Source: Halobaculum sp. XH14 (GTDB taxonomy: Archaea; Halobacteriota; Halobacteria; Halobacteriales; Haloferacaceae). From it: a stretch of 64,000 bases of DNA. The stretch lies in contig NZ_CP134951.1 of NCBI RefSeq assembly GCF_032116555.1, positions 62,001 through 126,000 of the forward strand. Reading direction: 5' to 3'. Of this stretch, positions 1 through 64,000 are shown piece after piece. The notes beneath the pieces are model-generated. The model was not told the DNA's origin and searched no databases. It saw only the letters and a program-made list of their open reading frames with translations. How positions within the stretch are numbered: the first letter of the stretch is position 1; every line of letters starts with the position of its first letter. The position numbers and the translations under genes were made by a program.

Positions 1-150
1 GCCGTCGGAACCGTCGCTGCCGTCCGAGCCATCGGACCCGTCGGATCCGTCACTGCCGTCGCTCCCGTCGGATCCGTCACTGCCGTCCGACCCGTCCGAC
101 CCGTCGCCGCCGGAGTCGTCCGAGCCATCGGAACCGTCGCTTCCGTCTCC
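1..150 (-). repeat. Asp-Gly-Ser codon repeat
   Basis: On the reverse strand this stretch codes for many tandem D-G-S triplets (GAC GGN TCN/AGC), interrupted once by DDSGG and bounded by AGGDGNNGSGG. It is a low-complexity acidic linker in the C-terminal part of the beta-helix protein and may be length-variable between strains. It continues past the window edge. Confidence 0.85.
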
Positions 151-1665
151 GCCGCTGCCGTTGTTGCCGTCGCCGCCGGCACCGACGACCTCGTCGATGG
201 GCATCGTCGTCCCGTCGACCGACACGTCGACCGCGTAGCCGTCGTCCTTGGCGTAGCCCAGCACCTCGCCGTTGAACTCGAACGAGTCCAGCTCGTCGGG
301 GCCGAGGTCGTTGACCTTGATCACCGTGTTCCCGTCGGCGTTCGTGCCGATCGAGTCGGGCGAGTCGCTGCCGGACTCAGCATGCTCGCCGAGCTTCGCC
401 TCGCCGGAGACGACGAAGTCGAGGTCGAAGTCGCCCGGGATCGCCGAGTCCGAGATCGGGTTGTCGGGCCCGCCGTGCAGGACGAGCGTGTGGTCGTACT
501 CGGTCGGCTGCTGGTCCTCGTCGTCGCCGACGTCGCCCGAGGACGTGCCGTCCCACGGGCCGATGTCGGGGCCGACCCCCTCGATCTCGTCGGCGACCGC
601 GTAGCCAGTGACCGCCGAGGGCAGCGGGAAGGAGACCTCGCCGTCGGCCGCGAGGTCGGACTCGCTGACGCCGCCGGCCTGGAACTCGTAGCTGCCGGGG
701 CCGGTGGCGACGCAGTTCTCGACGGTGACGTCCATGCCGCCGCCGGACTTGTCGCGGACCAGCACCTGGTCCGTCTCGTTGTAGAACGTGCAGTTGCGGA
801 TCGTGACCGACGAGCCCGCCGCCTCGTCGTGGAGCTCGATCGGGTTGCTCGCGCCGTCGACGTCGAGGTTGATGAAGTAACAGTTCTCGATGAGGAGGTT
901 GCCGGGTTCGCGCAGCCGCACGCCGCGGGCGTTCGGAACGCCCTCCGCGTCCGACCGCACGTCCCGCGTCACCGCGATGAGGCTGTTGCGGACCACGGTC
1001 GTCTCGCTCATCGGGTCGCTCGTCCGGTGGCCGACGCGGATGTTGGCGATGTTGTTGTTGACCGCGGCGCAGTTCTCGTACAGCATCGGGATCTTGTCGG
1101 TGTACGCGCCGTTGTTGGCCATCCACGCCCACGCGGAGTTACGGACGACGGCGGGCTCGCTGCCGTTCGATCCGTCGGGGTTGAACAGCGCTCGATCCTC
1201 CAGCTGGCCGCCGCCCTCGGGCCAGATGAACCCGTTCAGCTCGCTGCCGCGAACGAGGTCGAGTCCGGCCTTCGGTTCGGGGTTCTCCCCGCGGACGACG
1301 ATGTTCTCGACGCGCCCGGCGACGGTGCCGTCCATCGTGTCGGACTCGAGGTTCAACACGACGTCGCCGGGTTCGCCCCCGCCGACGAGCGCGTCGCCCG
1401 AGCCGATCGAGAGCGACTCCCAGGTGTACTCGCCCGGTTCGACGACGACCTCGCCGTCGGGGCTGGCCGTGAACGACGACTGGGCCGCCGCCCCGCCGGT
1501 GAGCGTTCCCACGGATCCCAGCGTCACCGCCGCGGCCGCCGCGCCCTTGAGGACCGAGCGCCGGGAACTGCTCCCCGGCTCCCCCGCGGTCGACCCTTCG
1601 GTATCGCGCTGTTCGTCGGTAACGTCTCCCTTCTCGGCTGCCTCGTCGTTGTGGCGTTTCGCCAT
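1..1665 (-). CDS. Tat-exported parallel beta-helix-like protein (3' end outside window)
   Basis: The protein starts at an ATG on the reverse strand and is still open at the window edge, so about 555 codons are visible. Residues about 35-62 form a twin-arginine signal: SSRRSVLKGAA, a hydrophobic alanine/valine stretch, then GGAAAQ, a likely cleavage point. The body has a run of short repeats of the type VVRNS, LIENCYF and VTIRNCTFYN, which is the ladder-like pattern of right-handed parallel beta-helix (pectate-lyase-fold) surface proteins. The visible C-terminal part is a long Asp-Gly-Ser linker. The role is probably extracellular carbohydrate binding or cleavage or a cell-surface function, but no catalytic residues can be assigned. 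A weak TATA-like element (CTTTTC) lies about 27 bases before the start, which suggests a nearly leaderless mRNA. Confidence 0.75.
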   Translation of the reverse strand, partial: MAKRHNDEAAEKGDVTDEQRDTEGSTAGEPGSSSRRSVLKGAAAAAVTLGSVGTLTGGAAAQSSFTASPDGEVVVEPGEYTWESLSIGSGDALVGGGEPGDVVLNLESDTMDGTVAGRVENIVVRGENPEPKAGLDLVRGSELNGFIWPEGGGQLEDRALFNPDGSNGSEPAVVRNSAWAWMANNGAYTDKIPMLYENCAAVNNNIANIRVGHRTSDPMSETTVVRNSLIAVTRDVRSDAEGVPNARGVRLREPGNLLIENCYFINLDVDGASNPIELHDEAAGSSVTIRNCTFYNETDQVLVRDKSGGGMDVTVENCVATGPGSYEFQAGGVSESDLAADGEVSFPLPSAVTGYAVADEIEGVGPDIGPWDGTSSGDVGDDEDQQPTEYDHTLVLHGGPDNPISDSAIPGDFDLDFVVSGEAKLGEHAESGSDSPDSIGTNADGNTVIKVNDLGPDELDSFEFNGEVLGYAKDDGYAVDVSVDGTTMPIDEVVGAGGDGNNGSGGDGSDGSDGSDDSGGDGSDGSDGSDGSDGSDGSDGSDGSDGSDGSDGSDG

Positions 1666-2183
1666 ACCCGGTAGGAAGTGGTTTCCTGAAAAGCCGTTTC
1701 GACCAGCTCCGGCCTACTATCGGGTAATACCGCCCTACTTGTGGACGGATGCCGACCGACTGGTTACCAGTTCTCGACCGGCTCTCGTTGGTCGTAGGTA
1801 CGAGTCAGTTAATCCCGGCCGGGACGCGGTGAGCGGAACTAGGAGCGTGTTACTCGTGGTAGGGACCATCAACCCGCGACGGGCCGAACTCGCCCCCGTC
1901 CTACACGCGCCTTACTACGGGAGTAAAAGCCGCTTACCGGGGACGAGAGATGCTAACCCGGCGATCGCCACGGCTGGAGACGCCCCACAGCTCACGCTTC
2001 CAGGGTCGTGTTCGACCGCCTGGACGCCGCGATCGATCGGCTCGGACCCGGCCGTAGCAACGCGTCTCTCGCCGGTACGACGGGGTTACCCTCGTCCCGG
2101 TCGGATTACTCGACGGTAGTGTGAGCCAACGACCAGGAGACAGCGGCCTCATAACAAATGTCGCGTGGTTTCTGGGGGAAGCC
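1666..2183. other. Intergenic region with palindromes and divergent promoters
   Basis: No convincing gene is seen in these 518 bases between two divergent genes. A perfect 13-base palindrome ACTGGT-T-ACCAGT is at 1759-1771, and a shorter one, GGTA-A-TACC, is at 1723-1731. A TATA-like element (ATAACAAAT, 2151-2159) lies about 30 bases before the phosphatase-superfamily gene. Longer reading frames crossing the region have no protein-like composition. Confidence 0.6.
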
Positions 2184-3821
2184 GTGAGCCGACACGACTC
2201 CGATGGACTCGGGACCCTGCTCGTGGGGCTCGACGGCGCGTGCCTGCCGGTGGTCGAGCCGCTGGTCGCCGAGGGGCGACTCCCGGCGCTCGCCGACCTG
2301 CTGGACCGCGGCGCGTCGGGCCCGCTCGAATCCCAGATCCCCCCCTGGACCCCCAGCGCCTGGCCCTCGCTCTACACCGGGACGAACCCCGGGAGACACG
2401 GCGCGTTCGACTTTCTCACCTTCGACGGCTACGACTGGGACGTGGTGAACCGCTCGCACGTCCGCGAACGCGCGCTCTGGGAACTGCTCTCCGAGCGCGG
2501 CCGCCGCAGCGTCGTGGTCAACGTCCCGGTCACGTCCCCGCCCCCGGCGTTCGACGGCGCGCTCGTCCCGGGCTACATCGGCCCCGAGTCCCCCCCCACC
2601 CACCCGGAGGGGCTGCTGGACGAGCTCCGCGCGGAACTGGGCGGGTACCGCGTGTACGCGCCCGACGACGTCGAAGGGGACGAGCGGGTCGAGTGGTATC
2701 GGCGGCTTACCGGGATGCGCGGCGCCGCGTTCCGACACCTCGTCGACCGCTTCGACCCGACGTTCGGCTTCCTCCAGTTTCAACAGACCGACACGGTGTT
2801 TCACGAGCGACCCGAGGACGACGAGGCCGTCCGGGCCGTCTACGAGGCGGTCGACGCGGAGGTCGGCGCCGTCCTCGACGCCTGCGACCCGGACACGGTC
2901 GTCGTCGCCAGCGACCACGGCGTCGGTCCCTACGACCCCGAGGAGTTCCGCGTCAACGAGTTCCTCCGCGAGCGCGGCTACGTGGAGACGACGCGGGGCG
3001 AGGGAGGGATGCCCTCCTGGGGCCAGATCAGCCGGGACGCGGGCGGCGGGGACGGCGACTCGGACTCCGACGGTGACGGCCAGTCGCTCGGCGAACGCCT
3101 CGTCGCGCGCGCTGCCGCGATGGGAATCACGAGCCAGCGCATCGGCGCGCTGCTCTCGCGGCTCGGGCTGGCCGAGTTCGTGCTGGACTACGTCTCGACG
3201 GACACGGTCCGGGCCGGCACCGAGCGCGTCGACTTCACGCGCTCGACGGCGTACATGCGCTCGCGGACGGAACTGGGCGTCCGCGTCAACCTCGCGGGCC
3301 GGGAGCCGGACGGGACCGTCTCGCCCGCGGAGTACCCCAGCGTCCGCGACGACATCGTGGCCGACCTGGCGGGCGCGGAGACGCCCGCCGGCGACCCGGT
3401 GTTCTCGACGGTCGCCCCCCGCGAGGCGTTCTTCGAGGGCGAGCACGTCGAGGACGCGGCCGACGTCATCGCGGTCCCGGCCGACTTCGACACGTACCTC
3501 TCCGCCTCGCTGCTCGGCGACACCTTCGGCCCGGCGGCCGAACCGTGGAACCACAAACGCGACGGGCTGTTCGTCGCCGCCGGCGACGGCGTCGACACGG
3601 ACGCGAGCCTCCGGGACGCCCACCTCTTCGACGTCGCCCCGACGGTGCTCTCCTCGCTTGGCGTCCCACCGAGCGCCCGGATGGACGGCGACCCGCTCCC
3701 GGTCGTGGATCCGGTCCCACCCGACGACTACCCGGCGTTCGACCCGGAGGCGACGCGCCGGACCGACGACGAACGAGTCGAGCAGCGACTGGCCGATCTC
3801 GGCTATCTGGAGGACCGATGA
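2184..3821 (+). CDS. Alkaline-phosphatase-superfamily phosphohydrolase / phosphodiesterase
   Basis: This 545-residue soluble protein resembles the type I phosphodiesterase/nucleotide pyrophosphatase branch of the alkaline phosphatase superfamily. The N-terminus has the metal-binding start LLVGLDGACL, followed by IPPWTPSAWPSLYTG, where the metal-coordinating nucleophile (Ser/Thr) lies. Later come VVVASDHGVGPY (Asp-His metal ligands) and, near the C-terminus, the clustered W-x-H and LFDVAPT motifs. The GTG start was chosen because a TATA-like element lies 30 bases upstream and the sequence before it has no family similarity; an in-frame GTG at 2121 is the alternative. Its stop overlaps the start of the next gene (ATGA), so the two are translated together. 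In haloarchaea such proteins often sit near glycan or surface-polymer genes. The substrate is unknown. Confidence 0.85.
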   Translation: MSRHDSDGLGTLLVGLDGACLPVVEPLVAEGRLPALADLLDRGASGPLESQIPPWTPSAWPSLYTGTNPGRHGAFDFLTFDGYDWDVVNRSHVRERALWELLSERGRRSVVVNVPVTSPPPAFDGALVPGYIGPESPPTHPEGLLDELRAELGGYRVYAPDDVEGDERVEWYRRLTGMRGAAFRHLVDRFDPTFGFLQFQQTDTVFHERPEDDEAVRAVYEAVDAEVGAVLDACDPDTVVVASDHGVGPYDPEEFRVNEFLRERGYVETTRGEGGMPSWGQISRDAGGGDGDSDSDGDGQSLGERLVARAAAMGITSQRIGALLSRLGLAEFVLDYVSTDTVRAGTERVDFTRSTAYMRSRTELGVRVNLAGREPDGTVSPAEYPSVRDDIVADLAGAETPAGDPVFSTVAPREAFFEGEHVEDAADVIAVPADFDTYLSASLLGDTFGPAAEPWNHKRDGLFVAAGDGVDTDASLRDAHLFDVAPTVLSSLGVPPSARMDGDPLPVVDPVPPDDYPAFDPEATRRTDDERVEQRLADLGYLEDR

Positions 3822-4813
3822 GCATCGACATCCGCACGACGGACGACCGACAGTGGAACGACATCGTGAGCGACTCCCCGGCGGCGACCCCGTTTCACCG
3901 CGCGGAGGCGCTGGACGTGCTCGAGACGCACGCGAACGCCACGCTCCACCGGCTCGCGGGGTTCAAGGGCCAGGAGCCGGTGGGGCTGTTCCCCGTCTAC
4001 GAGGTCGCGAAGGGGCCGGCGACGGCGGCCGTGTCGCCCCCGCCGGACCTCAAACTCCCGTACTTGGGCCCGTCGCTCCTCAACACCGGGAAGCTCAAGC
4101 GACGCAAGCGGGACCGACGCCACCGTCGGTTCATCGACGCCGCGCTGGAGTGGGTCGAACGCGAGGTGTCCCCGAATCTCTGGAACGTCCGGACGCCGGT
4201 CGGCTACGACGACATCCGGCCGTTCCAGTGGCGTGAGTACGAGGTTTCCCCCCGATACACGTACGTCATCGACCTGGAGACGACCCCGGAGGACCTGCTC
4301 GGGCGGTTCAGCTCGGACCTGCGGAAGAAGGTCCGACGGGAGTACGACGTCAGCTACGAGGTGACCGAGGAGGGGCCGGCCGCCATCGACCGCATCGTCG
4401 AACGCACGCGGGAGCGCCACGAGGAGCAGGGCGAGTCGTTCCCCCTGACGGCCGAGTTCGTCCGGATGCTGGCCGACCGGCTTCCGGACGGAACCGTTCG
4501 GCCGTACGTCTGTCGGATCGACGGCGAGTTCGCCGGCGGCCTCATCGACGTCGAGGGGGACGAGCGTGCGGGCGCGTGGATCGCCAACGGCAAGACGGAC
4601 GCGCCGGTTCCCGTCAACGACCTGCTCGAATGGCGGGTCTGTGTCGACGGGATCGACCGCGGCCTGAGCACGTACGACCTGATGGGCGCGAACCACGAGC
4701 GCATCTACTCGTACAAGGCGAAGTTCGCCCCCGACCTGGTCCAGTACTTCACCGTCCAGAAGGGGTCGGTCGGGATGAACGCCGCCACGAAGCTCTACAA
4801 GAAACTCCGCTGA
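3818..4813 (+). CDS. FemAB/GNAT-fold acyl- or aminoacyl-transferase
   Basis: The product is a 331-residue soluble protein with the two-domain pattern of the FemAB-like/Acetyltransf_6 group, seen in polysaccharide and cell-envelope loci. Residues about 140-300 contain the core region LLGRFSSDLRKKVRREY, then FAGGLIDVEGDERAGAWIANG and YDLMGANHERIYSYKAKF, the usual second acetyltransferase fold. It starts at an ATG that overlaps the stop of the upstream phosphohydrolase by four bases, so it belongs to the same operon. A role in decorating a surface glycan or lipid is inferred from family and neighbour only. The donor and acceptor are not known. Confidence 0.8.
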   Translation: MSIDIRTTDDRQWNDIVSDSPAATPFHRAEALDVLETHANATLHRLAGFKGQEPVGLFPVYEVAKGPATAAVSPPPDLKLPYLGPSLLNTGKLKRRKRDRRHRRFIDAALEWVEREVSPNLWNVRTPVGYDDIRPFQWREYEVSPRYTYVIDLETTPEDLLGRFSSDLRKKVRREYDVSYEVTEEGPAAIDRIVERTRERHEEQGESFPLTAEFVRMLADRLPDGTVRPYVCRIDGEFAGGLIDVEGDERAGAWIANGKTDAPVPVNDLLEWRVCVDGIDRGLSTYDLMGANHERIYSYKAKFAPDLVQYFTVQKGSVGMNAATKLYKKLR

Positions 4814-5009
4814 CAGGTGGGCCACGTCGAGTCGACTCCGGCGGCCCTCCGCCGGCGTAAGCCGAGCGTACCGGACGACGGCGGAGGGTGCCGAAGCCGA
4901 CGAACGGTCCACTGAAAACCAGCGAACTGGGGAAAACTGGGTTTCAGCCGCACTTACGTCCGAACACGCCCTTCATACCAAAGTGGCAACCCGTCGTACG
5001 CCAGCGGGC

Positions 5010-5444
5010 ATGCCAGACATCGACCGTCGGAAACTGCTCGGACTCGCAGCGACAGGACTGGCAGCCGGGCTGGCCGGCTGTGGCTCTCCCGGCACGGACG
5101 AGGGCACCGAACCGCTCGAAACGGAGACGGTGGGCGACGGAGCGGAGACGGAGGAGGAGACGCCGACGGAGACGGAGGCCGAAACCCCGACCGAGGCCGA
5201 GGACGCGACCGAAACCGAGGCGGAGGCCGGGGTGGGCAACGAGACTGAGACGGAGATGGGTACGGAGACGGAGGTCGGAGTGGGTAACGAGACGGAGATG
5301 GGCAACGAGACGGAAATGGGTAACGAGACTGAAACGGAGATGGGTACGGAGACGGCAATGGGCAACGAAACCGGGACGGAGACGGCAATGGGTAACGAAA
5401 CCGAGACGGCAATGGGTAACGAGACGGAGACGGAGACGGCCTGA
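5010..5444 (+). CDS. Tat lipoprotein with a repeated Gly-Asn-Glu-Thr tail
   Basis: This 144-residue lipoprotein has a twin-arginine signal with lipobox at the N-terminus (DRRKLLGLAA then GLAGC), so the mature protein should be anchored by the lipidated cysteine outside the cell. Everything after the cysteine is low complexity: first E/T-rich, then seven copies of G-N-E-T mixed with M-G-T-E-T units. N-E-T is an N-glycosylation sequon, so the tail could be densely glycosylated. The ATG was chosen because it places the arginine pair close to the N-terminus; an upstream in-frame GTG at 4983 is possible. No catalytic domain is present. A hairpin sits on the stop codon. Confidence 0.75.
   Translation: MPDIDRRKLLGLAATGLAAGLAGCGSPGTDEGTEPLETETVGDGAETEEETPTETEAETPTEAEDATETEAEAGVGNETETEMGTETEVGVGNETEMGNETEMGNETETEMGTETAMGNETGTETAMGNETETAMGNETETETA
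5236..5442 (+). repeat. Tandem 18-21 base units coding for GNETE/MGTETE
   Basis: Imperfect tandem units of the form GGTAACGAGACGGAGATG repeat to the stop codon. Each codes for a Gly-Asn-Glu-Thr-Glu block or a Met-Gly-Thr-Glu-Thr block. The near identity at DNA level suggests slippage and possible length variation between strains. Confidence 0.85.
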
Positions 5445-5461
5445 TCGGGCTACACCGATCA
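5442..5461 (+). terminator. Hairpin on the stop codon of the repeat lipoprotein
   Basis: A perfect 7-base stem, TGATCGG and CCGATCA, with a 6-base loop, begins at the TGA stop. No U-run follows, so it may protect the mRNA end or mark termination; the function is inferred. Confidence 0.4.
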
Positions 5462-5661
5462 CGACGGCGACCCGCGACGGGTTCCGAAGCGAGCGGGAAG
5501 CCGACCGACCGGTTCGGAACGTTTTGCTAACAAACTCGCTTTTCTCGTTCGGACGGTTCGTCCGGTTGGGAACGCGGCTCGGCCCCCGCCCGCCAGCAGG
5601 GAGTCGACCCCTCGACATGACCGGGCGGCTTCGGTGCCGACGACGACGCCGTGCCCCGATC

Positions 5662-6798
5662 TCAGCCTCGCAACGAGTCCACCGGCCGGTCGTTGGCGGC
5701 CTTCCACGCGGGGTAGATTCCGCTCAGCAGGCTCGCCAGGACCGCGAACCCGAAGCCCAGCACCAGGTAGCGGAGCCCGCTCCAGTTGAACACGAGCATC
5801 GCGTCGCCGGCGATCGCGTCGAACATGAAGAGGCCGACGGCGAGCGAGACGGCCGCGCCGACGAGGCCGCCGACGACGCCGAGGAACATCGCCTCGGTGA
5901 GGATCATCCGGAGCACCTCGCCCCGGCGGATCCCGACGGCGCGGAGCACGCCGATCTCGCCGCGGCGCTCGATCGTGCTCATCAGCATGACGTTGAGGAT
6001 GGCGACGCTGGCGACGATCAGCGAGATCGACCCGATCCCGAGCAGCGCGAGGTTGAGCGTGTTCAGGAACGATCCGACGTTATCCTGGCCGCCGAACGTG
6101 AAGACGCTCAACACTTGCTCGTCCTCGCCGTTGAACCGCTCGGAGATGCTCGCGGCGATCTCCTGGGCGGCCGCGCCGTCCTCGGCGATGATCGTCACCG
6201 TCCCGTAGTGCTGCTGGTCGGAGAGCGCCGAGACCGGCAACACCAGTTCGTTGCCGCCCCCGAACCCTTCCGTCTCGATGAACCCCCTGATGCGGTAGAG
6301 CTGGCCGTCGTACTCGACGGGGTCACCGATCTCGAGCCCGAGGCGCGTGGCCGTCCCGTTGCTGATCAGGGCACCGGACTGGAGCCGCTCGGGGGATTCG
6401 CCCCTCGACACGTTGTACATCGCGCTCGCCTGCGTCACCCCGGTGACGCTCACCCACGCCTCCTGGCCGTTCCGCGACGTGATCGTCGTCGAGTTCGACT
6501 TCTGTGGAACGACGGTGGCGTCGTCGGCGATGCCCCGGATCTCGGACACCTGATCGTCGGTGATGCCGTCCGTGGTGATGTCCTGGCCCGGCGAGACCGT
6601 CACCTCGTCGGTGAGGCTTCCGAGGCTCGAGGTGGCCTGCTGCTGGAGGGCCGCGCCCGCCATCCCGAGCGACGCGATGGAGATCACGCCGATGACGATG
6701 CCGAGCGCGGCCAGCCCCGTCCGGACGCGGTTGCGTCCGAGGTTGCGCCACGCCATCAGGGCGCTCGGGAACCGCCACAGCACGTCGGCGATGCCCAT
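5662..6798 (-). CDS. MacB/FtsX-type ABC transporter permease
   Basis: This 378-residue membrane protein has the MacB/FtsX layout. One membrane helix lies near residues 20-45 (RTGLAALGIVIGVISIASLG), followed by a large external MacB periplasmic-core-like domain (about 50-245). Three C-terminal membrane helices follow, with the family block MSTIERRGEIGVLRAVG between the first two. Its start overlaps the stop of the ATPase gene (TGATG), so the two are translationally coupled and form the transporter. Proteins of this type use ATP to move or extract lipoproteins, peptides or small molecules or to transmit mechanical force, rather than moving solute through a channel. The substrate is not predictable. 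Confidence 0.9.
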   Translation of the reverse strand: MGIADVLWRFPSALMAWRNLGRNRVRTGLAALGIVIGVISIASLGMAGAALQQQATSSLGSLTDEVTVSPGQDITTDGITDDQVSEIRGIADDATVVPQKSNSTTITSRNGQEAWVSVTGVTQASAMYNVSRGESPERLQSGALISNGTATRLGLEIGDPVEYDGQLYRIRGFIETEGFGGGNELVLPVSALSDQQHYGTVTIIAEDGAAAQEIAASISERFNGEDEQVLSVFTFGGQDNVGSFLNTLNLALLGIGSISLIVASVAILNVMLMSTIERRGEIGVLRAVGIRRGEVLRMILTEAMFLGVVGGLVGAAVSLAVGLFMFDAIAGDAMLVFNWSGLRYLVLGFGFAVLASLLSGIYPAWKAANDRPVDSLRG

Positions 6799-7460
6799 CA
6801 CTGGATCACCCCGTCGACGAGCCTGACGACGCGGTCGGTGTACTCCTCGAGCTGTTCGTCGTGGGTCACCGAGACGATGGCGACGTCCTCGTCCTCCTTG
6901 AGCCGCGTCAGCTCCTCGAGGATCGTCTGCCCGGTGTCCTGATCCAGGTTGCCGGTCGGCTCGTCCGCGAGCAGGATGTCGGGCTCGTTGATGAGCGAGC
7001 GCGCGATGGCGACCCGCTGTTGTTGCCCGCCGGACAGCTCGCTCGGCGTGTGGTCGAGGCGGTCGCCGAGGCCGACCCGCCGGAGCAGATCGACCGCCCG
7101 GTCGTGACGGTCGACCGAGGTGTCCCACATCGACGGGAGTTCGACGTTCTCGGTCGCGGTGAGCATCGGGAGCAGGTGGAAGTCCTGGAACACGAACCCG
7201 ATGCCGGACCGGCGCTCCTCGGTGAGTTCGTCCTCGCTGAAGTCGGTCACGTCACGCCCGTCGAGCCGGACGGTTCCCTCCGTCGGCGTGTCGAGCAGGC
7301 CGATGACGTTCAACATCGTGCTCTTGCCCGAGCCCGAGGGACCGATGACGGTGACCATCTCGCCGCGGTCGGCGTCGAAGTCGACGCCCTTCAGCGCCTC
7401 GATGGTCTCCTCGCCGCTGCGGTAGCGCTTCACGGCGTCCTCGAGTTCGATGACGCTCAT
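6798..7460 (-). CDS. MacB/LolD-type ABC transporter ATPase
   Basis: The 220-residue cytoplasmic ATPase carries a complete set of ABC motifs: Walker [10 protein letters not shown] (about 35-43), Q-loop VFQDFHLL, signature LSGGQQQR, Walker [13 protein letters not shown] and the H-switch SVTHD. The sequence is typical of the LolD/MacB/FtsE group. The ATG used overlaps the upstream stop by four bases (ATGA); an in-frame ATG four codons earlier is possible. It is the middle gene of a three-gene unit (secreted CARDB-like protein, ATPase, permease). Confidence 0.93.
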
Positions 7461-8656
7461 TGGTTGCGCCATCGGTACACCGCGCCCCCGATCACGACCA
7501 GCGCGAGGACCGCGCCGATCGGGAGCAGCGGGAGCCCGCCCGAGCCGCCCTGTTGGGGTGGTTCCCCCGGCTGGCCCCCGTTGCCGCCCGGCTGGCCCAT
7601 CCCGCCCGGCGGGGAGGCGTTCGTGGACCCGATCTCCAGCGTTTGGGTCGTCCGCACCCGCTCGCCGTCGACGAGATACGTGATCTCGACGGGCACCGAC
7701 GACGTGCCCGACTCCACGTCCCCAGTCAGTTCGAACGTGGCGAACTCGCTGGCGTCGATCGCCCCGATGAAGTACTCGCCCGACGGCGAGACGGGACTCA
7801 CGCTCTCGCCGTCAGGGATCCGGACGAGCACGGACTCGGTGTCGGTCCCGCCGATGTTCGCGGCGTCACCCTGGATCGTCAGCTGTCCGCCGAGCCGCGT
7901 GGTCTCGATCCCGGTGAGCCGGATCTCCCCTTCCACCTGCCCGTCGTCCGCCACGTCGACGGTGTGGGTGGCGGTGTGGCTCGTTCCCGCGGCCGTGTAG
8001 CTCGCGGTGAACGTGACCGCGCCGGCCGAGACGTTCCCGGTGTCGAACGCCGTGGATCGGCTCGTCTCGGGGGCGATGTCGAACAGCAGGTTGCGTTCGA
8101 TCGTCTCCCCGCCGGCGCTCGCCGTGATCTCGACGTCGGAGAGGTTCGTGTTCCCGAAGTTCGTCAACGTCACCTCGGTGGTGTCGGACCGGTTGGGGAC
8201 CGCGGTCGAGGAGAGTTCCGCCTTGACCGTCGGGTCGGCGACGTCGACGTAGACCGGGTAACTGTAGGACCGGTAGTCGCCGCTCTCGTCCTGGACGACC
8301 ACGTGGGCGGTCAGCCGCTTCTGTCCCGGGCTGTCGAACGTCGTCCGCAGCGGCACCGAGACCGACCCGCCCGGCGCGACCGACCCGACGTCAGCGACCC
8401 GTCCGTACTCGTCGGTGGTTCCGGACCGTCGGAGGTAGACGTCGGTGATCTTCACGGTCTCGCTGCTGGTTTCGAGGTTGGACACCGTCGTCTCGATGGT
8501 GACGCGCTCGCCGGTCACCGGATCGTCCGGCGTGACCGTCACCGACGAGATCTGGACGTCGGCCCGGACCGCCGTGGCCGGCGCCACTGCAACCGCTACA
8601 CTGCTGGTGAGGACCGCGCAAACGACGAGGAGTTTGCTCAATCGTAACGGGGACAT
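7457..8656 (-). CDS. Secreted CARDB-like protein with C-terminal membrane anchor
   Basis: This 399-residue exported protein has a Sec-type signal at residues about 8-30 (LLVVCAVLTSSVAVAVAPATA). Two or three Ig-like modules of the CARDB/S-layer-associated type follow, with repeated phrases such as VTLTNFGNTNLSDVEI and SGTSSVPVEITYLVDG. Next come a Gly/Pro/Gln-rich linker and a final membrane helix (LPLLPIGAVLALVVIGGAVY) ending in RWRNQ. It precedes and overlaps the ABC ATPase gene, and no MacA-type adaptor is seen. It is therefore a candidate external adaptor or substrate-binding partner of the transporter (inference from the operon). Confidence 0.82.
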   Translation of the reverse strand: MSPLRLSKLLVVCAVLTSSVAVAVAPATAVRADVQISSVTVTPDDPVTGERVTIETTVSNLETSSETVKITDVYLRRSGTTDEYGRVADVGSVAPGGSVSVPLRTTFDSPGQKRLTAHVVVQDESGDYRSYSYPVYVDVADPTVKAELSSTAVPNRSDTTEVTLTNFGNTNLSDVEITASAGGETIERNLLFDIAPETSRSTAFDTGNVSAGAVTFTASYTAAGTSHTATHTVDVADDGQVEGEIRLTGIETTRLGGQLTIQGDAANIGGTDTESVLVRIPDGESVSPVSPSGEYFIGAIDASEFATFELTGDVESGTSSVPVEITYLVDGERVRTTQTLEIGSTNASPPGGMGQPGGNGGQPGEPPQQGGSGGLPLLPIGAVLALVVIGGAVYRWRNQ

Positions 8657-9113
8657 GTGTGGTCACCATCACGCGACTGTTGAATGCTTTTCCGTTCGAC
8701 ACGAACGGGTCGTACCCGGTCGCCCGAACGCCATTCCCCGGTCGATGCCGTTCCGCGGCTTCGGGCGATGGAGACGGGGGTCCGGTTCACGGTTCCGGTT
8801 TTGCGGGACCGGCCGCCGGCTCACGTTCCCGTCCGCCGTGAGTACCGATGAGATGACAGAAGTGCGCTCGAACGACCGTTCACCCGAATCCACACGCCAC
8901 AGTTTCTCTCTACCGGCCGTAGCTAGCTCCCGCACGCCGACGTTTGATATAGCGATATGAGGTATATCTGAACGTCGAACGCCGTTACTCGCCGTGTTCG
9001 AGGCCGAAACAGCCGATGTTCGGTCGATGGCCGGTCGCCACGATCCACTCGGTTGTAATCGAATACAACCAAGTGGTTATTTGTGGGTCGACGCCTTCGG
9101 GTCGGCCCACGAC
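8657..9113. other. Intergenic region, AT-rich island and recombinase promoter
   Basis: No gene is seen. An AT-rich stretch at 8941-8970 contains GATATA and TATATC arranged as an inverted repeat (8946-8951 and 8963-8968). The 3' part holds the palindrome and TATA-like element of the recombinase gene. Confidence 0.55.
9051..9083 (+). promoter_or_regulatory. Palindrome GGTTGTA-N6-TACAACC with TATA-like element
   Basis: A perfect inverted repeat with 7-base arms (9051-9057 and 9064-9070) is followed directly by GGTTATTTG (9075-9083), a TATA-like element about 30 bases before the recombinase start. The position next to the promoter suggests a repressor or activator site. The binding protein is unknown. 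Confidence 0.5.
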
Positions 9114-10304
9114 ATGGCCTCCGCAGACGACGCCCGGTCCGGGGAAAGCGAGCCGCCGCTGCGTCGGCTCGTCGACGACTTCCTCGAATCGAAGGCGGAG
9201 CGCGGCTCCGGCGCGTACGCCGCGAGCGCCGCGTCGGTGCTCGATCGGTTCGCCGAGTGGCTCGCGGCGCGGGACCGGACGCTCGCGGATCTCGACGACG
9301 AGCGGCGGGGCCCACAGCTCATGCGCGGCTACGCCAAGCACCTCCGACGGCGGGCGAACGCGGCCGACGGCATCTCGGCCGCGACGGCGAACACCTACTA
9401 CGCCTACGTCTCGGGCTGTCTCGCGTACGGCGTCCGGGACATGACGCTCTCGGTGAACCCCGCCCGGAGCGAGACGGCCCGGGAGGAACTCCCCGCGGCC
9501 GAGGGGAAGCGCTCGGACCAGCAGTTCTGGAGCCGCGACCAGCGCGACGCGCTGGTCGAGCACGCGGCCCGCCGGGCGTCGACGGCGATCGAGGCCGAGC
9601 CGTTCGCGGCGCTGACCGAGGCCCGCGATCACGCGCTCGTCGCCACGCTCGCGTTCGCGGGCGTCCGGGGCGCGGAGGTGCTCTGCCACCGGAAGGACGA
9701 CCGGCGGGGTCGCCAGGGGCTCCGCTGGTCGCGGGTCGACCTCGACGACGGCACGGTCGAGGTGCTCGGCAAGTCCAAGACCGAGGGGAAGCGGTGGCAA
9801 CACGCCTCCCTCCCGGGGCCGGCCCGCGACGCGCTGGCGACGCTGAAGCGCGTCCAGCGCCCCCCGACGCCCGACTGGCCCGTGTTCGTGACGGATCACG
9901 CGCCCACGCTGTGGTCGTGCGCGCGCGAAGAACTCGGTGACGAGCGGGTCGATGACCTCGTGGCCGAGCACGGCGACGTCGGGGCCGTCCTCCGGGCCGA
10001 AGCGGTCGTCCCGCCGGCGCTCACCACCGACGGCGGGCGCTCGGTGCTGCGTCGACTCACCGACGCCGCGGGGATCGACCTCCCGGACGGGGCGTCGTAC
10101 CTCAAACCGCACGGCGCGCGCCGCGGCATCGGCGAGGAGCTGTACCGCGTCGACCGCGGGCTGGCACAGGACCTGCTCCGGCACGAGGAGCTCTCGACGA
10201 CGAAGGACCACTACCAGCACATCGACGCGGCAGAGCGCACGGCGGCGATCGACGCCGAACTGGAGCGGCTCGACGACGAACGTGGGGACGACGAGCCGCG
10301 GTGA
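9114..10304 (+). CDS. Tyrosine recombinase / site-specific integrase (XerC/D-like)
   Basis: The product is a 396-residue phage-integrase-family recombinase. Residues about 15-120 form the SAM-like core-binding domain (PLRRLVDDFLESKAERG to ANTYYAYVSGCLAYG). The C-terminal catalytic domain keeps the expected residues: Arg in FAGVRGAEV, the H-x-x-R box in KPHGARRGI, a second His in LLRHEELSTTKDHY, and the nucleophile Tyr in DHYQH. It is longer than bacterial Xer proteins (about 300). An upstream in-frame extension exists, but the TATA-like element and palindrome favour this ATG. No tRNA or attachment-site duplication was seen beside it, so it is either a lone chromosomal recombinase or the remnant of a lost element. 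Confidence 0.85.
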   Translation: MASADDARSGESEPPLRRLVDDFLESKAERGSGAYAASAASVLDRFAEWLAARDRTLADLDDERRGPQLMRGYAKHLRRRANAADGISAATANTYYAYVSGCLAYGVRDMTLSVNPARSETAREELPAAEGKRSDQQFWSRDQRDALVEHAARRASTAIEAEPFAALTEARDHALVATLAFAGVRGAEVLCHRKDDRRGRQGLRWSRVDLDDGTVEVLGKSKTEGKRWQHASLPGPARDALATLKRVQRPPTPDWPVFVTDHAPTLWSCAREELGDERVDDLVAEHGDVGAVLRAEAVVPPALTTDGGRSVLRRLTDAAGIDLPDGASYLKPHGARRGIGEELYRVDRGLAQDLLRHEELSTTKDHYQHIDAAERTAAIDAELERLDDERGDDEPR

Positions 10305-10368
10305 CGGCGACTCGACCCGGCGTCCGCTGGCTACTCGTCTCCGGTACGACTCATCTCAGAAAACAGGC

Positions 10369-10382
10369 CATTCGATAGAATG
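10369..10382 (+). terminator. Small hairpin CATTC-GATA-GAATG after the recombinase
   Basis: A perfect 5-base stem with a 4-base loop lies about 65 bases after the recombinase stop. It is AT-rich compared with its surroundings. It could be part of the transcript end; the evidence is weak. Confidence 0.25.
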
Positions 10383-10749
10383 AGGATATAGTTGACACCT
10401 CTCCAGCGGCGGTACCGAACCGTCCGTCACGGAACGGCGTCGCCGACGTTCGCCGTGGTCCATCGTGGTAGTTCCCCGCAGTGTTCCTATCCCGACGTCC
10501 CTTCTCGGTGTCGACGGAGCCGACAGCACTCGTCGGTTCGACGTGCCGCCGTTCGTCGCCCGCCGAGCGGTTCGAAACATAATGAATCGTATCATCACTG
10601 GAAACTGTTATTTCTGACTCGGCATTCGGTACGAGAGTCCGTGTGATGGCGTCGGACGCGACCGGCGCGCGGCCACATCGCGCCGGGCTCCTCGGCGGGC
10701 GATCCAATCGACCCACATCGTGAGTCCGAAATTAACTCACAAAAGAGCG

Positions 10750-10770
10750 TTATATATACGGTAAATTTAA
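10750..10770 (+). promoter_or_regulatory. TATA region of the first Liv binding-protein gene
   Basis: Two AT blocks, TTATATATA (10750-10758) and TAAATTTAA (10762-10770), stand out from the GC-rich background. The second is centred about 29 bases before the ATG, which fits leaderless haloarchaeal transcription. The first may serve an alternative start site. Confidence 0.65.
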
Positions 10771-10794
10771 CACAATGTATGTTTACTGCCTCTC

Positions 10795-12036
10795 ATGGAC
10801 AGATTCGATACTATGGGTTCCAGACGGAAGTACCTCAAAACGGCGGGAGCGGTGGGCGCGGCCGGTCTGAGCGGCCTCGCCGGCTGTACGGCGCTCGGCG
10901 GCTCCGGCGGGTCGGGCACCATCACCATCGCGGCGGCGGTTCCCGAGACCGGCCGCCTCTCGAGCGTCGGCAACGAGATGCTCGAGGGCTACCGGCTCGG
11001 GGTCGACCTGCTCAACGAGGACGGCGGCATCGACGGCAGCGAGGTCGAACTCATCGTCGAGGACGACGAGAGCGACGCCCGGCGGCTCCGCGAGGTGCTC
11101 CAGCAGATCACCAGCAACAACGACGTCGACGTGATCTGGGGGAGCTTCTCCAGCCCGCTGGTGATGGCCGGGAGCGCGTTCGCGGAGAACCAGGGACTCC
11201 CGTTCCTCGCGGTCGCGACCTGCTTCGAGGAACCGCTTGTGAGCGGCGAGAAGGAGTGGACGTACACGCCGTTCCCGAAGACGCGTGACGTGACCCGGGC
11301 GACCGGCGAGATCCTCGGGATGTTGCCCGAGGACGAGCGCCCCCAGCGGGTGGGCATCTGGGAGGAGAACTCCGGCTGGGGTGCCGAGATGGCCGACGCC
11401 TGGGAGTCGACGCTGTCCGGGGCTGGCTACGACGTCGCCATGCGCGAGACGTACAACACCGGGAACGGCGACTTCTCGACGCTCATCGCGCAGGCGGAGA
11501 GCGCGAACGTCGAGGCGCTGCTCGCGAACCCGCAGCCGCCGGACGGCATCACCGCGATGAAGCAGCTGAACTCCTCGGGCTACATGCCGTCGTTCATCGA
11601 GTTCGTCCGCGCGGCCGACCCCCAGGCGTGGTGGTCGGCGCTGGGCGAGGCGGGCGCGGGCGTCCTGATGAGCCCGGGCTGGGCCCCGGGGATGACCGAC
11701 AACGGCAACGAGGCGCTGTTGAGCGCCTACCAGGAGCGGTTCGCCGAGTCCGAGGACGAGATCCCGCGCGTGATGGTCGGCGTCGGCTACAACCTGGCCC
11801 AGACGACCGGACAGGCGCTCGGCGCCGCGGGCTCCTCCGAGCCGGACGCGGTCCGGAGCGCGCTCGACGAGGAGGAGTTCAACACGGTCATCGGCGAGTT
11901 CTCGTTCGACCAGTACGGGATGCCCGAGGAGGGACAGCTCGCCGCGGCGAGCGCACAGTGGCAGGGTGGCGAACAGCGCCTCGTCTTCCCGCAGACCGAC
12001 CAGGCGTCCGAGATGCGCTACCCCATCGAGCGGTAG
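10795..12036 (+). CDS. Liv-type ABC transporter substrate-binding lipoprotein (copy 1)
   Basis: This 413-residue periplasmic-binding-protein type I fold (LivJ/LivK family) begins with a twin-arginine lipoprotein signal (SRRKYLKTAG then GLAGC). The mature part starts TITIAAAVPETGRLSS and carries family landmarks WGSFSSPLVMAGSAFAENQGLPF, RVGIWEENSGWG and GDFSTLIAQAE. It is a clear paralogue of the second binding protein downstream (shared CTALGGSGGSGT-type N-terminus and GVGYN/GGAYN blocks), while the permease and ATPase genes lie over 10 kb away. Proteins of this family bind branched-chain amino acids, but also aromatic acids such as p-coumarate (CouP). In this setting an aromatic acid ligand is the better guess. 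An in-frame ATG six codons later is an alternative start. Confidence 0.88.
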   Translation: MDRFDTMGSRRKYLKTAGAVGAAGLSGLAGCTALGGSGGSGTITIAAAVPETGRLSSVGNEMLEGYRLGVDLLNEDGGIDGSEVELIVEDDESDARRLREVLQQITSNNDVDVIWGSFSSPLVMAGSAFAENQGLPFLAVATCFEEPLVSGEKEWTYTPFPKTRDVTRATGEILGMLPEDERPQRVGIWEENSGWGAEMADAWESTLSGAGYDVAMRETYNTGNGDFSTLIAQAESANVEALLANPQPPDGITAMKQLNSSGYMPSFIEFVRAADPQAWWSALGEAGAGVLMSPGWAPGMTDNGNEALLSAYQERFAESEDEIPRVMVGVGYNLAQTTGQALGAAGSSEPDAVRSALDEEEFNTVIGEFSFDQYGMPEEGQLAAASAQWQGGEQRLVFPQTDQASEMRYPIER

Positions 12037-12050
12037 TCGGCGCGGGCCGA
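12037..12050 (+). terminator. Hairpin directly after the binding-protein stop
   Basis: The arms TCGGC and GCCGA with loop GCGG begin at the base after the TAG. Imperfect direct repeats GGGTTCGATTC follow (12054-12081) before the convergent regulator gene. It is a likely transcript-end structure, without a clear T-run. Confidence 0.35.
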
Positions 12051-12137
12051 CGGGGGTTCGATTCTGCCGGCGGGTTCGATTCCGACCGGAGGAGGATTCT
12101 GACGGGGTGACGATTCGACGATCGGGGCCGACCCCGC

Positions 12138-12659
12138 TCAGTCCCGTTCGTTCGACGACAGGCTATCGAACAGTCGCGGGTCGGTCCCGAACTTGAGGAC
12201 GTTCGTCATCACCGAGTTGCGGAGGTTGCTGATCACCCGGCCGTGCTCCTTGTAGAACTCGTGGATCCACTGGGAGCCGGCCTCGCGGCTCGGGAACATC
12301 ATCACCGACGTCCACTGGTACTCGCCGTCCGAGAGGAAGTAGAACAGCGTGTGCTCGTCGTCGCGGATGTACTCCATCGCCTCGCGCCACTCGTCGGCGA
12401 AGTGCTCGGGGTTGAACTTGAACTCGAACTTCTCGAAGATGAAGTACTCCTCGTTCGGGATGATCGCCTCCCGGAACACGCCCTCCTCGCGCATGTTCCG
12501 GATCGACTTGCTCACGGTGACGTGGGAGATGTCCACGCCGTGGTCCTCCGCTAACACCTCGGTGATCTCGCGGGCCGAGCGCTGCGGGTCGGTCGCCAGC
12601 TCGCGGAGGATCAGCACGTCACGCCGCTTGAACTCCCAGTCGGGTTCCGAGTCGGACAT
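12138..12659 (-). CDS. Winged-helix transcriptional regulator
   Basis: The protein of about 173 residues has an N-terminal winged helix-turn-helix of the Lrp/MarR-like type: FKRRDVLILRELATDPQRSA, then ITEVLAEDHGVDISHVTVSKSIRNMREEGVF. Its uncharacterised C-terminal half, about 100 residues, is rich in aromatic residues (FFIFEKFEFKFNPEHF-like, YQWTSVMMFPSREAGSQW) and could bind a ligand or mediate dimerisation. It sits between the Liv binding protein and the hydratase/dehydrogenase gene, so it may regulate the aromatic island. Two start codons are possible; the ATG giving MSDSEPDWEF was used, and one six codons upstream (12677) also fits. The function is inferred. Confidence 0.75.
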   Translation of the reverse strand: MSDSEPDWEFKRRDVLILRELATDPQRSAREITEVLAEDHGVDISHVTVSKSIRNMREEGVFREAIIPNEEYFIFEKFEFKFNPEHFADEWREAMEYIRDDEHTLFYFLSDGEYQWTSVMMFPSREAGSQWIHEFYKEHGRVISNLRNSVMTNVLKFGTDPRLFDSLSSNERD

Positions 12660-12794
12660 GGTGGTACTGGCCGACACGACGGTGAGTCCCGAGAGTGTTT
12701 CGATGGTTCGAGCGAGCGGTTCGAGGGGGCCGTCCGCGGACTGCGGCGACGGCCGAGAACCTCCCGGGCGACCGAAGGGACCACCGACGATCCG

Positions 12795-14741
12795 CTACTC
12801 GCCCTCGAACTCGGGCTCGCGGTCGTCGCGGAACGCGGTCACGCCCTCCAGCATGTCGTCGGTGCTCACGAGCAGGCCGAACCCCTGGCTCTCCAGGTTC
12901 AGCGCCGTCTCCAGGCTCGCGTCCTGCCCGTCGTTGATGACCTTCTTCGCCACCTTCAGCGCGACCGGCGGGCCGGAGACGAGGTCCTCGACGTAGTCGT
13001 CGACGACGTCGTCGAACTCCCCGGCGGGGACGGCGCGGTTGATGACGCCCCAGTCGGCGGCCGTCTCGGCGTCGACGTGGTTCCCCCGGAACACCAGCTC
13101 CTTCGTCCGCACCTCGCCGACGAGGCGGACGAGCCGCTGGGTCGCGCCCCCGCCCGGGATGACGCCGAGGTCAATCTCGGGCGTCCCGAACGCGGCGTCC
13201 TCGGTGGCGACCCGCATGTCGCAGGCGAGCGCGAGTTCGAACCCCGCGCCGAGACAGTAGCCGTCGATCTTGGCGAGCGTCGGCCGCTCGAACTCGTACA
13301 CCGTCCGGAACACGTCGTCGACGTCCATCATGTCCCGCGGCTCCGCGGTCGGGAACGCGGTCAGGTCGGCCCCGGCGCTGAACGTCCCCCCGCTGCCCTC
13401 GAACACCACGCAGGAGACCTCCTCGGTGTCGACCTCCCCGAGCAGGCGGTCGACCTCCGCCAGCATGTCGTCGTTGAACGCGTTGAGCCGCTCCTCGCGC
13501 TCGAACGTCACGCGCAGGACGCCGTCGTCGTCGAGTTCGTGCGCGAGGTAGTGGTACGGCCCGCCGTGGCTGTAGTCGTAGAACCCCTCGCCGGCGGCCT
13601 CGCCCGTGTGGCCCGCCTCGACGCGCTCGCGCAGGTAGTCGGCCGGCTCGTACCGCGCCTCGCCCGTCTCCTCGTACAGCGACGCCAGCTTCTCGTGGAT
13701 CGCGTCGAGCCCGCGCTTGTCGGCCATCCGGCAGACCCCCTCGGCGAACCCGCCGCCGAGGCGCATCCCGACGTCGATCTCCTCGGGCGGGGCCACGCCG
13801 GCCCCGACGAGCTTCGCGGCCTCGTTGACCATCCGGGCCTCGATCCGGAGCGTGTCGAACCCCTCGCCCTGGCCGTGCTCGTAGTCCACGCCCTCGCCGT
13901 CCTCGTGATCGTAGTAGCCCCGCCCCGACTTCTTCCCCAGGTGACCGCTCTCGACCTTCTCCTTCCACACCGGCGGGATCGGCCGGCCGGCCTCCTTGCG
14001 GGCGTGATAGCCGATGTCGATGCCGGTGAAGTCGGCCAGTTCGAACGGCCCCATCGGGTAGCCGCGCCGGAACACCATCGCGGCGTCGGCCTCGCGCACC
14101 TCGGTCTCGTCGGCCGAGAGCATCCAGGCGGCCTCGGCCATGAACGGGACCAGCACGTTGTTGACGACGAAGCCGTTCACGTCCTTGCGGACGAAGATCG
14201 GCGTCTTGTCGATCGACTCGGCCCACGCGGCCGCGGTCTCGGCCGTCCCGTCCGCGGTGTGGTCGCCGTACACGACCTCGACCAGGTCCATCTTCACCGG
14301 CGGGTTGAAAAAGTGCGTCCCGACGACCCGCCCGGGCCGGTCGGTCGCCTCCGAGATCTCCGTGATCGAGAGGCTCGAGGTGTTGGTCGCCAGGATCGCG
14401 TCCGCCGGGGCCAGCTCGTCCAGGTCGGCGAATATCTCCCGCTTGAGGGCCATCTTCTCGGGCGCGGCCTCGACGACGAGGTCGGCGTCGTGGACGGCCG
14501 CCTCCAGCTCGGTCGCCGTGTCGATCCGGTCGAGCACCGAACGGGCCGACTCGTCGATCTGCCCCTTCTCCTCGAGCTTCTCGAGGCTCCACTCGATGCT
14601 CTCGTAGCCGTCGCGGACCAGGTCCGCCTCGACGTCGCGGAGCGTCACGTCGTACCCGCCCAGCGCCGCCACCTCGGCGATGCCGTGGCCCATGCTCCCC
14701 GCGCCGAGGACGGCGACCCTTTCGATCGTATCCACAACCAT
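12795..14741 (-). CDS. 3-hydroxyacyl-CoA dehydrogenase / enoyl-CoA hydratase fusion
   Basis: This 648-residue fusion performs two consecutive beta-oxidation steps. The N-terminal NAD-binding domain starts VAVLGAGSMGHGIAEVAALGG and has ATNTSSLSITEI and the catalytic His/Glu block HFFNPPVKMDLVEV. Two dehydrogenase C-terminal domains follow (about 190-390; GPFELADFTGIDIGYHA and a second copy). The last about 250 residues are a crotonase domain with the oxyanion/catalytic pattern GAGFELALACD and FGTPEIDLGVIPGGG, both glutamates kept. The start was chosen because a TATA-like element (TACGTATTT) lies about 27 bases before it on the reverse strand. In this island it would hydrate and oxidise an aromatic enoyl-CoA such as cinnamoyl- or coumaroyl-CoA; generic fatty-acid oxidation is the alternative. 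Confidence 0.92.
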   Translation of the reverse strand: MVVDTIERVAVLGAGSMGHGIAEVAALGGYDVTLRDVEADLVRDGYESIEWSLEKLEEKGQIDESARSVLDRIDTATELEAAVHDADLVVEAAPEKMALKREIFADLDELAPADAILATNTSSLSITEISEATDRPGRVVGTHFFNPPVKMDLVEVVYGDHTADGTAETAAAWAESIDKTPIFVRKDVNGFVVNNVLVPFMAEAAWMLSADETEVREADAAMVFRRGYPMGPFELADFTGIDIGYHARKEAGRPIPPVWKEKVESGHLGKKSGRGYYDHEDGEGVDYEHGQGEGFDTLRIEARMVNEAAKLVGAGVAPPEEIDVGMRLGGGFAEGVCRMADKRGLDAIHEKLASLYEETGEARYEPADYLRERVEAGHTGEAAGEGFYDYSHGGPYHYLAHELDDDGVLRVTFEREERLNAFNDDMLAEVDRLLGEVDTEEVSCVVFEGSGGTFSAGADLTAFPTAEPRDMMDVDDVFRTVYEFERPTLAKIDGYCLGAGFELALACDMRVATEDAAFGTPEIDLGVIPGGGATQRLVRLVGEVRTKELVFRGNHVDAETAADWGVINRAVPAGEFDDVVDDYVEDLVSGPPVALKVAKKVINDGQDASLETALNLESQGFGLLVSTDDMLEGVTAFRDDREPEFEGE

Positions 14742-14941
14742 CTTGTGAAATACGTATCGTACATCTCGTGCTTGAATCTGGCGGTTGTTGTAACGTGAAG
14801 CGGGTTCCGGAGTTTCCAGCGTGTGTTCCGACACGCTCCCCGTCGCCGGGCGGCGGAAGGCGAGGACGACGGCCCGGCGAACGCGACCCTCCGGGGCCGC
14901 CCCGTCGCCGAGGAACCGGCTCGATTCGACGGGGCCGAAAT

Positions 14942-14988
14942 TTCCACACGATATGGAATCGCCAAAATCGGTCCAAAATGTTAATTAG
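14942..14988 (+). promoter_or_regulatory. Inverted repeat TTCCA-N7-TGGAA and TATA element of the thiolase operon
   Basis: TTCCA (14942-14946) and TGGAA (14954-14958) flank seven bases. TTAATTAG (14981-14988) is a clear TATA-like element about 27 bases before an ATG at 15011, not before the thiolase ATG itself. The repeat lies just upstream and is a candidate operator. The rest of the 322-base divergent region holds the promoter of the hydratase/dehydrogenase fusion near 14745-14770. Confidence 0.55.
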
Positions 14989-15010
14989 CGCCCCGACACA
15001 CAGTCGGGCA

Positions 15011-15067
15011 ATGGGAGACGTGACCACGGGACGAGACGTCGGCCGGCCGGCGGGGGCCGGACGATGA
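15011..15067 (+). CDS. Candidate 18-residue leader peptide before the thiolase
   Basis: An ATG placed about 27 bases after the TATA element opens an 18-codon frame (MGDVTTGRDVGRPAGAGR) whose TGA overlaps the thiolase ATG by four bases (ATGA). Since the predicted transcript starts at or next to this ATG, ribosomes would probably read the leader and re-initiate at the thiolase. The thiolase frame has no usable start further upstream. The short peptide has no recognisable motif. It may simply be a translation-coupling device. Confidence 0.45.
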   Translation: MGDVTTGRDVGRPAGAGR

Positions 15068-16254
15068 CGCGGTCGGTCGGCATCGTCGGCGGCGGGCACA
15101 CGCGGTGGGGCCGCCGCGAGGCGACGTGGAAGGATCTGGCGGCGGAGGCCGGCAAGGCGACGTTCGACGCGGTGCCGGACGTCGGCCCCGAGGACGTGGA
15201 GGGGCTGTTCGTCGGCGCGGTCCAGCCCGAGCGGTTCGCGTTCCAGACGCACGTCGCGCCGCTGGTCGCCGAACTGCTCGGCATCAACGTCGACGCGATG
15301 ATGGCCCGCACCGAACTCGCCTGCGCGAGCGGCCAGGCGGCGCTCCGCTACGCGTGGCTCGCCATCGCGGCCGGACAGCTCGACACGGCGCTGGTGCTCG
15401 GCGTCGAGAAGATGAACCTCCCCGAGTCCGCGGGCGAGGAGATGCAGGCGAGCATGACGAACGTGCTCGACCGGGAGTTCGACGGCGTCAACGGGCTGAA
15501 CGCGCCGCCGTACTTCGCGATGATCGCCCAGCGACACATGCACGAGTACGACACCACGCGCGAGCAGGTCGCGCAGGTGAGCGCGAAGAACAAGAGCCAC
15601 GCCGCCCACACCGAGTACGCCCAGTTCCGCGACGAGGTGACCGTCGACGACGTGCTGGAGTCGTACCCGCTCTCGCCGCCGCTGTGTCTGTACGACTGTA
15701 GCGGCGTCACGGACGGCGCGGCCGGGCTGCTCCTCATGAGCGAGGAGAAGGCCCGCGAGGTCACCGACGAGGCGACCTGGATCACGGGCAGCGGGCAGGC
15801 CTGCATGGCGAGCAACTCCATCAACAACCTCCCGTCGCTGTCGGCGTGGCCGCAGGCGACCGTCGCCGCCGAGGGAGCCTACGAGGACGCGGGCATCGAC
15901 GACCCGCTCCGCGAGATCGACGTCGCGGAGATCCACGACTGCTTCTCGATCAGCGAGATCGTCGAGTACGAGGACCTCGGCTGGGTCGAGAAGGGCGAGG
16001 GCGGCCAGTTCGTCGAGGACGGCCGGAGCGAACTCGACGGCGACATCGGCGTCAACCCGCGCGGCGGCCTGCTCGGCTGCGGGCACCCGCTCGGCGCGAC
16101 GGGGATCTCGCAGGCGCTGGAGATCCACGACCAGTTCCGCGGCGACGTGCCCGACGAGCGGCGCGTCCCCGACCCGGAGACGGGGCTGATCCACAACCTC
16201 AGCGGGAGCGGCTCGGTTCACAGCGTCATGGTCATGGAGCGTGAGCGCCCATGA
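15064..16254 (+). CDS. SCP2-type thiolase
   Basis: This 396-residue thiolase-fold enzyme is of the SCP-x type. Key residues are present: nucleophile Cys87 in ELACASGQAA, His291 in EIHDCFSI, and the C-terminal GCGHPLGATG with Cys339 and His341. It overlaps the following DUF35 gene by four bases. Thiolase/DUF35 pairs act as complexes in aromatic beta-oxidation (BbsAB, benzoylsuccinyl-CoA thiolase) and, with altered chemistry, as steroid side-chain retro-aldolases (Ltp2/ChsH2). Here it would split an aromatic 3-oxoacyl-CoA (or 3-hydroxyacyl-CoA) to release acetyl-CoA. The full set of thiolase residues favours thiolysis. Confidence 0.9.
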   Translation: MTRSVGIVGGGHTRWGRREATWKDLAAEAGKATFDAVPDVGPEDVEGLFVGAVQPERFAFQTHVAPLVAELLGINVDAMMARTELACASGQAALRYAWLAIAAGQLDTALVLGVEKMNLPESAGEEMQASMTNVLDREFDGVNGLNAPPYFAMIAQRHMHEYDTTREQVAQVSAKNKSHAAHTEYAQFRDEVTVDDVLESYPLSPPLCLYDCSGVTDGAAGLLLMSEEKAREVTDEATWITGSGQACMASNSINNLPSLSAWPQATVAAEGAYEDAGIDDPLREIDVAEIHDCFSISEIVEYEDLGWVEKGEGGQFVEDGRSELDGDIGVNPRGGLLGCGHPLGATGISQALEIHDQFRGDVPDERRVPDPETGLIHNLSGSGSVHSVMVMERERP

Positions 16255-16883
16255 GCGACGACGCGACGCCGAGAACGGACGGCACCGAGGGGGAGGCGGC
16301 GACGGGCCGCCACGCACACGGGACGGACGGCGGCCGGGAGGGGCTGCTGCCCGACGGTGGCCGTCGGACCGTCGAGCTCCCGGACACCATCGAACTGCCG
16401 CGCCTGCTCGACTTCTACGAGCTCCAGACCGCTGAACACACCAGGATTCACGAGTTCTACGACCGGCTGCGCGAGGGCGTCCTCTCGACGACTCGCTGTG
16501 CCGACTGCGACGCGCTCCACTACCCGCCGCGGGTGGTCTGTCCCGAGTGTACGGGCGAGGACCTCGAGTACGTCGAGCTCCCCGACACGGGAACGCTGTA
16601 CGCGTTCAGCGCGCTCCGCGGCGGCGCGCCGATGGGGATGGCCGACGAGGCGCCGTTCACGGTCGGCGTCGTCGACCTCGACGGCGTGGACGTGCGGCTG
16701 TCGGCCCGCATCGACGGCGCCACGGTCGAGGACCTCGACATCGGCGACCCGGTCGAGTTGGCGGTCGTCGACGTCGACGGCCCGGCGGACCACGAGCGCG
16801 TGTTCTACCGGTTCGAGCCGGCCGGCGCGACGGGCGGCGAACCGACCCACGGCGACCGGCCGGCCGAGCACGCGGAGGAGTGA
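16251..16883 (+). CDS. DUF35 zinc-ribbon/OB-fold thiolase partner
   Basis: The 210-residue protein has a poorly conserved N-terminal extension of about 70 residues, a rubredoxin-like zinc ribbon (CADC about 83-86 and CPEC about 96-99) and an OB fold beginning at VELPDTGTLYAFSAL with GVVDLDGVDVRLSARI. It is the obligate partner type of SCP2-like thiolases, and the gene overlaps the thiolase by ATGA. The partner is thought to help channel CoA or substrate to the active site. The N-terminal extension is longer than in most DUF35 proteins. The next gene starts two bases after its stop, so thiolase, DUF35 protein and ligase form one operon. Confidence 0.88.
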   Translation: MSDDATPRTDGTEGEAATGRHAHGTDGGREGLLPDGGRRTVELPDTIELPRLLDFYELQTAEHTRIHEFYDRLREGVLSTTRCADCDALHYPPRVVCPECTGEDLEYVELPDTGTLYAFSALRGGAPMGMADEAPFTVGVVDLDGVDVRLSARIDGATVEDLDIGDPVELAVVDVDGPADHERVFYRFEPAGATGGEPTHGDRPAEHAEE

Positions 16884-16885
16884 CC

Positions 16886-18511
16886 ATGCACGAGTACGAC
16901 CTCACCATCACGACGTTCCTCGAACGCGCGACCGAGCTGTACGGCCACAAGGAGATCGTCACGAAGCTCCCCGACGGGGGCCTGCACCGCTACACGTACG
17001 CGGACGCCGCCGATCGCATCGCGCAACTCGCACACGCGCTCGACGAGTTCGGGCTCGACCGCGGCGACCGCGTGGCGGCGATGGCGGCGAACCACTTCCG
17101 CCACTACGAACTGTACTTCGGTCCGGCCTGTAGCGGCCGCAGCGTCCACACGGTGAACCACCGGCTGCCCGACGAGCACCTGGTCCACATCATCAACGAG
17201 GCGGAAGACAGGCTGGCCTTCGTCGACCCCGAGTTCCTGGAGACGGTCGAGGGCGTCGCCGACGACCTGGAGACCGTCGAGCGGTACGTCGTCCTCGCCG
17301 ACGAGGTGCCCGACACCTCTCTCGGCCCGGTCGTCGACTACGAGTCGTTCATCGACGGCTACGCGACCGAGTACGACTGGCCCGACCTCGACGAGGACAC
17401 CGAGTGCGGGCTCTGCTACACCTCGGGGACGACGGGGCTCCCGAAGGGCGTCCAGTACTACCACCGGAAGGTGTACCTCCACACGATGGCCCACGGCCAC
17501 GTCGACGTGTTCGGCGTCGGCGAGCGCGACACGGTGATGCCGGTCGTGCCGATGTTCCACGTCAACGGGTGGGGGTTCCCGTACACGGCGACGTTCTTCG
17601 GCTCCGGGCTCGTCCTGCCGGGCGGCCACACGGACGTCGAGTCGGTCGCCGGCCTGATCGACGACGAGGACGTGACCGTCGCTGCGGCGGTGCCGACCGT
17701 CTGGATCGACATGGAGTCGCACCTCGGCGACGACGAGGCGGGCGTCCTCGACAGCCTCGACCGCGTGCTCACCGGGGGGAGTTCCCCGCCGGAGTCGCTC
17801 ATGCGCCACTACGACGAGGTGTACGAGGCTCCGATCCACCAGGGGTACGGCATGACCGAGGCGTCCCCGCATCTGGTCAACACGTTCGTGACGACCGAGG
17901 CCGAGACGCTCCCCGAGGAGACCCGCTACCGGCTCCGGATGAAGGCGGGCATCCCCGCCCCCGGCGTGCAGATCCGCCTCCGCGACTCCGAGGGCGAGCC
18001 GGTCCCCCACGACGGCGAGACGCGCGGGGAGATCCACGCCCGCGCGCCGTGGCTCATCGACGAGTACTACGAGCGCCCCGAGGCGAACGAGGAGTCGTTC
18101 TCCGAGGACGGGTGGTTCGAGACGGGCGACATCGGCACCATCGACGAGCACGGCTACCTCGACGTGGTCGACCGCCTCGACGACGTCATCAAGTCCGGCG
18201 GGGAGTGGATCCCCTCGATCCAGCTGGAGAACGAACTCATGGGCCACGACGGCGTCGAGGAGGCGGTCGTCATCGGGGCCGACCACGAGAAGTGGCAGGA
18301 GCGCCCGGTGGCGTACGTCGTCCGCGCGGACGGGTCGGCCGACGAGGCCGCCCTCCGCGAGCACCTGCTCGACCGCTACCCGAAGTGGTGGCTCCCGGAC
18401 CTGTTCGTGTTCGTCGAGGACGTGCCGCGAACCACGACCGGGAAGTTCGACAAGAAGCTGCTGCGCGACTCGTTCGACGAGGAGTTCGGCACCCTCCCGA
18501 CCGAGGAGTGA
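16886..18511 (+). CDS. AMP-forming acyl-CoA ligase (copy 1, beta-oxidation operon)
   Basis: The product is a 541-residue adenylate-forming ligase. The P-loop-like AMP motif is LCYTSGTTGLPKGVQY (about 173-188). QGYGMTEASP is the A5-type motif, and the A7/A8 region reads GWFETGDIGTIDEHGYLDVVDRLDDVIKSGGEWI. The catalytic C-terminal lysine lies in TTTGKFDKK. The sequence resembles the medium/long-chain and aryl-propanoyl ligases rather than benzoate ligases. As last gene of the thiolase operon it most likely activates the incoming side-chain acid (for example a phenylpropanoid) with CoA and ATP. Substrate assignment is by context. Confidence 0.9.
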   Translation: MHEYDLTITTFLERATELYGHKEIVTKLPDGGLHRYTYADAADRIAQLAHALDEFGLDRGDRVAAMAANHFRHYELYFGPACSGRSVHTVNHRLPDEHLVHIINEAEDRLAFVDPEFLETVEGVADDLETVERYVVLADEVPDTSLGPVVDYESFIDGYATEYDWPDLDEDTECGLCYTSGTTGLPKGVQYYHRKVYLHTMAHGHVDVFGVGERDTVMPVVPMFHVNGWGFPYTATFFGSGLVLPGGHTDVESVAGLIDDEDVTVAAAVPTVWIDMESHLGDDEAGVLDSLDRVLTGGSSPPESLMRHYDEVYEAPIHQGYGMTEASPHLVNTFVTTEAETLPEETRYRLRMKAGIPAPGVQIRLRDSEGEPVPHDGETRGEIHARAPWLIDEYYERPEANEESFSEDGWFETGDIGTIDEHGYLDVVDRLDDVIKSGGEWIPSIQLENELMGHDGVEEAVVIGADHEKWQERPVAYVVRADGSADEAALREHLLDRYPKWWLPDLFVFVEDVPRTTTGKFDKKLLRDSFDEEFGTLPTEE

Positions 18512-18550
18512 GTCTGGGGCGGCCCGGGTCGGCCCCGGCCGCCTGCCCGC

Positions 18551-20041
18551 TCAGAACGGGTACTCGCGCGGCTCGTGCTGGATCGAGATCCACTTCGTCT
18601 CGGTCACCTCGTGCAGGAACTCGTCGCTGTTGTACCCGCCCATCCCGGAGGCGCCGGTGCCGCTGAAGGGAACGTGCGCCTCGTCGTTGATGGGCTGGTC
18701 GCCGATGTGGACCATGCCCGTCTCCATCCGGTCGGCGATCTCCCTCGCGGTCCCCAGGTCGCCCGCGTGGACCGAGCCCGAGAGCCCGTGCTCGGTGTCG
18801 TTGGCGAGTTCGACCGCCTCGTCCACGTCCGAGAACGGGATGACGGGCGCGACGGGGCCGAAGTGCTCGTTACACGCCGCGGCCATGTCGTTTGTCACCT
18901 CCGAGAGCACGGTCGGGGCGACGACGAGCGAGTCGTCGACGCCGTCGAGTTCGACCGTCTCCCCGCCCGTCTCCAGCGTCGCGCCCGCCTCGACGGTCTC
19001 CTCGACGTACCCCAGCATCTGGTCGCGCTGGGACTCGTCGATGATGGGGCCGACGACCGTCCCGGGGTCGTGGGCGGTGCCGACCGGGAGCGACTCCGCC
19101 CGGTCGACGAGGGCGTCGACGTACTCGTCGTAGGCGTCCTCGTGGACGAGATGGCGGTTGATGGAGATGCACACCTGGCCCTGGTGGACGAACGAGCCGA
19201 AGGTCGCGGCGTCGACCGCCCGGTCGAGGTCGGCGTCGGCGGTGACGACGTGGGCGTTGTTGCCGCCCAGTTCCATCGCCGGGGTGGCGAGGTTCTCGGC
19301 CGCCTTCGAGGCGACGCGCCGCCCGACGGGCGTCGAGCCGGTGAACGCGACGACGTCGCCGTGGCGGTGGCTCGCGACCGCGTCGCCGACGTCGGAGCCG
19401 CGGCCCGTGACGACGTTGAGCACGCCGTCCGGGAGACCCGCCTCCTCGGCGAGCTTCGCGAAGAGGAGTCCGCCCGTGATCGGCGTGTTCGACGCCGGCT
19501 TGACGACGACCGCGTTGCCGGCGGCGATGGCCGGCGCGACCGCCCGCATCGACAGGTTGAGCGGGAAGTTCCAGGGCGAGATGACGGTGACGACGCCCTT
19601 CGGGACGCGCTCGACGATGTTCTCCTTGCCGGGGACGTTCGAGCCCGCGTGCTCGCCCTTCATCCGGCGGGGGAGCGTCGCCGCCTCGGCGGCCTGGTCG
19701 GTGGCGATCTTGATCGACGTCTCGCCCATCGCGCGCGAGCCGCCCGCCTCGTACTCGAGCAGTTCGACGATCCCCTCCTTGTGCGCCTCCAGCCCGTCGA
19801 CGAACGCCTGCGCGGCCTGCTGCCGTCGGGCCGGGGGCGCGTCCGCCCACTCCTCGTGGGCCGCCTGCGCGGCCTCGTAGGCGTCGTCCACGTCCGACTC
19901 GACCGCGGCCGGGACCTGCGCGACCGTCTCGCGCGTCGAGGGGTCCTCGACGTCGATGGTCCCGTCGCCGGCCGATTCGACCCACTCGCCGTCGACGTAT
20001 AGGTCGTTCCAGTCGGCGTCTATCGAGATACTGTCTCCCAT
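18551..20041 (-). CDS. NAD(P)-dependent aldehyde dehydrogenase
   Basis: This 496-residue enzyme belongs to the aldehyde dehydrogenase superfamily. It has the cofactor-binding VVTVISPWNFPLNLSMR block, GSTPVGRRVA, the catalytic glutamate in AMELGGNNA, and the nucleophile cysteine in HQGQVCISINR. The GGYNSDEFLHEVTETKWISIQ ending is like benzaldehyde/vanillin dehydrogenases. It converges with the first ligase gene (39 bases apart). In the island it could oxidise a substituted benzaldehyde to the benzoate. A TATA-like run (CCGTTTTTGTG) lies about 25-30 bases before the ATG, so it has its own promoter. Confidence 0.9.
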   Translation of the reverse strand: MGDSISIDADWNDLYVDGEWVESAGDGTIDVEDPSTRETVAQVPAAVESDVDDAYEAAQAAHEEWADAPPARRQQAAQAFVDGLEAHKEGIVELLEYEAGGSRAMGETSIKIATDQAAEAATLPRRMKGEHAGSNVPGKENIVERVPKGVVTVISPWNFPLNLSMRAVAPAIAAGNAVVVKPASNTPITGGLLFAKLAEEAGLPDGVLNVVTGRGSDVGDAVASHRHGDVVAFTGSTPVGRRVASKAAENLATPAMELGGNNAHVVTADADLDRAVDAATFGSFVHQGQVCISINRHLVHEDAYDEYVDALVDRAESLPVGTAHDPGTVVGPIIDESQRDQMLGYVEETVEAGATLETGGETVELDGVDDSLVVAPTVLSEVTNDMAAACNEHFGPVAPVIPFSDVDEAVELANDTEHGLSGSVHAGDLGTAREIADRMETGMVHIGDQPINDEAHVPFSGTGASGMGGYNSDEFLHEVTETKWISIQHEPREYPF

Positions 20042-20137
20042 GGCGTTCGGCGTTCGGACTCCAGCACAAAAACGGATGGGGCGAGAGCGGGGGAGCCGGC
20101 GTCGACCCGTCGTTCGGGGGGCGTCGAACCGCGCGGT

Positions 20138-21364
20138 TCAGTACCGCCCGATGGTGGCGATCGGCGGGCCGCCGCGCGGGCCGTACGGCGCGTCGTCGAG
20201 CCACTCGCCGGCGTCCTCGTAGTAGTCGGACAGCCCGGCGGCGGCCCGCTTCTTGAACTTCGTCACGACGCCGTCGCCCTGGAGGTACTCCAGCGCCTCG
20301 CCGGCGGCGTTCTTGTTCCACTCGGCGGCCGCCTCGCGCCGGGCGCCGTACAGTTCGACCTCTGCGCGGGCGACCCCGTCGCTCTCCGACCGCGCGGCGA
20401 CCGCGATGGCCGAGGCCGCCTCGTCGGCGTCGGCGATGCCGGAGTTCATCCCGCGCGCGCCGAACGGCGCGAACAGGTGGCCCGCCTCGCCGGCCAGCAG
20501 GACCCGCCGGTGTTCGTCGACGAACGAGTCGGCGGTCACCTGCTTGAACTGGTAGGAGGAGACCCAGTCGACCCGGTCGCGGTAGCGCTCGCCCAGCGTC
20601 TTTGCCACCATGTCGCTCACGACCGCGTCGCTCGCCAGCCGCTCGGGGTCGTCGGTCAGCTTGCACTGGATGTCGACGCGCCAGCCGCCCGTGAACGGCA
20701 CGAGCAGGACGTTCCGCCCGCCGACCTCGGGGTGGTCGTAGTGGAACACGCGTTCGTGTGCGCGCGGCTCGTCCGGGTGCTCGTCGACGTCGGCGATGAT
20801 GAACGAGTTCTCCGACTGGCTCCCCTCGAAGTTCGAGCCGATCTCCTTGCGGACCGTCGAGCCGGCCCCGTCGGCCCCGACGACGTACGGCGTCTCCCAC
20901 TCGCGGCCGTCCTCGGTCTCGACGCGGACGCCGTCGGGCTCCGACTCGACCGTCTCGACCGCCGAGTCCCAGTGGATCTCGACGTCGAGTTCCGCCAGCG
21001 CGTCCAGCAGGAACTCCTCGGTCTCGACCTGCGGCAGGCTGGTGAAGTGCGGGAGGTCGCCGGTGCCGCCCGGGCTGTCGTACGTGCGCGAGAACACCTC
21101 CTTCCCGCGGAACAGCGTCCGCCGGGTGGGCCACACCAGCCCCGCGTCGGCGAGCCGCTTGCCCAGCCCCTCGCGGTTGCGTTCGAGCGTGTGGAGCGTC
21201 GTGCCGTGGACGTAGATTGCCCGGCTCCCCGGCCGGTTGCGGCCCTCGGGCTCGGCTTCCAGGACGACGACCGGGACGCCCCGGGCCCGGAGCGCGAGCG
21301 CGGCGGTCATCCCCGTCGGCCCAGCGCCGGCTACGACGACCGGGTCGTGCTGACTCTCGGACAT
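20138..21364 (-). CDS. FAD-dependent aromatic hydroxylase (class A flavoprotein monooxygenase)
   Basis: This 408-residue flavoprotein monooxygenase has the N-terminal GAGPTG (13-18) nucleotide-binding motif, the mid-protein DG motif (VVGADGAGSTVRKEIG) and the FAD-ribityl motif, here LLAGEAGHLFAPFGARGMNSGI, with Glu where most homologues have Asp. The C-terminus is about 100 residues without the thioredoxin-like domain of phenol hydroxylases. It is divergent from a fumarylacetoacetate-type hydrolase and near gentisate dioxygenase, so the product is probably gentisate or gentisyl-CoA. Together with the ligase and thioesterase, it fits a 4-hydroxybenzoyl-CoA hydroxylase with side-chain migration. 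3-hydroxybenzoate 6-hydroxylase or salicylyl-CoA 5-hydroxylase are alternatives. Confidence 0.85.
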   Translation of the reverse strand: MSESQHDPVVVAGAGPTGMTAALALRARGVPVVVLEAEPEGRNRPGSRAIYVHGTTLHTLERNREGLGKRLADAGLVWPTRRTLFRGKEVFSRTYDSPGGTGDLPHFTSLPQVETEEFLLDALAELDVEIHWDSAVETVESEPDGVRVETEDGREWETPYVVGADGAGSTVRKEIGSNFEGSQSENSFIIADVDEHPDEPRAHERVFHYDHPEVGGRNVLLVPFTGGWRVDIQCKLTDDPERLASDAVVSDMVAKTLGERYRDRVDWVSSYQFKQVTADSFVDEHRRVLLAGEAGHLFAPFGARGMNSGIADADEAASAIAVAARSESDGVARAEVELYGARREAAAEWNKNAAGEALEYLQGDGVVTKFKKRAAAGLSDYYEDAGEWLDDAPYGPRGGPPIATIGRY

Positions 21365-21461
21365 ACTCGATACTCGGATAGGGGACCCAAAGCGGTTTTG
21401 GTTAGCGCACCCACGATCATCGGGAGCCGACACCCGCGGCCGGTACCGACCCGAAGAGCAT

Positions 21462-21470
21462 GTTTTATGG
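21462..21470 (+). promoter_or_regulatory. TATA element of the hydrolase gene
   Basis: GTTTTATGG is centred 28 bases before the hydrolase ATG, which decides the start and implies a leaderless mRNA. In the same divergent region an imperfect palindrome, ACCCAAA-N5-TTTGGTT (21385-21403), could serve a regulator shared with the hydroxylase. Confidence 0.6.
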
Positions 21471-21493
21471 TCGCACTCGCCGCCAGTTCCAGT

Positions 21494-22372
21494 ATGCGAT
21501 TCGTGACCTACGACGAGGGCCGCCTCGGCCTGCTCACCGACGACGGCGAGGGCGTCATCGACCTCTCCGACCGGCTCGGCATCGACTCGCGCGACCCGCT
21601 CGTCGCGTACATGCGGGGCGACTACGACGCGTCCCGGTACGCCGACGCAGAGCCCGACCACGACCGCGCGGCGGTCGACCTCGGCTCGCCGGTCCGCCGG
21701 CCGGGGAAGGTCATCGCCGCGCCGCTCAACTACGAGAACCACATCGAGGAGGCGCTCGCGGACCGGGACATCACCACCGAGGAGTGGTTCTCCATCGAGG
21801 ACAAGGGCTACTTCCTGAAAGCGCCCTCCAGCGTCGTCGGTCCGGACCACGGCGTCGAACTCCCGTTCTCGGACCGCCGGACGGACCACGAGATCGAACT
21901 CGCGTTCGTGATGGGCGAGGAGGCCAAGGACGTGTCCGCCGAGGAGGCGTGGGACCACGTCTTCGGCTACACCATCCTGCTCGACATCTCCGTGCGCGGC
22001 GACCAGGACCGCTCGAACCGGAAGTCCTACGACACGTTCACCGTCGTCGGCCCGTGCGTCGTGACGGCCGACGAGATCGACGACCCGCAGGACCTGGAGA
22101 TGGAACTGCAGCTCAACGGCGAGACGCGCCAGCGGGAGAACACGGGCGACATGGTGTACACCTGCGCGGACGTGGTGCAGTACGCCTCCATCGGCGCGAC
22201 GATCGAGGTCGGCGACGTGATCACCACCGGCACGCCGGAGGGCGTGAGCGAACTCCACGACGGCGACACGATCGACGCCGAGATCGAGGACGTGGGGTCG
22301 ATGACGGTCGACGTGACCGGGCGGGACGTGCGGTTCGCGGACGTGGACGTGGCGAAGGGCGGACAGGAGTAG
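21494..22372 (+). CDS. Fumarylacetoacetate hydrolase family protein (probable fumarylpyruvate/maleylpyruvate hydrolase)
   Basis: This 292-residue FAH-superfamily enzyme has the family core KYFLKAPSS-like loop (GYFLKAPSSVVGP), the metal-binding glutamates in DHEIELAFVMG, the Asp in YTILLDISVRGDQDR, the Lys loop NRKSYDTF, and the C-terminal GDVITTGTPEGV typical of the family. In the gentisate pathway it would cut fumarylpyruvate, or maleylpyruvate directly, to pyruvate and a C4 acid. No maleylpyruvate isomerase is visible in the window. It is divergent from the hydroxylase gene. Confidence 0.88.
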   Translation: MRFVTYDEGRLGLLTDDGEGVIDLSDRLGIDSRDPLVAYMRGDYDASRYADAEPDHDRAAVDLGSPVRRPGKVIAAPLNYENHIEEALADRDITTEEWFSIEDKGYFLKAPSSVVGPDHGVELPFSDRRTDHEIELAFVMGEEAKDVSAEEAWDHVFGYTILLDISVRGDQDRSNRKSYDTFTVVGPCVVTADEIDDPQDLEMELQLNGETRQRENTGDMVYTCADVVQYASIGATIEVGDVITTGTPEGVSELHDGDTIDAEIEDVGSMTVDVTGRDVRFADVDVAKGGQE

Positions 22373-22424
22373 TTCAGGACGCCGTTTTCCTCGGGTTTCG
22401 TTTTCCGTCCGTCGCGTCGATTGC

Positions 22425-22545
22425 CTCGAACGCCCCTCGCGACTGTCGGCCTGCGCGGGACGCTCCGCGCTCCTCGGCCTTCGGCCTGCGGTGCTCCCCC
22501 TCGCGCGCGGGCCGTCGAGGTGACGGCCGACGGCCTCCGCGACGT
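22425..22545. repeat. Dispersed intergenic repeat, copy 1
   Basis: It begins GAACGCCCCTCGCGACTGTC and contains a Cys-Gly-like CGGCCTTCGGCC hairpin and CCCTCGCGCGCG. A second copy with the same opening and the same CCCTCGCGCGCG block lies near 28511-28640. The copies differ internally, so this is a degenerate family. It overlaps the start of a possible small gene. Confidence 0.45.
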
Positions 22546-22681
22546 CGAGGGCGACCTGTGGACCGTGGACCGGGAGGAACTCCGGAATTCGGTCGGCGAG
22601 ACGCGCGAGCGCGTCGTCGGCCGCCACGGGCTCTGGTTCGCGTTCCGGACCCACTACGGGGAGACACACGTCCTCCGGTAG
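22520..22681 (+). CDS. Possible 53-residue protein or gene remnant
   Basis: A GTG-started frame gives VTADGLRDVEGDLWTVDREE and continues with VVGRHGLWFAFRTHYGETHV. Codon third positions are strongly GC, as in real haloarchaeal genes, and the sequence is protein-like rather than arginine-rich as most shadow frames are. No family was recognised. It could be a small acidic protein or the 3' end of a decayed gene whose 5' part was replaced by the repeat just upstream. No promoter was recognised. Confidence 0.35.
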   Translation: MTADGLRDVEGDLWTVDREELRNSVGETRERVVGRHGLWFAFRTHYGETHVLR

Positions 22682-22707
22682 CGGGGACCGCATCGCGCGG
22701 GGGGAGG

Positions 22708-22727
22708 CTTTATGTCCGCGCGCGGAC
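22708..22727 (+). promoter_or_regulatory. TATA element and 14-base palindrome before the LivF-type ATPase
   Basis: CTTTATG (22708-22714) is followed at once by the perfect palindrome GTCCGCG-CGCGGAC (22714-22727), between the TATA and the expected transcription start. A protein bound there would block transcription. The regulator is unknown. Confidence 0.5.
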
Positions 22728-22743
22728 GACGGCGTGACAGACG

Positions 22744-23448
22744 ATGGCAATCCTCGAATTGGACGAGATCGACGTCGGATACGGGGCCGTGCAGGTCATC
22801 TGGGACGTGAGCCTCGACGTGGCGGAGGGGGAGACGGTCGCGCTGCTTGGCGCGAACGGCGCGGGGAAGACGACCGTGCTGAAGACGATCTGTGGCCCGC
22901 TCACGCCGATGGACGGCGACGTCCGCTTCAGGGGCGAGTCGATCGGCGGCCTCCAGCAGGACGAGGTGGTGCCCGAGGGCATCGCGCACGTCCCCGAGGG
23001 CCGCGAGATCTTCCACGATAGCTCCGTCGAGGAGAACCTCACGCTCGGCGCGTACGCGAACCGCGACGGGATGGCCGAGCGCCGCCGCGAGGTGTACGAC
23101 ATCTTCCCGCGGCTGGAGGAGCGCACCGGCCAGCGCGCGGGCACGCTCTCAGGGGGCGAACAGCAGATGCTCGCCATCGGCCGGGGGCTGATGTCCGACC
23201 CCGACCTCCTGCTGCTCGACGAGGCGAGCCTCGGGCTCGCGCCGGTGCTCGTCGACGACGTGTTCGACGCGATCGAGCGCATCAACGACGAGGGGACGAC
23301 CGTGCTCATCGTCGAACAGGACGTCCACAACGCGCTGCGGGTCGCCGACCGCGGCTACGTCCTCGAATCGGGTCGCGTGTCGCTGTCGGGGTCGGCCGAG
23401 GAACTCGCCGAGGACGAGCGCGTCGCCGCGTCGTATCTCGGCGGCTGA
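22744..23448 (+). CDS. Liv-type ABC transporter ATPase (LivF family)
   Basis: The 234-residue ATPase is of the LivF type: Walker A GANGAGKTT (about 37-45), the characteristic HVPEGREIF, signature LSGGEQQM, Walker B LLLLDEASLGLAP and VEQD as the H-region variant. It pairs with the LivG-type ATPase located about 8 kb downstream and with the LivHM permeases on the opposite strand. It has its own promoter with a palindrome. Function: energising uptake of the ligand brought by the binding proteins, probably an aromatic acid. Confidence 0.92.
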   Translation: MAILELDEIDVGYGAVQVIWDVSLDVAEGETVALLGANGAGKTTVLKTICGPLTPMDGDVRFRGESIGGLQQDEVVPEGIAHVPEGREIFHDSSVEENLTLGAYANRDGMAERRREVYDIFPRLEERTGQRAGTLSGGEQQMLAIGRGLMSDPDLLLLDEASLGLAPVLVDDVFDAIERINDEGTTVLIVEQDVHNALRVADRGYVLESGRVSLSGSAEELAEDERVAASYLGG

Positions 23449-23544
23449 GCGGCCGAGCGCGCGCGGCGGCCGACGTGGAGCGACGGCGACCGCCGACGGC
23501 CCGCGAACGGCACACGAAGAACCGAGGACGGAACGAACGGACCG

Positions 23545-23549
23545 AAAAA
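23545..23549 (-). terminator. T-run after the permease operon
   Basis: On the reverse strand a TTTTT run occurs about 24 bases after the stop of the LivM-type gene, in an otherwise GC-rich context. Archaeal RNA polymerase stops at such runs. Confidence 0.45.
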
Positions 23550-23572
23550 CTCGAACTTCTCGCCGGAGCGGG

Positions 23573-24619
23573 CTAGGCCCCTTCGGACCGCGACTCCTCG
23601 ACGTCCGACGGGGGCGTCTCCGTCTCCTCGTCGTCCGAGAGGTAGCGCCGTTCGACGAGCCCGTACAGCCCGCTCGGGACGAAGACGATGAACAGGATGA
23701 TGAGCAGTCCCTCGATCGTCGTCGCCAGCCCGCCCGCGACGGCGCGGAGTCCGGTGTCGAGCGCGAGGAACAGCCCCGCCCCGATGACGGGCCCGAGCAT
23801 CGTCCCCATCCCGCCGAGGATGACGACGACGAGCGTGTCGATCATCCAGACGACGTCCAGCGTCGACTCGGGGTTGACGTACAGCGTGAACTGCGCGTAG
23901 ATCGCGCCCGTCAGCCCGGCCATGAGCGAGGAGATCACGAACGCGTACATCTTGTACCGCAGCGGGTTGACGCCGAGGCTGCTCGCGGCACCCTCGTCGC
24001 CGTGGATGGCCCGCATCGCGAGCCCCCAGCGGCTCTCGATCACGAGGTACGCCGCGACCAGCATCCCGACGGTGACGACCAGCGCGAGGAGGTACATCGC
24101 GTCGGCCCCGATGCTGCCGTTGATGTAGTAGCCGGTCGAGCCGCCCGAGAACCGCCGCTGGTCGAGCAGCACCAGCTGGATGATCGCCGCCAGCGCCAGC
24201 GTCCCGATGGCGAAGTAGTGGCCCGTCAGCCGGAACATGATCGGGCCGGTGGCGAGCGCGAGCAGGCCGGCGGCGAGCGCGCCCCCGAGCAGCGAGACGA
24301 TCGCGACCGCCGCGGGTGAGCCGAGCGGGATGAGCTCGGGCAGCCCGGCGCGCGAGGGCGTCGTCAGCCACGCCGAGACGAACGCGCCGGTCCCGAAGAA
24401 GGCGGCGTGGCCCAGCGAGACCTGCCCGGCGTACCCCGCCAGCACGTTCCAGGAGATGCCGAGCATCGCGAACACCAGCCCGGTGAACACGATCTCGGTG
24501 ATGTAGGCGGTGGTGGTGAACGGCACGATCGCCAGGAGCGCCACCCCCACGGCGGCCAGCGCGAGCCGTCGCCGGTCGCCGGCGATCCCCTCGGCCGCGG
24601 CGCCGAACCGGTCCATCAT
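23573..24619 (-). CDS. Liv-type ABC transporter permease (LivM family)
   Basis: This 348-residue integral membrane protein with 8-10 predicted helices has the LivM core block ISWNVLAGYAGQVSLGHAAF and, later, GGMGTMLGPVIGAGLFLALD. The tail is acidic (LSDDEETETPPSD), as is usual for haloarchaea. Its start overlaps the LivH-type gene by four bases (ATGA). It forms the translocation pore together with that protein. Confidence 0.92.
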   Translation of the reverse strand: MMDRFGAAAEGIAGDRRRLALAAVGVALLAIVPFTTTAYITEIVFTGLVFAMLGISWNVLAGYAGQVSLGHAAFFGTGAFVSAWLTTPSRAGLPELIPLGSPAAVAIVSLLGGALAAGLLALATGPIMFRLTGHYFAIGTLALAAIIQLVLLDQRRFSGGSTGYYINGSIGADAMYLLALVVTVGMLVAAYLVIESRWGLAMRAIHGDEGAASSLGVNPLRYKMYAFVISSLMAGLTGAIYAQFTLYVNPESTLDVVWMIDTLVVVILGGMGTMLGPVIGAGLFLALDTGLRAVAGGLATTIEGLLIILFIVFVPSGLYGLVERRYLSDDEETETPPSDVEESRSEGA

Positions 24620-25500
24620 TCGCCGTCACCCCCGCCGGTGCCGAACAGCCCCTGGGGCCGCACGACGAGCACGAGGAGGAAGATGGTGAAGCTGATGATG
24701 TCCCGGAAGCCGCCGCCGAGATACAGCGTCCCGAGGTTCTCGGAGACGCCGAGAACGAGCCCCCCGACGAGCGTCCCGGCGATGCTCCCGACGCCGCCGA
24801 GCACGACCACGGCGAACGCCTTCAGCAGGTACGACCACCCGACGAACGGGGTGATGGGGAACAGCATCGAGAGGAGCGCCCCGGCGGCCCCGGCGAGCGC
24901 CGTCCCGATGCCCAGCGTGATGACGTAGATGCGGTCGGTGTCGATGCCCATGTACCGCGCGGCGTCGCGGTTCTGTGCGGTCGCCCTGATGGCCCGCCCG
25001 GTCGTCGTGTACCGCAGGAACGCCCAGGTGGCGAGGATGAGCGCGACCGAGACGACGAACGTCACCGTCCGCGGGAACGAGAACAGCACCGGGCCGATCT
25101 CGAGGCTCTGTCCCGAGATGCCGACCTCGGCCGAGCGCGCGTCGCTCCCGAGCACGATGCGCCCGAGGCTCTGGAGCACGAGCGCGAGACCGAACAGCAC
25201 GATGATCGGCTGTTCGATCCCCTCGTCGACGACGCGGTCGAGCACGAGCACCTGGATGGCCATTCCGAGGACGAAAAGCAGCGCCATCGCGACGAACATC
25301 CCGATCAGCGGCGTGATCCCGGCGGCCGCGAACAGCAGGATGGCGACGTACGCGCCCAGCATGAGCATGTGCCCGTGCGCGAGGTTGACGATGTCCATGA
25401 TCCCGAACACGAGCGAGAGGCCCAGCGCGGCCACGGCGTAGATCCCCCCGAGGAGGAGCCCGTTGACCAGGATCTGTAAGACGAGTTCAGTCGGCGGCAT
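24616..25500 (-). CDS. Liv-type ABC transporter permease (LivH family)
   Basis: The 294-residue integral membrane protein has the LivH signature NGLLLGGIYAVAALGLSLVFGI near the N-terminus and GGVGSIAGTLVGGLVLGVSENL towards the C-terminus. It lies between the second binding-protein gene (51 bases away) and the LivM-type gene, in the order binding protein, LivH, LivM, so the three form one operon. Confidence 0.92.
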   Translation of the reverse strand: MPPTELVLQILVNGLLLGGIYAVAALGLSLVFGIMDIVNLAHGHMLMLGAYVAILLFAAAGITPLIGMFVAMALLFVLGMAIQVLVLDRVVDEGIEQPIIVLFGLALVLQSLGRIVLGSDARSAEVGISGQSLEIGPVLFSFPRTVTFVVSVALILATWAFLRYTTTGRAIRATAQNRDAARYMGIDTDRIYVITLGIGTALAGAAGALLSMLFPITPFVGWSYLLKAFAVVVLGGVGSIAGTLVGGLVLGVSENLGTLYLGGGFRDIISFTIFLLVLVVRPQGLFGTGGGDGE

Positions 25501-25551
25501 ACGTGTGAGTCGGTGGTTGGTGGGGCATATAAAACCGGGGTGGGGAGCGGG

Positions 25552-26802
25552 TTATCGCTCGCCCCAGGGCGTCATCGGGTACTCGAAGTCCATCGCGGCG
25601 TCGCCGTCGACGTCGGGGTAGACGGTGTGCTGGCCGCCGTCCCACCACTGGCCGGTCGGCGCGGTGAGTTCGCCCTCCGTCGGCAGCCCGTTGCTCTCGA
25701 AGGTGAAGTCGCCGATGACGGTCCCGAACTCCGTCTCCCGGAGCGCCGACTGGTACGCGCCGGGGTCGGTGGACTCGGCGGCCTGCGTGGCCTGCAGCGC
25801 GACCTGCGCGACGTTGTAGGCCCCGCCGACGGCGGTGGGGATGAGCTGCCCCTGATCGAGGCCGTACTCCGACTCGTAGGCGCTCTGCAGGTCCGTGTTG
25901 CCGTTCCCGGTCATGCCCGGGACCCAGCCCGGACACATGCAGGCGTACGCGCCCTTCTGGCCGAGCGCGGACCACCACGCCGTCGGGTCGGCCGCGCGGA
26001 CGTACTTCAGCACCTCCGGCGTGTAGTCGTTCGCCTGCATCTGGTTGATCGACGTGATCCCGCCCGGCGGCGTCGGGTTCGACAGGAGGATCTCGACCTC
26101 CTGGCTCTGCGACTGGGAGATGAGCGTCGAGAAGTCCTCCGAGCCGAGTGAGAACGTCTCGCGCAACACGACGTCGTAGCCCGCGTCCGAGAGCGTCGAC
26201 TCCCAGGCGTCGGCCTGTTCCGCGCCCCAGCCGGAGTTGGGCTCCCAGATGCCGACGCGGCTCGGCCGCTCGTCCTCGGGGATGAGTTCGAGTAGCCCCT
26301 GCGTGGAGCGGGCCACGTCGCGCGATTTGGGGAACGGCGAGTAGGTCCACTCGTACCCCTCGTTCCGGTGGGGGCCCTCGAAGGCGAAGAACGCGCCCAG
26401 GAACGGGATGCCCTGGTTCTCCGCGAACGCGCTCCCGGCCGTGACCAGCAGGCTGGAGAAGCTCCCCCAGATCATGTCGACGTCGTTGTTGCTGGTGATC
26501 TGCTGGAGGCTCTGGCGCACCTGATCGGCACTGCTCTCGTCGTCCTGGATGACGATCTCGACCTCCTGGTCCAGCTGGTCGTTCATCCGGGCGACCCCGA
26601 GTTCGTAGCCGCGCCGGACGTCCTGGCCCAGCGAGGAGAACGAGCCGGTCTCCGGGACCGTCGCCCCGATGGTGAGCGTGCCCGACCCGCCGGAGCCGCC
26701 GAAGGCCGTACAGCCGGCGAGCCCCGTCATGCCGGCCGCACCCGCGGCACCGACCGTTTTCAGGTACTGTCGTCTGGAGTTACCCGTAGCACTGTCTACC
26801 AT
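25552..26802 (-). CDS. Liv-type ABC transporter substrate-binding lipoprotein (copy 2)
   Basis: This 416-residue type I periplasmic binding protein has a twin-arginine lipoprotein signal (SRRQYLKTVG then GLAGC). The mature part starts TLTIGATVPETGSFSS and includes QITSNNDVDMIWGSFSS, RVGIWEPNSGWG and EDFSTLISQSQ, in close parallel to copy 1. Being the first gene of the LivHM operon, it is the main binding protein for this transporter. A second ATG five codons upstream (26817) is possible; the TATA-like TTTTACATACG on the reverse strand fits the shorter form with a short leader. Confidence 0.9.
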   Translation of the reverse strand: MVDSATGNSRRQYLKTVGAAGAAGMTGLAGCTAFGGSGGSGTLTIGATVPETGSFSSLGQDVRRGYELGVARMNDQLDQEVEIVIQDDESSADQVRQSLQQITSNNDVDMIWGSFSSLLVTAGSAFAENQGIPFLGAFFAFEGPHRNEGYEWTYSPFPKSRDVARSTQGLLELIPEDERPSRVGIWEPNSGWGAEQADAWESTLSDAGYDVVLRETFSLGSEDFSTLISQSQSQEVEILLSNPTPPGGITSINQMQANDYTPEVLKYVRAADPTAWWSALGQKGAYACMCPGWVPGMTGNGNTDLQSAYESEYGLDQGQLIPTAVGGAYNVAQVALQATQAAESTDPGAYQSALRETEFGTVIGDFTFESNGLPTEGELTAPTGQWWDGGQHTVYPDVDGDAAMDFEYPMTPWGER

Positions 26803-26833
26803 GCTATGCGTCCTCATTACGCTCTCGTATGTA

Positions 26834-26845
26834 AAACCATGTGGT
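26834..26845 (-). promoter_or_regulatory. Inverted repeat AACCA-TG-TGGTT at the transporter promoter
   Basis: Five-base arms with a two-base spacer lie directly next to the TATA-like element of the binding-protein/LivHM operon. This is a common place for an archaeal operator. The regulator is not identified. Confidence 0.4.
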
Positions 26846-26952
26846 TCTTCTCCCCGTTTTCGCCCCGGAACGATGGTCCAGACCCCGCTCCACGACGGTG
26901 GTCGCACCGAGAAAGCAGCCGGAACGCCGGGACCGCGACGATCGGACGGTGC

Positions 26953-26970
26953 GATCGGAACGCTCCGATC
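26953..26970 (-). terminator. Hairpin after the gentisate dioxygenase gene
   Basis: A perfect 7-base stem GATCGGA/TCCGATC with loop ACGC begins about 35 bases past the dioxygenase stop. It is a candidate transcript-end structure; no T-run follows. Confidence 0.35.
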
Positions 26971-27004
26971 CGGCCGCCGCGACCGGGCCGTTGCGACCCG
27001 GCCG

Positions 27005-28087
27005 CTACGAAGAGGGCTCGGCCTCGGCGTAGAAGTTGAACGCCTCGAGCACCGGCCGGTCGGTCATCCCCAGCAGGATCGCCTCCCCGTCCGGCTCGTG
27101 GTGGTGGATCTCGTCGGGCGGCACCACGAAGATGTCCCACTGGCCCCACTCGAGCGCCTCGTCGCCGACGTGGGTGGCGCCCTCGCCCTCGATGACGAAG
27201 TACACCTCCGTCGCGTTGTGGAAGTGCGGGTCGGTCGCCTCCTGGAGCAGCTGCGCGCGGAACGACATCGTCGGGAACAGCGGCTCCTTCCCGGTGGCCG
27301 GGTTGACGTACGCCAGGCTGTAGCCGTCGTGCGGGTCGGGCTCGTCGTTGTCGGCGCGCTGGCGCAGCGACTCGAGCATCTCGTCCCAGCCGAAGCGGTA
27401 CGGCGGCGTCGCCTCCCTGTTCCCCTCGAACGGGCCGGGGATGGTGCCGTCCCCCTTCTCGTCGGCCGGCCGGCCGCGGCCGTACTGGGAGTCCCAGTAG
27501 CCCTGCGTCTTCGTCACCGGCTGGCGTTCGAGCTCGTGGTTCTCGAACACCTGCTTCTTGTTCAGCGAGTCGAGGAACAGCGGCAGGTCGAGCACGTCGA
27601 GCCAGGCGGCCGTCTCGTCGGAGTCGTTGACGTGGTCGTGCCACTCCCACTGCGGGGTGGTGATGAGGTCGTTGTTCTCCATCGGGAACTCCTCGCCCGC
27701 CACGACCGTCTTCATCTCCTCGTTCCCGTCGATGGTGAACCGAAGGGCGTTGGCCGAGTGTCGGTGCGAGGGCGCGGTCTCGCCGGGCGAGACGGTCTGG
27801 ACGCCGACGTAGATGCTGTTCGAGATGGCGTTCTCGGTCCCGGTGTTGATGGGCACGGCGACGCGCCGCTGGAACCCCGGCGGCAGGTCGGCGATGGGAA
27901 CGTCCGACTCGACGCCGTCGATGGCGGCCTGGATGTCCTCCCAGTGCCAGATGTCCGTCTCCAGGTCGTCCATGACGTTGCCGAAGTCGTCCTCCACCTC
28001 CCAGAGCGGACGGAGGCCGTGTTCCTCGAGGATGCTCCGGGTCTCCGCACTGACCTCTAGGAGTTCCTCAGGGTCTTGCTGGGCCAT
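27005..28087 (-). CDS. Gentisate 1,2-dioxygenase (bicupin)
   Basis: This 360-residue bicupin opens the ring of gentisate with O2 and Fe(II) to give maleylpyruvate. In the N-terminal cupin the iron ligands are expected in SHRHSANALRF (His108, His110) with a third His in TPQWEWHDH (His150). The second cupin has DPHFHNATEVYFVIEGEG and PPDEIHHHEPDG. Length and the TPQWEWHDH block match known gentisate dioxygenases, including the one characterised from Haloferax sp. D1227. A TATA-like CTTATGC lies 26 bases before the ATG, so this is a single promoter-proximal gene. 1-hydroxy-2-naphthoate or salicylate dioxygenases are related alternatives. Confidence 0.92.
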   Translation of the reverse strand: MAQQDPEELLEVSAETRSILEEHGLRPLWEVEDDFGNVMDDLETDIWHWEDIQAAIDGVESDVPIADLPPGFQRRVAVPINTGTENAISNSIYVGVQTVSPGETAPSHRHSANALRFTIDGNEEMKTVVAGEEFPMENNDLITTPQWEWHDHVNDSDETAAWLDVLDLPLFLDSLNKKQVFENHELERQPVTKTQGYWDSQYGRGRPADEKGDGTIPGPFEGNREATPPYRFGWDEMLESLRQRADNDEPDPHDGYSLAYVNPATGKEPLFPTMSFRAQLLQEATDPHFHNATEVYFVIEGEGATHVGDEALEWGQWDIFVVPPDEIHHHEPDGEAILLGMTDRPVLEAFNFYAEAEPSS

Positions 28088-28110
28088 GGACAATAGTTAG
28101 CACAGATTCG

Positions 28111-28117
28111 GCATAAG
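28111..28117 (-). promoter_or_regulatory. TATA element of the gentisate dioxygenase gene
   Basis: CTTATGC on the reverse strand is about 26 bases before the ATG, fitting a leaderless transcript. No palindrome is visible around it. Confidence 0.5.
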
Positions 28118-28247
28118 TGTATTGGACGGGCGAGCGGGCCGTCGCCCGGATTCGCGGCCCGTGAGGGCCGTCCTCGTCGGTATCCGTTCGATGCGTCGGG
28201 GGGTCGGCGCGGTTCGAATGCGGCGTTCGCGTCGCCCGGCTCGCGCG

Positions 28248-28424
28248 CTACGCCCGCACCTGGTCGTCGAACACGTCGCTCGATCGGAACACCGACCGGC
28301 AGTCCTCACAGACCATCTGCCCCTGGATGGCGTACTCCCAGAGCTTCCCCCCACACTGCAGGCAGTCGAAGTGCGCCTGGACGAACGGGTCGGCGTCCGA
28401 GTAGATGTTCTCGAAGTCGGCCAT
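28248..28424 (-). CDS. Small zinc-ribbon protein, 58 residues
   Basis: An ATG-started frame encodes a 58-residue acidic protein with two Cys pairs: CLQC (21-24) and CEDC (39-42). The spacing is that of a small zinc ribbon, and the intervening sequence GGKLWEYAIQGQMV resembles those seen in archaeal transcription-factor-like or CPxCG mini-proteins. It begins MADFENIYSD and ends SSDVFDDQVRA. It lies between the gentisate dioxygenase gene and the thioesterase gene on the same strand. Small zinc-finger proteins are common regulators or protein-binding modules in haloarchaea. The function here is unknown. Confidence 0.75.
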   Translation of the reverse strand: MADFENIYSDADPFVQAHFDCLQCGGKLWEYAIQGQMVCEDCRSVFRSSDVFDDQVRA

Positions 28425-28510
28425 GGTGTCGTGTTGGGTGAGGAGGTCAAAAAGGATGCCGTCCGCGCCAGTCCGGTGTCGTCCGGGCCTGTTGTCGCCT
28501 CGGCCGCATC

Positions 28511-28640
28511 GAACGCCCCCGCGGCTGTCGGCTCGGTGCGGCCGCTGCGCGCTTCGCGCTCCCTGCGGTCGTTCCGGTACTCGTCCCTCGCGCGCGTCGT
28601 CTCTCCCCTGCGGGGCTCGCCGTCACGCGCGACAGCCGGC
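28511..28640. repeat. Dispersed intergenic repeat, copy 2, with inverted termini
   Basis: It begins GAACGCCCCCGCGGCTGTCG, like copy 1. CGGCTGTCG (28522-28530) and CGACAGCCG (28630-28638) are perfect inverted 9-base termini, and CCCTCGCGCGCG is shared with copy 1. It has no coding capacity. It may be a miniature mobile-element relic or a family of structured RNA-level elements. Confidence 0.5.
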
Positions 28641-28671
28641 TGCTCTCCGGTCTCGTAAACCGGGAAACCGG

Positions 28672-29145
28672 TCAGTCGTCGGCGTACGGCTCCATCGCCG
28701 AGCGGAGGTCGTCGGGCAACTCCATCGAGCCGTCGCCGCCGTGGTGGGCACAGACCCGCTGCTCGTGGCCCGAGAACGCCACCTCGCCGTCGTTCCGCGC
28801 GACGTACTCGAACCGCACGCTCCGGGTGCCCAGTTCCGGGGTCAACTCAATGCTCACCTCGTCGCCCGCCTCCACCGGCGCTTCGAACTCGAAGTCCATC
28901 TCCACGAGCGGCAGCCCGAACCCGTGCTCCTGTGAGATCTCCCAGAACGGGAAGCCGACCGCCTGCATGAACATGTCCGAGGTCTCGTGGAGCGCGTCCA
29001 CGATGCGCGGGTAGTGCGCGATGCCGAACGGGTCCGTGTCCGAGAACCGGACCGTCCAGACGCGCTCGAAGCCCCCGTCCGCTCCGTCCGGTCCGTTCGC
29101 CCCGTCCACTTCGTCCGGCCCGTCCCGCTCGCCACCGTCACTCAT
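28672..29145 (-). CDS. Acyl-CoA thioesterase of the 4-hydroxybenzoyl-CoA thioesterase (hot-dog) family
   Basis: The 157-residue protein has about 25 variable residues (Gly/Asp-rich), then a hot-dog domain with the family active-site block FSDTDPFGIAHYPRI. The Asp at position 38 corresponds to the catalytic Asp of 4-hydroxybenzoyl-CoA thioesterase. VEMDFEFEAPVEAGDEVSI and a mixed C-terminal strand set complete the fold. It overlaps the 3' end of the ADP-forming synthetase beta gene by eight bases, so it is coupled to that operon. Hydrolysis of gentisyl-CoA (or another aromatic thioester) before ring opening is the likely role. Confidence 0.87.
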   Translation of the reverse strand: MSDGGERDGPDEVDGANGPDGADGGFERVWTVRFSDTDPFGIAHYPRIVDALHETSDMFMQAVGFPFWEISQEHGFGLPLVEMDFEFEAPVEAGDEVSIELTPELGTRSVRFEYVARNDGEVAFSGHEQRVCAHHGGDGSMELPDDLRSAMEPYADD

Positions 29146-29887
29146 CGCCCGCACCTCCGTCCAGCACGACGAGCGCGTCGAGCGCGACCGCCCCGTCGTC
29201 GGTCGACAGCACCGGGTTCACGTCCACCTGCGCGACCGCCTCGCGCTCGACGAGCAGGTCGCCGACCGCACACACCACGTCCGCGAGCGCGTCCACGTCG
29301 GCGGCGGGCCGGCCGCGGTAGCCCGAAAGCAGCCTGGCGGCGGTCAGTTCCTCGACGGCCTCGCGCGCCTCGGCGCGGTCGAGCGGCGCGAGCCGGTGGC
29401 TCGTGTCCTCGTACACCTCGGTGAAGACCCCGCCGAGCCCCGTCAGCACCACCGGCCCGAACGACGGGTCGCGCAGGCCGCCGACGATGACCTCCGTGCC
29501 GGCGTCCACGTCGCGCGCCTCCTCGACGAGCACCGCGGCGTCGATGCCCTCGTCCTCGGCCGCGTCGAAGACGCGCTCGGCGGCCGCCGCGACCGCCTCA
29601 CTGGAGTCGAGTCCCAGCGCGACGCCCGCGCCGTCGGCCCACTCGCTCTTGTGGGTGACCGCCGGCGATGACACCTTCAGGACGACCGGGAAGCCAAGAT
29701 CGGCCGCCGCATCGGCCGCGGATTCGGGGTCGGCGGCGACGGCGAACTCGGTCGTCTCGACGCCCGCCTCCGCGAGCAGCGACTTGGCTTCCGCCTCGGT
29801 GAGCGTCGTCCGTCCGTCCGCCCGCGCCGCCGCGACGGGGTCGGCGGACGGGTCGCCGGCGGGCGCGCCCGAACCGGCATCAGACAT
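29138..29887 (-). CDS. ADP-forming acyl-CoA synthetase, beta (ATP-grasp) subunit
   Basis: This 249-residue ATP-grasp protein carries LTEAEAKSLLAEAGV, LGFPVVLKVSSPAVTHKSEW (nucleotide-binding Lys region) and DVNPVLSTDDG at the end. It is the beta half of NDP-forming acetyl-CoA/acyl-CoA synthetases, which make ATP from acyl-CoA, ADP and phosphate. It begins within the 3' end of the alpha gene (overlap of eight bases). In many haloarchaea the two halves are one protein, so the split form here is notable. It may act on acetyl-CoA or on the C4/aryl-CoA products of the pathway. Confidence 0.88.
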   Translation of the reverse strand: MSDAGSGAPAGDPSADPVAAARADGRTTLTEAEAKSLLAEAGVETTEFAVAADPESAADAAADLGFPVVLKVSSPAVTHKSEWADGAGVALGLDSSEAVAAAAERVFDAAEDEGIDAAVLVEEARDVDAGTEVIVGGLRDPSFGPVVLTGLGGVFTEVYEDTSHRLAPLDRAEAREAVEELTAARLLSGYRGRPAADVDALADVVCAVGDLLVEREAVAQVDVNPVLSTDDGAVALDALVVLDGGAGDE

Positions 29888-31256
29888 CGGCGCTCACCTC
29901 CTCGGACACACCAGTTTTCCCGAGTTCCGCGAAGCGGGCCAGCAGCGCGGTCGCCTCGGCGGCGCGCTCGGGCGAGGTGAACGTCGGCACGCCCGCCTCC
30001 CGGAGCGCCGCGAGTTCGTCGTCCATCGCCCCGGGCGGCCCCTCGGTGGCGAACAGCACCGGCTTCCCGACGCGCTCGGCGAGCCCGTCGAGCGTCTCGA
30101 CCGGGTAGCCGAGCGCCTCCTCGAACAGCTCGTAGACGAGGACGACGTCCACGGCGTCGTCCTCGGCGACCGCCTCGACCACCTCGCCGAACTCGGGCAT
30201 CGGCCGGCCCGTGTCGACGGGGTTGCCGGCGAAGGTGATGCCCGGGAGGATCTCCTCGACCCGCTCTCGCGTCTCGGGGCCGAGATCGGGGAGGCTCGCG
30301 CCGCCCCGCTGGAGCCGGTCGGCGACGATGATGCCCGGGCCGGCCTGGGCGGTCACGACGCCCACGTTCGCGCCGGCGGGCGCCGGCGAGTCGGCGAGCG
30401 CGACGCCGGCGTCGAGCAGCGCCGCCGTGGAGTCGACCGTCGGCACGCCGTACTGGGCGAAGCCGGCGGTGTAGAGGTCGTGATCGCCCGTCAGCGCGCC
30501 CGTGTGCGACTCGGCGAACTCGCCGACGTCGGACTGGCCGACCTTGTACGCCGCGACGGGCGTTTCGGCCGCGCGGCACGTTTCGAGCAGCGAGCGGCCG
30601 TCGTCGGTGCCCTCGACGTGGAGGATCACGGCGTCGGTGGCGTCGTCGCCGTCGAAGTACTCGATCGCCGCCTCGAAGCCGACGTTCGCCCGGTTGCCCA
30701 GCCCGACCATCGCCGAGACGCCGCGCCCCTCGCGGAGCGCCTGAAACGCGAGCTGGTGGGCGACGCCGCCGCTCTGGGCGACGATGGCGACGTTGCCGGC
30801 CGGGAGCCGCTCGACGCCGCCGGCGAAGGAGGCGAGCAGGTCGTCCCGCGGGACGACGAAGCCGCTCGTGTTCGGCCCGAGCAGCGCGAGGTCGCCCTCG
30901 GCAGCGATCGAGACGATCTCGTCCTGGAGCTCCTCGCCCTCGTCGCCGGCCTCCGCGAAGCCGCCGGCGTAGATGACGGCCCCGCCGACGTCGGCCGCGA
31001 CGCACTCGGCGAGCACGTCGGGGACGACCGGGCCGGGGACACACAGCAGCGCGAGGTCGACCGGCTCGTCGACGTCGGTCACGGACGCCACGAACGGCTC
31101 GCCGAACACCGACCCCTCGCCGGAGGGGTTGACGGGGTAGACGCGCCCGTCGAACGCGACCGCGTTCGCCATCGCCTCGTAGCCGATCTTCCCCTCGGTG
31201 CTCGAGGCCCCGACGACCGCGACGGTTTCCGGGCTGAACAGGCGTGTCAGGTTCAC
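29880..31256 (-). CDS. ADP-forming acyl-CoA synthetase, alpha (CoA-binding) subunit
   Basis: This 458-residue protein has an N-terminal CoA-binding Rossmann domain (VAVVGASSTEGKIGYEAMANA) and succinyl-CoA-ligase-like domains. The phospho-His region is LPAGNVAIVAQSGGVAHQLAF, and ESHTGALTGDHDLY follows further on. It starts at a GTG giving VNLTRLFSPE; no ATG is available nearby, and the residues before that are not family-like. It overlaps the beta subunit gene. Order in the transcript: alpha, beta, thioesterase. Substrate preference cannot be read from the sequence. Confidence 0.87.
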   Translation of the reverse strand: MNLTRLFSPETVAVVGASSTEGKIGYEAMANAVAFDGRVYPVNPSGEGSVFGEPFVASVTDVDEPVDLALLCVPGPVVPDVLAECVAADVGGAVIYAGGFAEAGDEGEELQDEIVSIAAEGDLALLGPNTSGFVVPRDDLLASFAGGVERLPAGNVAIVAQSGGVAHQLAFQALREGRGVSAMVGLGNRANVGFEAAIEYFDGDDATDAVILHVEGTDDGRSLLETCRAAETPVAAYKVGQSDVGEFAESHTGALTGDHDLYTAGFAQYGVPTVDSTAALLDAGVALADSPAPAGANVGVVTAQAGPGIIVADRLQRGGASLPDLGPETRERVEEILPGITFAGNPVDTGRPMPEFGEVVEAVAEDDAVDVVLVYELFEEALGYPVETLDGLAERVGKPVLFATEGPPGAMDDELAALREAGVPTFTSPERAAEATALLARFAELGKTGVSEEVSADV

Positions 31257-31427
31257 GGTTTGCTGTTGGCTGATGTCACCAAATCGTTTTCCCTGACGTG
31301 TCGTCGGCTCGTCCGTCGGTGCGTTTGGGGGGCTTTCGAGGCGTGCGTCACGACAACCGACCAACCTCCACGATCCGCCGCGAACGAGGAGTAGGTTTAT
31401 GCGAGGCGATAGTCAACGACTCCCACA

Positions 31428-32177
31428 ATGGCGTTACTGGAGGGCGAACATCTGACGAAGCGCTTCGGCGGGGTCGTCGCCGTCGACGACGTCTCGTTCT
31501 CGATCGACCGGGGCGAGGCGGTCGGGCTCATCGGACCGAACGGCGCGGGCAAGTCCACGCTGTTCCGACTCATCACCGGCGTCCACTCGCCGACCGAGGG
31601 CACCGTCACGCTCGACGGCGAGGTCATCACCGGCCGGAAACCGTACCAGATCTGTCACCGCGGGCTGGTGAAGACCCACCAGATCGTCAAGCCGCTGGAG
31701 GGGCTCACGCTGCTGGAGAACGCGACCGTCGGCGCGGAGTTCGGCGGCCGTGACCCCGAACATCCCGAGGAGCGGGCCTACGAGGCCCTGGAGTTCGTCG
31801 GGCTCGACCACATCGCGCACGACGAGCCGGACGAGCTGAGCGTCGGCGCGCTCAAGCGACTGGAGATCGCCCGCGTGCTGGCGACCGACCCCGAGGTGCT
31901 GCTGCTCGACGAGGTCGCTGGCGGGCTCGACACCGAGGAGACCGAGGAGATCGTCGACCTCATCCGCGAGATCCGGGACCGCGGGACGACGGTGTTCCTC
32001 ATCGACCACGTGATGCGCGCGCTCATGTCGGTCAGCGAGCGCGTGTTCGTCCTCGACAAGGGCGAACTCATCGCGGAGGGCACCCCCGAGGAGATCCAGA
32101 ACGACGAGCACGTCATCGAGGCGTACCTCGGCGAGAGCGCCGCGCGCGACCACGCCGGCACGGCCGCGGGCGACTGA
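31428..32177 (+). CDS. Liv-type ABC transporter ATPase (LivG family)
   Basis: The 249-residue ATPase has Walker A GPNGAGKST (about 36-44), the LivG-type CHRGLVKTHQIVKPLEGL, Walker B VLLLDEVAGGLD and DHVMRALMSVSERVFVL. The signature motif reads LSVGALKRLEIAR, not LSGGQ; LivG proteins also vary here (often LAYGQQRRLEIAR). It complements the LivF-type ATPase. A TATA-like GGTTTATG lies about 30 bases before the ATG. It stands alone as a transcription unit, divergent from the ADP-forming synthetase. Confidence 0.9.
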   Translation: MALLEGEHLTKRFGGVVAVDDVSFSIDRGEAVGLIGPNGAGKSTLFRLITGVHSPTEGTVTLDGEVITGRKPYQICHRGLVKTHQIVKPLEGLTLLENATVGAEFGGRDPEHPEERAYEALEFVGLDHIAHDEPDELSVGALKRLEIARVLATDPEVLLLDEVAGGLDTEETEEIVDLIREIRDRGTTVFLIDHVMRALMSVSERVFVLDKGELIAEGTPEEIQNDEHVIEAYLGESAARDHAGTAAGD

Positions 32178-32256
32178 CCCACGGGTTCACGGGTCGCCAT
32201 GGCGACCGGCGACCGACGCGGTCGGTCCGGTCGGGTTCGGCCACCGCTCGCTCCGG

Positions 32257-32883
32257 CTACTCCGGCTTTCCGATGAAGTTCACGAACCGCTCCAGCGTCC
32301 CGCTCGCCCCGTCGGTCACCGACGAGCCGTGGTACACGAGGCCGACGTCGAACTCGTAGCCCAGCAGCCGCTCGAGGCTCTCGTCGGCCCGCGCGAGGTC
32401 GGCCGAGAAGAACGCGGTCGGCAACACGAAGCCTCCCTCGGGCAGCCCCCGCGCGTCCGAGCCGAACACGGCGTCGCCCAGCACCGCGACGCCGGCGTCC
32501 TCGTCCACGAGCGAATGGTGGTGGTCGGCGTGGCCGGGCGTGTGGACGGCCGTAAACCGCCCGACTGCGTCGCCGTCCCCGTACCGACGGGTCGGCTCGT
32601 GGTCGTCCAGTTCCAGCCCCTCCGGGGCCCACGTCTCCAGGTCGTAGCGCTCGGCCAGCCCCGCGACCCCGCCGACGTGGTCGGGATCGCCGTGGGTCAG
32701 GACGAGCCGTTCGGGCTCGACCCCGAGTTCGTCGAGCCGGTCGGCGACGACGTCCACGGTGTCGGCGAACGCCGCGTCGACGAGCGTCGGGACCTCGCCG
32801 TCGAACAGGAACACGCGGTAGCGCCCGCCGTTCAGTTCGGCCACGGTCAGATCGTAGACGTCCGGCGCGATCTCGTCGGTCAT
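32257..32883 (-). CDS. Metallo-beta-lactamase-fold hydrolase
   Basis: The 208-residue MBL-fold protein has the metal motif THGDPDHVGG (His-Gly-Asp-x-Asp-His, the second His of the classic HxHxDH being Asp). VHTPGHADHHHSLV and VLGDAVFG follow as the other ligand regions. It resembles hydroxyacylglutathione-hydrolase-like or thioesterase-type enzymes; a role in hydrolysing CoA or other thioesters is possible but not shown. The ATG is supported by a weak TATA-like GCTTAGTCG 28 bases upstream on the reverse strand. Confidence 0.85.
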   Translation of the reverse strand: MTDEIAPDVYDLTVAELNGGRYRVFLFDGEVPTLVDAAFADTVDVVADRLDELGVEPERLVLTHGDPDHVGGVAGLAERYDLETWAPEGLELDDHEPTRRYGDGDAVGRFTAVHTPGHADHHHSLVDEDAGVAVLGDAVFGSDARGLPEGGFVLPTAFFSADLARADESLERLLGYEFDVGLVYHGSSVTDGASGTLERFVNFIGKPE

Positions 32884-33045
32884 GCGGTCGGGATTCGCCC
32901 CGCCACCGACTAAGCGTTTTCCGCGGTCGGCGACGGGCGAGTTCGGTCGGGCCGGGAAAGCCGCCGATCTCCGGTCGGCGGTCGGGCTCCCCTTCCGGAA
33001 CACCCATAGGACCCCGTGTCGTGGGATGGGACAGATTCGTCACAC

Positions 33046-34488
33046 ATGGCGACCCTCCCCGGCTTCCCCGACGACGCGCTCCCCGACCTCGACCCGTCGT
33101 GGCTATCGGTCCCGGCCGGGCTGGCGGCCGCGGGGCTGGTCCTTCGCTACGCGCCGCTCTCGCCGGACGCGGCGACGATGCTCGCCATCACGGTGTTCAG
33201 CATCTGCCTCTGGATCGGCGCGCCCGTCGAGCCGTGGTTCACCGGGCTGCTGGCGCTCGGGCTCGTCGGCGTGACGTTCTCGACCGAGCTCGCGCTCGTC
33301 GGCTTCCGCTCGCCGGCGACCTGGCTCGTCGTGCTCGGCATCCTGCTGGGCGAGGCGACGAGCCGCAGCGGGCTGGCGAGCCTCGTCGAGCGCTACTCGC
33401 TCCGCGCGCTGGCGCGCCGCGGGACCGGCGACGCGCGGGCCGCCTACCGCTTCCTGCTGGCCGCGCTCTCGGCGGCCGCGCTGGGACTCGTCGTGCTCGT
33501 GCCCTCCTCGCTCGTCCGCGTGCTCATCCTGGGGCCCATCCTCGTCTCCGTGGGCGGCGTGTTCACCGAGCGCCGGCCGAAGATCGGCCTGTTTCTCGGC
33601 CCGCTGTTCGTCACCTACTACGGGGGGACCGGCGTTCTCACCGGGTCGCTCGCCAACATCATCATCACCGGGCTGGTGGAGGCGAACGCCGGCCTCTCGA
33701 TCGGCTGGGTCGAGTGGGCGATGTGGCTCGGGCCGGTGATGGCGGTGGGCCGGTCGGTCGCCATCGCGCTCGTCGCGTACGTCCTCTACCGGCCGCGGGA
33801 CGCGGACGCCGTCTCGGCCCCGGAGGCGGACGATGACGGCGCCTACCCGGGCGAAGCCGGCGGGACGGAGATCGAGGTGTCGGGCGAGCAGTGGCGGATG
33901 CTCGCGTTCCTGCTGGTCGGCGTTGCGATCTGGGCGACCGACTCGCTCCACGGGCTTCACCCGTTCTACGGCGCGCTCGTCGTGACGCTGCTCGCGTTCG
34001 CCCCCCGGATCGGCGTCGTCGGCCCGGACGCGCTCGCGGACGCCGACTTCTCGATCGCCTTCTTCCTCGGCGCCATCTTCGCCATCGCGGAGGGGCTCCG
34101 GCGCACCGCCTTCACGGATCTGGCTGCCGGGGCCATCCTCTCGCGGCTCCCCGAGGGTGCGCCGCTGGCGCTCGTGCTCGCGTTCGTCGTCGTCGCCGCC
34201 ATCGCGCTCACGTTCCTGATGGAGGGGCTCGCGGTCGCCAGCGTGCTCACGCCGGTGCTGGTCCCGTTCGCGGCGGGCGCGGGGGTGCCGCTGCTTCCGG
34301 TCGCGCTCGTCGAGGCGGTCGCGCTGAACACCTACTTCTTCCCGTACCAGTCGGCGGTGCTCGTCGCCATCCTCGGGCTCGACGTCGTCGACTCGCGGGA
34401 ACTCATCCGGATGGCGACAGTCTGCTCGCTCGTGACGCTGCTCGTGCTGGTGCCGATCCAGATCGGAATCTTCGTCGTCGCCCTGTGA
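33046..34488 (+). CDS. SLC13/DASS-family anion permease
   Basis: This 480-residue membrane protein has about 11-12 helices. It has the two-fold DASS layout with TWLVVLGILLGEATSRSG in the first half, GSLANIIITGLVEANAG as the substrate/sodium-binding loop, and the second-half counterpart ALNTYFFPYQSAVLVAI. Family members move sulfate, dicarboxylates or citrate with sodium. In this island a dicarboxylate or aromatic acid could be carried, but no substrate can be assigned. The start at ATG 33046 was preferred to an upstream GTG at 33016. Confidence 0.83.
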   Translation: MATLPGFPDDALPDLDPSWLSVPAGLAAAGLVLRYAPLSPDAATMLAITVFSICLWIGAPVEPWFTGLLALGLVGVTFSTELALVGFRSPATWLVVLGILLGEATSRSGLASLVERYSLRALARRGTGDARAAYRFLLAALSAAALGLVVLVPSSLVRVLILGPILVSVGGVFTERRPKIGLFLGPLFVTYYGGTGVLTGSLANIIITGLVEANAGLSIGWVEWAMWLGPVMAVGRSVAIALVAYVLYRPRDADAVSAPEADDDGAYPGEAGGTEIEVSGEQWRMLAFLLVGVAIWATDSLHGLHPFYGALVVTLLAFAPRIGVVGPDALADADFSIAFFLGAIFAIAEGLRRTAFTDLAAGAILSRLPEGAPLALVLAFVVVAAIALTFLMEGLAVASVLTPVLVPFAAGAGVPLLPVALVEAVALNTYFFPYQSAVLVAILGLDVVDSRELIRMATVCSLVTLLVLVPIQIGIFVVAL

Positions 34489-34557
34489 GCGCCCCGCGGT
34501 CATCGGCGTCCGCCGCCGCCGTCGCCCGCCTCCGTCGCCGACGGGCGCTTGCCCGAC

Positions 34558-36135
34558 TCAGCCGAAGTGCTCCTCGATGACCGACTCGCGCAGCACCGTC
34601 CCCGTGTCGGTCCGGGGGAGCGGGTCGGTCCGGACGGCGTACTCGCGGGGGCGCTTGAAGTCGGCGAGCGAGTCGCTCGCCGTGCAAAAGTCGTCGAGGT
34701 CCGGCGCGTCGACCGAGCCGTCGGTCACGACGACCGCCGTCACGCGACGGCCCCAGCGCTCGTCCTCGATGCCGAACACGAGCGCTTCGCTCACGGCCTC
34801 GTGTGCCTCCAGCGCTCGCTCGACCTCCGCCGGGTAGACGTTCTCGCCGCCGCTCGTGAACATGTTGTCCACGCGATCAACGATGTAGAGGAAGCCGTCC
34901 TCGTCGATCCGCGCGACGTCGCGCGTCCGGAGCCACTCGCCGAAGTAGCTCTTCGCCTGCGCCCGCTCGTTGTCGATGTACCCCTCGGACATGCCCGGCC
35001 CGCGGGCGATGATCTCGCCGCGCTCGCCGGCGTCGACGGTCGCCTCCGGGTCGGGATGCTCGTCCACCGGCGCGGTCTCGACGACGCGAAGCTCCCACGA
35101 GAACGCCTCCTTGCCGATCGTCCCCGGATGCTCGTCCTGGGCGCTCGGGTGCGCGAACGTGAGGTCCGGCCCGGCCTCGGTCATCCCGTACGTGTTGTAG
35201 AGGTGCTCGGAGAGCAGTTCCGTGGTGCGCTCGACGAGGCGCTCGGTGACGATGGCGCCGCCGGTCCGGACGTACTCCAGCGACCCCGTGTCGTAGCCGG
35301 CCTCGGCCTGCACCTCGTTGATGGCGTCGAGCTGGGTCGGCACGGCGAGCAGGCCGGTCGCGCCGTGGGCCTCGACCAGTTCGAGCACCTCCTGCGGGTC
35401 GAAGCTGGGGTGCAGGACGACGGTCGCGCCCGCGAGGAAGTGGGGGTAGAGCCACGCATCGGAGGTGACCATGTGGTACCAGGGCGTCGTCACGACGGCG
35501 GTGTCGGTGACGTCGATGCCGTGTTCCATGACGCCCTGGACCGCGCCGAGCCACAGCTGCTCGCCGTCGAAGCGGACGGCCTTGGGCCGGCTGGTCGTCC
35601 CGCTGGTGTAGAAGACGCTGCACTCCTCGCCCGCCGGGAGGTCCTCGTGGAGGTCGTCGTCAGCGTCCGCGAGCACGTCCTCGTAGGACTCGACGCCGGC
35701 GGCGGCCGCGCCGTCGACGTCGCCGGCGGCATCGAGGGAGGTCAGGTCGGCCTCGCCGGCGTGGATGGCCGTCTCGAACGCGCCCCGCGCGAGCATGGCG
35801 AGCGCGGTCGCGGCGTTCGCGTCGTCGAAGACGAGCGCCTCGGCGTCGGCGGTCTCGGCCATCGCCACGAGCTCGCCGACCTCGCCGCGGAACGAGAGCT
35901 GGACCGTCGCGGCGCCGCGCTTGTGGCCCGCGACCATCGACTCGACCGCGCAGGGCCCGTTCAGCGCGAGCACCGCACAGCGCCCGTCGCCGATGCGCTC
36001 CCGGAGGGCGTTCGACAGGCGCGTGCTCCGTCGGTCGAACTCGCGGTAGGTGAACGAACGGCCGTCGGCGGTGACGACCGCCGTGTCCGCGCCGTGACAT
36101 CGCACCGTGCGGTCGAATGCCTCGAGGAATTTCAT
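34558..36135 (-). CDS. AMP-forming acyl/aryl-CoA ligase (copy 2)
   Basis: This 525-residue adenylate-forming enzyme has the AMP motif FYTSGTTSRPKAVRF, YNTYGMTEAGPDL, and the hinge region WLRTRDVARIDEDGFLYIVDRVDNMFTSGGENVYP. The C-terminal lysine motif (TGTVLRES) is atypical, without the usual TGK. A TATA-like GATAAATGC lies about 30 bases before the ATG. A palindrome matching two others around the IclR gene lies 120-136 bases upstream, so this gene is a likely IclR target. It may make the CoA thioester of 4-hydroxybenzoate or a related acid. Confidence 0.87.
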   Translation of the reverse strand: MKFLEAFDRTVRCHGADTAVVTADGRSFTYREFDRRSTRLSNALRERIGDGRCAVLALNGPCAVESMVAGHKRGAATVQLSFRGEVGELVAMAETADAEALVFDDANAATALAMLARGAFETAIHAGEADLTSLDAAGDVDGAAAAGVESYEDVLADADDDLHEDLPAGEECSVFYTSGTTSRPKAVRFDGEQLWLGAVQGVMEHGIDVTDTAVVTTPWYHMVTSDAWLYPHFLAGATVVLHPSFDPQEVLELVEAHGATGLLAVPTQLDAINEVQAEAGYDTGSLEYVRTGGAIVTERLVERTTELLSEHLYNTYGMTEAGPDLTFAHPSAQDEHPGTIGKEAFSWELRVVETAPVDEHPDPEATVDAGERGEIIARGPGMSEGYIDNERAQAKSYFGEWLRTRDVARIDEDGFLYIVDRVDNMFTSGGENVYPAEVERALEAHEAVSEALVFGIEDERWGRRVTAVVVTDGSVDAPDLDDFCTASDSLADFKRPREYAVRTDPLPRTDTGTVLRESVIEEHFG

Positions 36136-36160
36136 GGTGGCTGAACTGTGTGAACACTCC

Positions 36161-36170
36161 GCATTTATCC
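36161..36170 (-). promoter_or_regulatory. TATA element of the second CoA ligase gene
   Basis: GGATAAATGC on the reverse strand is centred about 30 bases before the ligase ATG. It supports the chosen start. Confidence 0.55.
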
Positions 36171-36253
36171 GTTTAAGGATTGCGATGGCCCGCGTCGCAG
36201 TCACGCGAATTCGGCCGACCGGTCGGGGCGAGACGGACGGCGACGGGGTTTTC

Positions 36254-36271
36254 GTTCGCTCTCACCGAACG
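36254..36271. promoter_or_regulatory. IclR-type operator candidate, site 3
   Basis: GTTCGCTCTCACCGAACG matches site 1 (GTTCGGTGACACCGAACG) at 15 of 18 positions. It lies between the IclR stop and the second CoA ligase, upstream of the ligase TATA element. Confidence 0.5.
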
Positions 36272-36285
36272 GGGATGACGGTCGC

Positions 36286-37053
36286 CTACCGGTAGGCGAG
36301 GTTGAGTTCGACGTCGTTGGTCGAGGCCCGCAGGCGCTCGGCGAGGTCGGTCTCGCAGCGCTCCCGGCTGACGCGGTGGGCGGGGCCGGCGACCGCGAGC
36401 GCGCCGTGGACGGACTCTTCGAACACGAGCGGGACCGCGACGGCGTGGATCCCCTCCAGGTCCTCGCCGAGGTTCAGCCCGTACCCCTGCTCGCGGACGC
36501 GCTCGAGTTCGGCGAGCAGCGCGTCCGGGTCGGTGATGGTGTTGTCCGTCCGCGCCGGCAGGCCGTGGGCGTCGATGATCTCCCGGACCTCGGATTCGGG
36601 AAGCTGTGCGAGGATCGCCTTCCCCCCCGAGTTGCAGTGCATGTACGCCCACGAACCGATGAGCGTGTTGGCGTTGATGTTGGTGCGACCGGCTCGGCCG
36701 TAGAGATACATCAGTCGACCGTTCTCGTGGGCGAGCAGCCAGGCCATCTCCCCCGTCGACTCCACGAGGTCGTCCACGATGGGCTTTGCCGCCTCGTACA
36801 CGTCGTACTGGTTGCGGACGTACTGGCCGTAGCTGAAAAACTGCAGGCCGAGGTGGTAGGTGTCGCCGCGCTTCTCCACGAAGTCGTGGGCCAGCAGCGA
36901 CGCGAGGTGGTCGTGGACCGTGCTCTTCGCGAACCCCGTCCGCGCCGCCAGCTCGGTGACGCCCATCCCGTCGGCCTCGCGGAGCTGTTCGATGATGGAG
37001 AATAGCGTCTCGTCCGATCTCACCCCCCTTCCGTCCGTGGTCTCTCTGGGCAT
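36286..37053 (-). CDS. IclR-family transcriptional regulator (copy 1)
   Basis: This 255-residue regulator has an N-terminal winged helix (GMGVTELAARTGFAKSTVHDHLASLLAHDFV) and a C-terminal IclR/GAF-like effector domain beginning near residue 80, with LPARTDNTITDPDALLAELERVREQGYG. Such regulators control aromatic acid genes by binding pathway acids. Two nearly identical palindromes lie in its own upstream region and a third downstream before the ligase gene, so self-regulation and ligase control are likely. TATA-like TTTAGTAG is about 28 bases before the ATG. Confidence 0.92.
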   Translation of the reverse strand: MPRETTDGRGVRSDETLFSIIEQLREADGMGVTELAARTGFAKSTVHDHLASLLAHDFVEKRGDTYHLGLQFFSYGQYVRNQYDVYEAAKPIVDDLVESTGEMAWLLAHENGRLMYLYGRAGRTNINANTLIGSWAYMHCNSGGKAILAQLPESEVREIIDAHGLPARTDNTITDPDALLAELERVREQGYGLNLGEDLEGIHAVAVPLVFEESVHGALAVAGPAHRVSRERCETDLAERLRASTNDVELNLAYR

Positions 37054-37180
37054 ACTCGAACCCAGTGACGCCTGCTACTAAACTCTTCAGCCCGTGCGGC
37101 CGGCGGCGACACGGCCTCCTGGCGTCGTTTCCCCGGGAATCAGCAGCGTCTGATATCCACGTTCCGTCTCTCGATTTTGG

Positions 37181-37195
37181 TTCGGTCAGACCGAA
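37181..37195. promoter_or_regulatory. IclR-type operator candidate, site 2 (TTCGGTC-A-GACCGAA)
   Basis: A perfect 15-base palindrome continued by CGAA, 128-142 bases upstream of the IclR start. It shares TTCGGT-N3-ACCGAACGAA with site 1. Confidence 0.6.
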
Positions 37196-37291
37196 CGAAC
37201 TGTCGTGTTCGTTCACGTTGGTTCGAATCGTCACGAAAATTCCCCCGATTCGGCGAGATTCGGAACCCCTCGCCGCGGTGATCGGTCACTA

Positions 37292-37308
37292 GTTCGGTGA
37301 CACCGAAC
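37292..37308. promoter_or_regulatory. IclR-type operator candidate, site 1 (GTTCGGTG-A-CACCGAAC)
   Basis: A perfect 17-base palindrome, also followed by GAA, in the same intergenic region as site 2. Spacing between the centres of the two sites is 112 bases. Confidence 0.6.
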
Positions 37309-37497
37309 GAAGATCCCGCGGCGCGGTCGGCGTGTTACACTGGTACGTCTGTAAGGAGCTCCGCGCTCGGAGGGAGCGACGGGGCGGAACGGGGAAGAGT
37401 GGACGGGCGAAACGGGGAACGGCTGGACGAGCGGAACGACGGGGACGGGTTCGCGTCGGCGTGAAGGGCTCGGGCGTTCGAGCGGGGACGGGGGGCG

Positions 37498-39450
37498 CTA
37501 CGCGGCGAGCTCCTCGACGTAGTTGCGGTCCTCGGAGAGCGCCTCGGCGTCCTCCGGGAGCAGCGCGACGACGAAGTACTCGGCGTGCTCCTCCAGGTAG
37601 TCGACGACCCGGGCGATGCGGTCCGAGTCGATTGCCTCCAGGGAGTCGAGCACGATGAACGGCAGCTCCTCGTACACGTCGTGGACGAGATAGCCCGCGA
37701 GCGCGAACACGAGTCCCGTCACCTCGCGCTCGCTCTCGGAGAGGTGGTCGACCGTGTCCCGGTAGGACTGGCCGTCGTCGGTCGAGCGGATGATGTGCAG
37801 GTCGAACTCGGGGCGGGTCACCTTTCTGCGCCCCTCGCGCACCTCGCGCTCGCGCCGCTCGATCCAGATGCGCTCGATGTTCTCGTACTGCAGGATGTCG
37901 AGGACGGCGTCCATGTGGTCGTTGAACGACTCGACGGCGTCCTCCTCGATGCGGTCGACGCGCGTCCGCAGCTCGGTGAGCTCCTCGGCGATCTGCTCGC
38001 GCTCCTCCTCGAGCCCCTCGACGTCGGCGACGGCGTCCTCGCGCTCCTGGATGCGGCCCTCGACGCCCTCGAGCTCGGATTCGAGCCGTTCGATGCGGAG
38101 CTCGAGCTCGTTGGCGCGGCGGTGCTTCTCGATGACCTCGTCGTAGTCGCCCTCGCCGACGCGCTCGGTCTCGTCCTCGAGCTCCTCGACGACCTCGGCC
38201 TGCTCCTCGCGTGCGGATTCGAGCTCGTCGATGCGCTCCTGGGTGGCCTCGATCTCGCTCTCGATCTCGTCGAGCCGTCGCTCGGCGCGCTCGCGCTCCC
38301 GGCGGGACCGCTCGATTTCGGACCGTTCGCTGGAGAGCTCGTCGATCCGGCTCCGTATCTCGTTGCGCTCGTCGAGCTTCTCCTTGCGGATCTCCGAGAG
38401 CAGGTCGACCGTCTCGGCGATGCGGTCGCGCTCGACTTCCGAGCCGCACGTCCAGCAGACCGTCTGTTCGCTCTCGTCGACGAGCTGGTCGGTGACGGCC
38501 CCGTCGTCGCCGGTCGGATCCCCGTTCAGGTCGAGATCGAGCCCGTCGCCGTCGAGCATCTCCTCGTTGAAGCTGATGACGCTCTGGAGCTCACCCAGCG
38601 TGTCGTCGAGCGCGCGCTTTCGCCGCCTGGCGTCGGCGATTCGGTCGGCGATCGCCTCGGGGTCCCGCTCGGCCTCCTCGCTCTCCGCCAGGGTCTCCTC
38701 GAGCGACTCCCGTTCCGCCTCCAGTTCGTCCAGGCTCGTCCGCTCGGCCTCGACGTCGAACTCCACGTCCTCGAGCTCCGAGCGCGCCTCGCGGAGGTTC
38801 TGGAACGCCTGCTCGATGTCCTCCTTGCGCGACCGGCTCTCCTCGAGGTCCGCGTCGAGCTCGTCGATCTCCGCCTGCACGGCCTCGCGCTCCTCGCGCG
38901 CCTCCGCGAGCTTCTCCTGGATCCCGGTGCGCTCGGCTTCCAGGTCCGGCAGCTCGCTCTCGAGCCGTTCGAACTCCTCGATGCGGTCGTCGATCTCGTT
39001 CTTCTCGCGCTCGCGTTCGGCGATCTCGGCCTCGATGCGGTCCGTGTCGATGGGCCGCATGATGATCTCGCGGAGGTCGTCGCCGCGCTCGACCGCGCGG
39101 CGCACCTCGTTGTTCTCGAGCAGGAACGCGAACATGTCCGCGAGCTGCGGGTCCTCGAGGTACGGATCGCCGTCGAAGACGACGGTGTCGCCCCGGCGCG
39201 TCAGCGTCCGCGTGCAGGTCTGGTCGCCGAACTCGAGCTCCACGCGCCCCTCGTCGGCGTCGCCCTTGAGGGACGGCTTCTCGCTGCCGAGTCCCGCCAT
39301 GATCGCCTGCAGGAACGACGTTCGGTTGGTCGCGTTTCGCCCGCTGAGAACGGTCACCCCCGGCGGAAGCGTCACCTCAGCCTGGTCGATGCCGCCGATG
39401 TTGTGCGCCCGGATGTGGACGTCCTGTCGCGTGAGTTCCGTCGATTCCAT
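37498..39450 (-). CDS. Archaeal SMC-related coiled-coil protein
   Basis: This 650-residue Rad50/SMC-like protein has an N-terminal nucleotide-binding half, long heptad coiled coils (about 135-290 and 340-510), a central Cys-Trp-Thr-Cys (332-335) like a zinc hook, and a C-terminal head. The motifs are degenerate: Walker A reads GRNATNRTS (37-45), with Arg for the essential Lys; the signature is LSESERE (570-576), and Walker B FIVLDS (598-603) lacks the usual following Glu. This matches the archaea-specific SMC-related group, which in haloarchaea occurs beside RdfA, as here. It may be a structural or DNA-organising protein with altered ATP use. A TATA-like CAGTTAAGC lies about 27 bases before the ATG. 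Confidence 0.88.
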   Translation of the reverse strand: MESTELTRQDVHIRAHNIGGIDQAEVTLPPGVTVLSGRNATNRTSFLQAIMAGLGSEKPSLKGDADEGRVELEFGDQTCTRTLTRRGDTVVFDGDPYLEDPQLADMFAFLLENNEVRRAVERGDDLREIIMRPIDTDRIEAEIAEREREKNEIDDRIEEFERLESELPDLEAERTGIQEKLAEAREEREAVQAEIDELDADLEESRSRKEDIEQAFQNLREARSELEDVEFDVEAERTSLDELEAERESLEETLAESEEAERDPEAIADRIADARRRKRALDDTLGELQSVISFNEEMLDGDGLDLDLNGDPTGDDGAVTDQLVDESEQTVCWTCGSEVERDRIAETVDLLSEIRKEKLDERNEIRSRIDELSSERSEIERSRRERERAERRLDEIESEIEATQERIDELESAREEQAEVVEELEDETERVGEGDYDEVIEKHRRANELELRIERLESELEGVEGRIQEREDAVADVEGLEEEREQIAEELTELRTRVDRIEEDAVESFNDHMDAVLDILQYENIERIWIERREREVREGRRKVTRPEFDLHIIRSTDDGQSYRDTVDHLSESEREVTGLVFALAGYLVHDVYEELPFIVLDSLEAIDSDRIARVVDYLEEHAEYFVVALLPEDAEALSEDRNYVEELAA

Positions 39451-39587
39451 CGTAACATGTTGTTGATTTCACGGGCTTAACTGTTTTTCTTCTCGTAAGA
39501 ACCGGTCCCGCCGGTCCCGCCGCCCGTGACCGTCAGGCCCGCCGACCGCGCTTCGACAGGAGCGAACGCCCCCGGTTCGTCGGCCGA

Positions 39588-40190
39588 TCAGCAGTCGCAG
39601 CCGCCCTGCCTGATGAGCTCGCCGACGGCATAGCCCGTGCCACACTCGCTGCAGACGACCTGGATGTCGACGAACACCTCGTACTCGCGGTCGGTCAGGT
39701 CCTCCGAGTTCACCAGCCCCTCGATGGTCGACTCAGCGACGACCGAGGTGCGCCCCTGGAGCCGTTCGAGCGTCTCGATCTTCCGCTGGACGCGGTCGGC
39801 AGAGCGGTCCGGCAGCTCGGCGTCGCGGTACTTCGTCAGGTACGTGTGGATCGCCTGGTGGGTGACGAAGTCGTCGCGGACCCGATCCACGTCGACGCCG
39901 TCCTGTTCGAGTTCGCGGCGCTTGCGCATCCGGTCGGCCTCGGAGACGTCGTCGCCGGTGAGCACGTCGTAGGTCGTCTCCACGTCGCTCGACAGGGCGG
40001 TCCCGCCGGAGTCTGTGATGGCCGACTCGAGCACGCTCCGGTTGAACTCGTCCGCGAGGTCCCGGAGGCTCGTGCGCTCCCCGCCGTCGCCCGTCCAGCT
40101 CGCCTCGAGTCGCTCCCCCATCCCGACCAGGTCGTACTCGTCGATGACGCGTGCGACCTTGCTGTTCCGCTGGGGACCGGATGTCGTCAT
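39588..40190 (-). CDS. rdfA: RdfA-like protein (rod-determining factor family)
   Basis: The 200-residue protein has the full-length pattern of the haloarchaeal rod-determining factor family: NSKVARVIDEYDLVGMGERLEASWTG near the N-terminus, a middle EADRMRKRRELEQDGVDVDRV helix pair and a C-terminal Cys cluster CSECGTGYAVGELIRQGGCDC. RdfA controls cell shape in Haloferax volcanii. This copy, like others, is followed on the same strand by an SMC-related gene, so the two may be partners. A TATA-like CCTTTGTAATG lies about 30 bases before the ATG. Whether this copy affects shape or another process is unknown, since haloarchaea carry several paralogues. Confidence 0.8.
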   Translation of the reverse strand: MTTSGPQRNSKVARVIDEYDLVGMGERLEASWTGDGGERTSLRDLADEFNRSVLESAITDSGGTALSSDVETTYDVLTGDDVSEADRMRKRRELEQDGVDVDRVRDDFVTHQAIHTYLTKYRDAELPDRSADRVQRKIETLERLQGRTSVVAESTIEGLVNSEDLTDREYEVFVDIQVVCSECGTGYAVGELIRQGGCDC

Positions 40191-40268
40191 GAACTCCCCT
40201 TCGCACCCTCCCATTACAAAGGAACCGATGTCGGCGGTCGCGCGGCGGGGACGCGAGGCGTCCAAACC

Positions 40269-40292
40269 GGTTCGGACGGTTCGCTCGGTTCG
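40269..40292 (+). repeat. Three GGTTCG repeats at 9-base spacing
   Basis: GGTTCG starts at 40269, 40278 and 40287 in the region upstream of the RdfA-like gene. Similar 9-base-period GGTTCGGAC-like stretches occur at about 5545-5570 and 52218-52258. They are simple repeats of unclear role. Confidence 0.5.
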
Positions 40293-40388
40293 TCCGACTC
40301 CTCCATTACAGAGGTATCGGTGTAAGTTCGAGCGGGGGGCGGCGACCGCCGGTTCCCCTCTCGGAAACGGCCGCTCCGCCGCCCGGCG

Positions 40389-41204
40389 CTAGCTGAACGT
40401 CGGGAACTCGTCCTCCGTGTCCTCCATGTTGACGTTCACCTCGATGACGTTGGCGGTGTTGACGACGTGCTCGACGAGTTCCTCGTGGTACTCGGGCTGT
40501 TTCATGCGCTTGACGGGGCCGGAGACGCTGATGGAGCCGAGCACGCGCCCGTGGCGGTTGCGGACCGGCGCGCCGACCGCCTGCAGGCCCTTGATCTCCT
40601 CCTCGTCGTTGAGCGCGTACCCCTGCTCGCGGACCGTCTCCAGTTCCTCGAACAGCGCCTCGCGGTCGGTGATGGTCGCCTCCGTCTTCGCGGGCAGGCC
40701 GTAGCGGTCGACGATCCACTCCACGCGTTCGCGCGGGAGGAACGCCAGGATGGCCTTCCCGGTCGCCGAGAAGTGGAGGTAGTCGGCCCGCTGGAGCTTG
40801 TTCACCTGGTAGCTGCTGCCGACCGCCTTCTCCCCGCTCACCTTGTAGAGGTTGACGCTGAGACCGTGCTGTTCGGCCGCGAGGTGGGCGAACTCGCCGG
40901 TCTTCTCCGCCAGCGTCTCCAGTTCGCTCTTGCCGATCTGGTAGAGCGTGTTCTGGTTCCGCACGTACTCGCCGACGAGCAGGAACTGGAGCGAGAGCCG
41001 GTACGTGTCGCCCTCCTTGACGACGAACTTCTCCTCGCGCAGCGTGCTCAGGTAGTTGTACACGACGCTCTTCGAGAGGTCGAGGTGGTCCGCGAGCTCG
41101 GTCACCCCTGCGCCGTCGAGCGCTTCCAGCGCTCGAATCACGTCGAACGCGCGCGACACCGTCTCCAGGGTCCGGGGCGAACCGGGCGTGGGGTCAGTTG
41201 TCAT
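40389..41204 (-). CDS. IclR-family transcriptional regulator (copy 2)
   Basis: The 271-residue IclR protein has a winged helix (GAGVTELADHLDLSKSVVYNYLSTLREEKFV) and a C-terminal effector domain with LPAKTEATITDREALFEELETVREQGYAL. It has 30-40 percent-like resemblance to copy 1 by eye, and a distinct HTH recognition helix. It lies next to the M20 hydrolase and the dpp operon and is the best candidate for controlling them. TATA-like CAAATACAAA lies about 34 bases before the ATG. The upstream region has direct repeats of TTTCCA-ATATCGA. Confidence 0.92.
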   Translation of the reverse strand: MTTDPTPGSPRTLETVSRAFDVIRALEALDGAGVTELADHLDLSKSVVYNYLSTLREEKFVVKEGDTYRLSLQFLLVGEYVRNQNTLYQIGKSELETLAEKTGEFAHLAAEQHGLSVNLYKVSGEKAVGSSYQVNKLQRADYLHFSATGKAILAFLPRERVEWIVDRYGLPAKTEATITDREALFEELETVREQGYALNDEEEIKGLQAVGAPVRNRHGRVLGSISVSGPVKRMKQPEYHEELVEHVVNTANVIEVNVNMEDTEDEFPTFS

Positions 41205-41585
41205 GGCGGCGCTTCACGTCCCTCCGACAAAGGTGTTTGTATTTGACGTACGTCCGATTTCCATGGATCGGCCGATACTGCCGTCTCCCGTGAGTCTCCT
41301 CGGGACTCGTCGAAAATGATTCTCTCTTATCACCCGAAAAGACACGTTAAAGGGTCCCAATAGTGGATTTTCCAATATCGAACGTAACCGTTTCCATATC
41401 GAGAATCCGTGTGAACAAGGGGCACGCGACGCGTCGCTCCCCGAAGCGACGCCCCCGCGTGGAATCCGGGCCGTGGAGCGGGTCGTGGAACGTGAACGAC
41501 GGAGTGCAGGCCGTCACGGGAAACCGAGGCCGACGGGCCGTCGCCTCGCGGCCTCGGCGTCAGCCCCCACGTCGTCCCCGGCTCG
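41205..41585. other. Intergenic region with direct repeats upstream of IclR copy 2
   Basis: No gene is seen in 381 bases; the frames that cross it look like shadows. Two direct repeats of TTTCCA(A)TATCGA lie at 41369-41381 and 41391-41402, about 165-200 bases upstream of the IclR start, and TTTCCATGGATCGG lies nearer (41261-41274). Confidence 0.5.
41369..41402. promoter_or_regulatory. Direct repeats TTTCCA-(A)TATCGA, 22-base period
   Basis: Two copies with a start-to-start spacing of 22 bases, about two DNA turns, so a dimer or tetramer could bind one face. TTTCCATGGATCGG nearer the gene and TTTCCACACGATATGGAA before the thiolase operon are related half-sites. Binding is not shown. Confidence 0.35.
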
Positions 41586-42833
41586 TCACTCCCCGGCCAG
41601 GTCCGCGAAGGTGCCGGCGAGCACGCGCGTCACGGCCGCACAGTCCGCCCAGTCCGTCCACTCGCGGGGGTTGTGCGAGACGCCGTCGACCGAGGGTGCG
41701 AAAAGCAGCGCGGCGTCGGTGACGGTGGCGACGTGCATCGTGTCGTGGCCCGCGCCGGAGTGGAGGTCGAGGGTCCCGACGCCGGCGGCCTCGCCGGCGT
41801 CGTGGAGCGCCCCGCGGAGCCGTTCGTTCATCCCGACCGGGCGGCGGTCCCACTCGTGCTCGAACACGGTCGTCACCGGCCGCTCCGCCTCCAGTCGCGC
41901 GAGGCTCGCCCTCGTGGCCTCGATGACCGACCGGATGGCGTCGTAGGAGACGTCGCGCACGTCGACGGTCAGTTCGACCGATCCGGGGATGACGTTCGGC
42001 GCGTTGGGCGAGACCCCGAGTTTGCCGACCGTCGCGACGGTCGTCTCCGAGACGTCCGGCTCCGTCCCGGTCGCGCGCTCGACGTCGAGCACGAACTCGC
42101 TTGCGGCCGTCAGCGCGTCCGCCCGCTCGGCCATGGACGTGGAGCCGGCGTGGTCCGCCTCGCCCGCGATCTCGACGGCACAGCGCGAGAGGCCGACGAT
42201 GCTGGAGACGACCCCCGCGGGGACGCCGGCGTCGACGAGCCGTTCGGACTGCTCGACGTGGATCTCGATCCAGGCGTCCCAGCCCGCGGCGTCGACGGCC
42301 CCCTCGCCGCGGTAGCCGATGTCCGCGAGCGCGTCGCCCAGCGGGATGCCGTCGTCGTCCTCGATGGCGAGCGCCTCGTCGACGGTCAACTCGCCGGCCG
42401 CGACCCCGGAGCCGACGAGGCCGCCGCCGAAGCGCTGGCCCTCCTCCTCGGTGAACGAGACGACCTCGACGGGCCGCGCGGGTTCGACGCCGGCCTCCTG
42501 GAGGGTGCGGACCGCCTCCAGCGCGCCGTAGACGCCGAGCGGGCCGTCGAAGATGCCGCCTTCCGGGACCGAGTCGAGGTGACTCCCCGACGCGACGGGC
42601 GCAGCTTCGGGGTCCGCGCTCGGGGGACACCACCGCCCGACGACGGTGCCGACCGCGTCGACGCGGACCGTCAGGCCGGCGTCGCGCAGCCGTTCACAGA
42701 GGAACTCCCGCGCCCGGCGGTCCGGTTGTGTCCCCGTCAGTACCGTCCGTCCCCGACCGGCCGCCGACGGAACGGCCCCGAACTCGGCGTTCGCCTCGAG
42801 GTCGCTCCTGAGTCGCTGCTGGTTGACGTCCAT
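41586..42833 (-). CDS. M20-family amidohydrolase (N-carbamoyl-amino acid / allantoate type)
   Basis: This 415-residue zinc hydrolase is of the AtzC/N-carbamoylase/allantoate amidohydrolase branch of the M20 family. The first metal site is GSHLDSVPEGGIFDGPLGV and the second EEEGQRFGGGLVGSGV, followed by the dimerisation domain (HVEQSERLVDAGVPAGVVSSI) and the C-terminal HSGAGHDTMHVATVT. It is divergent from the dpp operon (190 bases), whose substrate it may cleave after uptake. The ATG used follows a TATA-like TAAAATAGG by about 33 bases; a GTG three codons upstream is about 24 bases from it and is the alternative. Confidence 0.88.
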   Translation of the reverse strand: MDVNQQRLRSDLEANAEFGAVPSAAGRGRTVLTGTQPDRRAREFLCERLRDAGLTVRVDAVGTVVGRWCPPSADPEAAPVASGSHLDSVPEGGIFDGPLGVYGALEAVRTLQEAGVEPARPVEVVSFTEEEGQRFGGGLVGSGVAAGELTVDEALAIEDDDGIPLGDALADIGYRGEGAVDAAGWDAWIEIHVEQSERLVDAGVPAGVVSSIVGLSRCAVEIAGEADHAGSTSMAERADALTAASEFVLDVERATGTEPDVSETTVATVGKLGVSPNAPNVIPGSVELTVDVRDVSYDAIRSVIEATRASLARLEAERPVTTVFEHEWDRRPVGMNERLRGALHDAGEAAGVGTLDLHSGAGHDTMHVATVTDAALLFAPSVDGVSHNPREWTDWADCAAVTRVLAGTFADLAGE

Positions 42834-42860
42834 GGCTGACACTGCCCGAGTCGTGGCTCA

Positions 42861-42870
42861 CCCTATTTTA
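42861..42870 (-). promoter_or_regulatory. TATA element of the M20 hydrolase gene
   Basis: TAAAATAGGG on the reverse strand is the clearest AT element in the divergent region on this side. Its distance leaves the choice between two close start codons open. Confidence 0.5.
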
Positions 42871-42993
42871 CTGTTTGCCAACGTGCGTGACTCGTGGCAC
42901 TTTGCCGCCGAGCGCGGGTGCCGGCGCACTCGGCCGGAACGGCGGGCCGCACCCGGTTTCCGGGCCGCGCGAGCCGGTGACGAACACAAATTT

Positions 42994-43011
42994 TATTAGT
43001 TATGAGTAATA
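42994..43011 (+). promoter_or_regulatory. Inverted repeat TATTA-N8-TAATA at the dpp promoter
   Basis: Five-base arms frame GTTATGAG just after the TATA-like AAATTTTATTA, about 15-30 bases before the ATG of the binding-protein gene. It may be an operator overlapping the promoter. Confidence 0.4.
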
Positions 43012-43023
43012 CTGACGCCGTGT

Positions 43024-44700
43024 ATGCAAGACCCTAGCAAGGGGACCGACTCCCCGGACAGCAACGCAACTCCGGCCCGGAGCGGGGCGGGCCGTCGCGC
43101 GTTCCTGAGCGCGGTCGGCGTGACGGGCGCGTCGGCGCTGGCCGGCTGTGCCGGCGGCGGCGACGGCTCCGGATCGGGCGGCACCGACGGCGACGCCGGC
43201 GGGACGGGCGGCGGTGGCGGCGACGAGACCGACACCCCCGCGTCGGGCGGCCCGCAGACGGGCGGGACGCTCCAGTGGGGCGGGGCGGTGCCGGTTCAGG
43301 GGCTCGACCCGCACATCGACACCTCGGCGGCGTCCAAGCGCGTGCTGGAGAACGTGTACGAGGAGCTGGTGAAACTGCAGGACGACTACTCCATCGAGCC
43401 GCACCTGGCAAGTTCGCTGGAGCAGTCCGAGGACAACACGCTGCTGTCGATGGAGCTGGAGGAGGGCGTCACGTTCCACGACGGCTCGGAGATGACCTCC
43501 GAGGACGTGCTGGCAACCTACGAGCGCGTCCAGAACGGCGACTTCCTGGCGACCGGCTTCTTCGAGTACGTCGAGGAGCTGCGCGCCCCGGACGACTACA
43601 CGTTCGAGATCCAGCTGACCCAGCCGTTCGCGCCGTTCATCGCGAAGATGGCGACCGCGGAACTGGCCATCATGCCCGCCGAGAACGCCTCGAAGGAGAT
43701 GGTCGAGGAGCCGATCGGCACGGGCCCGTATCAGTTCGAGAGCCGCGAGATCGAGACGTCGTTCACGATGTCGCGCTACGAGGACTACTGGAACGCCAGC
43801 GAGGAGAGCGGCCCGTTCATCGACGAGATCGTCAAGAGCGAGATCCCCGATCCGAGCGTCCGCCTCCAATCGTTCATGGCGGGCGAGTACGACTTCATCA
43901 ACGGCATCGCGCCCAAGGACGCCTCGCGCGTCCAGAACGACTCCAGCGTCCGCTTCGAGACGCAGTTCCCGAAGTCGCTCGTCTACCTCGGGCTGAACTG
44001 CGACCGGGAGCCGTTCGACGACAAGGACGCCCGCCTCGCGCTCGACTTTGCGGTCGACAAGGGGAAGGTCGCCGAGGCGGCGCTGTACGGCACCGGGCAG
44101 ACGACGGCCTCGCCCGCCGCGCCCGGCAGCCCGTACGTCCACCCGGACATCGGCCCGCGGCCGCGCGACCTCGACCGCGCCCAGGAGCACCTCGACGCCG
44201 CCGGCATGTCCGACGGCTTCTCGGCGACGTTCAAGATCCCGCAGTCGTACCCGACCCAGGTGCAGGGCGCGGAGGTCATCGCGGCCGACGCCGCGGAGGT
44301 CGGCATCGACCTCGAGATCCAGCAGATCACCTGGAGTTCGTGGCTCTCGGACGTGTACACGAACCGCGACTTCCAGGCGACGACGAGCTCCTACCTCGCG
44401 CTCTGGTACCCCGACGTGTCGTTCTACAAGTTCCTCCACCCCGACGGGGCGTTCTTCTTCACCGGCTGGAGTAACGACGAGTACAACTCGCTCGTCGAGG
44501 AGGCCCGCGCCATCTACGACGAGGCCGAGCGCGCGGACCTCTACCACCAGGCGACCGAGATCATGCACGAGGAGCGCGCCGGCCACCTGCTGCTCTGGTG
44601 GCAGCCGAGCCTCTACGCCGCCCAGCCCGCCTACAAGGGCGACATGGGCGCGCCGGACGGCTCCACGCTCCAGTTCCAGGACAACTGGCTCGACCGCTAA
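43024..44700 (+). CDS. Peptide/nickel-type ABC transporter substrate-binding lipoprotein (DppA/SBP family 5)
   Basis: This 558-residue lipoprotein has a twin-arginine signal (GAGRRAFLSAVGVTG then ALAGC). A Gly/Asp-rich linker to about residue 80 is followed by the SBP-family-5 fold starting GGTLQWGGAVPVQGLDPHIDT. Family blocks are EEGVTFHDGSEMTSEDVLATYE, GTGPYQFESRE and DARLALDFAVDKGKVAEAALYGTG. Ligands in this family include di/oligopeptides, opines, amino-acid derivatives and heme precursors. The M20 hydrolase beside it suggests an amide or ureido compound. It is the first gene of a four-gene operon. Confidence 0.92.
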   Translation: MQDPSKGTDSPDSNATPARSGAGRRAFLSAVGVTGASALAGCAGGGDGSGSGGTDGDAGGTGGGGGDETDTPASGGPQTGGTLQWGGAVPVQGLDPHIDTSAASKRVLENVYEELVKLQDDYSIEPHLASSLEQSEDNTLLSMELEEGVTFHDGSEMTSEDVLATYERVQNGDFLATGFFEYVEELRAPDDYTFEIQLTQPFAPFIAKMATAELAIMPAENASKEMVEEPIGTGPYQFESREIETSFTMSRYEDYWNASEESGPFIDEIVKSEIPDPSVRLQSFMAGEYDFINGIAPKDASRVQNDSSVRFETQFPKSLVYLGLNCDREPFDDKDARLALDFAVDKGKVAEAALYGTGQTTASPAAPGSPYVHPDIGPRPRDLDRAQEHLDAAGMSDGFSATFKIPQSYPTQVQGAEVIAADAAEVGIDLEIQQITWSSWLSDVYTNRDFQATTSSYLALWYPDVSFYKFLHPDGAFFFTGWSNDEYNSLVEEARAIYDEAERADLYHQATEIMHEERAGHLLLWWQPSLYAAQPAYKGDMGAPDGSTLQFQDNWLDR

Positions 44701-44715
44701 CCACCTCTCCCCTTC

Positions 44716-45675
44716 ATGTCGATGTATAACTACGTGTTCCGCCGCGTGGGGTTCATGGCGGTCACGCTGTTTTTCGTCACGCTGATCGCCTTCGCCGTCA
44801 CCACCATCCTGCCGGGCGACGTGGCGCTGCTCATCCTCGGGCCGAACGCCACCGAGGAGTCGCTGGAGGCGCTCCGATCGCAGATGGGGCTGAACCGGCC
44901 GCTGTACGTCCAGTACTTCGACTGGGTGTTCGGGTTACTGCAGGGTGACATGGGCCAGTCGCTCCGTTTTAGCGAGCCGGTCTCGGCGCTGGTCGCCGAG
45001 CGCCTGCCCCGGTCGCTCATGCTCGCCGTCTCGGCGACGTTCGTCGCGGTGGTGCTGTCGATCCCGCTCGGGGTCTACGCGGCCATCAACCAGAACGAGG
45101 CGCCCGACGTCTCGGCGTCGATGTTCGCGTTCGTCGGCATCTCGATGCCCATCTTCCTGTGGGGGCTGGTGTTCATCCTCGTGTTCGCGGTGTGGTTCAA
45201 CTTCTTCCCCACCGGCGGCTACGTCCCGCCGAGCGAGGACCCGATGGCCACGCTCTCACACCTCGTGCTCCCGGCCGGCGCGATGGGTTTCGCGCTCACC
45301 GCCTACATCATGCGGATGACCCGGTCGTCGATGCTGGAGGTGCTGAGCGAGGAGTACATCAACCTGGCCCGTGCCAAGGGGATGAGCCAGCGGGTCGTCG
45401 TGCTCCGCCACGCGCTGAAGAACGCGGTCATCCCGGTCATCACGGTCATCGCGTTCCAGTTCAGCTACGCGTTCGGCGGGGTCGTCGTCCTGGAGGAGGT
45501 GTTCTTCTGGCCCGGCATCGGTCGGCTGACGCTGACCGCAATCCAGAGCAGGGACATCCCGCTCATCCAGGGCTGTATCATCGTCGTCGCGCTGATATAC
45601 ATGTTCTCGAACTTCGCCGCCGACCTGCTGTACGCCTACTTCGACCCGCGGATCCGCTACGGGGGTGAGGAGTGA
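44716..45675 (+). CDS. DppB-type ABC transporter permease
   Basis: The 319-residue membrane protein has six helices and the DppB blocks LNRPLYVQYFDWVFGLLQGDMGQSL and EYINLARAKGMSQRVVVLRHALKNAVIPVIT (the EAA loop contacting the ATPase), ending in DPRIRYGGEE. It starts 15 bases after the binding-protein stop. Its stop shares bases with the next start (TGATG). Confidence 0.93.
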   Translation: MSMYNYVFRRVGFMAVTLFFVTLIAFAVTTILPGDVALLILGPNATEESLEALRSQMGLNRPLYVQYFDWVFGLLQGDMGQSLRFSEPVSALVAERLPRSLMLAVSATFVAVVLSIPLGVYAAINQNEAPDVSASMFAFVGISMPIFLWGLVFILVFAVWFNFFPTGGYVPPSEDPMATLSHLVLPAGAMGFALTAYIMRMTRSSMLEVLSEEYINLARAKGMSQRVVVLRHALKNAVIPVITVIAFQFSYAFGGVVVLEEVFFWPGIGRLTLTAIQSRDIPLIQGCIIVVALIYMFSNFAADLLYAYFDPRIRYGGEE

Positions 45676-46613
45676 TGGCGACAGAGCAGGAGGCACCGAC
45701 CGACCGTGGAATCGGCATCAGCGACGCGCGGCGCGAGCGGCTCGGCCGCTTCGCGCGCAAGTTCCGCCACAACACGAAGGCGATGCTCGGGCTGACCATC
45801 GTCGCGTCGCTCGTCCTCGTCGCGTTCTTCGCGCGGCCCATCGTCGTCGAGGGGATCACGGTCCAGCCGTTCTCGCTGGCGCCGTACCCCGTCGCCGAGA
45901 CGAACATCCCCGACCGGACGCAGGCGCCGTCGCTGGCGCACCCGTTCGGCACCGACGACCTCGGCCGCGACATCTTCAGCCGGGTCGTCGTGGGGAGCCG
46001 CATCTCGCTGTACGTCGGCTTCGGCGCCATCTCGGCCGCGCTCGTCGTCGGCGCCGTCCTCGGCGTCGTCGCCGGCTACGCGGGCGGGCTGACCGACGAG
46101 CTGCTGATGCGCGTGATGGACGCCGCCATGGCGTTCCCGCCGGTGCTGCTCGCGCTGACGCTGCTGGTGGTGCTCGGGCCGGAGTTGAGCAACGTCATCA
46201 TCGCGCTGGCGTTCGTCTACACGCCCTACATCGCCCGCGTCTCGCGGAGCGCGGCGCTCGCCGAACGGAACGAGTCCTACGTCGAGGCGGCGGTCGCGCG
46301 CGGGGAGAGCGACTCGCGCATCGTGTTCGCCGAGGTGTTCCCGAACTGCACCGCGCCGATGCTCGTCCAGGGGTCGCTGAACATCTCCTTCGCCATCCTG
46401 GCGGAGGCCAGCCTCTCGTTCCTGGGACTCGGGGCACAGCCGCCCCGGCCCTCCTGGGGGCTGATGATCAACACCGGCCGCGGGTTCATGGAGACCGCGC
46501 CGTGGATGCTGCTGTTCCCGGCGCTGGCCATCGGCATCGCCGTCGTCGGATTCAACATGCTGGGTGACGGGCTCCGCGACGTGCTCGACCCCAAGGTGGA
46601 GGCGATAGAATGA
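45675..46613 (+). CDS. DppC-type ABC transporter permease
   Basis: This 312-residue membrane protein has the DppC-typical N-terminal cytoplasmic segment (RRERLGRFARKFRHNTKAMLG) and HPFGTDDLGRDIFSRVVVGSRISL. The EAA loop AAVARGESDSRIVFAEVFPNC and the closing blocks LSFLGLGAQPPRPSWG and LGDGLRDVLDPK follow. The ATG at 45675 overlaps the upstream stop; a GTG one codon earlier is possible. It overlaps the ATPase gene by four bases. Confidence 0.93.
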   Translation: MATEQEAPTDRGIGISDARRERLGRFARKFRHNTKAMLGLTIVASLVLVAFFARPIVVEGITVQPFSLAPYPVAETNIPDRTQAPSLAHPFGTDDLGRDIFSRVVVGSRISLYVGFGAISAALVVGAVLGVVAGYAGGLTDELLMRVMDAAMAFPPVLLALTLLVVLGPELSNVIIALAFVYTPYIARVSRSAALAERNESYVEAAVARGESDSRIVFAEVFPNCTAPMLVQGSLNISFAILAEASLSFLGLGAQPPRPSWGLMINTGRGFMETAPWMLLFPALAIGIAVVGFNMLGDGLRDVLDPKVEAIE

Positions 46614-48742
46614 CCGAGTCACCGACCCGGTCCGACGGCCCGCTCCTCGACGTTCGAGACCTGCGGACGGAGTTCCGCACGGAGGAGGGACCCATCGTCG
46701 CCGCCGACGAGGTGTCGTTCAATCTCGACCGCAGGGAGACGATGGGGCTGGTCGGCGAGTCCGGCGCGGGCAAGTCGGTGACCGCGCGCTCGCTCATGCG
46801 GCTCATCGACGCGCCCGGCGATATCACGGGCGGCGAGGTCGTGTTCGACGGCGAGGACCTCCTCTCCTACACGGAGGCCGAGATGCGGGACGTGCGGGGC
46901 AACCGCATCGCGATGATCCCGCAGGACCCGATGTCCTCGCTCAACCCGGTGATGACCGTCGGCGAGCAGATCGCCGAAACCATCCGCCGCCACCAGGGCG
47001 CCTCGAAGAAGGCCGCCCGGGAGCAGGCGATCGAGGCGATGGACGAGGTCGGCATCCCGGACGCCGCCGAGCGCGTCGACGACTACCCGCACGAGTTCTC
47101 GGGCGGAATGCGCCAGCGCGTGCTCGTCGCCATCGGCTTCTCCTGCGAGCCCGACCTCATCATCGCCGACGAGCCGACGACCGCGCTCGACGTGACGACG
47201 CAGGCGAAGATCCTCGAACTGCTGAACGACATGCAGGAACGGGAGGGCACCGCGGTGCTGATGATCACCCACAACCTCGGCGTCGTCGCCCAGACGTGTG
47301 ACCACGTCGGCGTGATGTACGCCGGGAACCTCGTCGAGACGGCGCCGCTGATGGAGCTGTTCGACCGGCCGCGCCACCCGTACACGCGGGCGCTCATCGA
47401 CTCCATCCCGGAGGTCGAGACCGACTACGACGAGCTTCCGACCCTCGCGGGCTCGATGCCCGACCTGGGGGACCTGCCCGACGGCTGCAACTTCGCGCCG
47501 CGGTGTCCCCACGCCACCGAGGACTGCCGGGTCGGCGGCGACCCGCAACTGGATGGCGTGGCCGATGCCCCGTCGAAGGCGGCCTGCATCCACGCCGCGG
47601 ACCTCGACCTCTCGGAGAGCACGACGCCCGACGCGACCGGCGGCCGGGACGCGGTGGATCGGAGCGGGGAGCCGCTGTTCGAGGTCCGCGACCTGCGCAA
47701 GCACTTCGCGGCCGGCGACGGGATCCTCGGCAACCTCCACCTGTCACGGGACGGCGGCGGGCTGCCGACGCTCGAACGCCGGTCCGTGAAGGCCGTCGAC
47801 GGCATCAGCTTCGACGTCCACGCGGGCGAGACGGTCGGGCTGGTCGGCGAGTCCGGCTGCGGGAAATCGACGGTCGCGCGGACCGCGTTGCGGCTCATCG
47901 AGCCGACCGACGGCGAGGTGTACTTCGAGGGCCAGCCGGTCCACGACCTCGGCTCGACCGAGGTCAGGAGCCTGCGCCGCGAGATGCAGATGATCTTCCA
48001 GGACCCCGGGAGCTCGCTCAACCCGCGCAAGACCGTCGGCCGCATCGTCGGCCGCGCGATGGAGAAACACGACATCGCCACCGGCGAGGAGAAGCGCCGG
48101 CGCGTGCGGGAGCTGCTCGAGCGCGTCGGGCTCTCGGGCGAGGCCGCCTCGAAGTACCCCCACGAGTTCTCCGGCGGGCAGCAGCAGCGGGTCGCCATCG
48201 CCCACGCGCTGGCGGTCGAGCCGAAGCTGATCGTCTGTGACGAGCCGGTGTCCGCGCTCGACGTGAGCGTGCAGGCCCAGATCCTCAACCTGCTCTCGGA
48301 CCTCCAGGCCGAGCGGGGGCTGGCGTTCCTGTTCATCTCCCACAACATCGGCGTCGTTCGGCACATCTGCGACCGCGTCGCGGTGATGTACCTCGGCAAG
48401 ATCGCCGAGTTCGGCACGGTGGACCAGGTGTTCTCCGCACCGTTCCACCCCTACACCGAGAGCCTGCTCTCGGCGGTGCCAAACGCCGACCCGCACCGGC
48501 GGCCGGAACGCATCCTGCTGGAGGGGAGCGTCCCCTCGCCCATCGATCCGCCGTCGGGCTGTCCGTTCCAGACGCGCTGCCCGCGGAAGATCGGTGACGT
48601 CTGCGAGACCGACGTCCCCCCGCTGGAGGACGTCGGCGAGGGCCACCACATCTCGTGTCACCTCTCGATCGAGGAGATGAGCGAGCGCGAATCGTTCATC
48701 GCGGCCCCCGAACCGGACGCGGGCGCGGCCGAGTCCGACTGA
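46610..48742 (+). CDS. Fused DppD-DppF double ATPase
   Basis: This 710-residue protein carries two complete oligopeptide-type ABC ATPases in one chain. The first has Walker A GESGAGKS, signature FSGGMRQRV, Walker B LIIADEPTTALD and the C-terminal oligopeptide-binding Cys-rich tail CNFAPRCPHATEDCRV. The second has [29 protein letters not shown] and CPFQTRCPRKIGDVCET. An acidic linker of about 50 residues (STTPDATGGRDAVDRSG region) joins them. Fusion guarantees equal amounts of both ATPases. It energises the DppBC permease pair. Confidence 0.93.
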   Translation: MTESPTRSDGPLLDVRDLRTEFRTEEGPIVAADEVSFNLDRRETMGLVGESGAGKSVTARSLMRLIDAPGDITGGEVVFDGEDLLSYTEAEMRDVRGNRIAMIPQDPMSSLNPVMTVGEQIAETIRRHQGASKKAAREQAIEAMDEVGIPDAAERVDDYPHEFSGGMRQRVLVAIGFSCEPDLIIADEPTTALDVTTQAKILELLNDMQEREGTAVLMITHNLGVVAQTCDHVGVMYAGNLVETAPLMELFDRPRHPYTRALIDSIPEVETDYDELPTLAGSMPDLGDLPDGCNFAPRCPHATEDCRVGGDPQLDGVADAPSKAACIHAADLDLSESTTPDATGGRDAVDRSGEPLFEVRDLRKHFAAGDGILGNLHLSRDGGGLPTLERRSVKAVDGISFDVHAGETVGLVGESGCGKSTVARTALRLIEPTDGEVYFEGQPVHDLGSTEVRSLRREMQMIFQDPGSSLNPRKTVGRIVGRAMEKHDIATGEEKRRRVRELLERVGLSGEAASKYPHEFSGGQQQRVAIAHALAVEPKLIVCDEPVSALDVSVQAQILNLLSDLQAERGLAFLFISHNIGVVRHICDRVAVMYLGKIAEFGTVDQVFSAPFHPYTESLLSAVPNADPHRRPERILLEGSVPSPIDPPSGCPFQTRCPRKIGDVCETDVPPLEDVGEGHHISCHLSIEEMSERESFIAAPEPDAGAAESD

Positions 48743-49156
48743 CCCGCCGCCGGTGAACGGGGGCGGGGCGCGTCGCCACCCGAGGCGGCCGTCCGCTGTC
48801 GGCTGCCGCGCCGGACTCGACGACCGATCGGTCGAACGATCAGCGATCGGATGAATACGACGAACGTTCAAACGAATTGGCGTTTCGACGGGGGCGGGCG
48901 GCTATCGGTTCAAAGTACCCTGATTAGGCTCGAACCGTCCGGTATCCCCCTTTTGACGTGATCAATTCGGGACGACGTCGACCGACCAGAAAACTGGACC
49001 GACTTCACCAGATCCGACACGAGTGGGCGGTAGAGGTCACGTTTCCGCGATTCATCGAAGAAGGTTGGTCGATCCCCGTCGATGCTGATGTCGTCTCCAC
49101 GGAATAGTCCGGAGATGGACCGGTTCGAGTGACTCGTCCGAACCGACGCGGGGCGG
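48743..49156. other. Intergenic region after the dpp operon
   Basis: No gene is recognised in 414 bases. A perfect 14-base palindrome CGACCGATCGGTCG (48821-48834) lies about 80 bases past the ATPase stop, and AAACG-N6-CGTTT lies at 48870-48885. The part from 48850 to 48990 is noticeably lower in GC than the genes around it. Confidence 0.5.
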
Positions 49157-49648
49157 TCACCCGTCCGGGTTCGGGACGAGCGCCCCGCTCAGTCGATAGC
49201 AGACGACGTCGACGAGCCCGAACAGGAGGCCGACGGCCAGCCCGACGATGGCCCCGCCGGCCGCGCCGATCAGCAGCAGGAAGGCCGACGCCGCGACGTC
49301 GACCATCCCGTCGACCACCACGTTCACGGCCGCGATGACCAGCGCGATGCCGACGACGAACCCCATCCCGACCAGCGCGCCCCCGAGCGTCCCGCGCAAC
49401 AGGAGCCGTCCGGTCTCGCCCGCCTCGCTCCGCACGAGGCCGCCCTCCGCGAACACCCACCGTGTCGAGAGCCAGAGTAGCAGCCAGAGGTAGCCGAAGC
49501 CGGCGAGTCCGGGGAGGGTGCCGAACTGGGGCAGCACGTCCGCCAGCCCCCCGCTCGCGTGGCCGAGGATGAGCAGCGGGAGCGCGAAGGCGACGAGGTT
49601 GAACGTCGCCACGAGCCAGACTTCCGCCGGGTCGGCGGCCTCACCCAT
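49157..49648 (-). CDS. Hypothetical membrane protein, four helices
   Basis: The 163-residue protein has four predicted membrane helices (LVAFALPLLILGHASGG, AGFGYLWLLLWLSTRWVF, GMGFVVGIALVIAAVNVVV, and LLLIGAAGGAIVGLAVGLLF) and no recognisable catalytic motif. It overlaps the CopD-like gene by eight bases and probably acts with it. No family was recognised. Confidence 0.75.
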   Translation of the reverse strand: MGEAADPAEVWLVATFNLVAFALPLLILGHASGGLADVLPQFGTLPGLAGFGYLWLLLWLSTRWVFAEGGLVRSEAGETGRLLLRGTLGGALVGMGFVVGIALVIAAVNVVVDGMVDVAASAFLLLIGAAGGAIVGLAVGLLFGLVDVVCYRLSGALVPNPDG

Positions 49649-50075
49649 GGGCGAGCACCTCCGCGAGGACGACGACGGCCAGTAGCGACCACGTGGTTAC
49701 TAGATAGCTCCGTTCGAGCGTCGACCCGAACTCGGATTCTCGACGCAGGTCGGCCCCGGCCGGGACTCGGAGTACGAGCCCCGTCCGGAGGAACGACCCG
49801 AGGACGACGACGAGGACGACGAGCAGTTTCGTCGTCAGCAGGCCGCCCCAGCGGGTCGCCGGGCCGGGCGCGCCGAGGGCGCCGAGGTTGCCGACGCCGG
49901 TCGCCAGCAGCAGGGCGAGCACGGTCCAGAAGGCGCACTCGACCCGGCGCAGTTGCGCCCGGTCCGGTCTGGCCGGCGTCTGGAAGGCGTACCAGGTGAC
50001 CGCCGTCCCGCCGACGAGCGCGACCATCGACAGCAGGTGGACGGTCCTGACGGCGACGTGGAGGGCTGTTGCCAT
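49641..50075 (-). CDS. CopD-like four-helix membrane protein
   Basis: The 144-residue membrane protein has four helices: the first includes HVAVRTVHLLSMVALVGGTAVTWYAF, the second FWTVLALLLATGVGNL, and later TTKLLVVLVVVLGSFLRTGL and VTTWSLLAVVVLAEVLAHG. The His in the first helix and overall plan resemble the CopD/copper-resistance and related heme- or metal-associated small membrane proteins. The next gene overlaps it. Function uncertain. Confidence 0.7.
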   Translation of the reverse strand: MATALHVAVRTVHLLSMVALVGGTAVTWYAFQTPARPDRAQLRRVECAFWTVLALLLATGVGNLGALGAPGPATRWGGLLTTKLLVVLVVVLGSFLRTGLVLRVPAGADLRRESEFGSTLERSYLVTTWSLLAVVVLAEVLAHG

Positions 50076-50118
50076 CGGCGTCGGTTCTCGGCGGGGTGAC
50101 AAATAACGGGGTGGTCGC

Positions 50119-51084
50119 TCACTCGGCGTCGGAACCGCCGTCGAGATACGGGATGCCGACCCACTCGGGCCCGCGGCCGATCCACTGGTGGTCGGTCGCG
50201 CCGCCGATCTCGTCGGCGGTCCACTCGATCGGCTCCCAGTCCGGCTCGAAGTTGAGATAGCCCGGTCCGGCGAACAGTTCGACCCGGACGCCGCTAGCCG
50301 GGTCCGAGACGTAGAGGAAGTCCGCCTGCGTGATGGCGTGCCGGCCCGGCCCGCCGTCCGGGGCGATGCCGTGCTCGGCGAGGACGTCCGCCGCGTCCCA
50401 GAGGTCGTCGAACCCGTCGACGTGGTAGGAGACGTGGTGGAACGTCGACTCGCTGCCCGCCTCCTCGCGGTGGATGGCGATGTCGTGCGGGAGCGCGGTG
50501 ACCGCGAGCCACCAGCCCCACAGTTCGTCGTCCTCTCCGCGGTACCGCTCGCGCGTCTCGAACCCGAGGACGCCCTGGAGCCAGGCGGCGTGGTCCCGGG
50601 AGACGGCGTCCTGGAGGTGGACGTGGTCGATGCGGCGCGGCGCGACCCGGTTCGCCTCGGCCTCGCTGTACAGCCGGTTGTGGAGCTTCGACCGCCGACC
50701 CTCCGGCGCGTCGGGCTTCTCGACGTCGTAGTAGAACTCGTACCGGTGGCCGAACCGCTCGACGCGGATCGCCTCGCCCTGTCCGCGCTCCTCGCCGGCC
50801 GGGACGTGGGTCACGTCGATCCCGTCGGCCTCGAACTCCCGTGCCAGTTCGCCCAGCGCCGCGGCGTCGCGCGTGCGGAACGCGACGTGGTCCACGCCGC
50901 CTCGGTCCGCCTCGGTGAGGCTGAGGGTGTGGTGCTCCCAGTCGCGCATCCCGCGGAGGTATGCCGTCCCGTCGACCCGCTCGGTCACCTTGAACCCGAG
51001 CACGTCCCGGAAGAACCAGAGCGACTCCTCGACGTCCGGAGTGTAGGCCGCGACGTGGCCGAGTTTGGCGAGCGGGGAGCTCAT
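50119..51084 (-). CDS. VOC-superfamily extradiol-type dioxygenase (homoprotocatechuate 2,3-dioxygenase-like)
   Basis: The 321-residue protein has two VOC domains. The second carries the usual extradiol iron ligands: His154 in RRIDHVHLQD, His216/217 in TFHHVSYHVDG, and Glu269 in GVRVELFAGPGY. These positions are very close to the His155/His214/Glu267 set of homoprotocatechuate 2,3-dioxygenase. It would open a catechol ring next to the hydroxyls. It starts about 150 bases from the amidohydrolase gene on the same strand, with which it may act in a second aromatic branch. The exact catechol is unknown. Confidence 0.85.
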   Translation of the reverse strand: MSSPLAKLGHVAAYTPDVEESLWFFRDVLGFKVTERVDGTAYLRGMRDWEHHTLSLTEADRGGVDHVAFRTRDAAALGELAREFEADGIDVTHVPAGEERGQGEAIRVERFGHRYEFYYDVEKPDAPEGRRSKLHNRLYSEAEANRVAPRRIDHVHLQDAVSRDHAAWLQGVLGFETRERYRGEDDELWGWWLAVTALPHDIAIHREEAGSESTFHHVSYHVDGFDDLWDAADVLAEHGIAPDGGPGRHAITQADFLYVSDPASGVRVELFAGPGYLNFEPDWEPIEWTADEIGGATDHQWIGRGPEWVGIPYLDGGSDAE

Positions 51085-51235
51085 CGCCGCTCCCCCCCGC
51101 TCGTCGTCCCCATTCCCGGTGCCAGCACCGCTCCGGAACCGCCCGCGTCGTCCGTCCCGCTCGCTACGTGCATGTGGCGCTCGTTCCGGGATGGTCCCCG
51201 GCGGTTGTTAATTGATAGCATCGTTCGGTGGGGGT

Positions 51236-52204
51236 TCACTCGACCAGGGCCGCGACGTTGCCGCCGAGCACCCGCTCGCGGGCCGACTCGTCCAGGTCCA
51301 TCCCGTCGACGGCGAGCAGGCCGGACTCGATCCACTCGCGACCGCGTCCGGGCCCGAACGGGTAGTCGGTGCCGAACACGAGCCTGTCGTCGCCGAAGAA
51401 GCCGTGCGCGCAGTCGTGGGCGATGGCCGAGCCGCTGACGGCCGTGTCGGCGTAGAACTCGCGGAAGTGGTCGCTCGCCCGCTCGGAGAGCTCCGGCAGA
51501 TCGGTGTCCGCGTAGTTCTCGGGGTACTCCCGGCGCGACCGGACGAACGAGTCGATCCGGCCGCCGTAGAACGGCACCATCCCGCCGCCGTGGTGGGCGA
51601 GCAGGTCGAAGTCGTAGGCTTCGGTGACGCCGCCGAACACCAGCCGCGAGAGCGCGAGCGTCGTGTCGAACGGCCAGCCGAAGAGCCGGTGCTCCATGTA
51701 CTCGCTGGCCCAGTCGTACCAGTCGTGGAGCTGCGGGTGCATCCACAGGGGGGCGTCGTGGCGCTCGGCCCGCTCGAACAGCGGGTGGAACCGCGGCCGG
51801 TCGATTGGCTCGCCGTCGACGTTCGAGAACATCTGGATGCCGGCCATGTCGAGCTCATCGATGCACCGATCGAACTCGGCCATGAACTCCTCGTTCACCT
51901 TCGGGATGGTGCCGACGGGGACGAACCGGTCCGGGTGGTCGTCGGCGATCCGTCGCACCTCGTCGTTCGCCAGCTTCGTCAGTTCCAGGGCCGTCTCGCC
52001 GTCCATTCCCTGCCAGAGCGGCGGGAGCGCGAGCGTGAGCACCTGCCTGTCGATCCCGTACTCGTCCATGTCGCCGAGCCGGCGGTCGAGGTCCCAGAGG
52101 AACGACGGGTCGCCCGTCAGCCCCTGGAAGTCGTACTCGGCGACGAGGGTGTCGTAGAACTGCTCGGTCAGGACGTGGGTGTACGCGTCGATGGTGTCCG
52201 GCAT
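51236..52204 (-). CDS. ACMSD-like amidohydrolase-family enzyme (possible decarboxylase)
   Basis: The 322-residue TIM-barrel enzyme belongs to the amidohydrolase-2/ACMSD group of decarboxylases and hydrolases. The typical Asp-x-His-x-His start is here DAYTHV, so Tyr8 stands where the first His ligand normally is, and His10 is kept. The other ligands are His156 (LWMHPQLHDW), His204/205 (LLAHHGGGM) and Asp280 (FGTDYPFG). It probably decarboxylates or hydrolyses an aromatic-derived acid. The Tyr substitution could mean changed metal binding. Confidence 0.82.
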   Translation of the reverse strand: MPDTIDAYTHVLTEQFYDTLVAEYDFQGLTGDPSFLWDLDRRLGDMDEYGIDRQVLTLALPPLWQGMDGETALELTKLANDEVRRIADDHPDRFVPVGTIPKVNEEFMAEFDRCIDELDMAGIQMFSNVDGEPIDRPRFHPLFERAERHDAPLWMHPQLHDWYDWASEYMEHRLFGWPFDTTLALSRLVFGGVTEAYDFDLLAHHGGGMVPFYGGRIDSFVRSRREYPENYADTDLPELSERASDHFREFYADTAVSGSAIAHDCAHGFFGDDRLVFGTDYPFGPGRGREWIESGLLAVDGMDLDESARERVLGGNVAALVE

Positions 52205-52299
52205 GTGTGGTGGTGTTCGATCGGTTTGGATGGTTCGGACGATTCGGACGGGTGGGACGGAAATTCCGTGTGACCGAGTCGGTCGGTCGGCCGTCCCGC

Positions 52300-53091
52300 C
52301 TACAGGTTCGAGCGGGCGTCCCCGCCGTCGACCATCACCGCCTCGCCATTGATGAACGACGAGCGCTCCGAGGAGAGGAACGCGACGACGTCGCCGTACT
52401 CATCCGTGGGGCCGAGCCGCCCCTGCGGGATGTCCTCCGTCCAGGCGTCGTACCCCTCCTCGTACGTGTCGTGGGCGCCCTGGTCGACGGACGTCTGGAT
52501 GAGATACTCCATCCGGTCGGTCTCGTGGGCGCCGGGCATGACGGCGTTACAGCGGATCTCCGGGGCGAGCTCCCGCGAGAGCGTCTTCTCCAGCCCGATG
52601 ACGCTCATCCGCACCGAGTTCGAGAGCACGAGGCCGTCGATGGCCTCCTTCACGCTGTGGGACGTCGAGCAGACGACGGTGCCGCCGCCGTCGGCCCGGA
52701 GGTGCTCGACGGACTCGCGCACGAGCCTGACGACGCTCATCACCAGCAGGTCGTAGGCGTCGTACCACTCCTCGTCGGTCGTCTCCAGGAACGGCTTGCT
52801 CGGCGGGCCACCGGCGTTGGTGACGAGGTGGTCCAGCCCGCCGAACTCGTCGACGGCGCGGTCGACCAGCGCCGACACGTCGTCCGCGTCGGTGAGGTCG
52901 CCCGGCTGGCCGACGACCTCGCCGGTCGCCGCCTCGCGGACGTCGGCCACGGCCGCCTCGAGCCGCTCCTCGTCCCGTCCGTTGACGACGACGTTCGCTC
53001 CCTCGCGGGCCAGCGCGGTCGCCGCCGCCTTTCCGAGCCCGCTGCTCGATGCAGCGACGATCGCGGAGTTCCCCGTGATGTCGAGGTCCAT
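52300..53091 (-). CDS. Atypical short-chain dehydrogenase/reductase
   Basis: The 263-residue SDR has the Rossmann cofactor region AASSSGLGKAAATALA, NAG (92-94), and a C-terminal GGDARSNL. The catalytic set is unusual: after CSTSHS (Ser142/144), the position of the catalytic Tyr-x3-Lys reads Ser157-Asn-Ser-Val-Arg161. The conserved MPG and GLEKTLSREL regions remain. Some SDRs of this subgroup (SNxxRxxxxGLxKTL) are known to lack the Tyr. Function may be non-redox or substrate-assisted. It is on the same strand as the amidohydrolase gene. Confidence 0.85.
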   Translation of the reverse strand: MDLDITGNSAIVAASSSGLGKAAATALAREGANVVVNGRDEERLEAAVADVREAATGEVVGQPGDLTDADDVSALVDRAVDEFGGLDHLVTNAGGPPSKPFLETTDEEWYDAYDLLVMSVVRLVRESVEHLRADGGGTVVCSTSHSVKEAIDGLVLSNSVRMSVIGLEKTLSRELAPEIRCNAVMPGAHETDRMEYLIQTSVDQGAHDTYEEGYDAWTEDIPQGRLGPTDEYGDVVAFLSSERSSFINGEAVMVDGGDARSNL

Positions 53092-53169
53092 GCTGTGAAC
53101 GTGTCACGAGTTCGGTCCTAACGGCTCACCTTCTGGCAACACTTTCCGACTGTTCGGGGAGGGAGGCGG

Positions 53170-53574
53170 TCAGGCGGGGCTCGGCGTCCGGGACTGCGAG
53201 ACGTACGCCGCGAGATCTGTCGTGGTCACGATGCCGATGACGCCGTCGGCCTCGGAGACGATGGGGACGTGGTGGACGCCGTTGTCCAGCATCGCGTCGG
53301 CGACGTCGCCGACCGCGTCCTGGGCCGTCGCGGTGATCAGGCCGGTGCTCATGTACGCGGAGACGGGCGTCTCGTCCTTCGGGCGGCGTTCGGCGACGAT
53401 GCGGACGAAGTCCGTGGAGGTGAGGATGCCCGCGAGTTCGCCGTCGTCGTCGGTCACCAGCACCGAACTGATCTCGTGGTCGAGCATCGTTCCGGCCGCG
53501 TCCTCGACGAGCGTGTCCGGCGCGACGGTGATGGGGTCGGAGGTCATGAGTCGCGCGACGAAGATGTCGTCCAT
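53170..53574 (-). CDS. Two-CBS-domain protein
   Basis: The 134-residue protein consists of a pair of CBS motifs: VARLMTSDPITVAPDTLVEDAAGTML to LVTDDDGELAGILTSTDFV, then YMSTGLITATAQDAVGDVADAML to PIVSEADGVIGIVTTTDLAAY. It probably senses adenine nucleotides or NAD and modulates a partner. A TATA-like CTCTTAACACC lies 28 bases before the ATG. Confidence 0.92.
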   Translation of the reverse strand: MDDIFVARLMTSDPITVAPDTLVEDAAGTMLDHEISSVLVTDDDGELAGILTSTDFVRIVAERRPKDETPVSAYMSTGLITATAQDAVGDVADAMLDNGVHHVPIVSEADGVIGIVTTTDLAAYVSQSRTPSPA

Positions 53575-53881
53575 GGAACTCCGTTCGTCGGTCGGGTGTT
53601 AAGAGTTGTCGTGAGGATGACTCACAACGGGGCAAACGCTGACGGGTGTCGAATTATCCGGTTCTAGACCTGGAGAATAATGTCCGTTCGTAGTGTGTAT
53701 CCCATTCGAGACGATTATACATCCCCCGGAAACGCATATTCGTGATAACTCTTCCAGCAATTTGGCTATAACTAGGACGATTCAGGAGTAGATTTTTACC
53801 CGAGATTCCGTACGGATCGGACCGAAACGGCTGTCGTTTGGGCACGATTGAGCCCAGGAATCACCCGTTCACCCACGGACC
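53575..53881. other. Promoter region of the nitrate assimilation operon
   Basis: No gene is seen in 307 bases; a 63-codon frame on the reverse strand has no protein-like character. AT content is well above the background between 53650 and 53810. TTTTTACCC (53792-53800) could be the operon TATA element; that would leave a leader of about 55-60 bases. Confidence 0.55.
53792..53856 (+). promoter_or_regulatory. TATA element and leader hairpin of the nitrate operon
   Basis: TTTTTACCC is followed about 40 bases later by TGGGC-N8-GCCCA (53839-53843 and 53852-53856), which would form a hairpin in the leader just before the nitrite reductase gene. It could affect translation or be an operator. Both are inferred. 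Confidence 0.4.
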
Positions 53882-55648
53882 ATGGTACACGAGAAGGAGC
53901 ACTGGAAGGAGGAGTTGTACGGCGACGACCTCCGGGAGCGGATCGAGTCGTTCGCCGAAGCGGGATGGGAGTCGATCCCCGAGGACGAGCGCGAGGAGTG
54001 GTTCTCGCGCTTCAAGTTCTGGGGCGTCTTCCACCAGCGGAGCGGCCAGGAGAGCTACTTCATGCTGCGGCTGACGAACTGCGGCGGCGTCCTCGAACCG
54101 GGACAGCTCCGGGCCATCGGCGAGGTCGCCCGCGAGTACGCGACCGGGCCGGTCGAGAACCCGGAGTTCGGTGACGCCTGGATCGACCTCACGACCCGCC
54201 AGTCGGTCCAGCTCCACTGGCTCAAGCTGGAGGACATCCCCGACGTGTGGGAGAGGCTGGAGGCCGTCGGCGTCTCCTCGCGCTCGGCCGGCGGGGACAC
54301 GATGCGGAACGTCTCGGGCTGTCCGGTCGCGGGCAAGGACGAGCACGAGTACGTCGAGACGCGCCCGCTGCTGGATCGCATCCAGCACGAGCTCCGCGGC
54401 GACGACGCGCTCTCGAACATGCCCCGGAAGTTCAACATCTCGGTCACGGGCTGTCGGGAGGGCTGTGCGCAGGACGCCATCAACGACGTCGCGCTCGAAC
54501 CCGCACGGAAGCTCGTCGACGGCGAGGCGGTGACGGGGTTCAACGTCCGTGCGGGCGGCGGGCTCGGCGGGCGCGAACCGCGCCGCGCCCGCCCGCTCGA
54601 CGTGTTCGTCACCCCCGACCGGGGGTACGAGATCGTCCGGACGTTCGTGGAACTGTACCACGAGGCGGGCGACCGGAGCAACCGGAGCAAGAACCGTGCG
54701 CGCTTCTTCGTCGACGACTGGGGGACGGAGGCGATCCGCGAGGAGCTCGCCGACCGGGTCGCGTTCGACCTCCGGCGTGCGGGGACGAGCTTCCGCACGG
54801 AGTACACGTACAACGCCGGCCGGAAGTCCGAACGCGGGAAGCACGACCACGTTGGGGTCCACGACCAGCCCGACGGCCGGAACTACGTGGGGCTCAGCGT
54901 CCCGGTCGGCCGCATGGGTGCCGAGGAGACCATCGAACTGGCCGACATCGTCGACGAGTACGGCAGCGGCGAGGTGCGGCTCACCCGCCGGCAGAACCCC
55001 GTCATCGTGGACGTGCCGGACGGGGCGCTCGAGGACTTGCTCGCCGAGCCGCTGCTCGAGACCCACACGCCGGAGCCGGGCGTGTTCGGCCGGGGCGCGG
55101 TCGCCTGCACCGGCACGGAGTTCTGCTCGCTCGCGCTGACCGAGACGAAGGCTCGGACGGCCGCGATGCTGCGCTGGTTCCGGCACAACGTGGAGGTCCC
55201 CGATGACGTCTCGCAGCTGAAGCTCCACTTCTCGGGCTGTACCGCGGACTGCGGGCAGGCGATGACCGCGGACATCGGGCTGCAGGGGATGCGCGCCCGC
55301 AAGGACGGCGAGATGGTCGAGGCGATGGACGTCGGCGTCGGCGGCGGCGTCGGCGCGGAGCCCTCGTTCATCGAGTGGACGCGCCAGCGGGTCCCGGCCG
55401 ACGAGGTGCCGGGGATGATCCGCAACCTCGTCGGGGCGTTCGCCGCGCTCCGGGAGGACGGCCAGACGTTCCGCGAGTGGGTCGACATGACGGGCCACGA
55501 GACGCTCGTCGAACTCGCCGAACCGGAGGAGACCTCCTACGAGGACCCCTGCCTCCACGACGCGAAGCAGTCGTGGTACCCCTTCGACGACGGCGAGAGC
55601 CCGGCCCCGACCGACGTGAACGACGAGCCGCTCCCGAGCGATGACTGA
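53882..55648 (+). CDS. nirA: Ferredoxin-type assimilatory nitrite reductase (nitrite/sulfite reductase family)
   Basis: This 588-residue enzyme reduces nitrite to ammonium with six electrons from ferredoxin. It has the two-fold ferredoxin-like halves (MLRLTNCGGVLEPGQLRAIG; YVGLSVPVGRMGAEE) and the siroheme/4Fe-4S cysteines: Cys409 and Cys415 in CTGTEFC and Cys453 and Cys457 in FSGCTADCGQ. Sulfite reductase is the alternative, but the operon with nitrate reductase and a NarK-type transporter argues for nitrite. It overlaps the next small frame by eight bases. Confidence 0.93.
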   Translation: MVHEKEHWKEELYGDDLRERIESFAEAGWESIPEDEREEWFSRFKFWGVFHQRSGQESYFMLRLTNCGGVLEPGQLRAIGEVAREYATGPVENPEFGDAWIDLTTRQSVQLHWLKLEDIPDVWERLEAVGVSSRSAGGDTMRNVSGCPVAGKDEHEYVETRPLLDRIQHELRGDDALSNMPRKFNISVTGCREGCAQDAINDVALEPARKLVDGEAVTGFNVRAGGGLGGREPRRARPLDVFVTPDRGYEIVRTFVELYHEAGDRSNRSKNRARFFVDDWGTEAIREELADRVAFDLRRAGTSFRTEYTYNAGRKSERGKHDHVGVHDQPDGRNYVGLSVPVGRMGAEETIELADIVDEYGSGEVRLTRRQNPVIVDVPDGALEDLLAEPLLETHTPEPGVFGRGAVACTGTEFCSLALTETKARTAAMLRWFRHNVEVPDDVSQLKLHFSGCTADCGQAMTADIGLQGMRARKDGEMVEAMDVGVGGGVGAEPSFIEWTRQRVPADEVPGMIRNLVGAFAALREDGQTFREWVDMTGHETLVELAEPEETSYEDPCLHDAKQSWYPFDDGESPAPTDVNDEPLPSDD

Positions 55649-55778
55649 GGGGGACCGGCACCCGGCGACCGGCCGCGAGCACGCGTCGATGGACGCGGCA
55701 CCGGAGCTGTTCCCGCTCGACTGGACCGCCCCGGACCCGGTTCTCGACAGGGAGCGGCCGGAGGGGGGCGAGCGGTGA
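55641..55778 (+). CDS. Small protein of 45 residues bridging nitrite and nitrate reductase genes
   Basis: An ATG inside the end of the nitrite reductase gene opens a 45-codon frame ending in TGA that overlaps the nitrate reductase GTG by four bases (GTGA). The product has a basic N-terminal part (MTEGDRHPATGREHA) and an acidic/aromatic stretch PELFPLDWTAPDPVLDRE. Overlaps at both ends (8 and 4 bases) make translational coupling through this frame the simplest explanation for how ribosomes reach the nitrate reductase start. No family was recognised. It may be a chaperone- or electron-transfer-related mini-protein or merely a coupling peptide. Confidence 0.6.
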   Translation: MTEGDRHPATGREHASMDAAPELFPLDWTAPDPVLDRERPEGGER

Positions 55779-57955
55779 CCGACCCCGTCCCGACGACCTG
55801 TATGCGGTGTGCCGTGGGCTGTGGCCACCTCCAGCACGGCGTCGACACCGGCTACGGCATCGCCTCGGTGCGCGGCGACGTCACCCACCCGACGAACCGT
55901 GGGCTCGCGTGCCAGCGCGGCATCCGCGAGACGGCGGACCCTGCGGGCGAGTGGCTCACCCGACCGCTGATCCGCGAGGGCGACGCGCTGCTCCCGACGA
56001 CGTGGGACGTCGCGCTCGACCGCGTGGTCGAGGGGTTCTCGAACGCGCTCGCGGGCGACTCCGACGGCCTCGCCGTCCTCGGCAGCGGCCAGCAGACCAA
56101 CGAGGCCGCCTACGCGCTTGGGAAGCTCGCCCGCGGCGGCGTCGGCACGCGGTACTACGACGCGAACACGACGCTGTGCATGGCCAGCGCGGTGACGGCC
56201 TACTACGACGCGTTCGGCAGCGACGCGCCGCCGTGCACGTACGACGACGTCGACGACGCGGCGACACACGTCGTCTGGGGGGCGAACCCGGCGGTCGCGC
56301 ATCCGGTGATGTTCCGCTGGATCGAGGAGAGCGCCCGCGAGGACGACAGCAGGCTCGTCGTCGTCGACCCCGTCGAGACGAAGACCGCGGGCGTCGCCGA
56401 CGAGCACGTCACCCCTGACCCGGGCACCGACCTCGCGCTCGCCCGAGCGGTCCTCGCGCGGGTCGTCGAGCGCGGGGGGGTCGACCGCGCGTTCGTCGAC
56501 GCGGCGACGGAGGGGTTCGCGGACCTGGCTGCCGCCCTGCCGTCGGTGGCCGACGCCGCCGAAACCGCCGGCGTCGACGTCGAGACGGTCGACGCGCTGG
56601 CGGCGGCGTTCGCCGACCCAACCCTGGTCTACTGGGGGATGGGCGTGAACCAGAGCGTCCAGGGGACCGACACCGCGGCCGCGCTCGTCGACCTCTGCCT
56701 GGCGACCGGGAACCTCGGTCCGGGCACGGGGCCGTTCTCGCTCACCGGCCAGGCGAACTCGATGGGCACGCGCGTCGTCTCCTCGAAGGGGTCCTGGCCC
56801 GGACAGCGCTCGTTCACGGACCCCGACGAGCGCCGGGTCGTCGCCGAGGCGTGGTCGGTCCCCGTCGACCGCCTGCCCGCCGACCCCGGCCCAGGCCCGG
56901 TGGGAACCGTCGAGGCCGTCGAGGACGGCCCGGTGGAGGCCGTCTGGGCCGTCGCCACGAACCCGGTTGCGGGGATGCCCGACGGCTCCGTCGTCCGCAA
57001 GCGCCTCGAGGACGCGTTCCTCGTCGTTCAGGACGCCTTCCACACCGAGACGGCCGAGGTCGCCGACGTGGTGCTCCCGGCGGCGACGTGGGGCGAGTCC
57101 GACGGCACGACGACGAACATGGAGCGCCGGGTCTCGCGCGTCCGCCCGGCGATGGACGTGCCGCCGGGGGTCCGGACCGACCTCGACGCCATCACGACGG
57201 TCGGCGACCGGCTCGTCCCGGGGCTGTTCGACGCGACCGAACCCGAAGCGGTCTTCGAGGAACTGGCCGCGCTCACCGCCGGCACGCCCGCCGACCTGTC
57301 GGGCATCAGCTACGACCGGCTGGACGCGGCGGGAGCGGTCCGCTGGCCGGCGCCCGACGCCGTCTCGGAGGGCGGCTACCGCTACCTCGCGGACGGCGCG
57401 GCCGGCGAGCCGGACGGTTGGACGTTCGAGACTCCGTCGGGCCGGGCGCGGTTCTCGTCGGCCCGCCACGCCGGCGTCCCCGAGCCCGTCGACGACGACT
57501 ACCCGCTCACGCTGACGACCGGCCGCGAGGCCGACGGCTACAACACCGGCGTCCGGTCGCGCGACGCGGACTCGCCCGCCTCGCCGCTGGCTCGTGTCAA
57601 CCCGGCGACGCTCGACGCGACGGGCGTCGCGGCGGCGACGGGAACTGGCAGCGGCGACGGCGACGCAACCCCCGGGGACGAAGGCGACCACGGCGACCGG
57701 GGCGACGGCGGAGCGACCGCGCTGCTCGACTCCCGCCGCGGGCGCGTGCCGGTCCGCGTCGATTCCGACCCGGCGGTCCCGGAGGGGCTCGTCTGGCTCC
57801 CGATCCACCACCCGCGGACGAACGAGCTGACGCTGCCCGAAACCGACCCCCGCTCCGACGAGCCGAACTTCAAGCAGTGCGCGGTCCGGCTAACGCCGGC
57901 GACGGGGACGGGCGAGAGCGCCGTCGCGGACGCGGAGGCGATCCGCGGTGACTAG
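55775..57955 (+). CDS. nasA: Assimilatory nitrate reductase, molybdopterin type
   Basis: This 726-residue molybdopterin oxidoreductase of the Nas/Nap group has an N-terminal 4Fe-4S cluster (Cys9, Cys12, Cys16, Cys46). The molybdenum-ligand Cys135 lies in NTTLCMASAV, and VFRSRDAD-like molybdopterin-binding segments follow. The ending has the typical molydopterin dinucleotide-binding domain with RSRDADSPASPLARVNPATL and HHPRTNELTLPETDPRSDEPNFKQCAVRL. No C-terminal second cluster is evident. A Thr/Gly/Asp-rich insert lies at about 620-650. It starts at GTG, overlapping the small upstream frame, and its end overlaps the transporter start. Confidence 0.92.
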   Translation: MTDPVPTTCMRCAVGCGHLQHGVDTGYGIASVRGDVTHPTNRGLACQRGIRETADPAGEWLTRPLIREGDALLPTTWDVALDRVVEGFSNALAGDSDGLAVLGSGQQTNEAAYALGKLARGGVGTRYYDANTTLCMASAVTAYYDAFGSDAPPCTYDDVDDAATHVVWGANPAVAHPVMFRWIEESAREDDSRLVVVDPVETKTAGVADEHVTPDPGTDLALARAVLARVVERGGVDRAFVDAATEGFADLAAALPSVADAAETAGVDVETVDALAAAFADPTLVYWGMGVNQSVQGTDTAAALVDLCLATGNLGPGTGPFSLTGQANSMGTRVVSSKGSWPGQRSFTDPDERRVVAEAWSVPVDRLPADPGPGPVGTVEAVEDGPVEAVWAVATNPVAGMPDGSVVRKRLEDAFLVVQDAFHTETAEVADVVLPAATWGESDGTTTNMERRVSRVRPAMDVPPGVRTDLDAITTVGDRLVPGLFDATEPEAVFEELAALTAGTPADLSGISYDRLDAAGAVRWPAPDAVSEGGYRYLADGAAGEPDGWTFETPSGRARFSSARHAGVPEPVDDDYPLTLTTGREADGYNTGVRSRDADSPASPLARVNPATLDATGVAAATGTGSGDGDATPGDEGDHGDRGDGGATALLDSRRGRVPVRVDSDPAVPEGLVWLPIHHPRTNELTLPETDPRSDEPNFKQCAVRLTPATGTGESAVADAEAIRGD

Positions 57956-59276
57956 CAAGGTCGAACAGCTCTGTCTCGCCACGCTCGGGTTCTTCTGGGC
58001 GTTCCTCATGTGGTTCTCGACGGCGGCGTTCAGCCCGAGCATCGGCGTCGCGTTCGGGCTCACGACCGGCGAACTCGCGCTGCTGGCGAGCTCGGCGCTC
58101 TGGCTCGCCCCGCCGGGTCGCGTGCTGGCGGGCTGGGCCGCCGACCGCGTCGGCGCCCACACCACGTTCACCGTCATCCTCGCGGTCACCGGACTGGTGA
58201 GCATCGTCTCCTCGTTCGTCACGAGCTACGAGGTGCTGTTCGTGGCCCGACTCGTCGTCGCCTCGGCGGGCATCAGCTTCGTCGTCGGCATCCAGCACGT
58301 CGCCCAGTGGTTCGACGAGCACGAGATGGGCACCGCGGAGGGGCTGTACGCCGGCACCGGCAACGTCGGCGCGGGCGTCGGCGCGCTGGTGCTCCCGCGG
58401 CTCTACGGCGTGAACTTCGGCGACGCGTTCCTTCACCTCGGCGTGGGCGCGCTGCTCATCGCGGGGCTCTACTGGTGGCGGGGCGTGCCCGCGAAGGACG
58501 CCGCGTCGGCCGAGGTCGCCCGGTCGAACGCGTCGCTGAAGGACACGCTGTTCGTCTGGACGCGCTACTCGGCCATCGCGCTCATGCTGGCGTACGCGAT
58601 GTCGTTCGGCCTCGAGACGGCGATGAACTCGTGGCTGCCGAGCTACTACGCCACGGGCTTTGCGAACGAGATCGGCGATCTGGGTTTCGAGGGCGTCGCC
58701 GCCGTCCAGACGGCCGCCGGGACGTTCGCGGCCGTCCAGTCGTTCAACGCCTCGCTCTGGCGGCCGTTCTCGGGGTACATGTCCGACCTCTGGCAGCGCA
58801 AGGGGTGGACGCCGTACCCGGTGCTCGCGGACGACCGACCGTACTCCCCGCGGGTCCACTGGCTGCTGACCGCGCTCGTCTGCATCACGGTCCTGATGGT
58901 CGCGCTCACCGTCGTCGGGATGCTCGGGCTGCTCCCCGCCTCGGTCGTCGTCTTGGCGGCGTTCGGCGTCGCGGTCAGCTTCGGCACGGGCGGCGTGTTC
59001 GCCATCGTGCCGGTCCTGTTCCCGGATCGACCGGGGACAGCCTCGGGGTTCATCGGGGGGATCTCCACGACCGGCGGCATCGTCTACCCGGTCGTGTTCG
59101 GCGGCGTCGGGAGCATCCACGCGGGCTACGCGGTCGTCGCGATCGCGTTCTTCCTCCCGATCATCGCCTTCTACGTCCGGGTGATGGGTCGCGGCGGCGG
59201 GGTCGCGGAGGGTGGAATCGGCAGCCGGGAGCGCTGGCTCGGCGAGGAACCGGCCGTCGCCGGGGGCGACGACTGA
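57948..59276 (+). CDS. MFS nitrate/nitrite transporter (NarK family)
   Basis: The 442-residue membrane protein has 12 helices. The N-terminal block GFFWAFLMWFSTAAFSPSIG and WLAPPGRVLAGWAADRVGAHTT, including an Arg in the second helix region, are typical of NarK. GTGNVGAGVGALVLPRLYG is the nitrate-signature-type glycine-rich segment, and its counterpart GGISTTGGIVYPVVFGGVGS is in the second half. GTG start overlapping nasA by eight bases. It brings nitrate to the reductase. Confidence 0.92.
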   Translation: MTSKVEQLCLATLGFFWAFLMWFSTAAFSPSIGVAFGLTTGELALLASSALWLAPPGRVLAGWAADRVGAHTTFTVILAVTGLVSIVSSFVTSYEVLFVARLVVASAGISFVVGIQHVAQWFDEHEMGTAEGLYAGTGNVGAGVGALVLPRLYGVNFGDAFLHLGVGALLIAGLYWWRGVPAKDAASAEVARSNASLKDTLFVWTRYSAIALMLAYAMSFGLETAMNSWLPSYYATGFANEIGDLGFEGVAAVQTAAGTFAAVQSFNASLWRPFSGYMSDLWQRKGWTPYPVLADDRPYSPRVHWLLTALVCITVLMVALTVVGMLGLLPASVVVLAAFGVAVSFGTGGVFAIVPVLFPDRPGTASGFIGGISTTGGIVYPVVFGGVGSIHAGYAVVAIAFFLPIIAFYVRVMGRGGGVAEGGIGSRERWLGEEPAVAGGDD

Positions 59277-59440
59277 TGTCCGGCGGCGAGCCGACGCCAG
59301 ACGAGGACGACGGTCGCGGACACGACGACTGGTACCGCTGGGGGCGCGCGGTGCTGTACGCCGAGATGGCGCTCGCGGTGCTGGTCACCGTGTTCTCGCT
59401 GTATCTCGCGTTCACCGGGCGGGCCGGGCTCCTGACCTGA
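59276..59440 (+). CDS. Small membrane protein of 54 residues, end of nitrate operon
   Basis: An ATG sharing one base with the transporter stop (TGATG) opens a 54-residue frame: an acidic N-terminal part (MSGGEPTPDEDDGRGHDDWY), then one membrane helix (LYAEMALAVLVTVFSLYLAF) and a short tail. It could be an accessory subunit of the transporter or an anchor for the reductase complex. No family was recognised. The stop lies 18 bases from that of the convergent Rieske gene. Confidence 0.7.
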   Translation: MSGGEPTPDEDDGRGHDDWYRWGRAVLYAEMALAVLVTVFSLYLAFTGRAGLLT

Positions 59441-59458
59441 CGCGCCCGCCGCCCGCCC

Positions 59459-59887
59459 TCAAAACGAGAGGTGGGAGGTCGAACTCGGGCCGTCGTCGTC
59501 GCCCCAGCCGTCGTCGTCCTCGATGCCGCCCTCGTGGACGAACGCGTAGCCGTCGTCGGTGAGATACACCGTCCCGTCCTCGACGCTCACGTCGACGCCG
59601 ACGAGCGTCGTGTGGGCGGCGTCGCCGTTGTCACAGTGGCCCGAACAGGAGTCGAACGTCGACCCGTGTTTCGGACAGATCAGCTCCCCGTCGCGCATCG
59701 CGACGCCCATCCCGCGGTCGAGCCGCTGGGCCTCGTGCGTACAGCGGTTCACCCACGCCTCCACGCCGTCCTCACAGGGGACCAGGATCACCTCGTCGTC
59801 GGTGCCGTGGGCGTCGGTGGCCGTGAACAGCCACGAGCGCCCCTCGCGGACCGCCTCGACCGTCGTGAGTTCGGTGCGTGTGCTCAC
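59459..59887 (-). CDS. Rieske 2Fe-2S ferredoxin-like protein
   Basis: The 142-residue soluble protein has a Rieske domain: Cys-x-His in RCTHEAQRLD and Cys-x2-His in LICPKHGSTFDSCSGHC. The insert between the ligands (DRGMGVAMRDGE) and the additional cysteines in DSCSGHC are typical of stand-alone Rieske proteins. The C-terminal tail is acidic and flexible. Start is GTG (VSTRTELT); no ATG lies close. Position next to the nitrate operon suggests electron transfer to an oxygenase or reductase, but the gene is on the opposite strand and the partner is unknown. Unlike NirD it keeps the full cluster ligands. Confidence 0.88.
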   Translation of the reverse strand: MSTRTELTTVEAVREGRSWLFTATDAHGTDDEVILVPCEDGVEAWVNRCTHEAQRLDRGMGVAMRDGELICPKHGSTFDSCSGHCDNGDAAHTTLVGVDVSVEDGTVYLTDDGYAFVHEGGIEDDDGWGDDDGPSSTSHLSF

Positions 59888-59973
59888 ATCCGCGAGACCC
59901 GCCCGTCGGCGAAATTTCTTTCCCTCGGCGCGTCCCCGCGACCGACGTCCCTCCGAACCCCGTGCAGGGACCG

Positions 59974-60954
59974 CTACTGCTCGGCCGGAGGGGCCTCGTC
60001 CTCGGGGCGCGGCAGCGGGAACGAGACGCCGGTCTGCTCGCGCGAGACGGCCCAGAGCCGTCGCGCGGCGGCCCGGTCGTGCGAGCGGTCGGACGACTCC
60101 TGCCGCTCGGGCGCGCCGCGCATGTTCATGAGCCCGCCGGGACCGTAGTACGCGCCGCCCTCGACGTCCGGCGCGGTGGCGGCGTACAGCGACGGGAGCG
60201 CGCCGGCGGCCGCCGACTGGCCGAGCACCGCGTTCGCCGCGCGCATCACGAGTGCCTTGAGGCGCGAGCCGTCCATCTCCGCGCCGCGGGACTGGAGGTT
60301 CGTGGCGGCGTAGCCGGGGTGGACCCCCACGCTCGTCACGTCGGCCGGAACCGAATCTGCCGCTGTTTCCGCCGATTCTGCGTCGTCCGCGCGCCGATCC
60401 AGTTCGTACGCGAACAGCAGGTTCGCCAGTTTCGACTGGCCGTAGGCGTCCCACCGGTCGTACTCCCGCTCGCCGTGCAGGTCCTCGAAGTCGATGCGGC
60501 CGTTCTCGTGGAGGCCGCTGGAGACGGTGACGACCCGCGCGTCGTCCGCGAGGTCCTCGAACAGCAGGCCCGTGAGCGCGAAGTGGCCGAGGTGGTTCAC
60601 CCCGAACTGCGTCTCGAACCCGTCGGCCGTCTCGCGCCGGGGGATCGCCATCACGCCGGCGTTGTTGAGCAGCACGTCGATATCGGGCTTCTCGCGCTCG
60701 TCGGCCGCGAACGACCGGACCGAATCGAGGTCCGCGAGGTCGAGTTCCGCGACCGTCAGGTCCGCGTCGGGGACGTCCCCGCGGACGTCCCTCGCGGCCG
60801 ACTCGCCGCGTTCGACGCCCCGGCACGCCATCACGACCGTCGCGCCGGCGCGGGCCAGTTCTCGGGTCGCCTCCAGTCCGATGCCGCTGTTCGCCCCGGT
60901 CACGACCGCGCGTCGGTCGGACTGGTCCGGAACGTCCGCCGCCGTCCAGGTCAT
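59974..60954 (-). CDS. Short-chain dehydrogenase/reductase (retinol-dehydrogenase-like)
   Basis: The 326-residue SDR is a canonical member: cofactor motif [18 protein letters not shown], the NNAG motif, VSSGLHE (catalytic Ser), and [11 protein letters not shown] (Tyr-x3-Lys). The length and C-terminal [12 protein letters not shown] are like the long-chain-alcohol/retinol dehydrogenase-like group. A TATA-like GGTTTAGGTCG lies about 27 bases before the ATG. Substrate unknown. Confidence 0.9.
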
Positions 60955-61152
60955 ACCGGTCCGTGGGGTGCTACGACCTAAACCTGTGGCCCCGACCGGC
61001 GCGCCGCCCGAACCCGCGTTCCGATACACCTAAGAAATAAATGTAGTATTGAAATCTGTTACGTTCGAAGATCGATCCGGCTCCTCCGGGGAGAGGCCCT
61101 CGCCGGCGGGAACCGCGGGGACCTTTGCGGTCCGTCCACGTAGCCGGAATGA

Positions 61153-61713
61153 ATGGCCTCCGAACGCGAGAGGATGCTGAACGGCGATCGCTACGACCCG
61201 ACCGACCCGGAACTCGTGGCCGAGCGCGAGCGGGCGAGGCGACTCGTCCGACGGTACAACCGGACGACTGCGGACGAGTCGGACCGACGGGACCGGTTGC
61301 TCGCGGAGCTGTTCGGCACGGTCGGTGACGACCCGTACGTCGAACCGCCGTTCCGCTGTGACTACGGCGACAACGTTCACGTCGGCGAGAACTTCTACGC
61401 GAACTTCGACTGCGTCGTGCTCGACTGCTGTCGCGTGGAGTTCGGACGGGACTGCAAGCTCGGCCCCGGCGTCCACGTCTACACCGCGACGCACCCGCTC
61501 GACCCGGCAGAGCGGGCCACCGGCACGGAGTGGGGCGAGCCCGTCACGGTCGGCGACAACGTCTGGATCGGCGGGCGGGCGGTGCTCAACCCGGGAGTCA
61601 CCGTCGGCGACGACGCCGTCGTCGCCTCCGGCGCGGTCGTGACCGAGGACGTCCCCGACGGCGTCGTCGGGGGCAACCCTGCGACGGTGATCAGGGGGAG
61701 CACGCGGGACTGA
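61153..61713 (+). CDS. Maltose/galactoside-type O-acetyltransferase
   Basis: The 186-residue left-handed beta-helix acetyltransferase has the Maa/LacA plan: an N-terminal helical lead (SERERMLNGDRYDPTDPEL), then hexapeptide repeats (DYGDNVHVGENFYANFDC, IGGRAVLNPGVTVGDDAVVAS) and the active His in YTATHPLDP. It transfers acetyl from acetyl-CoA to a sugar hydroxyl. It stands alone. Confidence 0.92.
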   Translation: MASERERMLNGDRYDPTDPELVAERERARRLVRRYNRTTADESDRRDRLLAELFGTVGDDPYVEPPFRCDYGDNVHVGENFYANFDCVVLDCCRVEFGRDCKLGPGVHVYTATHPLDPAERATGTEWGEPVTVGDNVWIGGRAVLNPGVTVGDDAVVASGAVVTEDVPDGVVGGNPATVIRGSTRD

Positions 61714-61766
61714 CTCGGCCCCGATCCGCGGGCCGAACTCGTCCAATCATTTCGAACTGTCTCATG

Positions 61767-61777
61767 TACTGTCAGTA
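61767..61777 (+). promoter_or_regulatory. Palindrome TACTG-T-CAGTA upstream of the AI-2E family gene
   Basis: A perfect 11-base palindrome in an AT-richer stretch (61740-61795), about 75-85 bases before the next gene. A weak TATA-like GCTTTTCG lies nearer (61822-61829). Possible operator. Confidence 0.3.
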
Positions 61778-61851
61778 TACATATCTTTTCTCGTCTTCCC
61801 GGATTCGACCGTCGGGAGAGCGCTTTTCGCGTCTCCCGCCGAGATGAGGGT

Positions 61852-62907
61852 ATGGACGGCGCCTGGGAGCAGAACCGCGAGCGGCTCGCGTGGGCCGCCG
61901 TCGGCCTCCTCATCACGGGACTCGCGGCCTACCTCGCCCGCTCGTTCGTCGGCTCGATCGTCGTGGGCGTGTTCCTCTACTACGCGACACGGCCCGTGTT
62001 TCGACGGCTCGCGGCCCGGACCCGCCGCCGTGACGTGTCCGCGCTGGTGACGCTGCTGGTCGTCGGGCTCCCGCTGCTGCTCGTCATCGCCTACACCGGG
62101 CTCGTCGCGCTCCGCGAGGTCGGACAGCTGTTCCAGGGCGATCAGCTCGAAGCCTACCGGGAGATGCTGGCCCCGTACGTGAACATCGCGTCGCTGGCGC
62201 GGCCGGACGAACTGGTCGGGCTCCTGGGTGAGAACGCCGACCTGCTCGCGGACTCGGCGGGGGCCATCTTCATCTGGTTCGTCCGCCTGTTCGTCATCCT
62301 CACGGTCGCGTTCTACCTGCTCCGGGACGGCCACGCTGCCGCCGCGTGGTACCGCCGGACGTTCGGCGGCGTCGACGGCGCGGTGGCGTTCGCGGAGGCC
62401 GTCGACGCCGACCTCTCGACGGTGTACGTGGGCAACGTCCTCACCGTCGCCATCACGGCGGTCATCGCCGCCGTCGTGTTCCTGGCGTTCAACCTCGTCG
62501 CCCCGCCCGACGCCGGCGTCACCCCGCCACTCCTGCTCGCGCTGCTCGTCGGCGTCTTCACCCTCTTGCCGGTGCTTGGCATCAAGATCGTCTACGTCCC
62601 GTACGCCGGCTACCTGCTCGTCCGGAGTCTCACCGGCGACGTGGTGCCGCTGTGGGTTCCGGTCGCGTTCTTCGTCGTCACCGTCGTCGTCGTGGACACG
62701 GTTCCGGACGTGTTCATCCGCTCGTACGTGTCGAAGGGGAACGTCAACATGGGGCTGATGCTGCTCTCGTACGTGTTCGGCACGTTCGCGTTCGGCTGGT
62801 ACGGGCTGTTTCTGGGTCCCGTCGTGCTGGTGCTGTTCGTCCACTTCGCCACGCGGATCCTCCCGAACCTGGTCGAGACGGGTCGGAAACGGGTGTTCAC
62901 CGAGTGA
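61852..62907 (+). CDS. AI-2E family membrane protein
   Basis: This 351-residue membrane protein has about 7-8 helices in the AI-2E (PerM/TqsA) layout. Two early helices include YLARSFVGSIVVGVFLYYATRPVFRRL, a long central soluble stretch follows, and then VYVGNVLTVAITAVIAAVVFLAF, GVFTLLPVLGIKIVYVPY and DTVPDVFIRSYVSKGNVN with the C-terminal helices. Family members export small molecules or sodium. Substrate unknown. Confidence 0.9.
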   Translation: MDGAWEQNRERLAWAAVGLLITGLAAYLARSFVGSIVVGVFLYYATRPVFRRLAARTRRRDVSALVTLLVVGLPLLLVIAYTGLVALREVGQLFQGDQLEAYREMLAPYVNIASLARPDELVGLLGENADLLADSAGAIFIWFVRLFVILTVAFYLLRDGHAAAAWYRRTFGGVDGAVAFAEAVDADLSTVYVGNVLTVAITAVIAAVVFLAFNLVAPPDAGVTPPLLLALLVGVFTLLPVLGIKIVYVPYAGYLLVRSLTGDVVPLWVPVAFFVVTVVVVDTVPDVFIRSYVSKGNVNMGLMLLSYVFGTFAFGWYGLFLGPVVLVLFVHFATRILPNLVETGRKRVFTE

Positions 62908-62969
62908 CCGGTCACCCTCGTAGCGGTCGCGGGGCGGGGGAAACGGCGGCCGGCGAACCCCGGCCCGTC

Positions 62970-64000
62970 CTACTCGGTAGTGTTGGTGGTATCAATGGCG
63001 TCGGTGGCGGTGGTACCGTCGGTCGTCTCGGTCGTCTCGTTGCCCATCGCGGTTCCGGTCGCCGTCCCCGTCGCGTCGGTTTCGTTTCCGACGGCGTCGG
63101 TCCCGGTCGGCGTCCCCGTCTCCTCGGGCGTCTCGCCCTCCTCCGGCGGGACGATCCTGACGACGCGGCCGGTGTCGCCCTCGGGGACGCCCTCCTCGTT
63201 GACGAGGACGTACAGCTCCCCGTCGTTGTCCCGCCCGAACATCCGGACGAAGAAGCTGAACCCCTCGGTGAAGACGAGTTCCTCCATCTCCCAGAGCTCG
63301 TCGCGCGGCACGTCGCCCTCGGAGGGCCCCCCGGGGGTCCCCGTTCCAGTTCCGGTCCCGGTTCCGGTCTCCGTGCCGCCCCCGGTCTCGTTGCCGACGG
63401 CCGTGCCGGCGTCCGACTCGTTCCCGCCGGCGGTCCCGGTACCGTCGGGCGTCGTGGTCGCCCCGTCGCTGTCGAACCCCGCGGGCGGCGTCGCCGTGAG
63501 CACCCGACCGTCGGGTTCGGCACGGGCCGGGTCCGAGGTCCACACGCCGTAGACGTACTTGCCCGTCAGGCCGGGGATGGTGCTCGCCTCGTAGCGGTGG
63601 CCGCCGACGATGGTGATGCCGACGCTCTCGCCCTCGTACTGGTGGGGGAACTCCACGATGGGGTCCTGCAGTTCCGACCCGTCGTAGGGAGCCTCGTTCG
63701 GCTCCGTGTCGGGACAGTCGGTTACGGCGTCGACCTGGCTCGGGTCCTCCGTGCTGAAACAGTGGGTACCCTCCTTCACGTTCCAGCCGTAGTTGCCGCC
63801 GTTCTCGACGAGGTCGGCCTCCTCCCAGAGGTTCTGGCCCGCGTCGGCGACGAACAGGTTCCCCTCGCCGTCGAACGAGATGCCGAACGGGTTGCGGAAG
63901 CCGTAGGCGTAGATCTCGTCGAGGCCGGGGGTATCCTCGCCCGCGAACGGGTTGTCCTCGGGGATGCCGTAGTTCCGGGCTCCGGCGTCGCCGTCGCCCG
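62970..64000 (-). CDS. PQQ-type soluble sugar dehydrogenase family protein (5' end outside window)
   Basis: The visible about 343 codons hold the C-terminal half of a PQQ-dependent sugar dehydrogenase (GSDH/YliI) beta-propeller. Landmarks are YAYGFRNPFGISFD, LFVADAGQNLWEEADLV, NYGWNVKEG and TIVGGHRYEAS, with LYVLVNEEGVPEGDTGRVVRI near the end. Two low-complexity inserts rich in Gly, Thr, Asn and Glu, with NET/NES sequons, occur in the visible part, one in a propeller loop and one at the very C-terminus. They resemble the tail of the repeat lipoprotein near 5236-5442. It is probably secreted and oxidises sugars. Confidence 0.85.
   Translation of the reverse strand, partial: GDGDAGARNYGIPEDNPFAGEDTPGLDEIYAYGFRNPFGISFDGEGNLFVADAGQNLWEEADLVENGGNYGWNVKEGTHCFSTEDPSQVDAVTDCPDTEPNEAPYDGSELQDPIVEFPHQYEGESVGITIVGGHRYEASTIPGLTGKYVYGVWTSDPARAEPDGRVLTATPPAGFDSDGATTTPDGTGTAGGNESDAGTAVGNETGGGTETGTGTGTGTGTPGGPSEGDVPRDELWEMEELVFTEGFSFFVRMFGRDNDGELYVLVNEEGVPEGDTGRVVRIVPPEEGETPEETGTPTGTDAVGNETDATGTATGTAMGNETTETTDGTTATDAIDTTNTTE

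Follow-up and report, generated by a model that had tools for sequence, protein, structure and literature searches.

Introduction

Proteins of the SMC superfamily are understood as ATP-driven machines. The archaea-specific SMC-related proteins (ASRPs), an archaeal clade of this superfamily delimited in 2022, include coalescin (ClsN) of Sulfolobus and the Sph proteins of haloarchaea (PMC9389158). They were described as ATPases with Walker A and Walker B motifs and no consensus neighbour genes (Yoshinaga et al. 2022, PMC9389158). Coalescin brings inactive loci together (PMC9389158, PMC11946384).

Genetic data on the haloarchaeal members come from Haloferax. In H. volcanii, sph3 and rdfA are adjacent, and loss of either gene leaves only disk-shaped, non-motile cells, with shape altered and growth unimpaired; SMC-like genes, 50 of them across 24 genomes, adjoin an RdfA-family gene in 42 cases (PMC10869688). 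The requirement for rod shape is known for the Haloferax RdfA only (PMC10869688). Each of the four Sph proteins has a bearing on intermolecular gene conversion; a joint deletion of sph2 and sph4 is not possible, and deletion of sph2 gives rods (PMC11276520). A separate paper describes Sph3 as maintaining plate shape (PMC13286277), the opposite of the disk-only phenotype of the sph3 deletion in PMC10869688.

The rdfA-ASRP locus

The two genes lie in a window of 64,000 nucleotides (the whole stretch of DNA analysed here), on a replicon of 196,099 bp in a genome of 3.68 Mb. A preliminary description, made from the sequence alone, had proposed an SMC-related protein next to an RdfA-like gene, and profile searches bear out both identities. 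The first is an ASRP, matching profile NF045487 over positions 1-593 of 593 (687.8 bits against a cut-off of 300, E 1.3e-206), and the second is a true RdfA, matching PF21811 over positions 1-194 of 195 (251.2 bits against a gathering cut-off of 27, E 8.9e-75), with a start that agrees with the annotated 603-bp Halobaculum orthologue. Their orientation and spacing (Table 1) make co-transcription possible. A single ASRP above the cut-off and a single RdfA were counted in the whole genome, and by this profile search the pair is the sole Sph/RdfA module of its host, probably a Halobaculum-like haloarchaeon.

Table 1. Features of the rdfA-ASRP locus, with positions in the window
Feature	Position	Strand	Basis
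rdfA, rod-determining factor A family, 200 aa	39588-40190	-	PF21811 profile match and AlphaFold2 model
Gap of 137 bp between rdfA and the ASRP gene, same strand	39451-39587	-	
ASRP / Sph-type SMC-related protein, 650 aa	37498-39450	-	NF045487 profile match and AlphaFold2 head model
Degenerate Walker A GRNATNRTS, residues 37-45, Arg43 for Lys	39316-39342	-	Coordinates from residue numbers
Zinc-hook CWTC, residues 332-335	38446-38457	-	
Signature LSESERE, residues 570-576	37723-37743	-	
Walker B FIVLDSLEAID, residues 598-608, Ser603 for catalytic Glu, Asp602 and D-loop Asp608 kept	37627-37659	-	

The nearest public relatives are plasmids of Halobaculum halophilum (84% identity, syntenic) and of Halobaculum salinum (78%); on both, RefSeq already gives the two genes the names 'rod-determining factor RdfA' and 'archaea-specific SMC-related protein'. 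Relatives are present in 112 public plasmid records, and many haloarchaeal ASRP copies are chromosomal. The pair is thus no module of unknown kind; it is an ordinary copy of the known haloarchaeal Sph/RdfA module published in Haloferax.

As first described, the pair sits between two IclR regulators, beyond which are an AMP-binding enzyme and an M20 peptidase, with transport genes in the flanks. The suggested link to a catabolic island is not supported, the pair lying in unrelated neighbourhoods in other haloarchaea. A function through the catabolic neighbourhood was also rejected, given that Halobaculum salinum keeps rdfA-ASRP without the upstream IclR/M20/transporter block. On pNRC200 of H. 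salinarum an IclR-family regulator likewise adjoins rdfA-sph1, possibly by coincidence.

Two near-perfect copies of the palindrome GTTCGGT(S)T(S)ACCGAAC (37180-37196 and 37292-37308) are found upstream of the IclR gene at 36286-37053, and a third, with one mismatch (36254-36270), lies between that gene and the AMP-binding gene. With six strand matches against 0.13 expected, this palindrome is likely to be an IclR operator. Elsewhere in the window, positions 5121-5440 are densely packed with imperfect tandem repeats (periods of 6 to 60, consensus like GAGACGGAAATGGGTAACGAG) and probably belong to a coding region of repetitive sequence.

ATPase motifs

The residues singled out in the preliminary description were all read in the translation: Arg43 in place of the Walker A Lys, a signature of LSESERE, a Walker B motif in which LDS puts Ser603 at the Glu position, and an intact CWTC hook, accompanied by a coiled coil in the AlphaFold2 model. 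Its broader statement, that every ABC motif is degenerate, is right for the Walker A Gly-Lys, the catalytic Glu and the GG of the signature, all of which are lost, and wrong for Ser45, Asp602, Ser571 and the D-loop Asp608, which are kept and are invariant in the clade. Where an ATPase is recognised by GK[ST] in Walker A and DE in Walker B, the window protein and its clade have NR and DS. Since the founding member, H. salinarum Sph2, itself has GR and DS, canonical motifs cannot define the ASRP clade. To judge from these motifs, this haloarchaeal clade should not inherit the label 'ATPase'.

Conservation across Halobacteria

The altered motifs are shared by the close relatives of the window protein, contrary to a situation in which canonical relatives surround a single damaged copy. 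Among the window protein and 55 haloarchaeal relatives, GRNATNRTS and CWTC are identical in 56/56 and LSESERE in 55/56. A larger alignment of 158 sequences, which takes in divergent members and a few outgroup proteins and is unreadable at the motif columns in two, has Arg at the Walker A Lys position in 128, and every one of these (128/128) has Ser at the catalytic Glu position. Within this Arg-type set 38 of 650 columns are invariant, including Arg43, Ser571, Glu574, Asp602, Ser603, Glu605 and Asp608, and the zinc hook is CxxC throughout (128/128) and CWTC in 124.

A class-wide search with a back-translated DNA pattern recovered GxNATNRTS from 320 of 391 Halobacteria genomes and 77 of 86 genera, written in many different synonymous codons; the reversed-pattern control gave one match in 391 genomes, so the motif does not recur by chance. 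Measured against Halobaculum orthologues, dN/dS is 0.25-0.26 for the ASRP and 0.15-0.25 for RdfA, and there are no stops within the window ASRP gene. The alignment check that the preliminary description had proposed thus finds Arg for Lys throughout the haloarchaeal Sph2-4 clade, with Lys kept in the Sph1 subfamily, which argues that the window gene is not decaying. We conclude from these alignments that the Arg and Ser replacements are a fixed, strongly conserved feature of the clade, and not damage. In the literature searched, chiefly openly accessible papers, no text says that the catalytic motifs of Sph proteins are altered; their conserved, clade-wide loss is apparently the unremarked part, and is worth following up.

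Origin and probable order of the motif loss

Outside Halobacteria, in other classes of the same phylum, seven of nine ASRPs keep both GK and DE and the other two have DN, so that the loss is derived. Of the haloarchaeal ASRPs read at the motif columns, none has the Walker B Glu. Another subfamily in the haloarchaea, with proteins of about 600-645 aa and with H. salinarum Sph1 as a member, keeps GKSS and has a signature of LSEGE, with Gly, Arg or Gln at the Walker B Glu position. Most sequences have NRTS and LDS, and two have NK and DA. In a FastTree phylogeny of 97 sequences, the simplest order of events would be loss of Glu first, in the haloarchaeal ancestor, followed by replacement of GK with GR or NR in the Sph2-4 branch, the deepest Arg-type node having a modest support of 0.77 and its main part 1.0. 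The change of the signature from LSGG to LSxSE is also found in ASRPs with intact Walker motifs; it is therefore a family-wide feature that predates the loss of catalysis.

In Haloferax-like genomes, placed in that genus through a sister locus with 91% identity to a named Haloferax, chromosomal and plasmid ASRPs beside rdfA carry GRNATNRTS and LDS. One paralogue there (L203 ~2937-5081, L204 ~3038-5182) has drifted further, to GRNAADRTP and LPASERE, and keeps both the hook and the rdfA neighbour.

RdfA as a companion of ASRP

In the genome-wide co-occurrence check that had been suggested at the outset, RdfA is present in all 342 ASRP-carrying genomes, the count of zero for ASRP alone coming from a by-eye comparison of two listings; RdfA occurs alone in eight genomes, three with marginal E-values, and neither gene is found in 41 (Fisher p 7e-48, phylogeny ignored). 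At 72 of 84 haloarchaeal ASRP loci RdfA lies within the fetched stretch, usually at 250 bp or less, mostly upstream and on the same strand, and the 12 at which none was found include some covered by 1.5-kb flanks only. By these counts RdfA is a near-obligate genomic companion of ASRP.

The association extends beyond the altered proteins. RdfA-like genes lie directly downstream of three intact-motif ASRPs outside Halobacteria (L073, L075, L077), and in one such genome, with an intact-motif ASRP and an RdfA-like gene, the Pfam RdfA profile matches with E 1.3e-8; the partnership is therefore older than the loss of catalysis and predates the haloarchaea. Tree distances of RdfA and of ASRP are correlated (r 0.92, 73 pairs; highest value under permutation 0.30), also inside Sph2-4 (0.87), values inflated by common descent, and the RdfA partners of Sph1-type ASRPs group as a single clade. 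Co-occurrence and mirrored trees are partly products of shared ancestry, and direct contact between ASRP and RdfA is putative.

Predicted structures

The AlphaFold2 model of the ASRP (pLDDT 87) has a strand, P-loop and helix at Walker A, then a coiled coil leading out to the hook and returning to a C-terminal lobe; the N- and C-terminal lobes together form an ABC/SMC head fold. The model aligns with the heads of Rad50 and SMC proteins at a VIA Z of about 20, indicating that the head is kept as a folded and presumably dimerising module. RdfA (pLDDT 92) is predicted to comprise a helical domain, a long helix at residues 131-162 and a small C-terminal cysteine module, in which CxxC...CxC is a putative zinc site. 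Searches with RdfA gave no sequence match to solved structures, no Foldseek match and no viral match, and its best hit among known folds, at a VIA Z of 4.4, is unconvincing.

Proposed mechanism and alternatives

The conserved motif changes suggest that ATP hydrolysis plays no part in the work of these SMC relatives. Our favoured reading, which we regard as moderately probable, is that the window ASRP is a non-hydrolysing zinc-hook clamp or scaffold of the SMC/Rad50 kind with RdfA as its partner, acting probably in cell shape or in the organisation of the genome. A pocket that has lost Lys and Glu and kept its Mg-binding Ser, Walker B Asp and signature Ser suits an architectural role, or a tightly held nucleotide, better than turnover. 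Replacement of a P-loop Lys by Arg often permits binding and not hydrolysis, and Glu mutants of SMC and ABC proteins stay engaged; this behaviour points to a stable hook-and-head clamp with RdfA as a regulatory or tethering subunit. ATP binding persists in some P-loop proteins with Arg for Lys, and a few rely on different residues for catalysis; the absence of hydrolysis is thus something that we infer.

By sequence, the Walker A Lys and Walker B Glu were replaced early in the haloarchaeal lineage, and Arg and Ser are now fixed. In the proposed mechanism the ASRP would dimerise through its zinc hook and probably also through its heads, which, with Ser45, Asp602 and the signature Ser571 remaining, could engage without nucleotide or around a nucleotide that ASRP cannot hydrolyse. 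The outcome would be a static clamp or scaffold, not an ATP-driven motor. RdfA would bind ASRP and either regulate it or link it to DNA, membrane or cytoskeleton, and the output would be cell shape and motility and/or the holding of chromosome copies, as for Sph2-4 of Haloferax. The target of the clamp may be DNA, which is the case for coalescin, or part of the cytoskeleton, or the two together. The role in shape or DNA organisation first suggested for this pair fits the published Haloferax genetics (PMC10869688, PMC11276520).

That the ASRP still hydrolyses ATP, or is switched by it, in a non-canonical pocket where Arg43 touches the phosphates and a different acidic side chain, for instance Glu605, stands in for the missing Glu, seems to us unlikely. 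Arg for Lys is a conservative change, the Mg-binding Ser45, Asp602, Ser571 and Asp608 are invariant, and so is Glu605 in the Arg-type clade; but both catalytic positions are altered, Glu605 lies two positions past the catalytic one, in a column where intact-motif relatives have Thr or the like, and in the Sph1 subfamily, where Lys is kept, the Glu is lost too and none has been gained at the Glu605 position. Rescue in a heterodimer by a second ASRP supplying the catalytic residues was considered and rejected, the genome having no second ASRP. A role mainly in organising DNA, with the protein bridging chromosome or plasmid copies and the Haloferax shape effects being indirect, is plausible, if somewhat doubtful. 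Coalescin, which gathers inactive loci, belongs to the same family (PMC9389158, PMC11946384), all Haloferax Sph proteins affect intermolecular gene conversion (PMC11276520), and the window copy lies on a 196-kb replicon with relatives on many plasmids. Against this, deletion of sph3 or rdfA alters shape without a growth defect (PMC10869688), many copies are chromosomal, and no DNA-binding datum was found for the clade.

Two further readings fare much worse. Defence, which the preliminary description had entertained, taken here as an anti-phage module akin to the SMC-like Lamassu LmuB or Wadjet JetC, is highly improbable: the PADLOC matches that would favour it (best LmuB, E 4e-19) are weak beside the ASRP match and fall mostly in the coiled coil, no nuclease, effector or other defence gene adjoins the pair in the window or the annotated relatives examined, and the pair is near-universal in Halobacteria and under purifying selection, not patchy, with a partner whose published phenotype concerns shape (PMC10869688). 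Decay of a damaged copy has a negligible chance of being correct; the altered catalytic motifs and the position as sole copy in the genome, on a secondary replicon, might bring it to mind, but the same residues are fixed clade-wide, the frame is free of stops, dN/dS is about 0.25, and synteny with Halobaculum plasmids is preserved.

Taken more widely, the clamp reading implies that an SMC-superfamily lineage that is near-universal in Halobacteria, and partly essential in Haloferax, gave up ATP hydrolysis stepwise (Glu, then GK to GR or NR) and was rebuilt with RdfA as a permanently engaged, ATP-independent or ATP-locked clamp or scaffold for shape or genome copies, a proposal on which we are evenly divided. 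If the Sph proteins of Halobacteria are indeed conserved, non-hydrolysing and needed for rod shape and for exchange between genome copies, ATP hydrolysis would be dispensable for an important SMC-like function, and the annotation 'ATPase' would mislead for this clade. Haloferax volcanii, with its tractable genetics, allows a direct test of the idea, and RdfA, with no recognised fold match, emerges as the companion subunit to study.

Comparison with known systems

The window ASRP has in common with Rad50 and SMC proteins its head fold, and with Rad50 a CxxC zinc hook. Unlike them it lacks LSGG, the Lys of Walker A and the Glu of Walker B, is about 650 aa long, and has no identified Mre11 or kleisin partner. 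With the ASRP family NF045487, including coalescin, it has in common the head, coiled coil, zinc hook and archaeal clade; in contrast to ASRPs as described in PMC9389158 (coalescin being compared by description), the residues of catalysis are here lost clade-wide and RdfA is the consensus neighbour.

Among the closest described systems is Sph3 (HVO_2175) with RdfA (HVO_2174) of Haloferax volcanii, in which the same two families lie side by side; the altered motifs are not discussed in the accessible portion of that paper (Nat Commun 2024, PMC10869688). A likely Sph3 orthologue, chromosomal and beside rdfA in Haloferax-like genomes, has identical GRNATNRTS, LSESERE and LDS motifs and is 46% identical to the window ASRP, from which it differs in replicon and neighbourhood. 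Identity to the Haloferax paralogues is only 44-49% and the exact orthologue is ambiguous, so that the function in shape is transferred by family and not by orthology. On pNRC200 of H. salinarum both subfamilies are represented: Sph2 likewise lacks Lys and Glu (GRNATGRTS, LSESERE, LDS), whereas Sph1, of the second subfamily, keeps Lys (NFQGKSS) and has LSEGE and Gly for Glu (LDG), and rdfA lies upstream of both genes.
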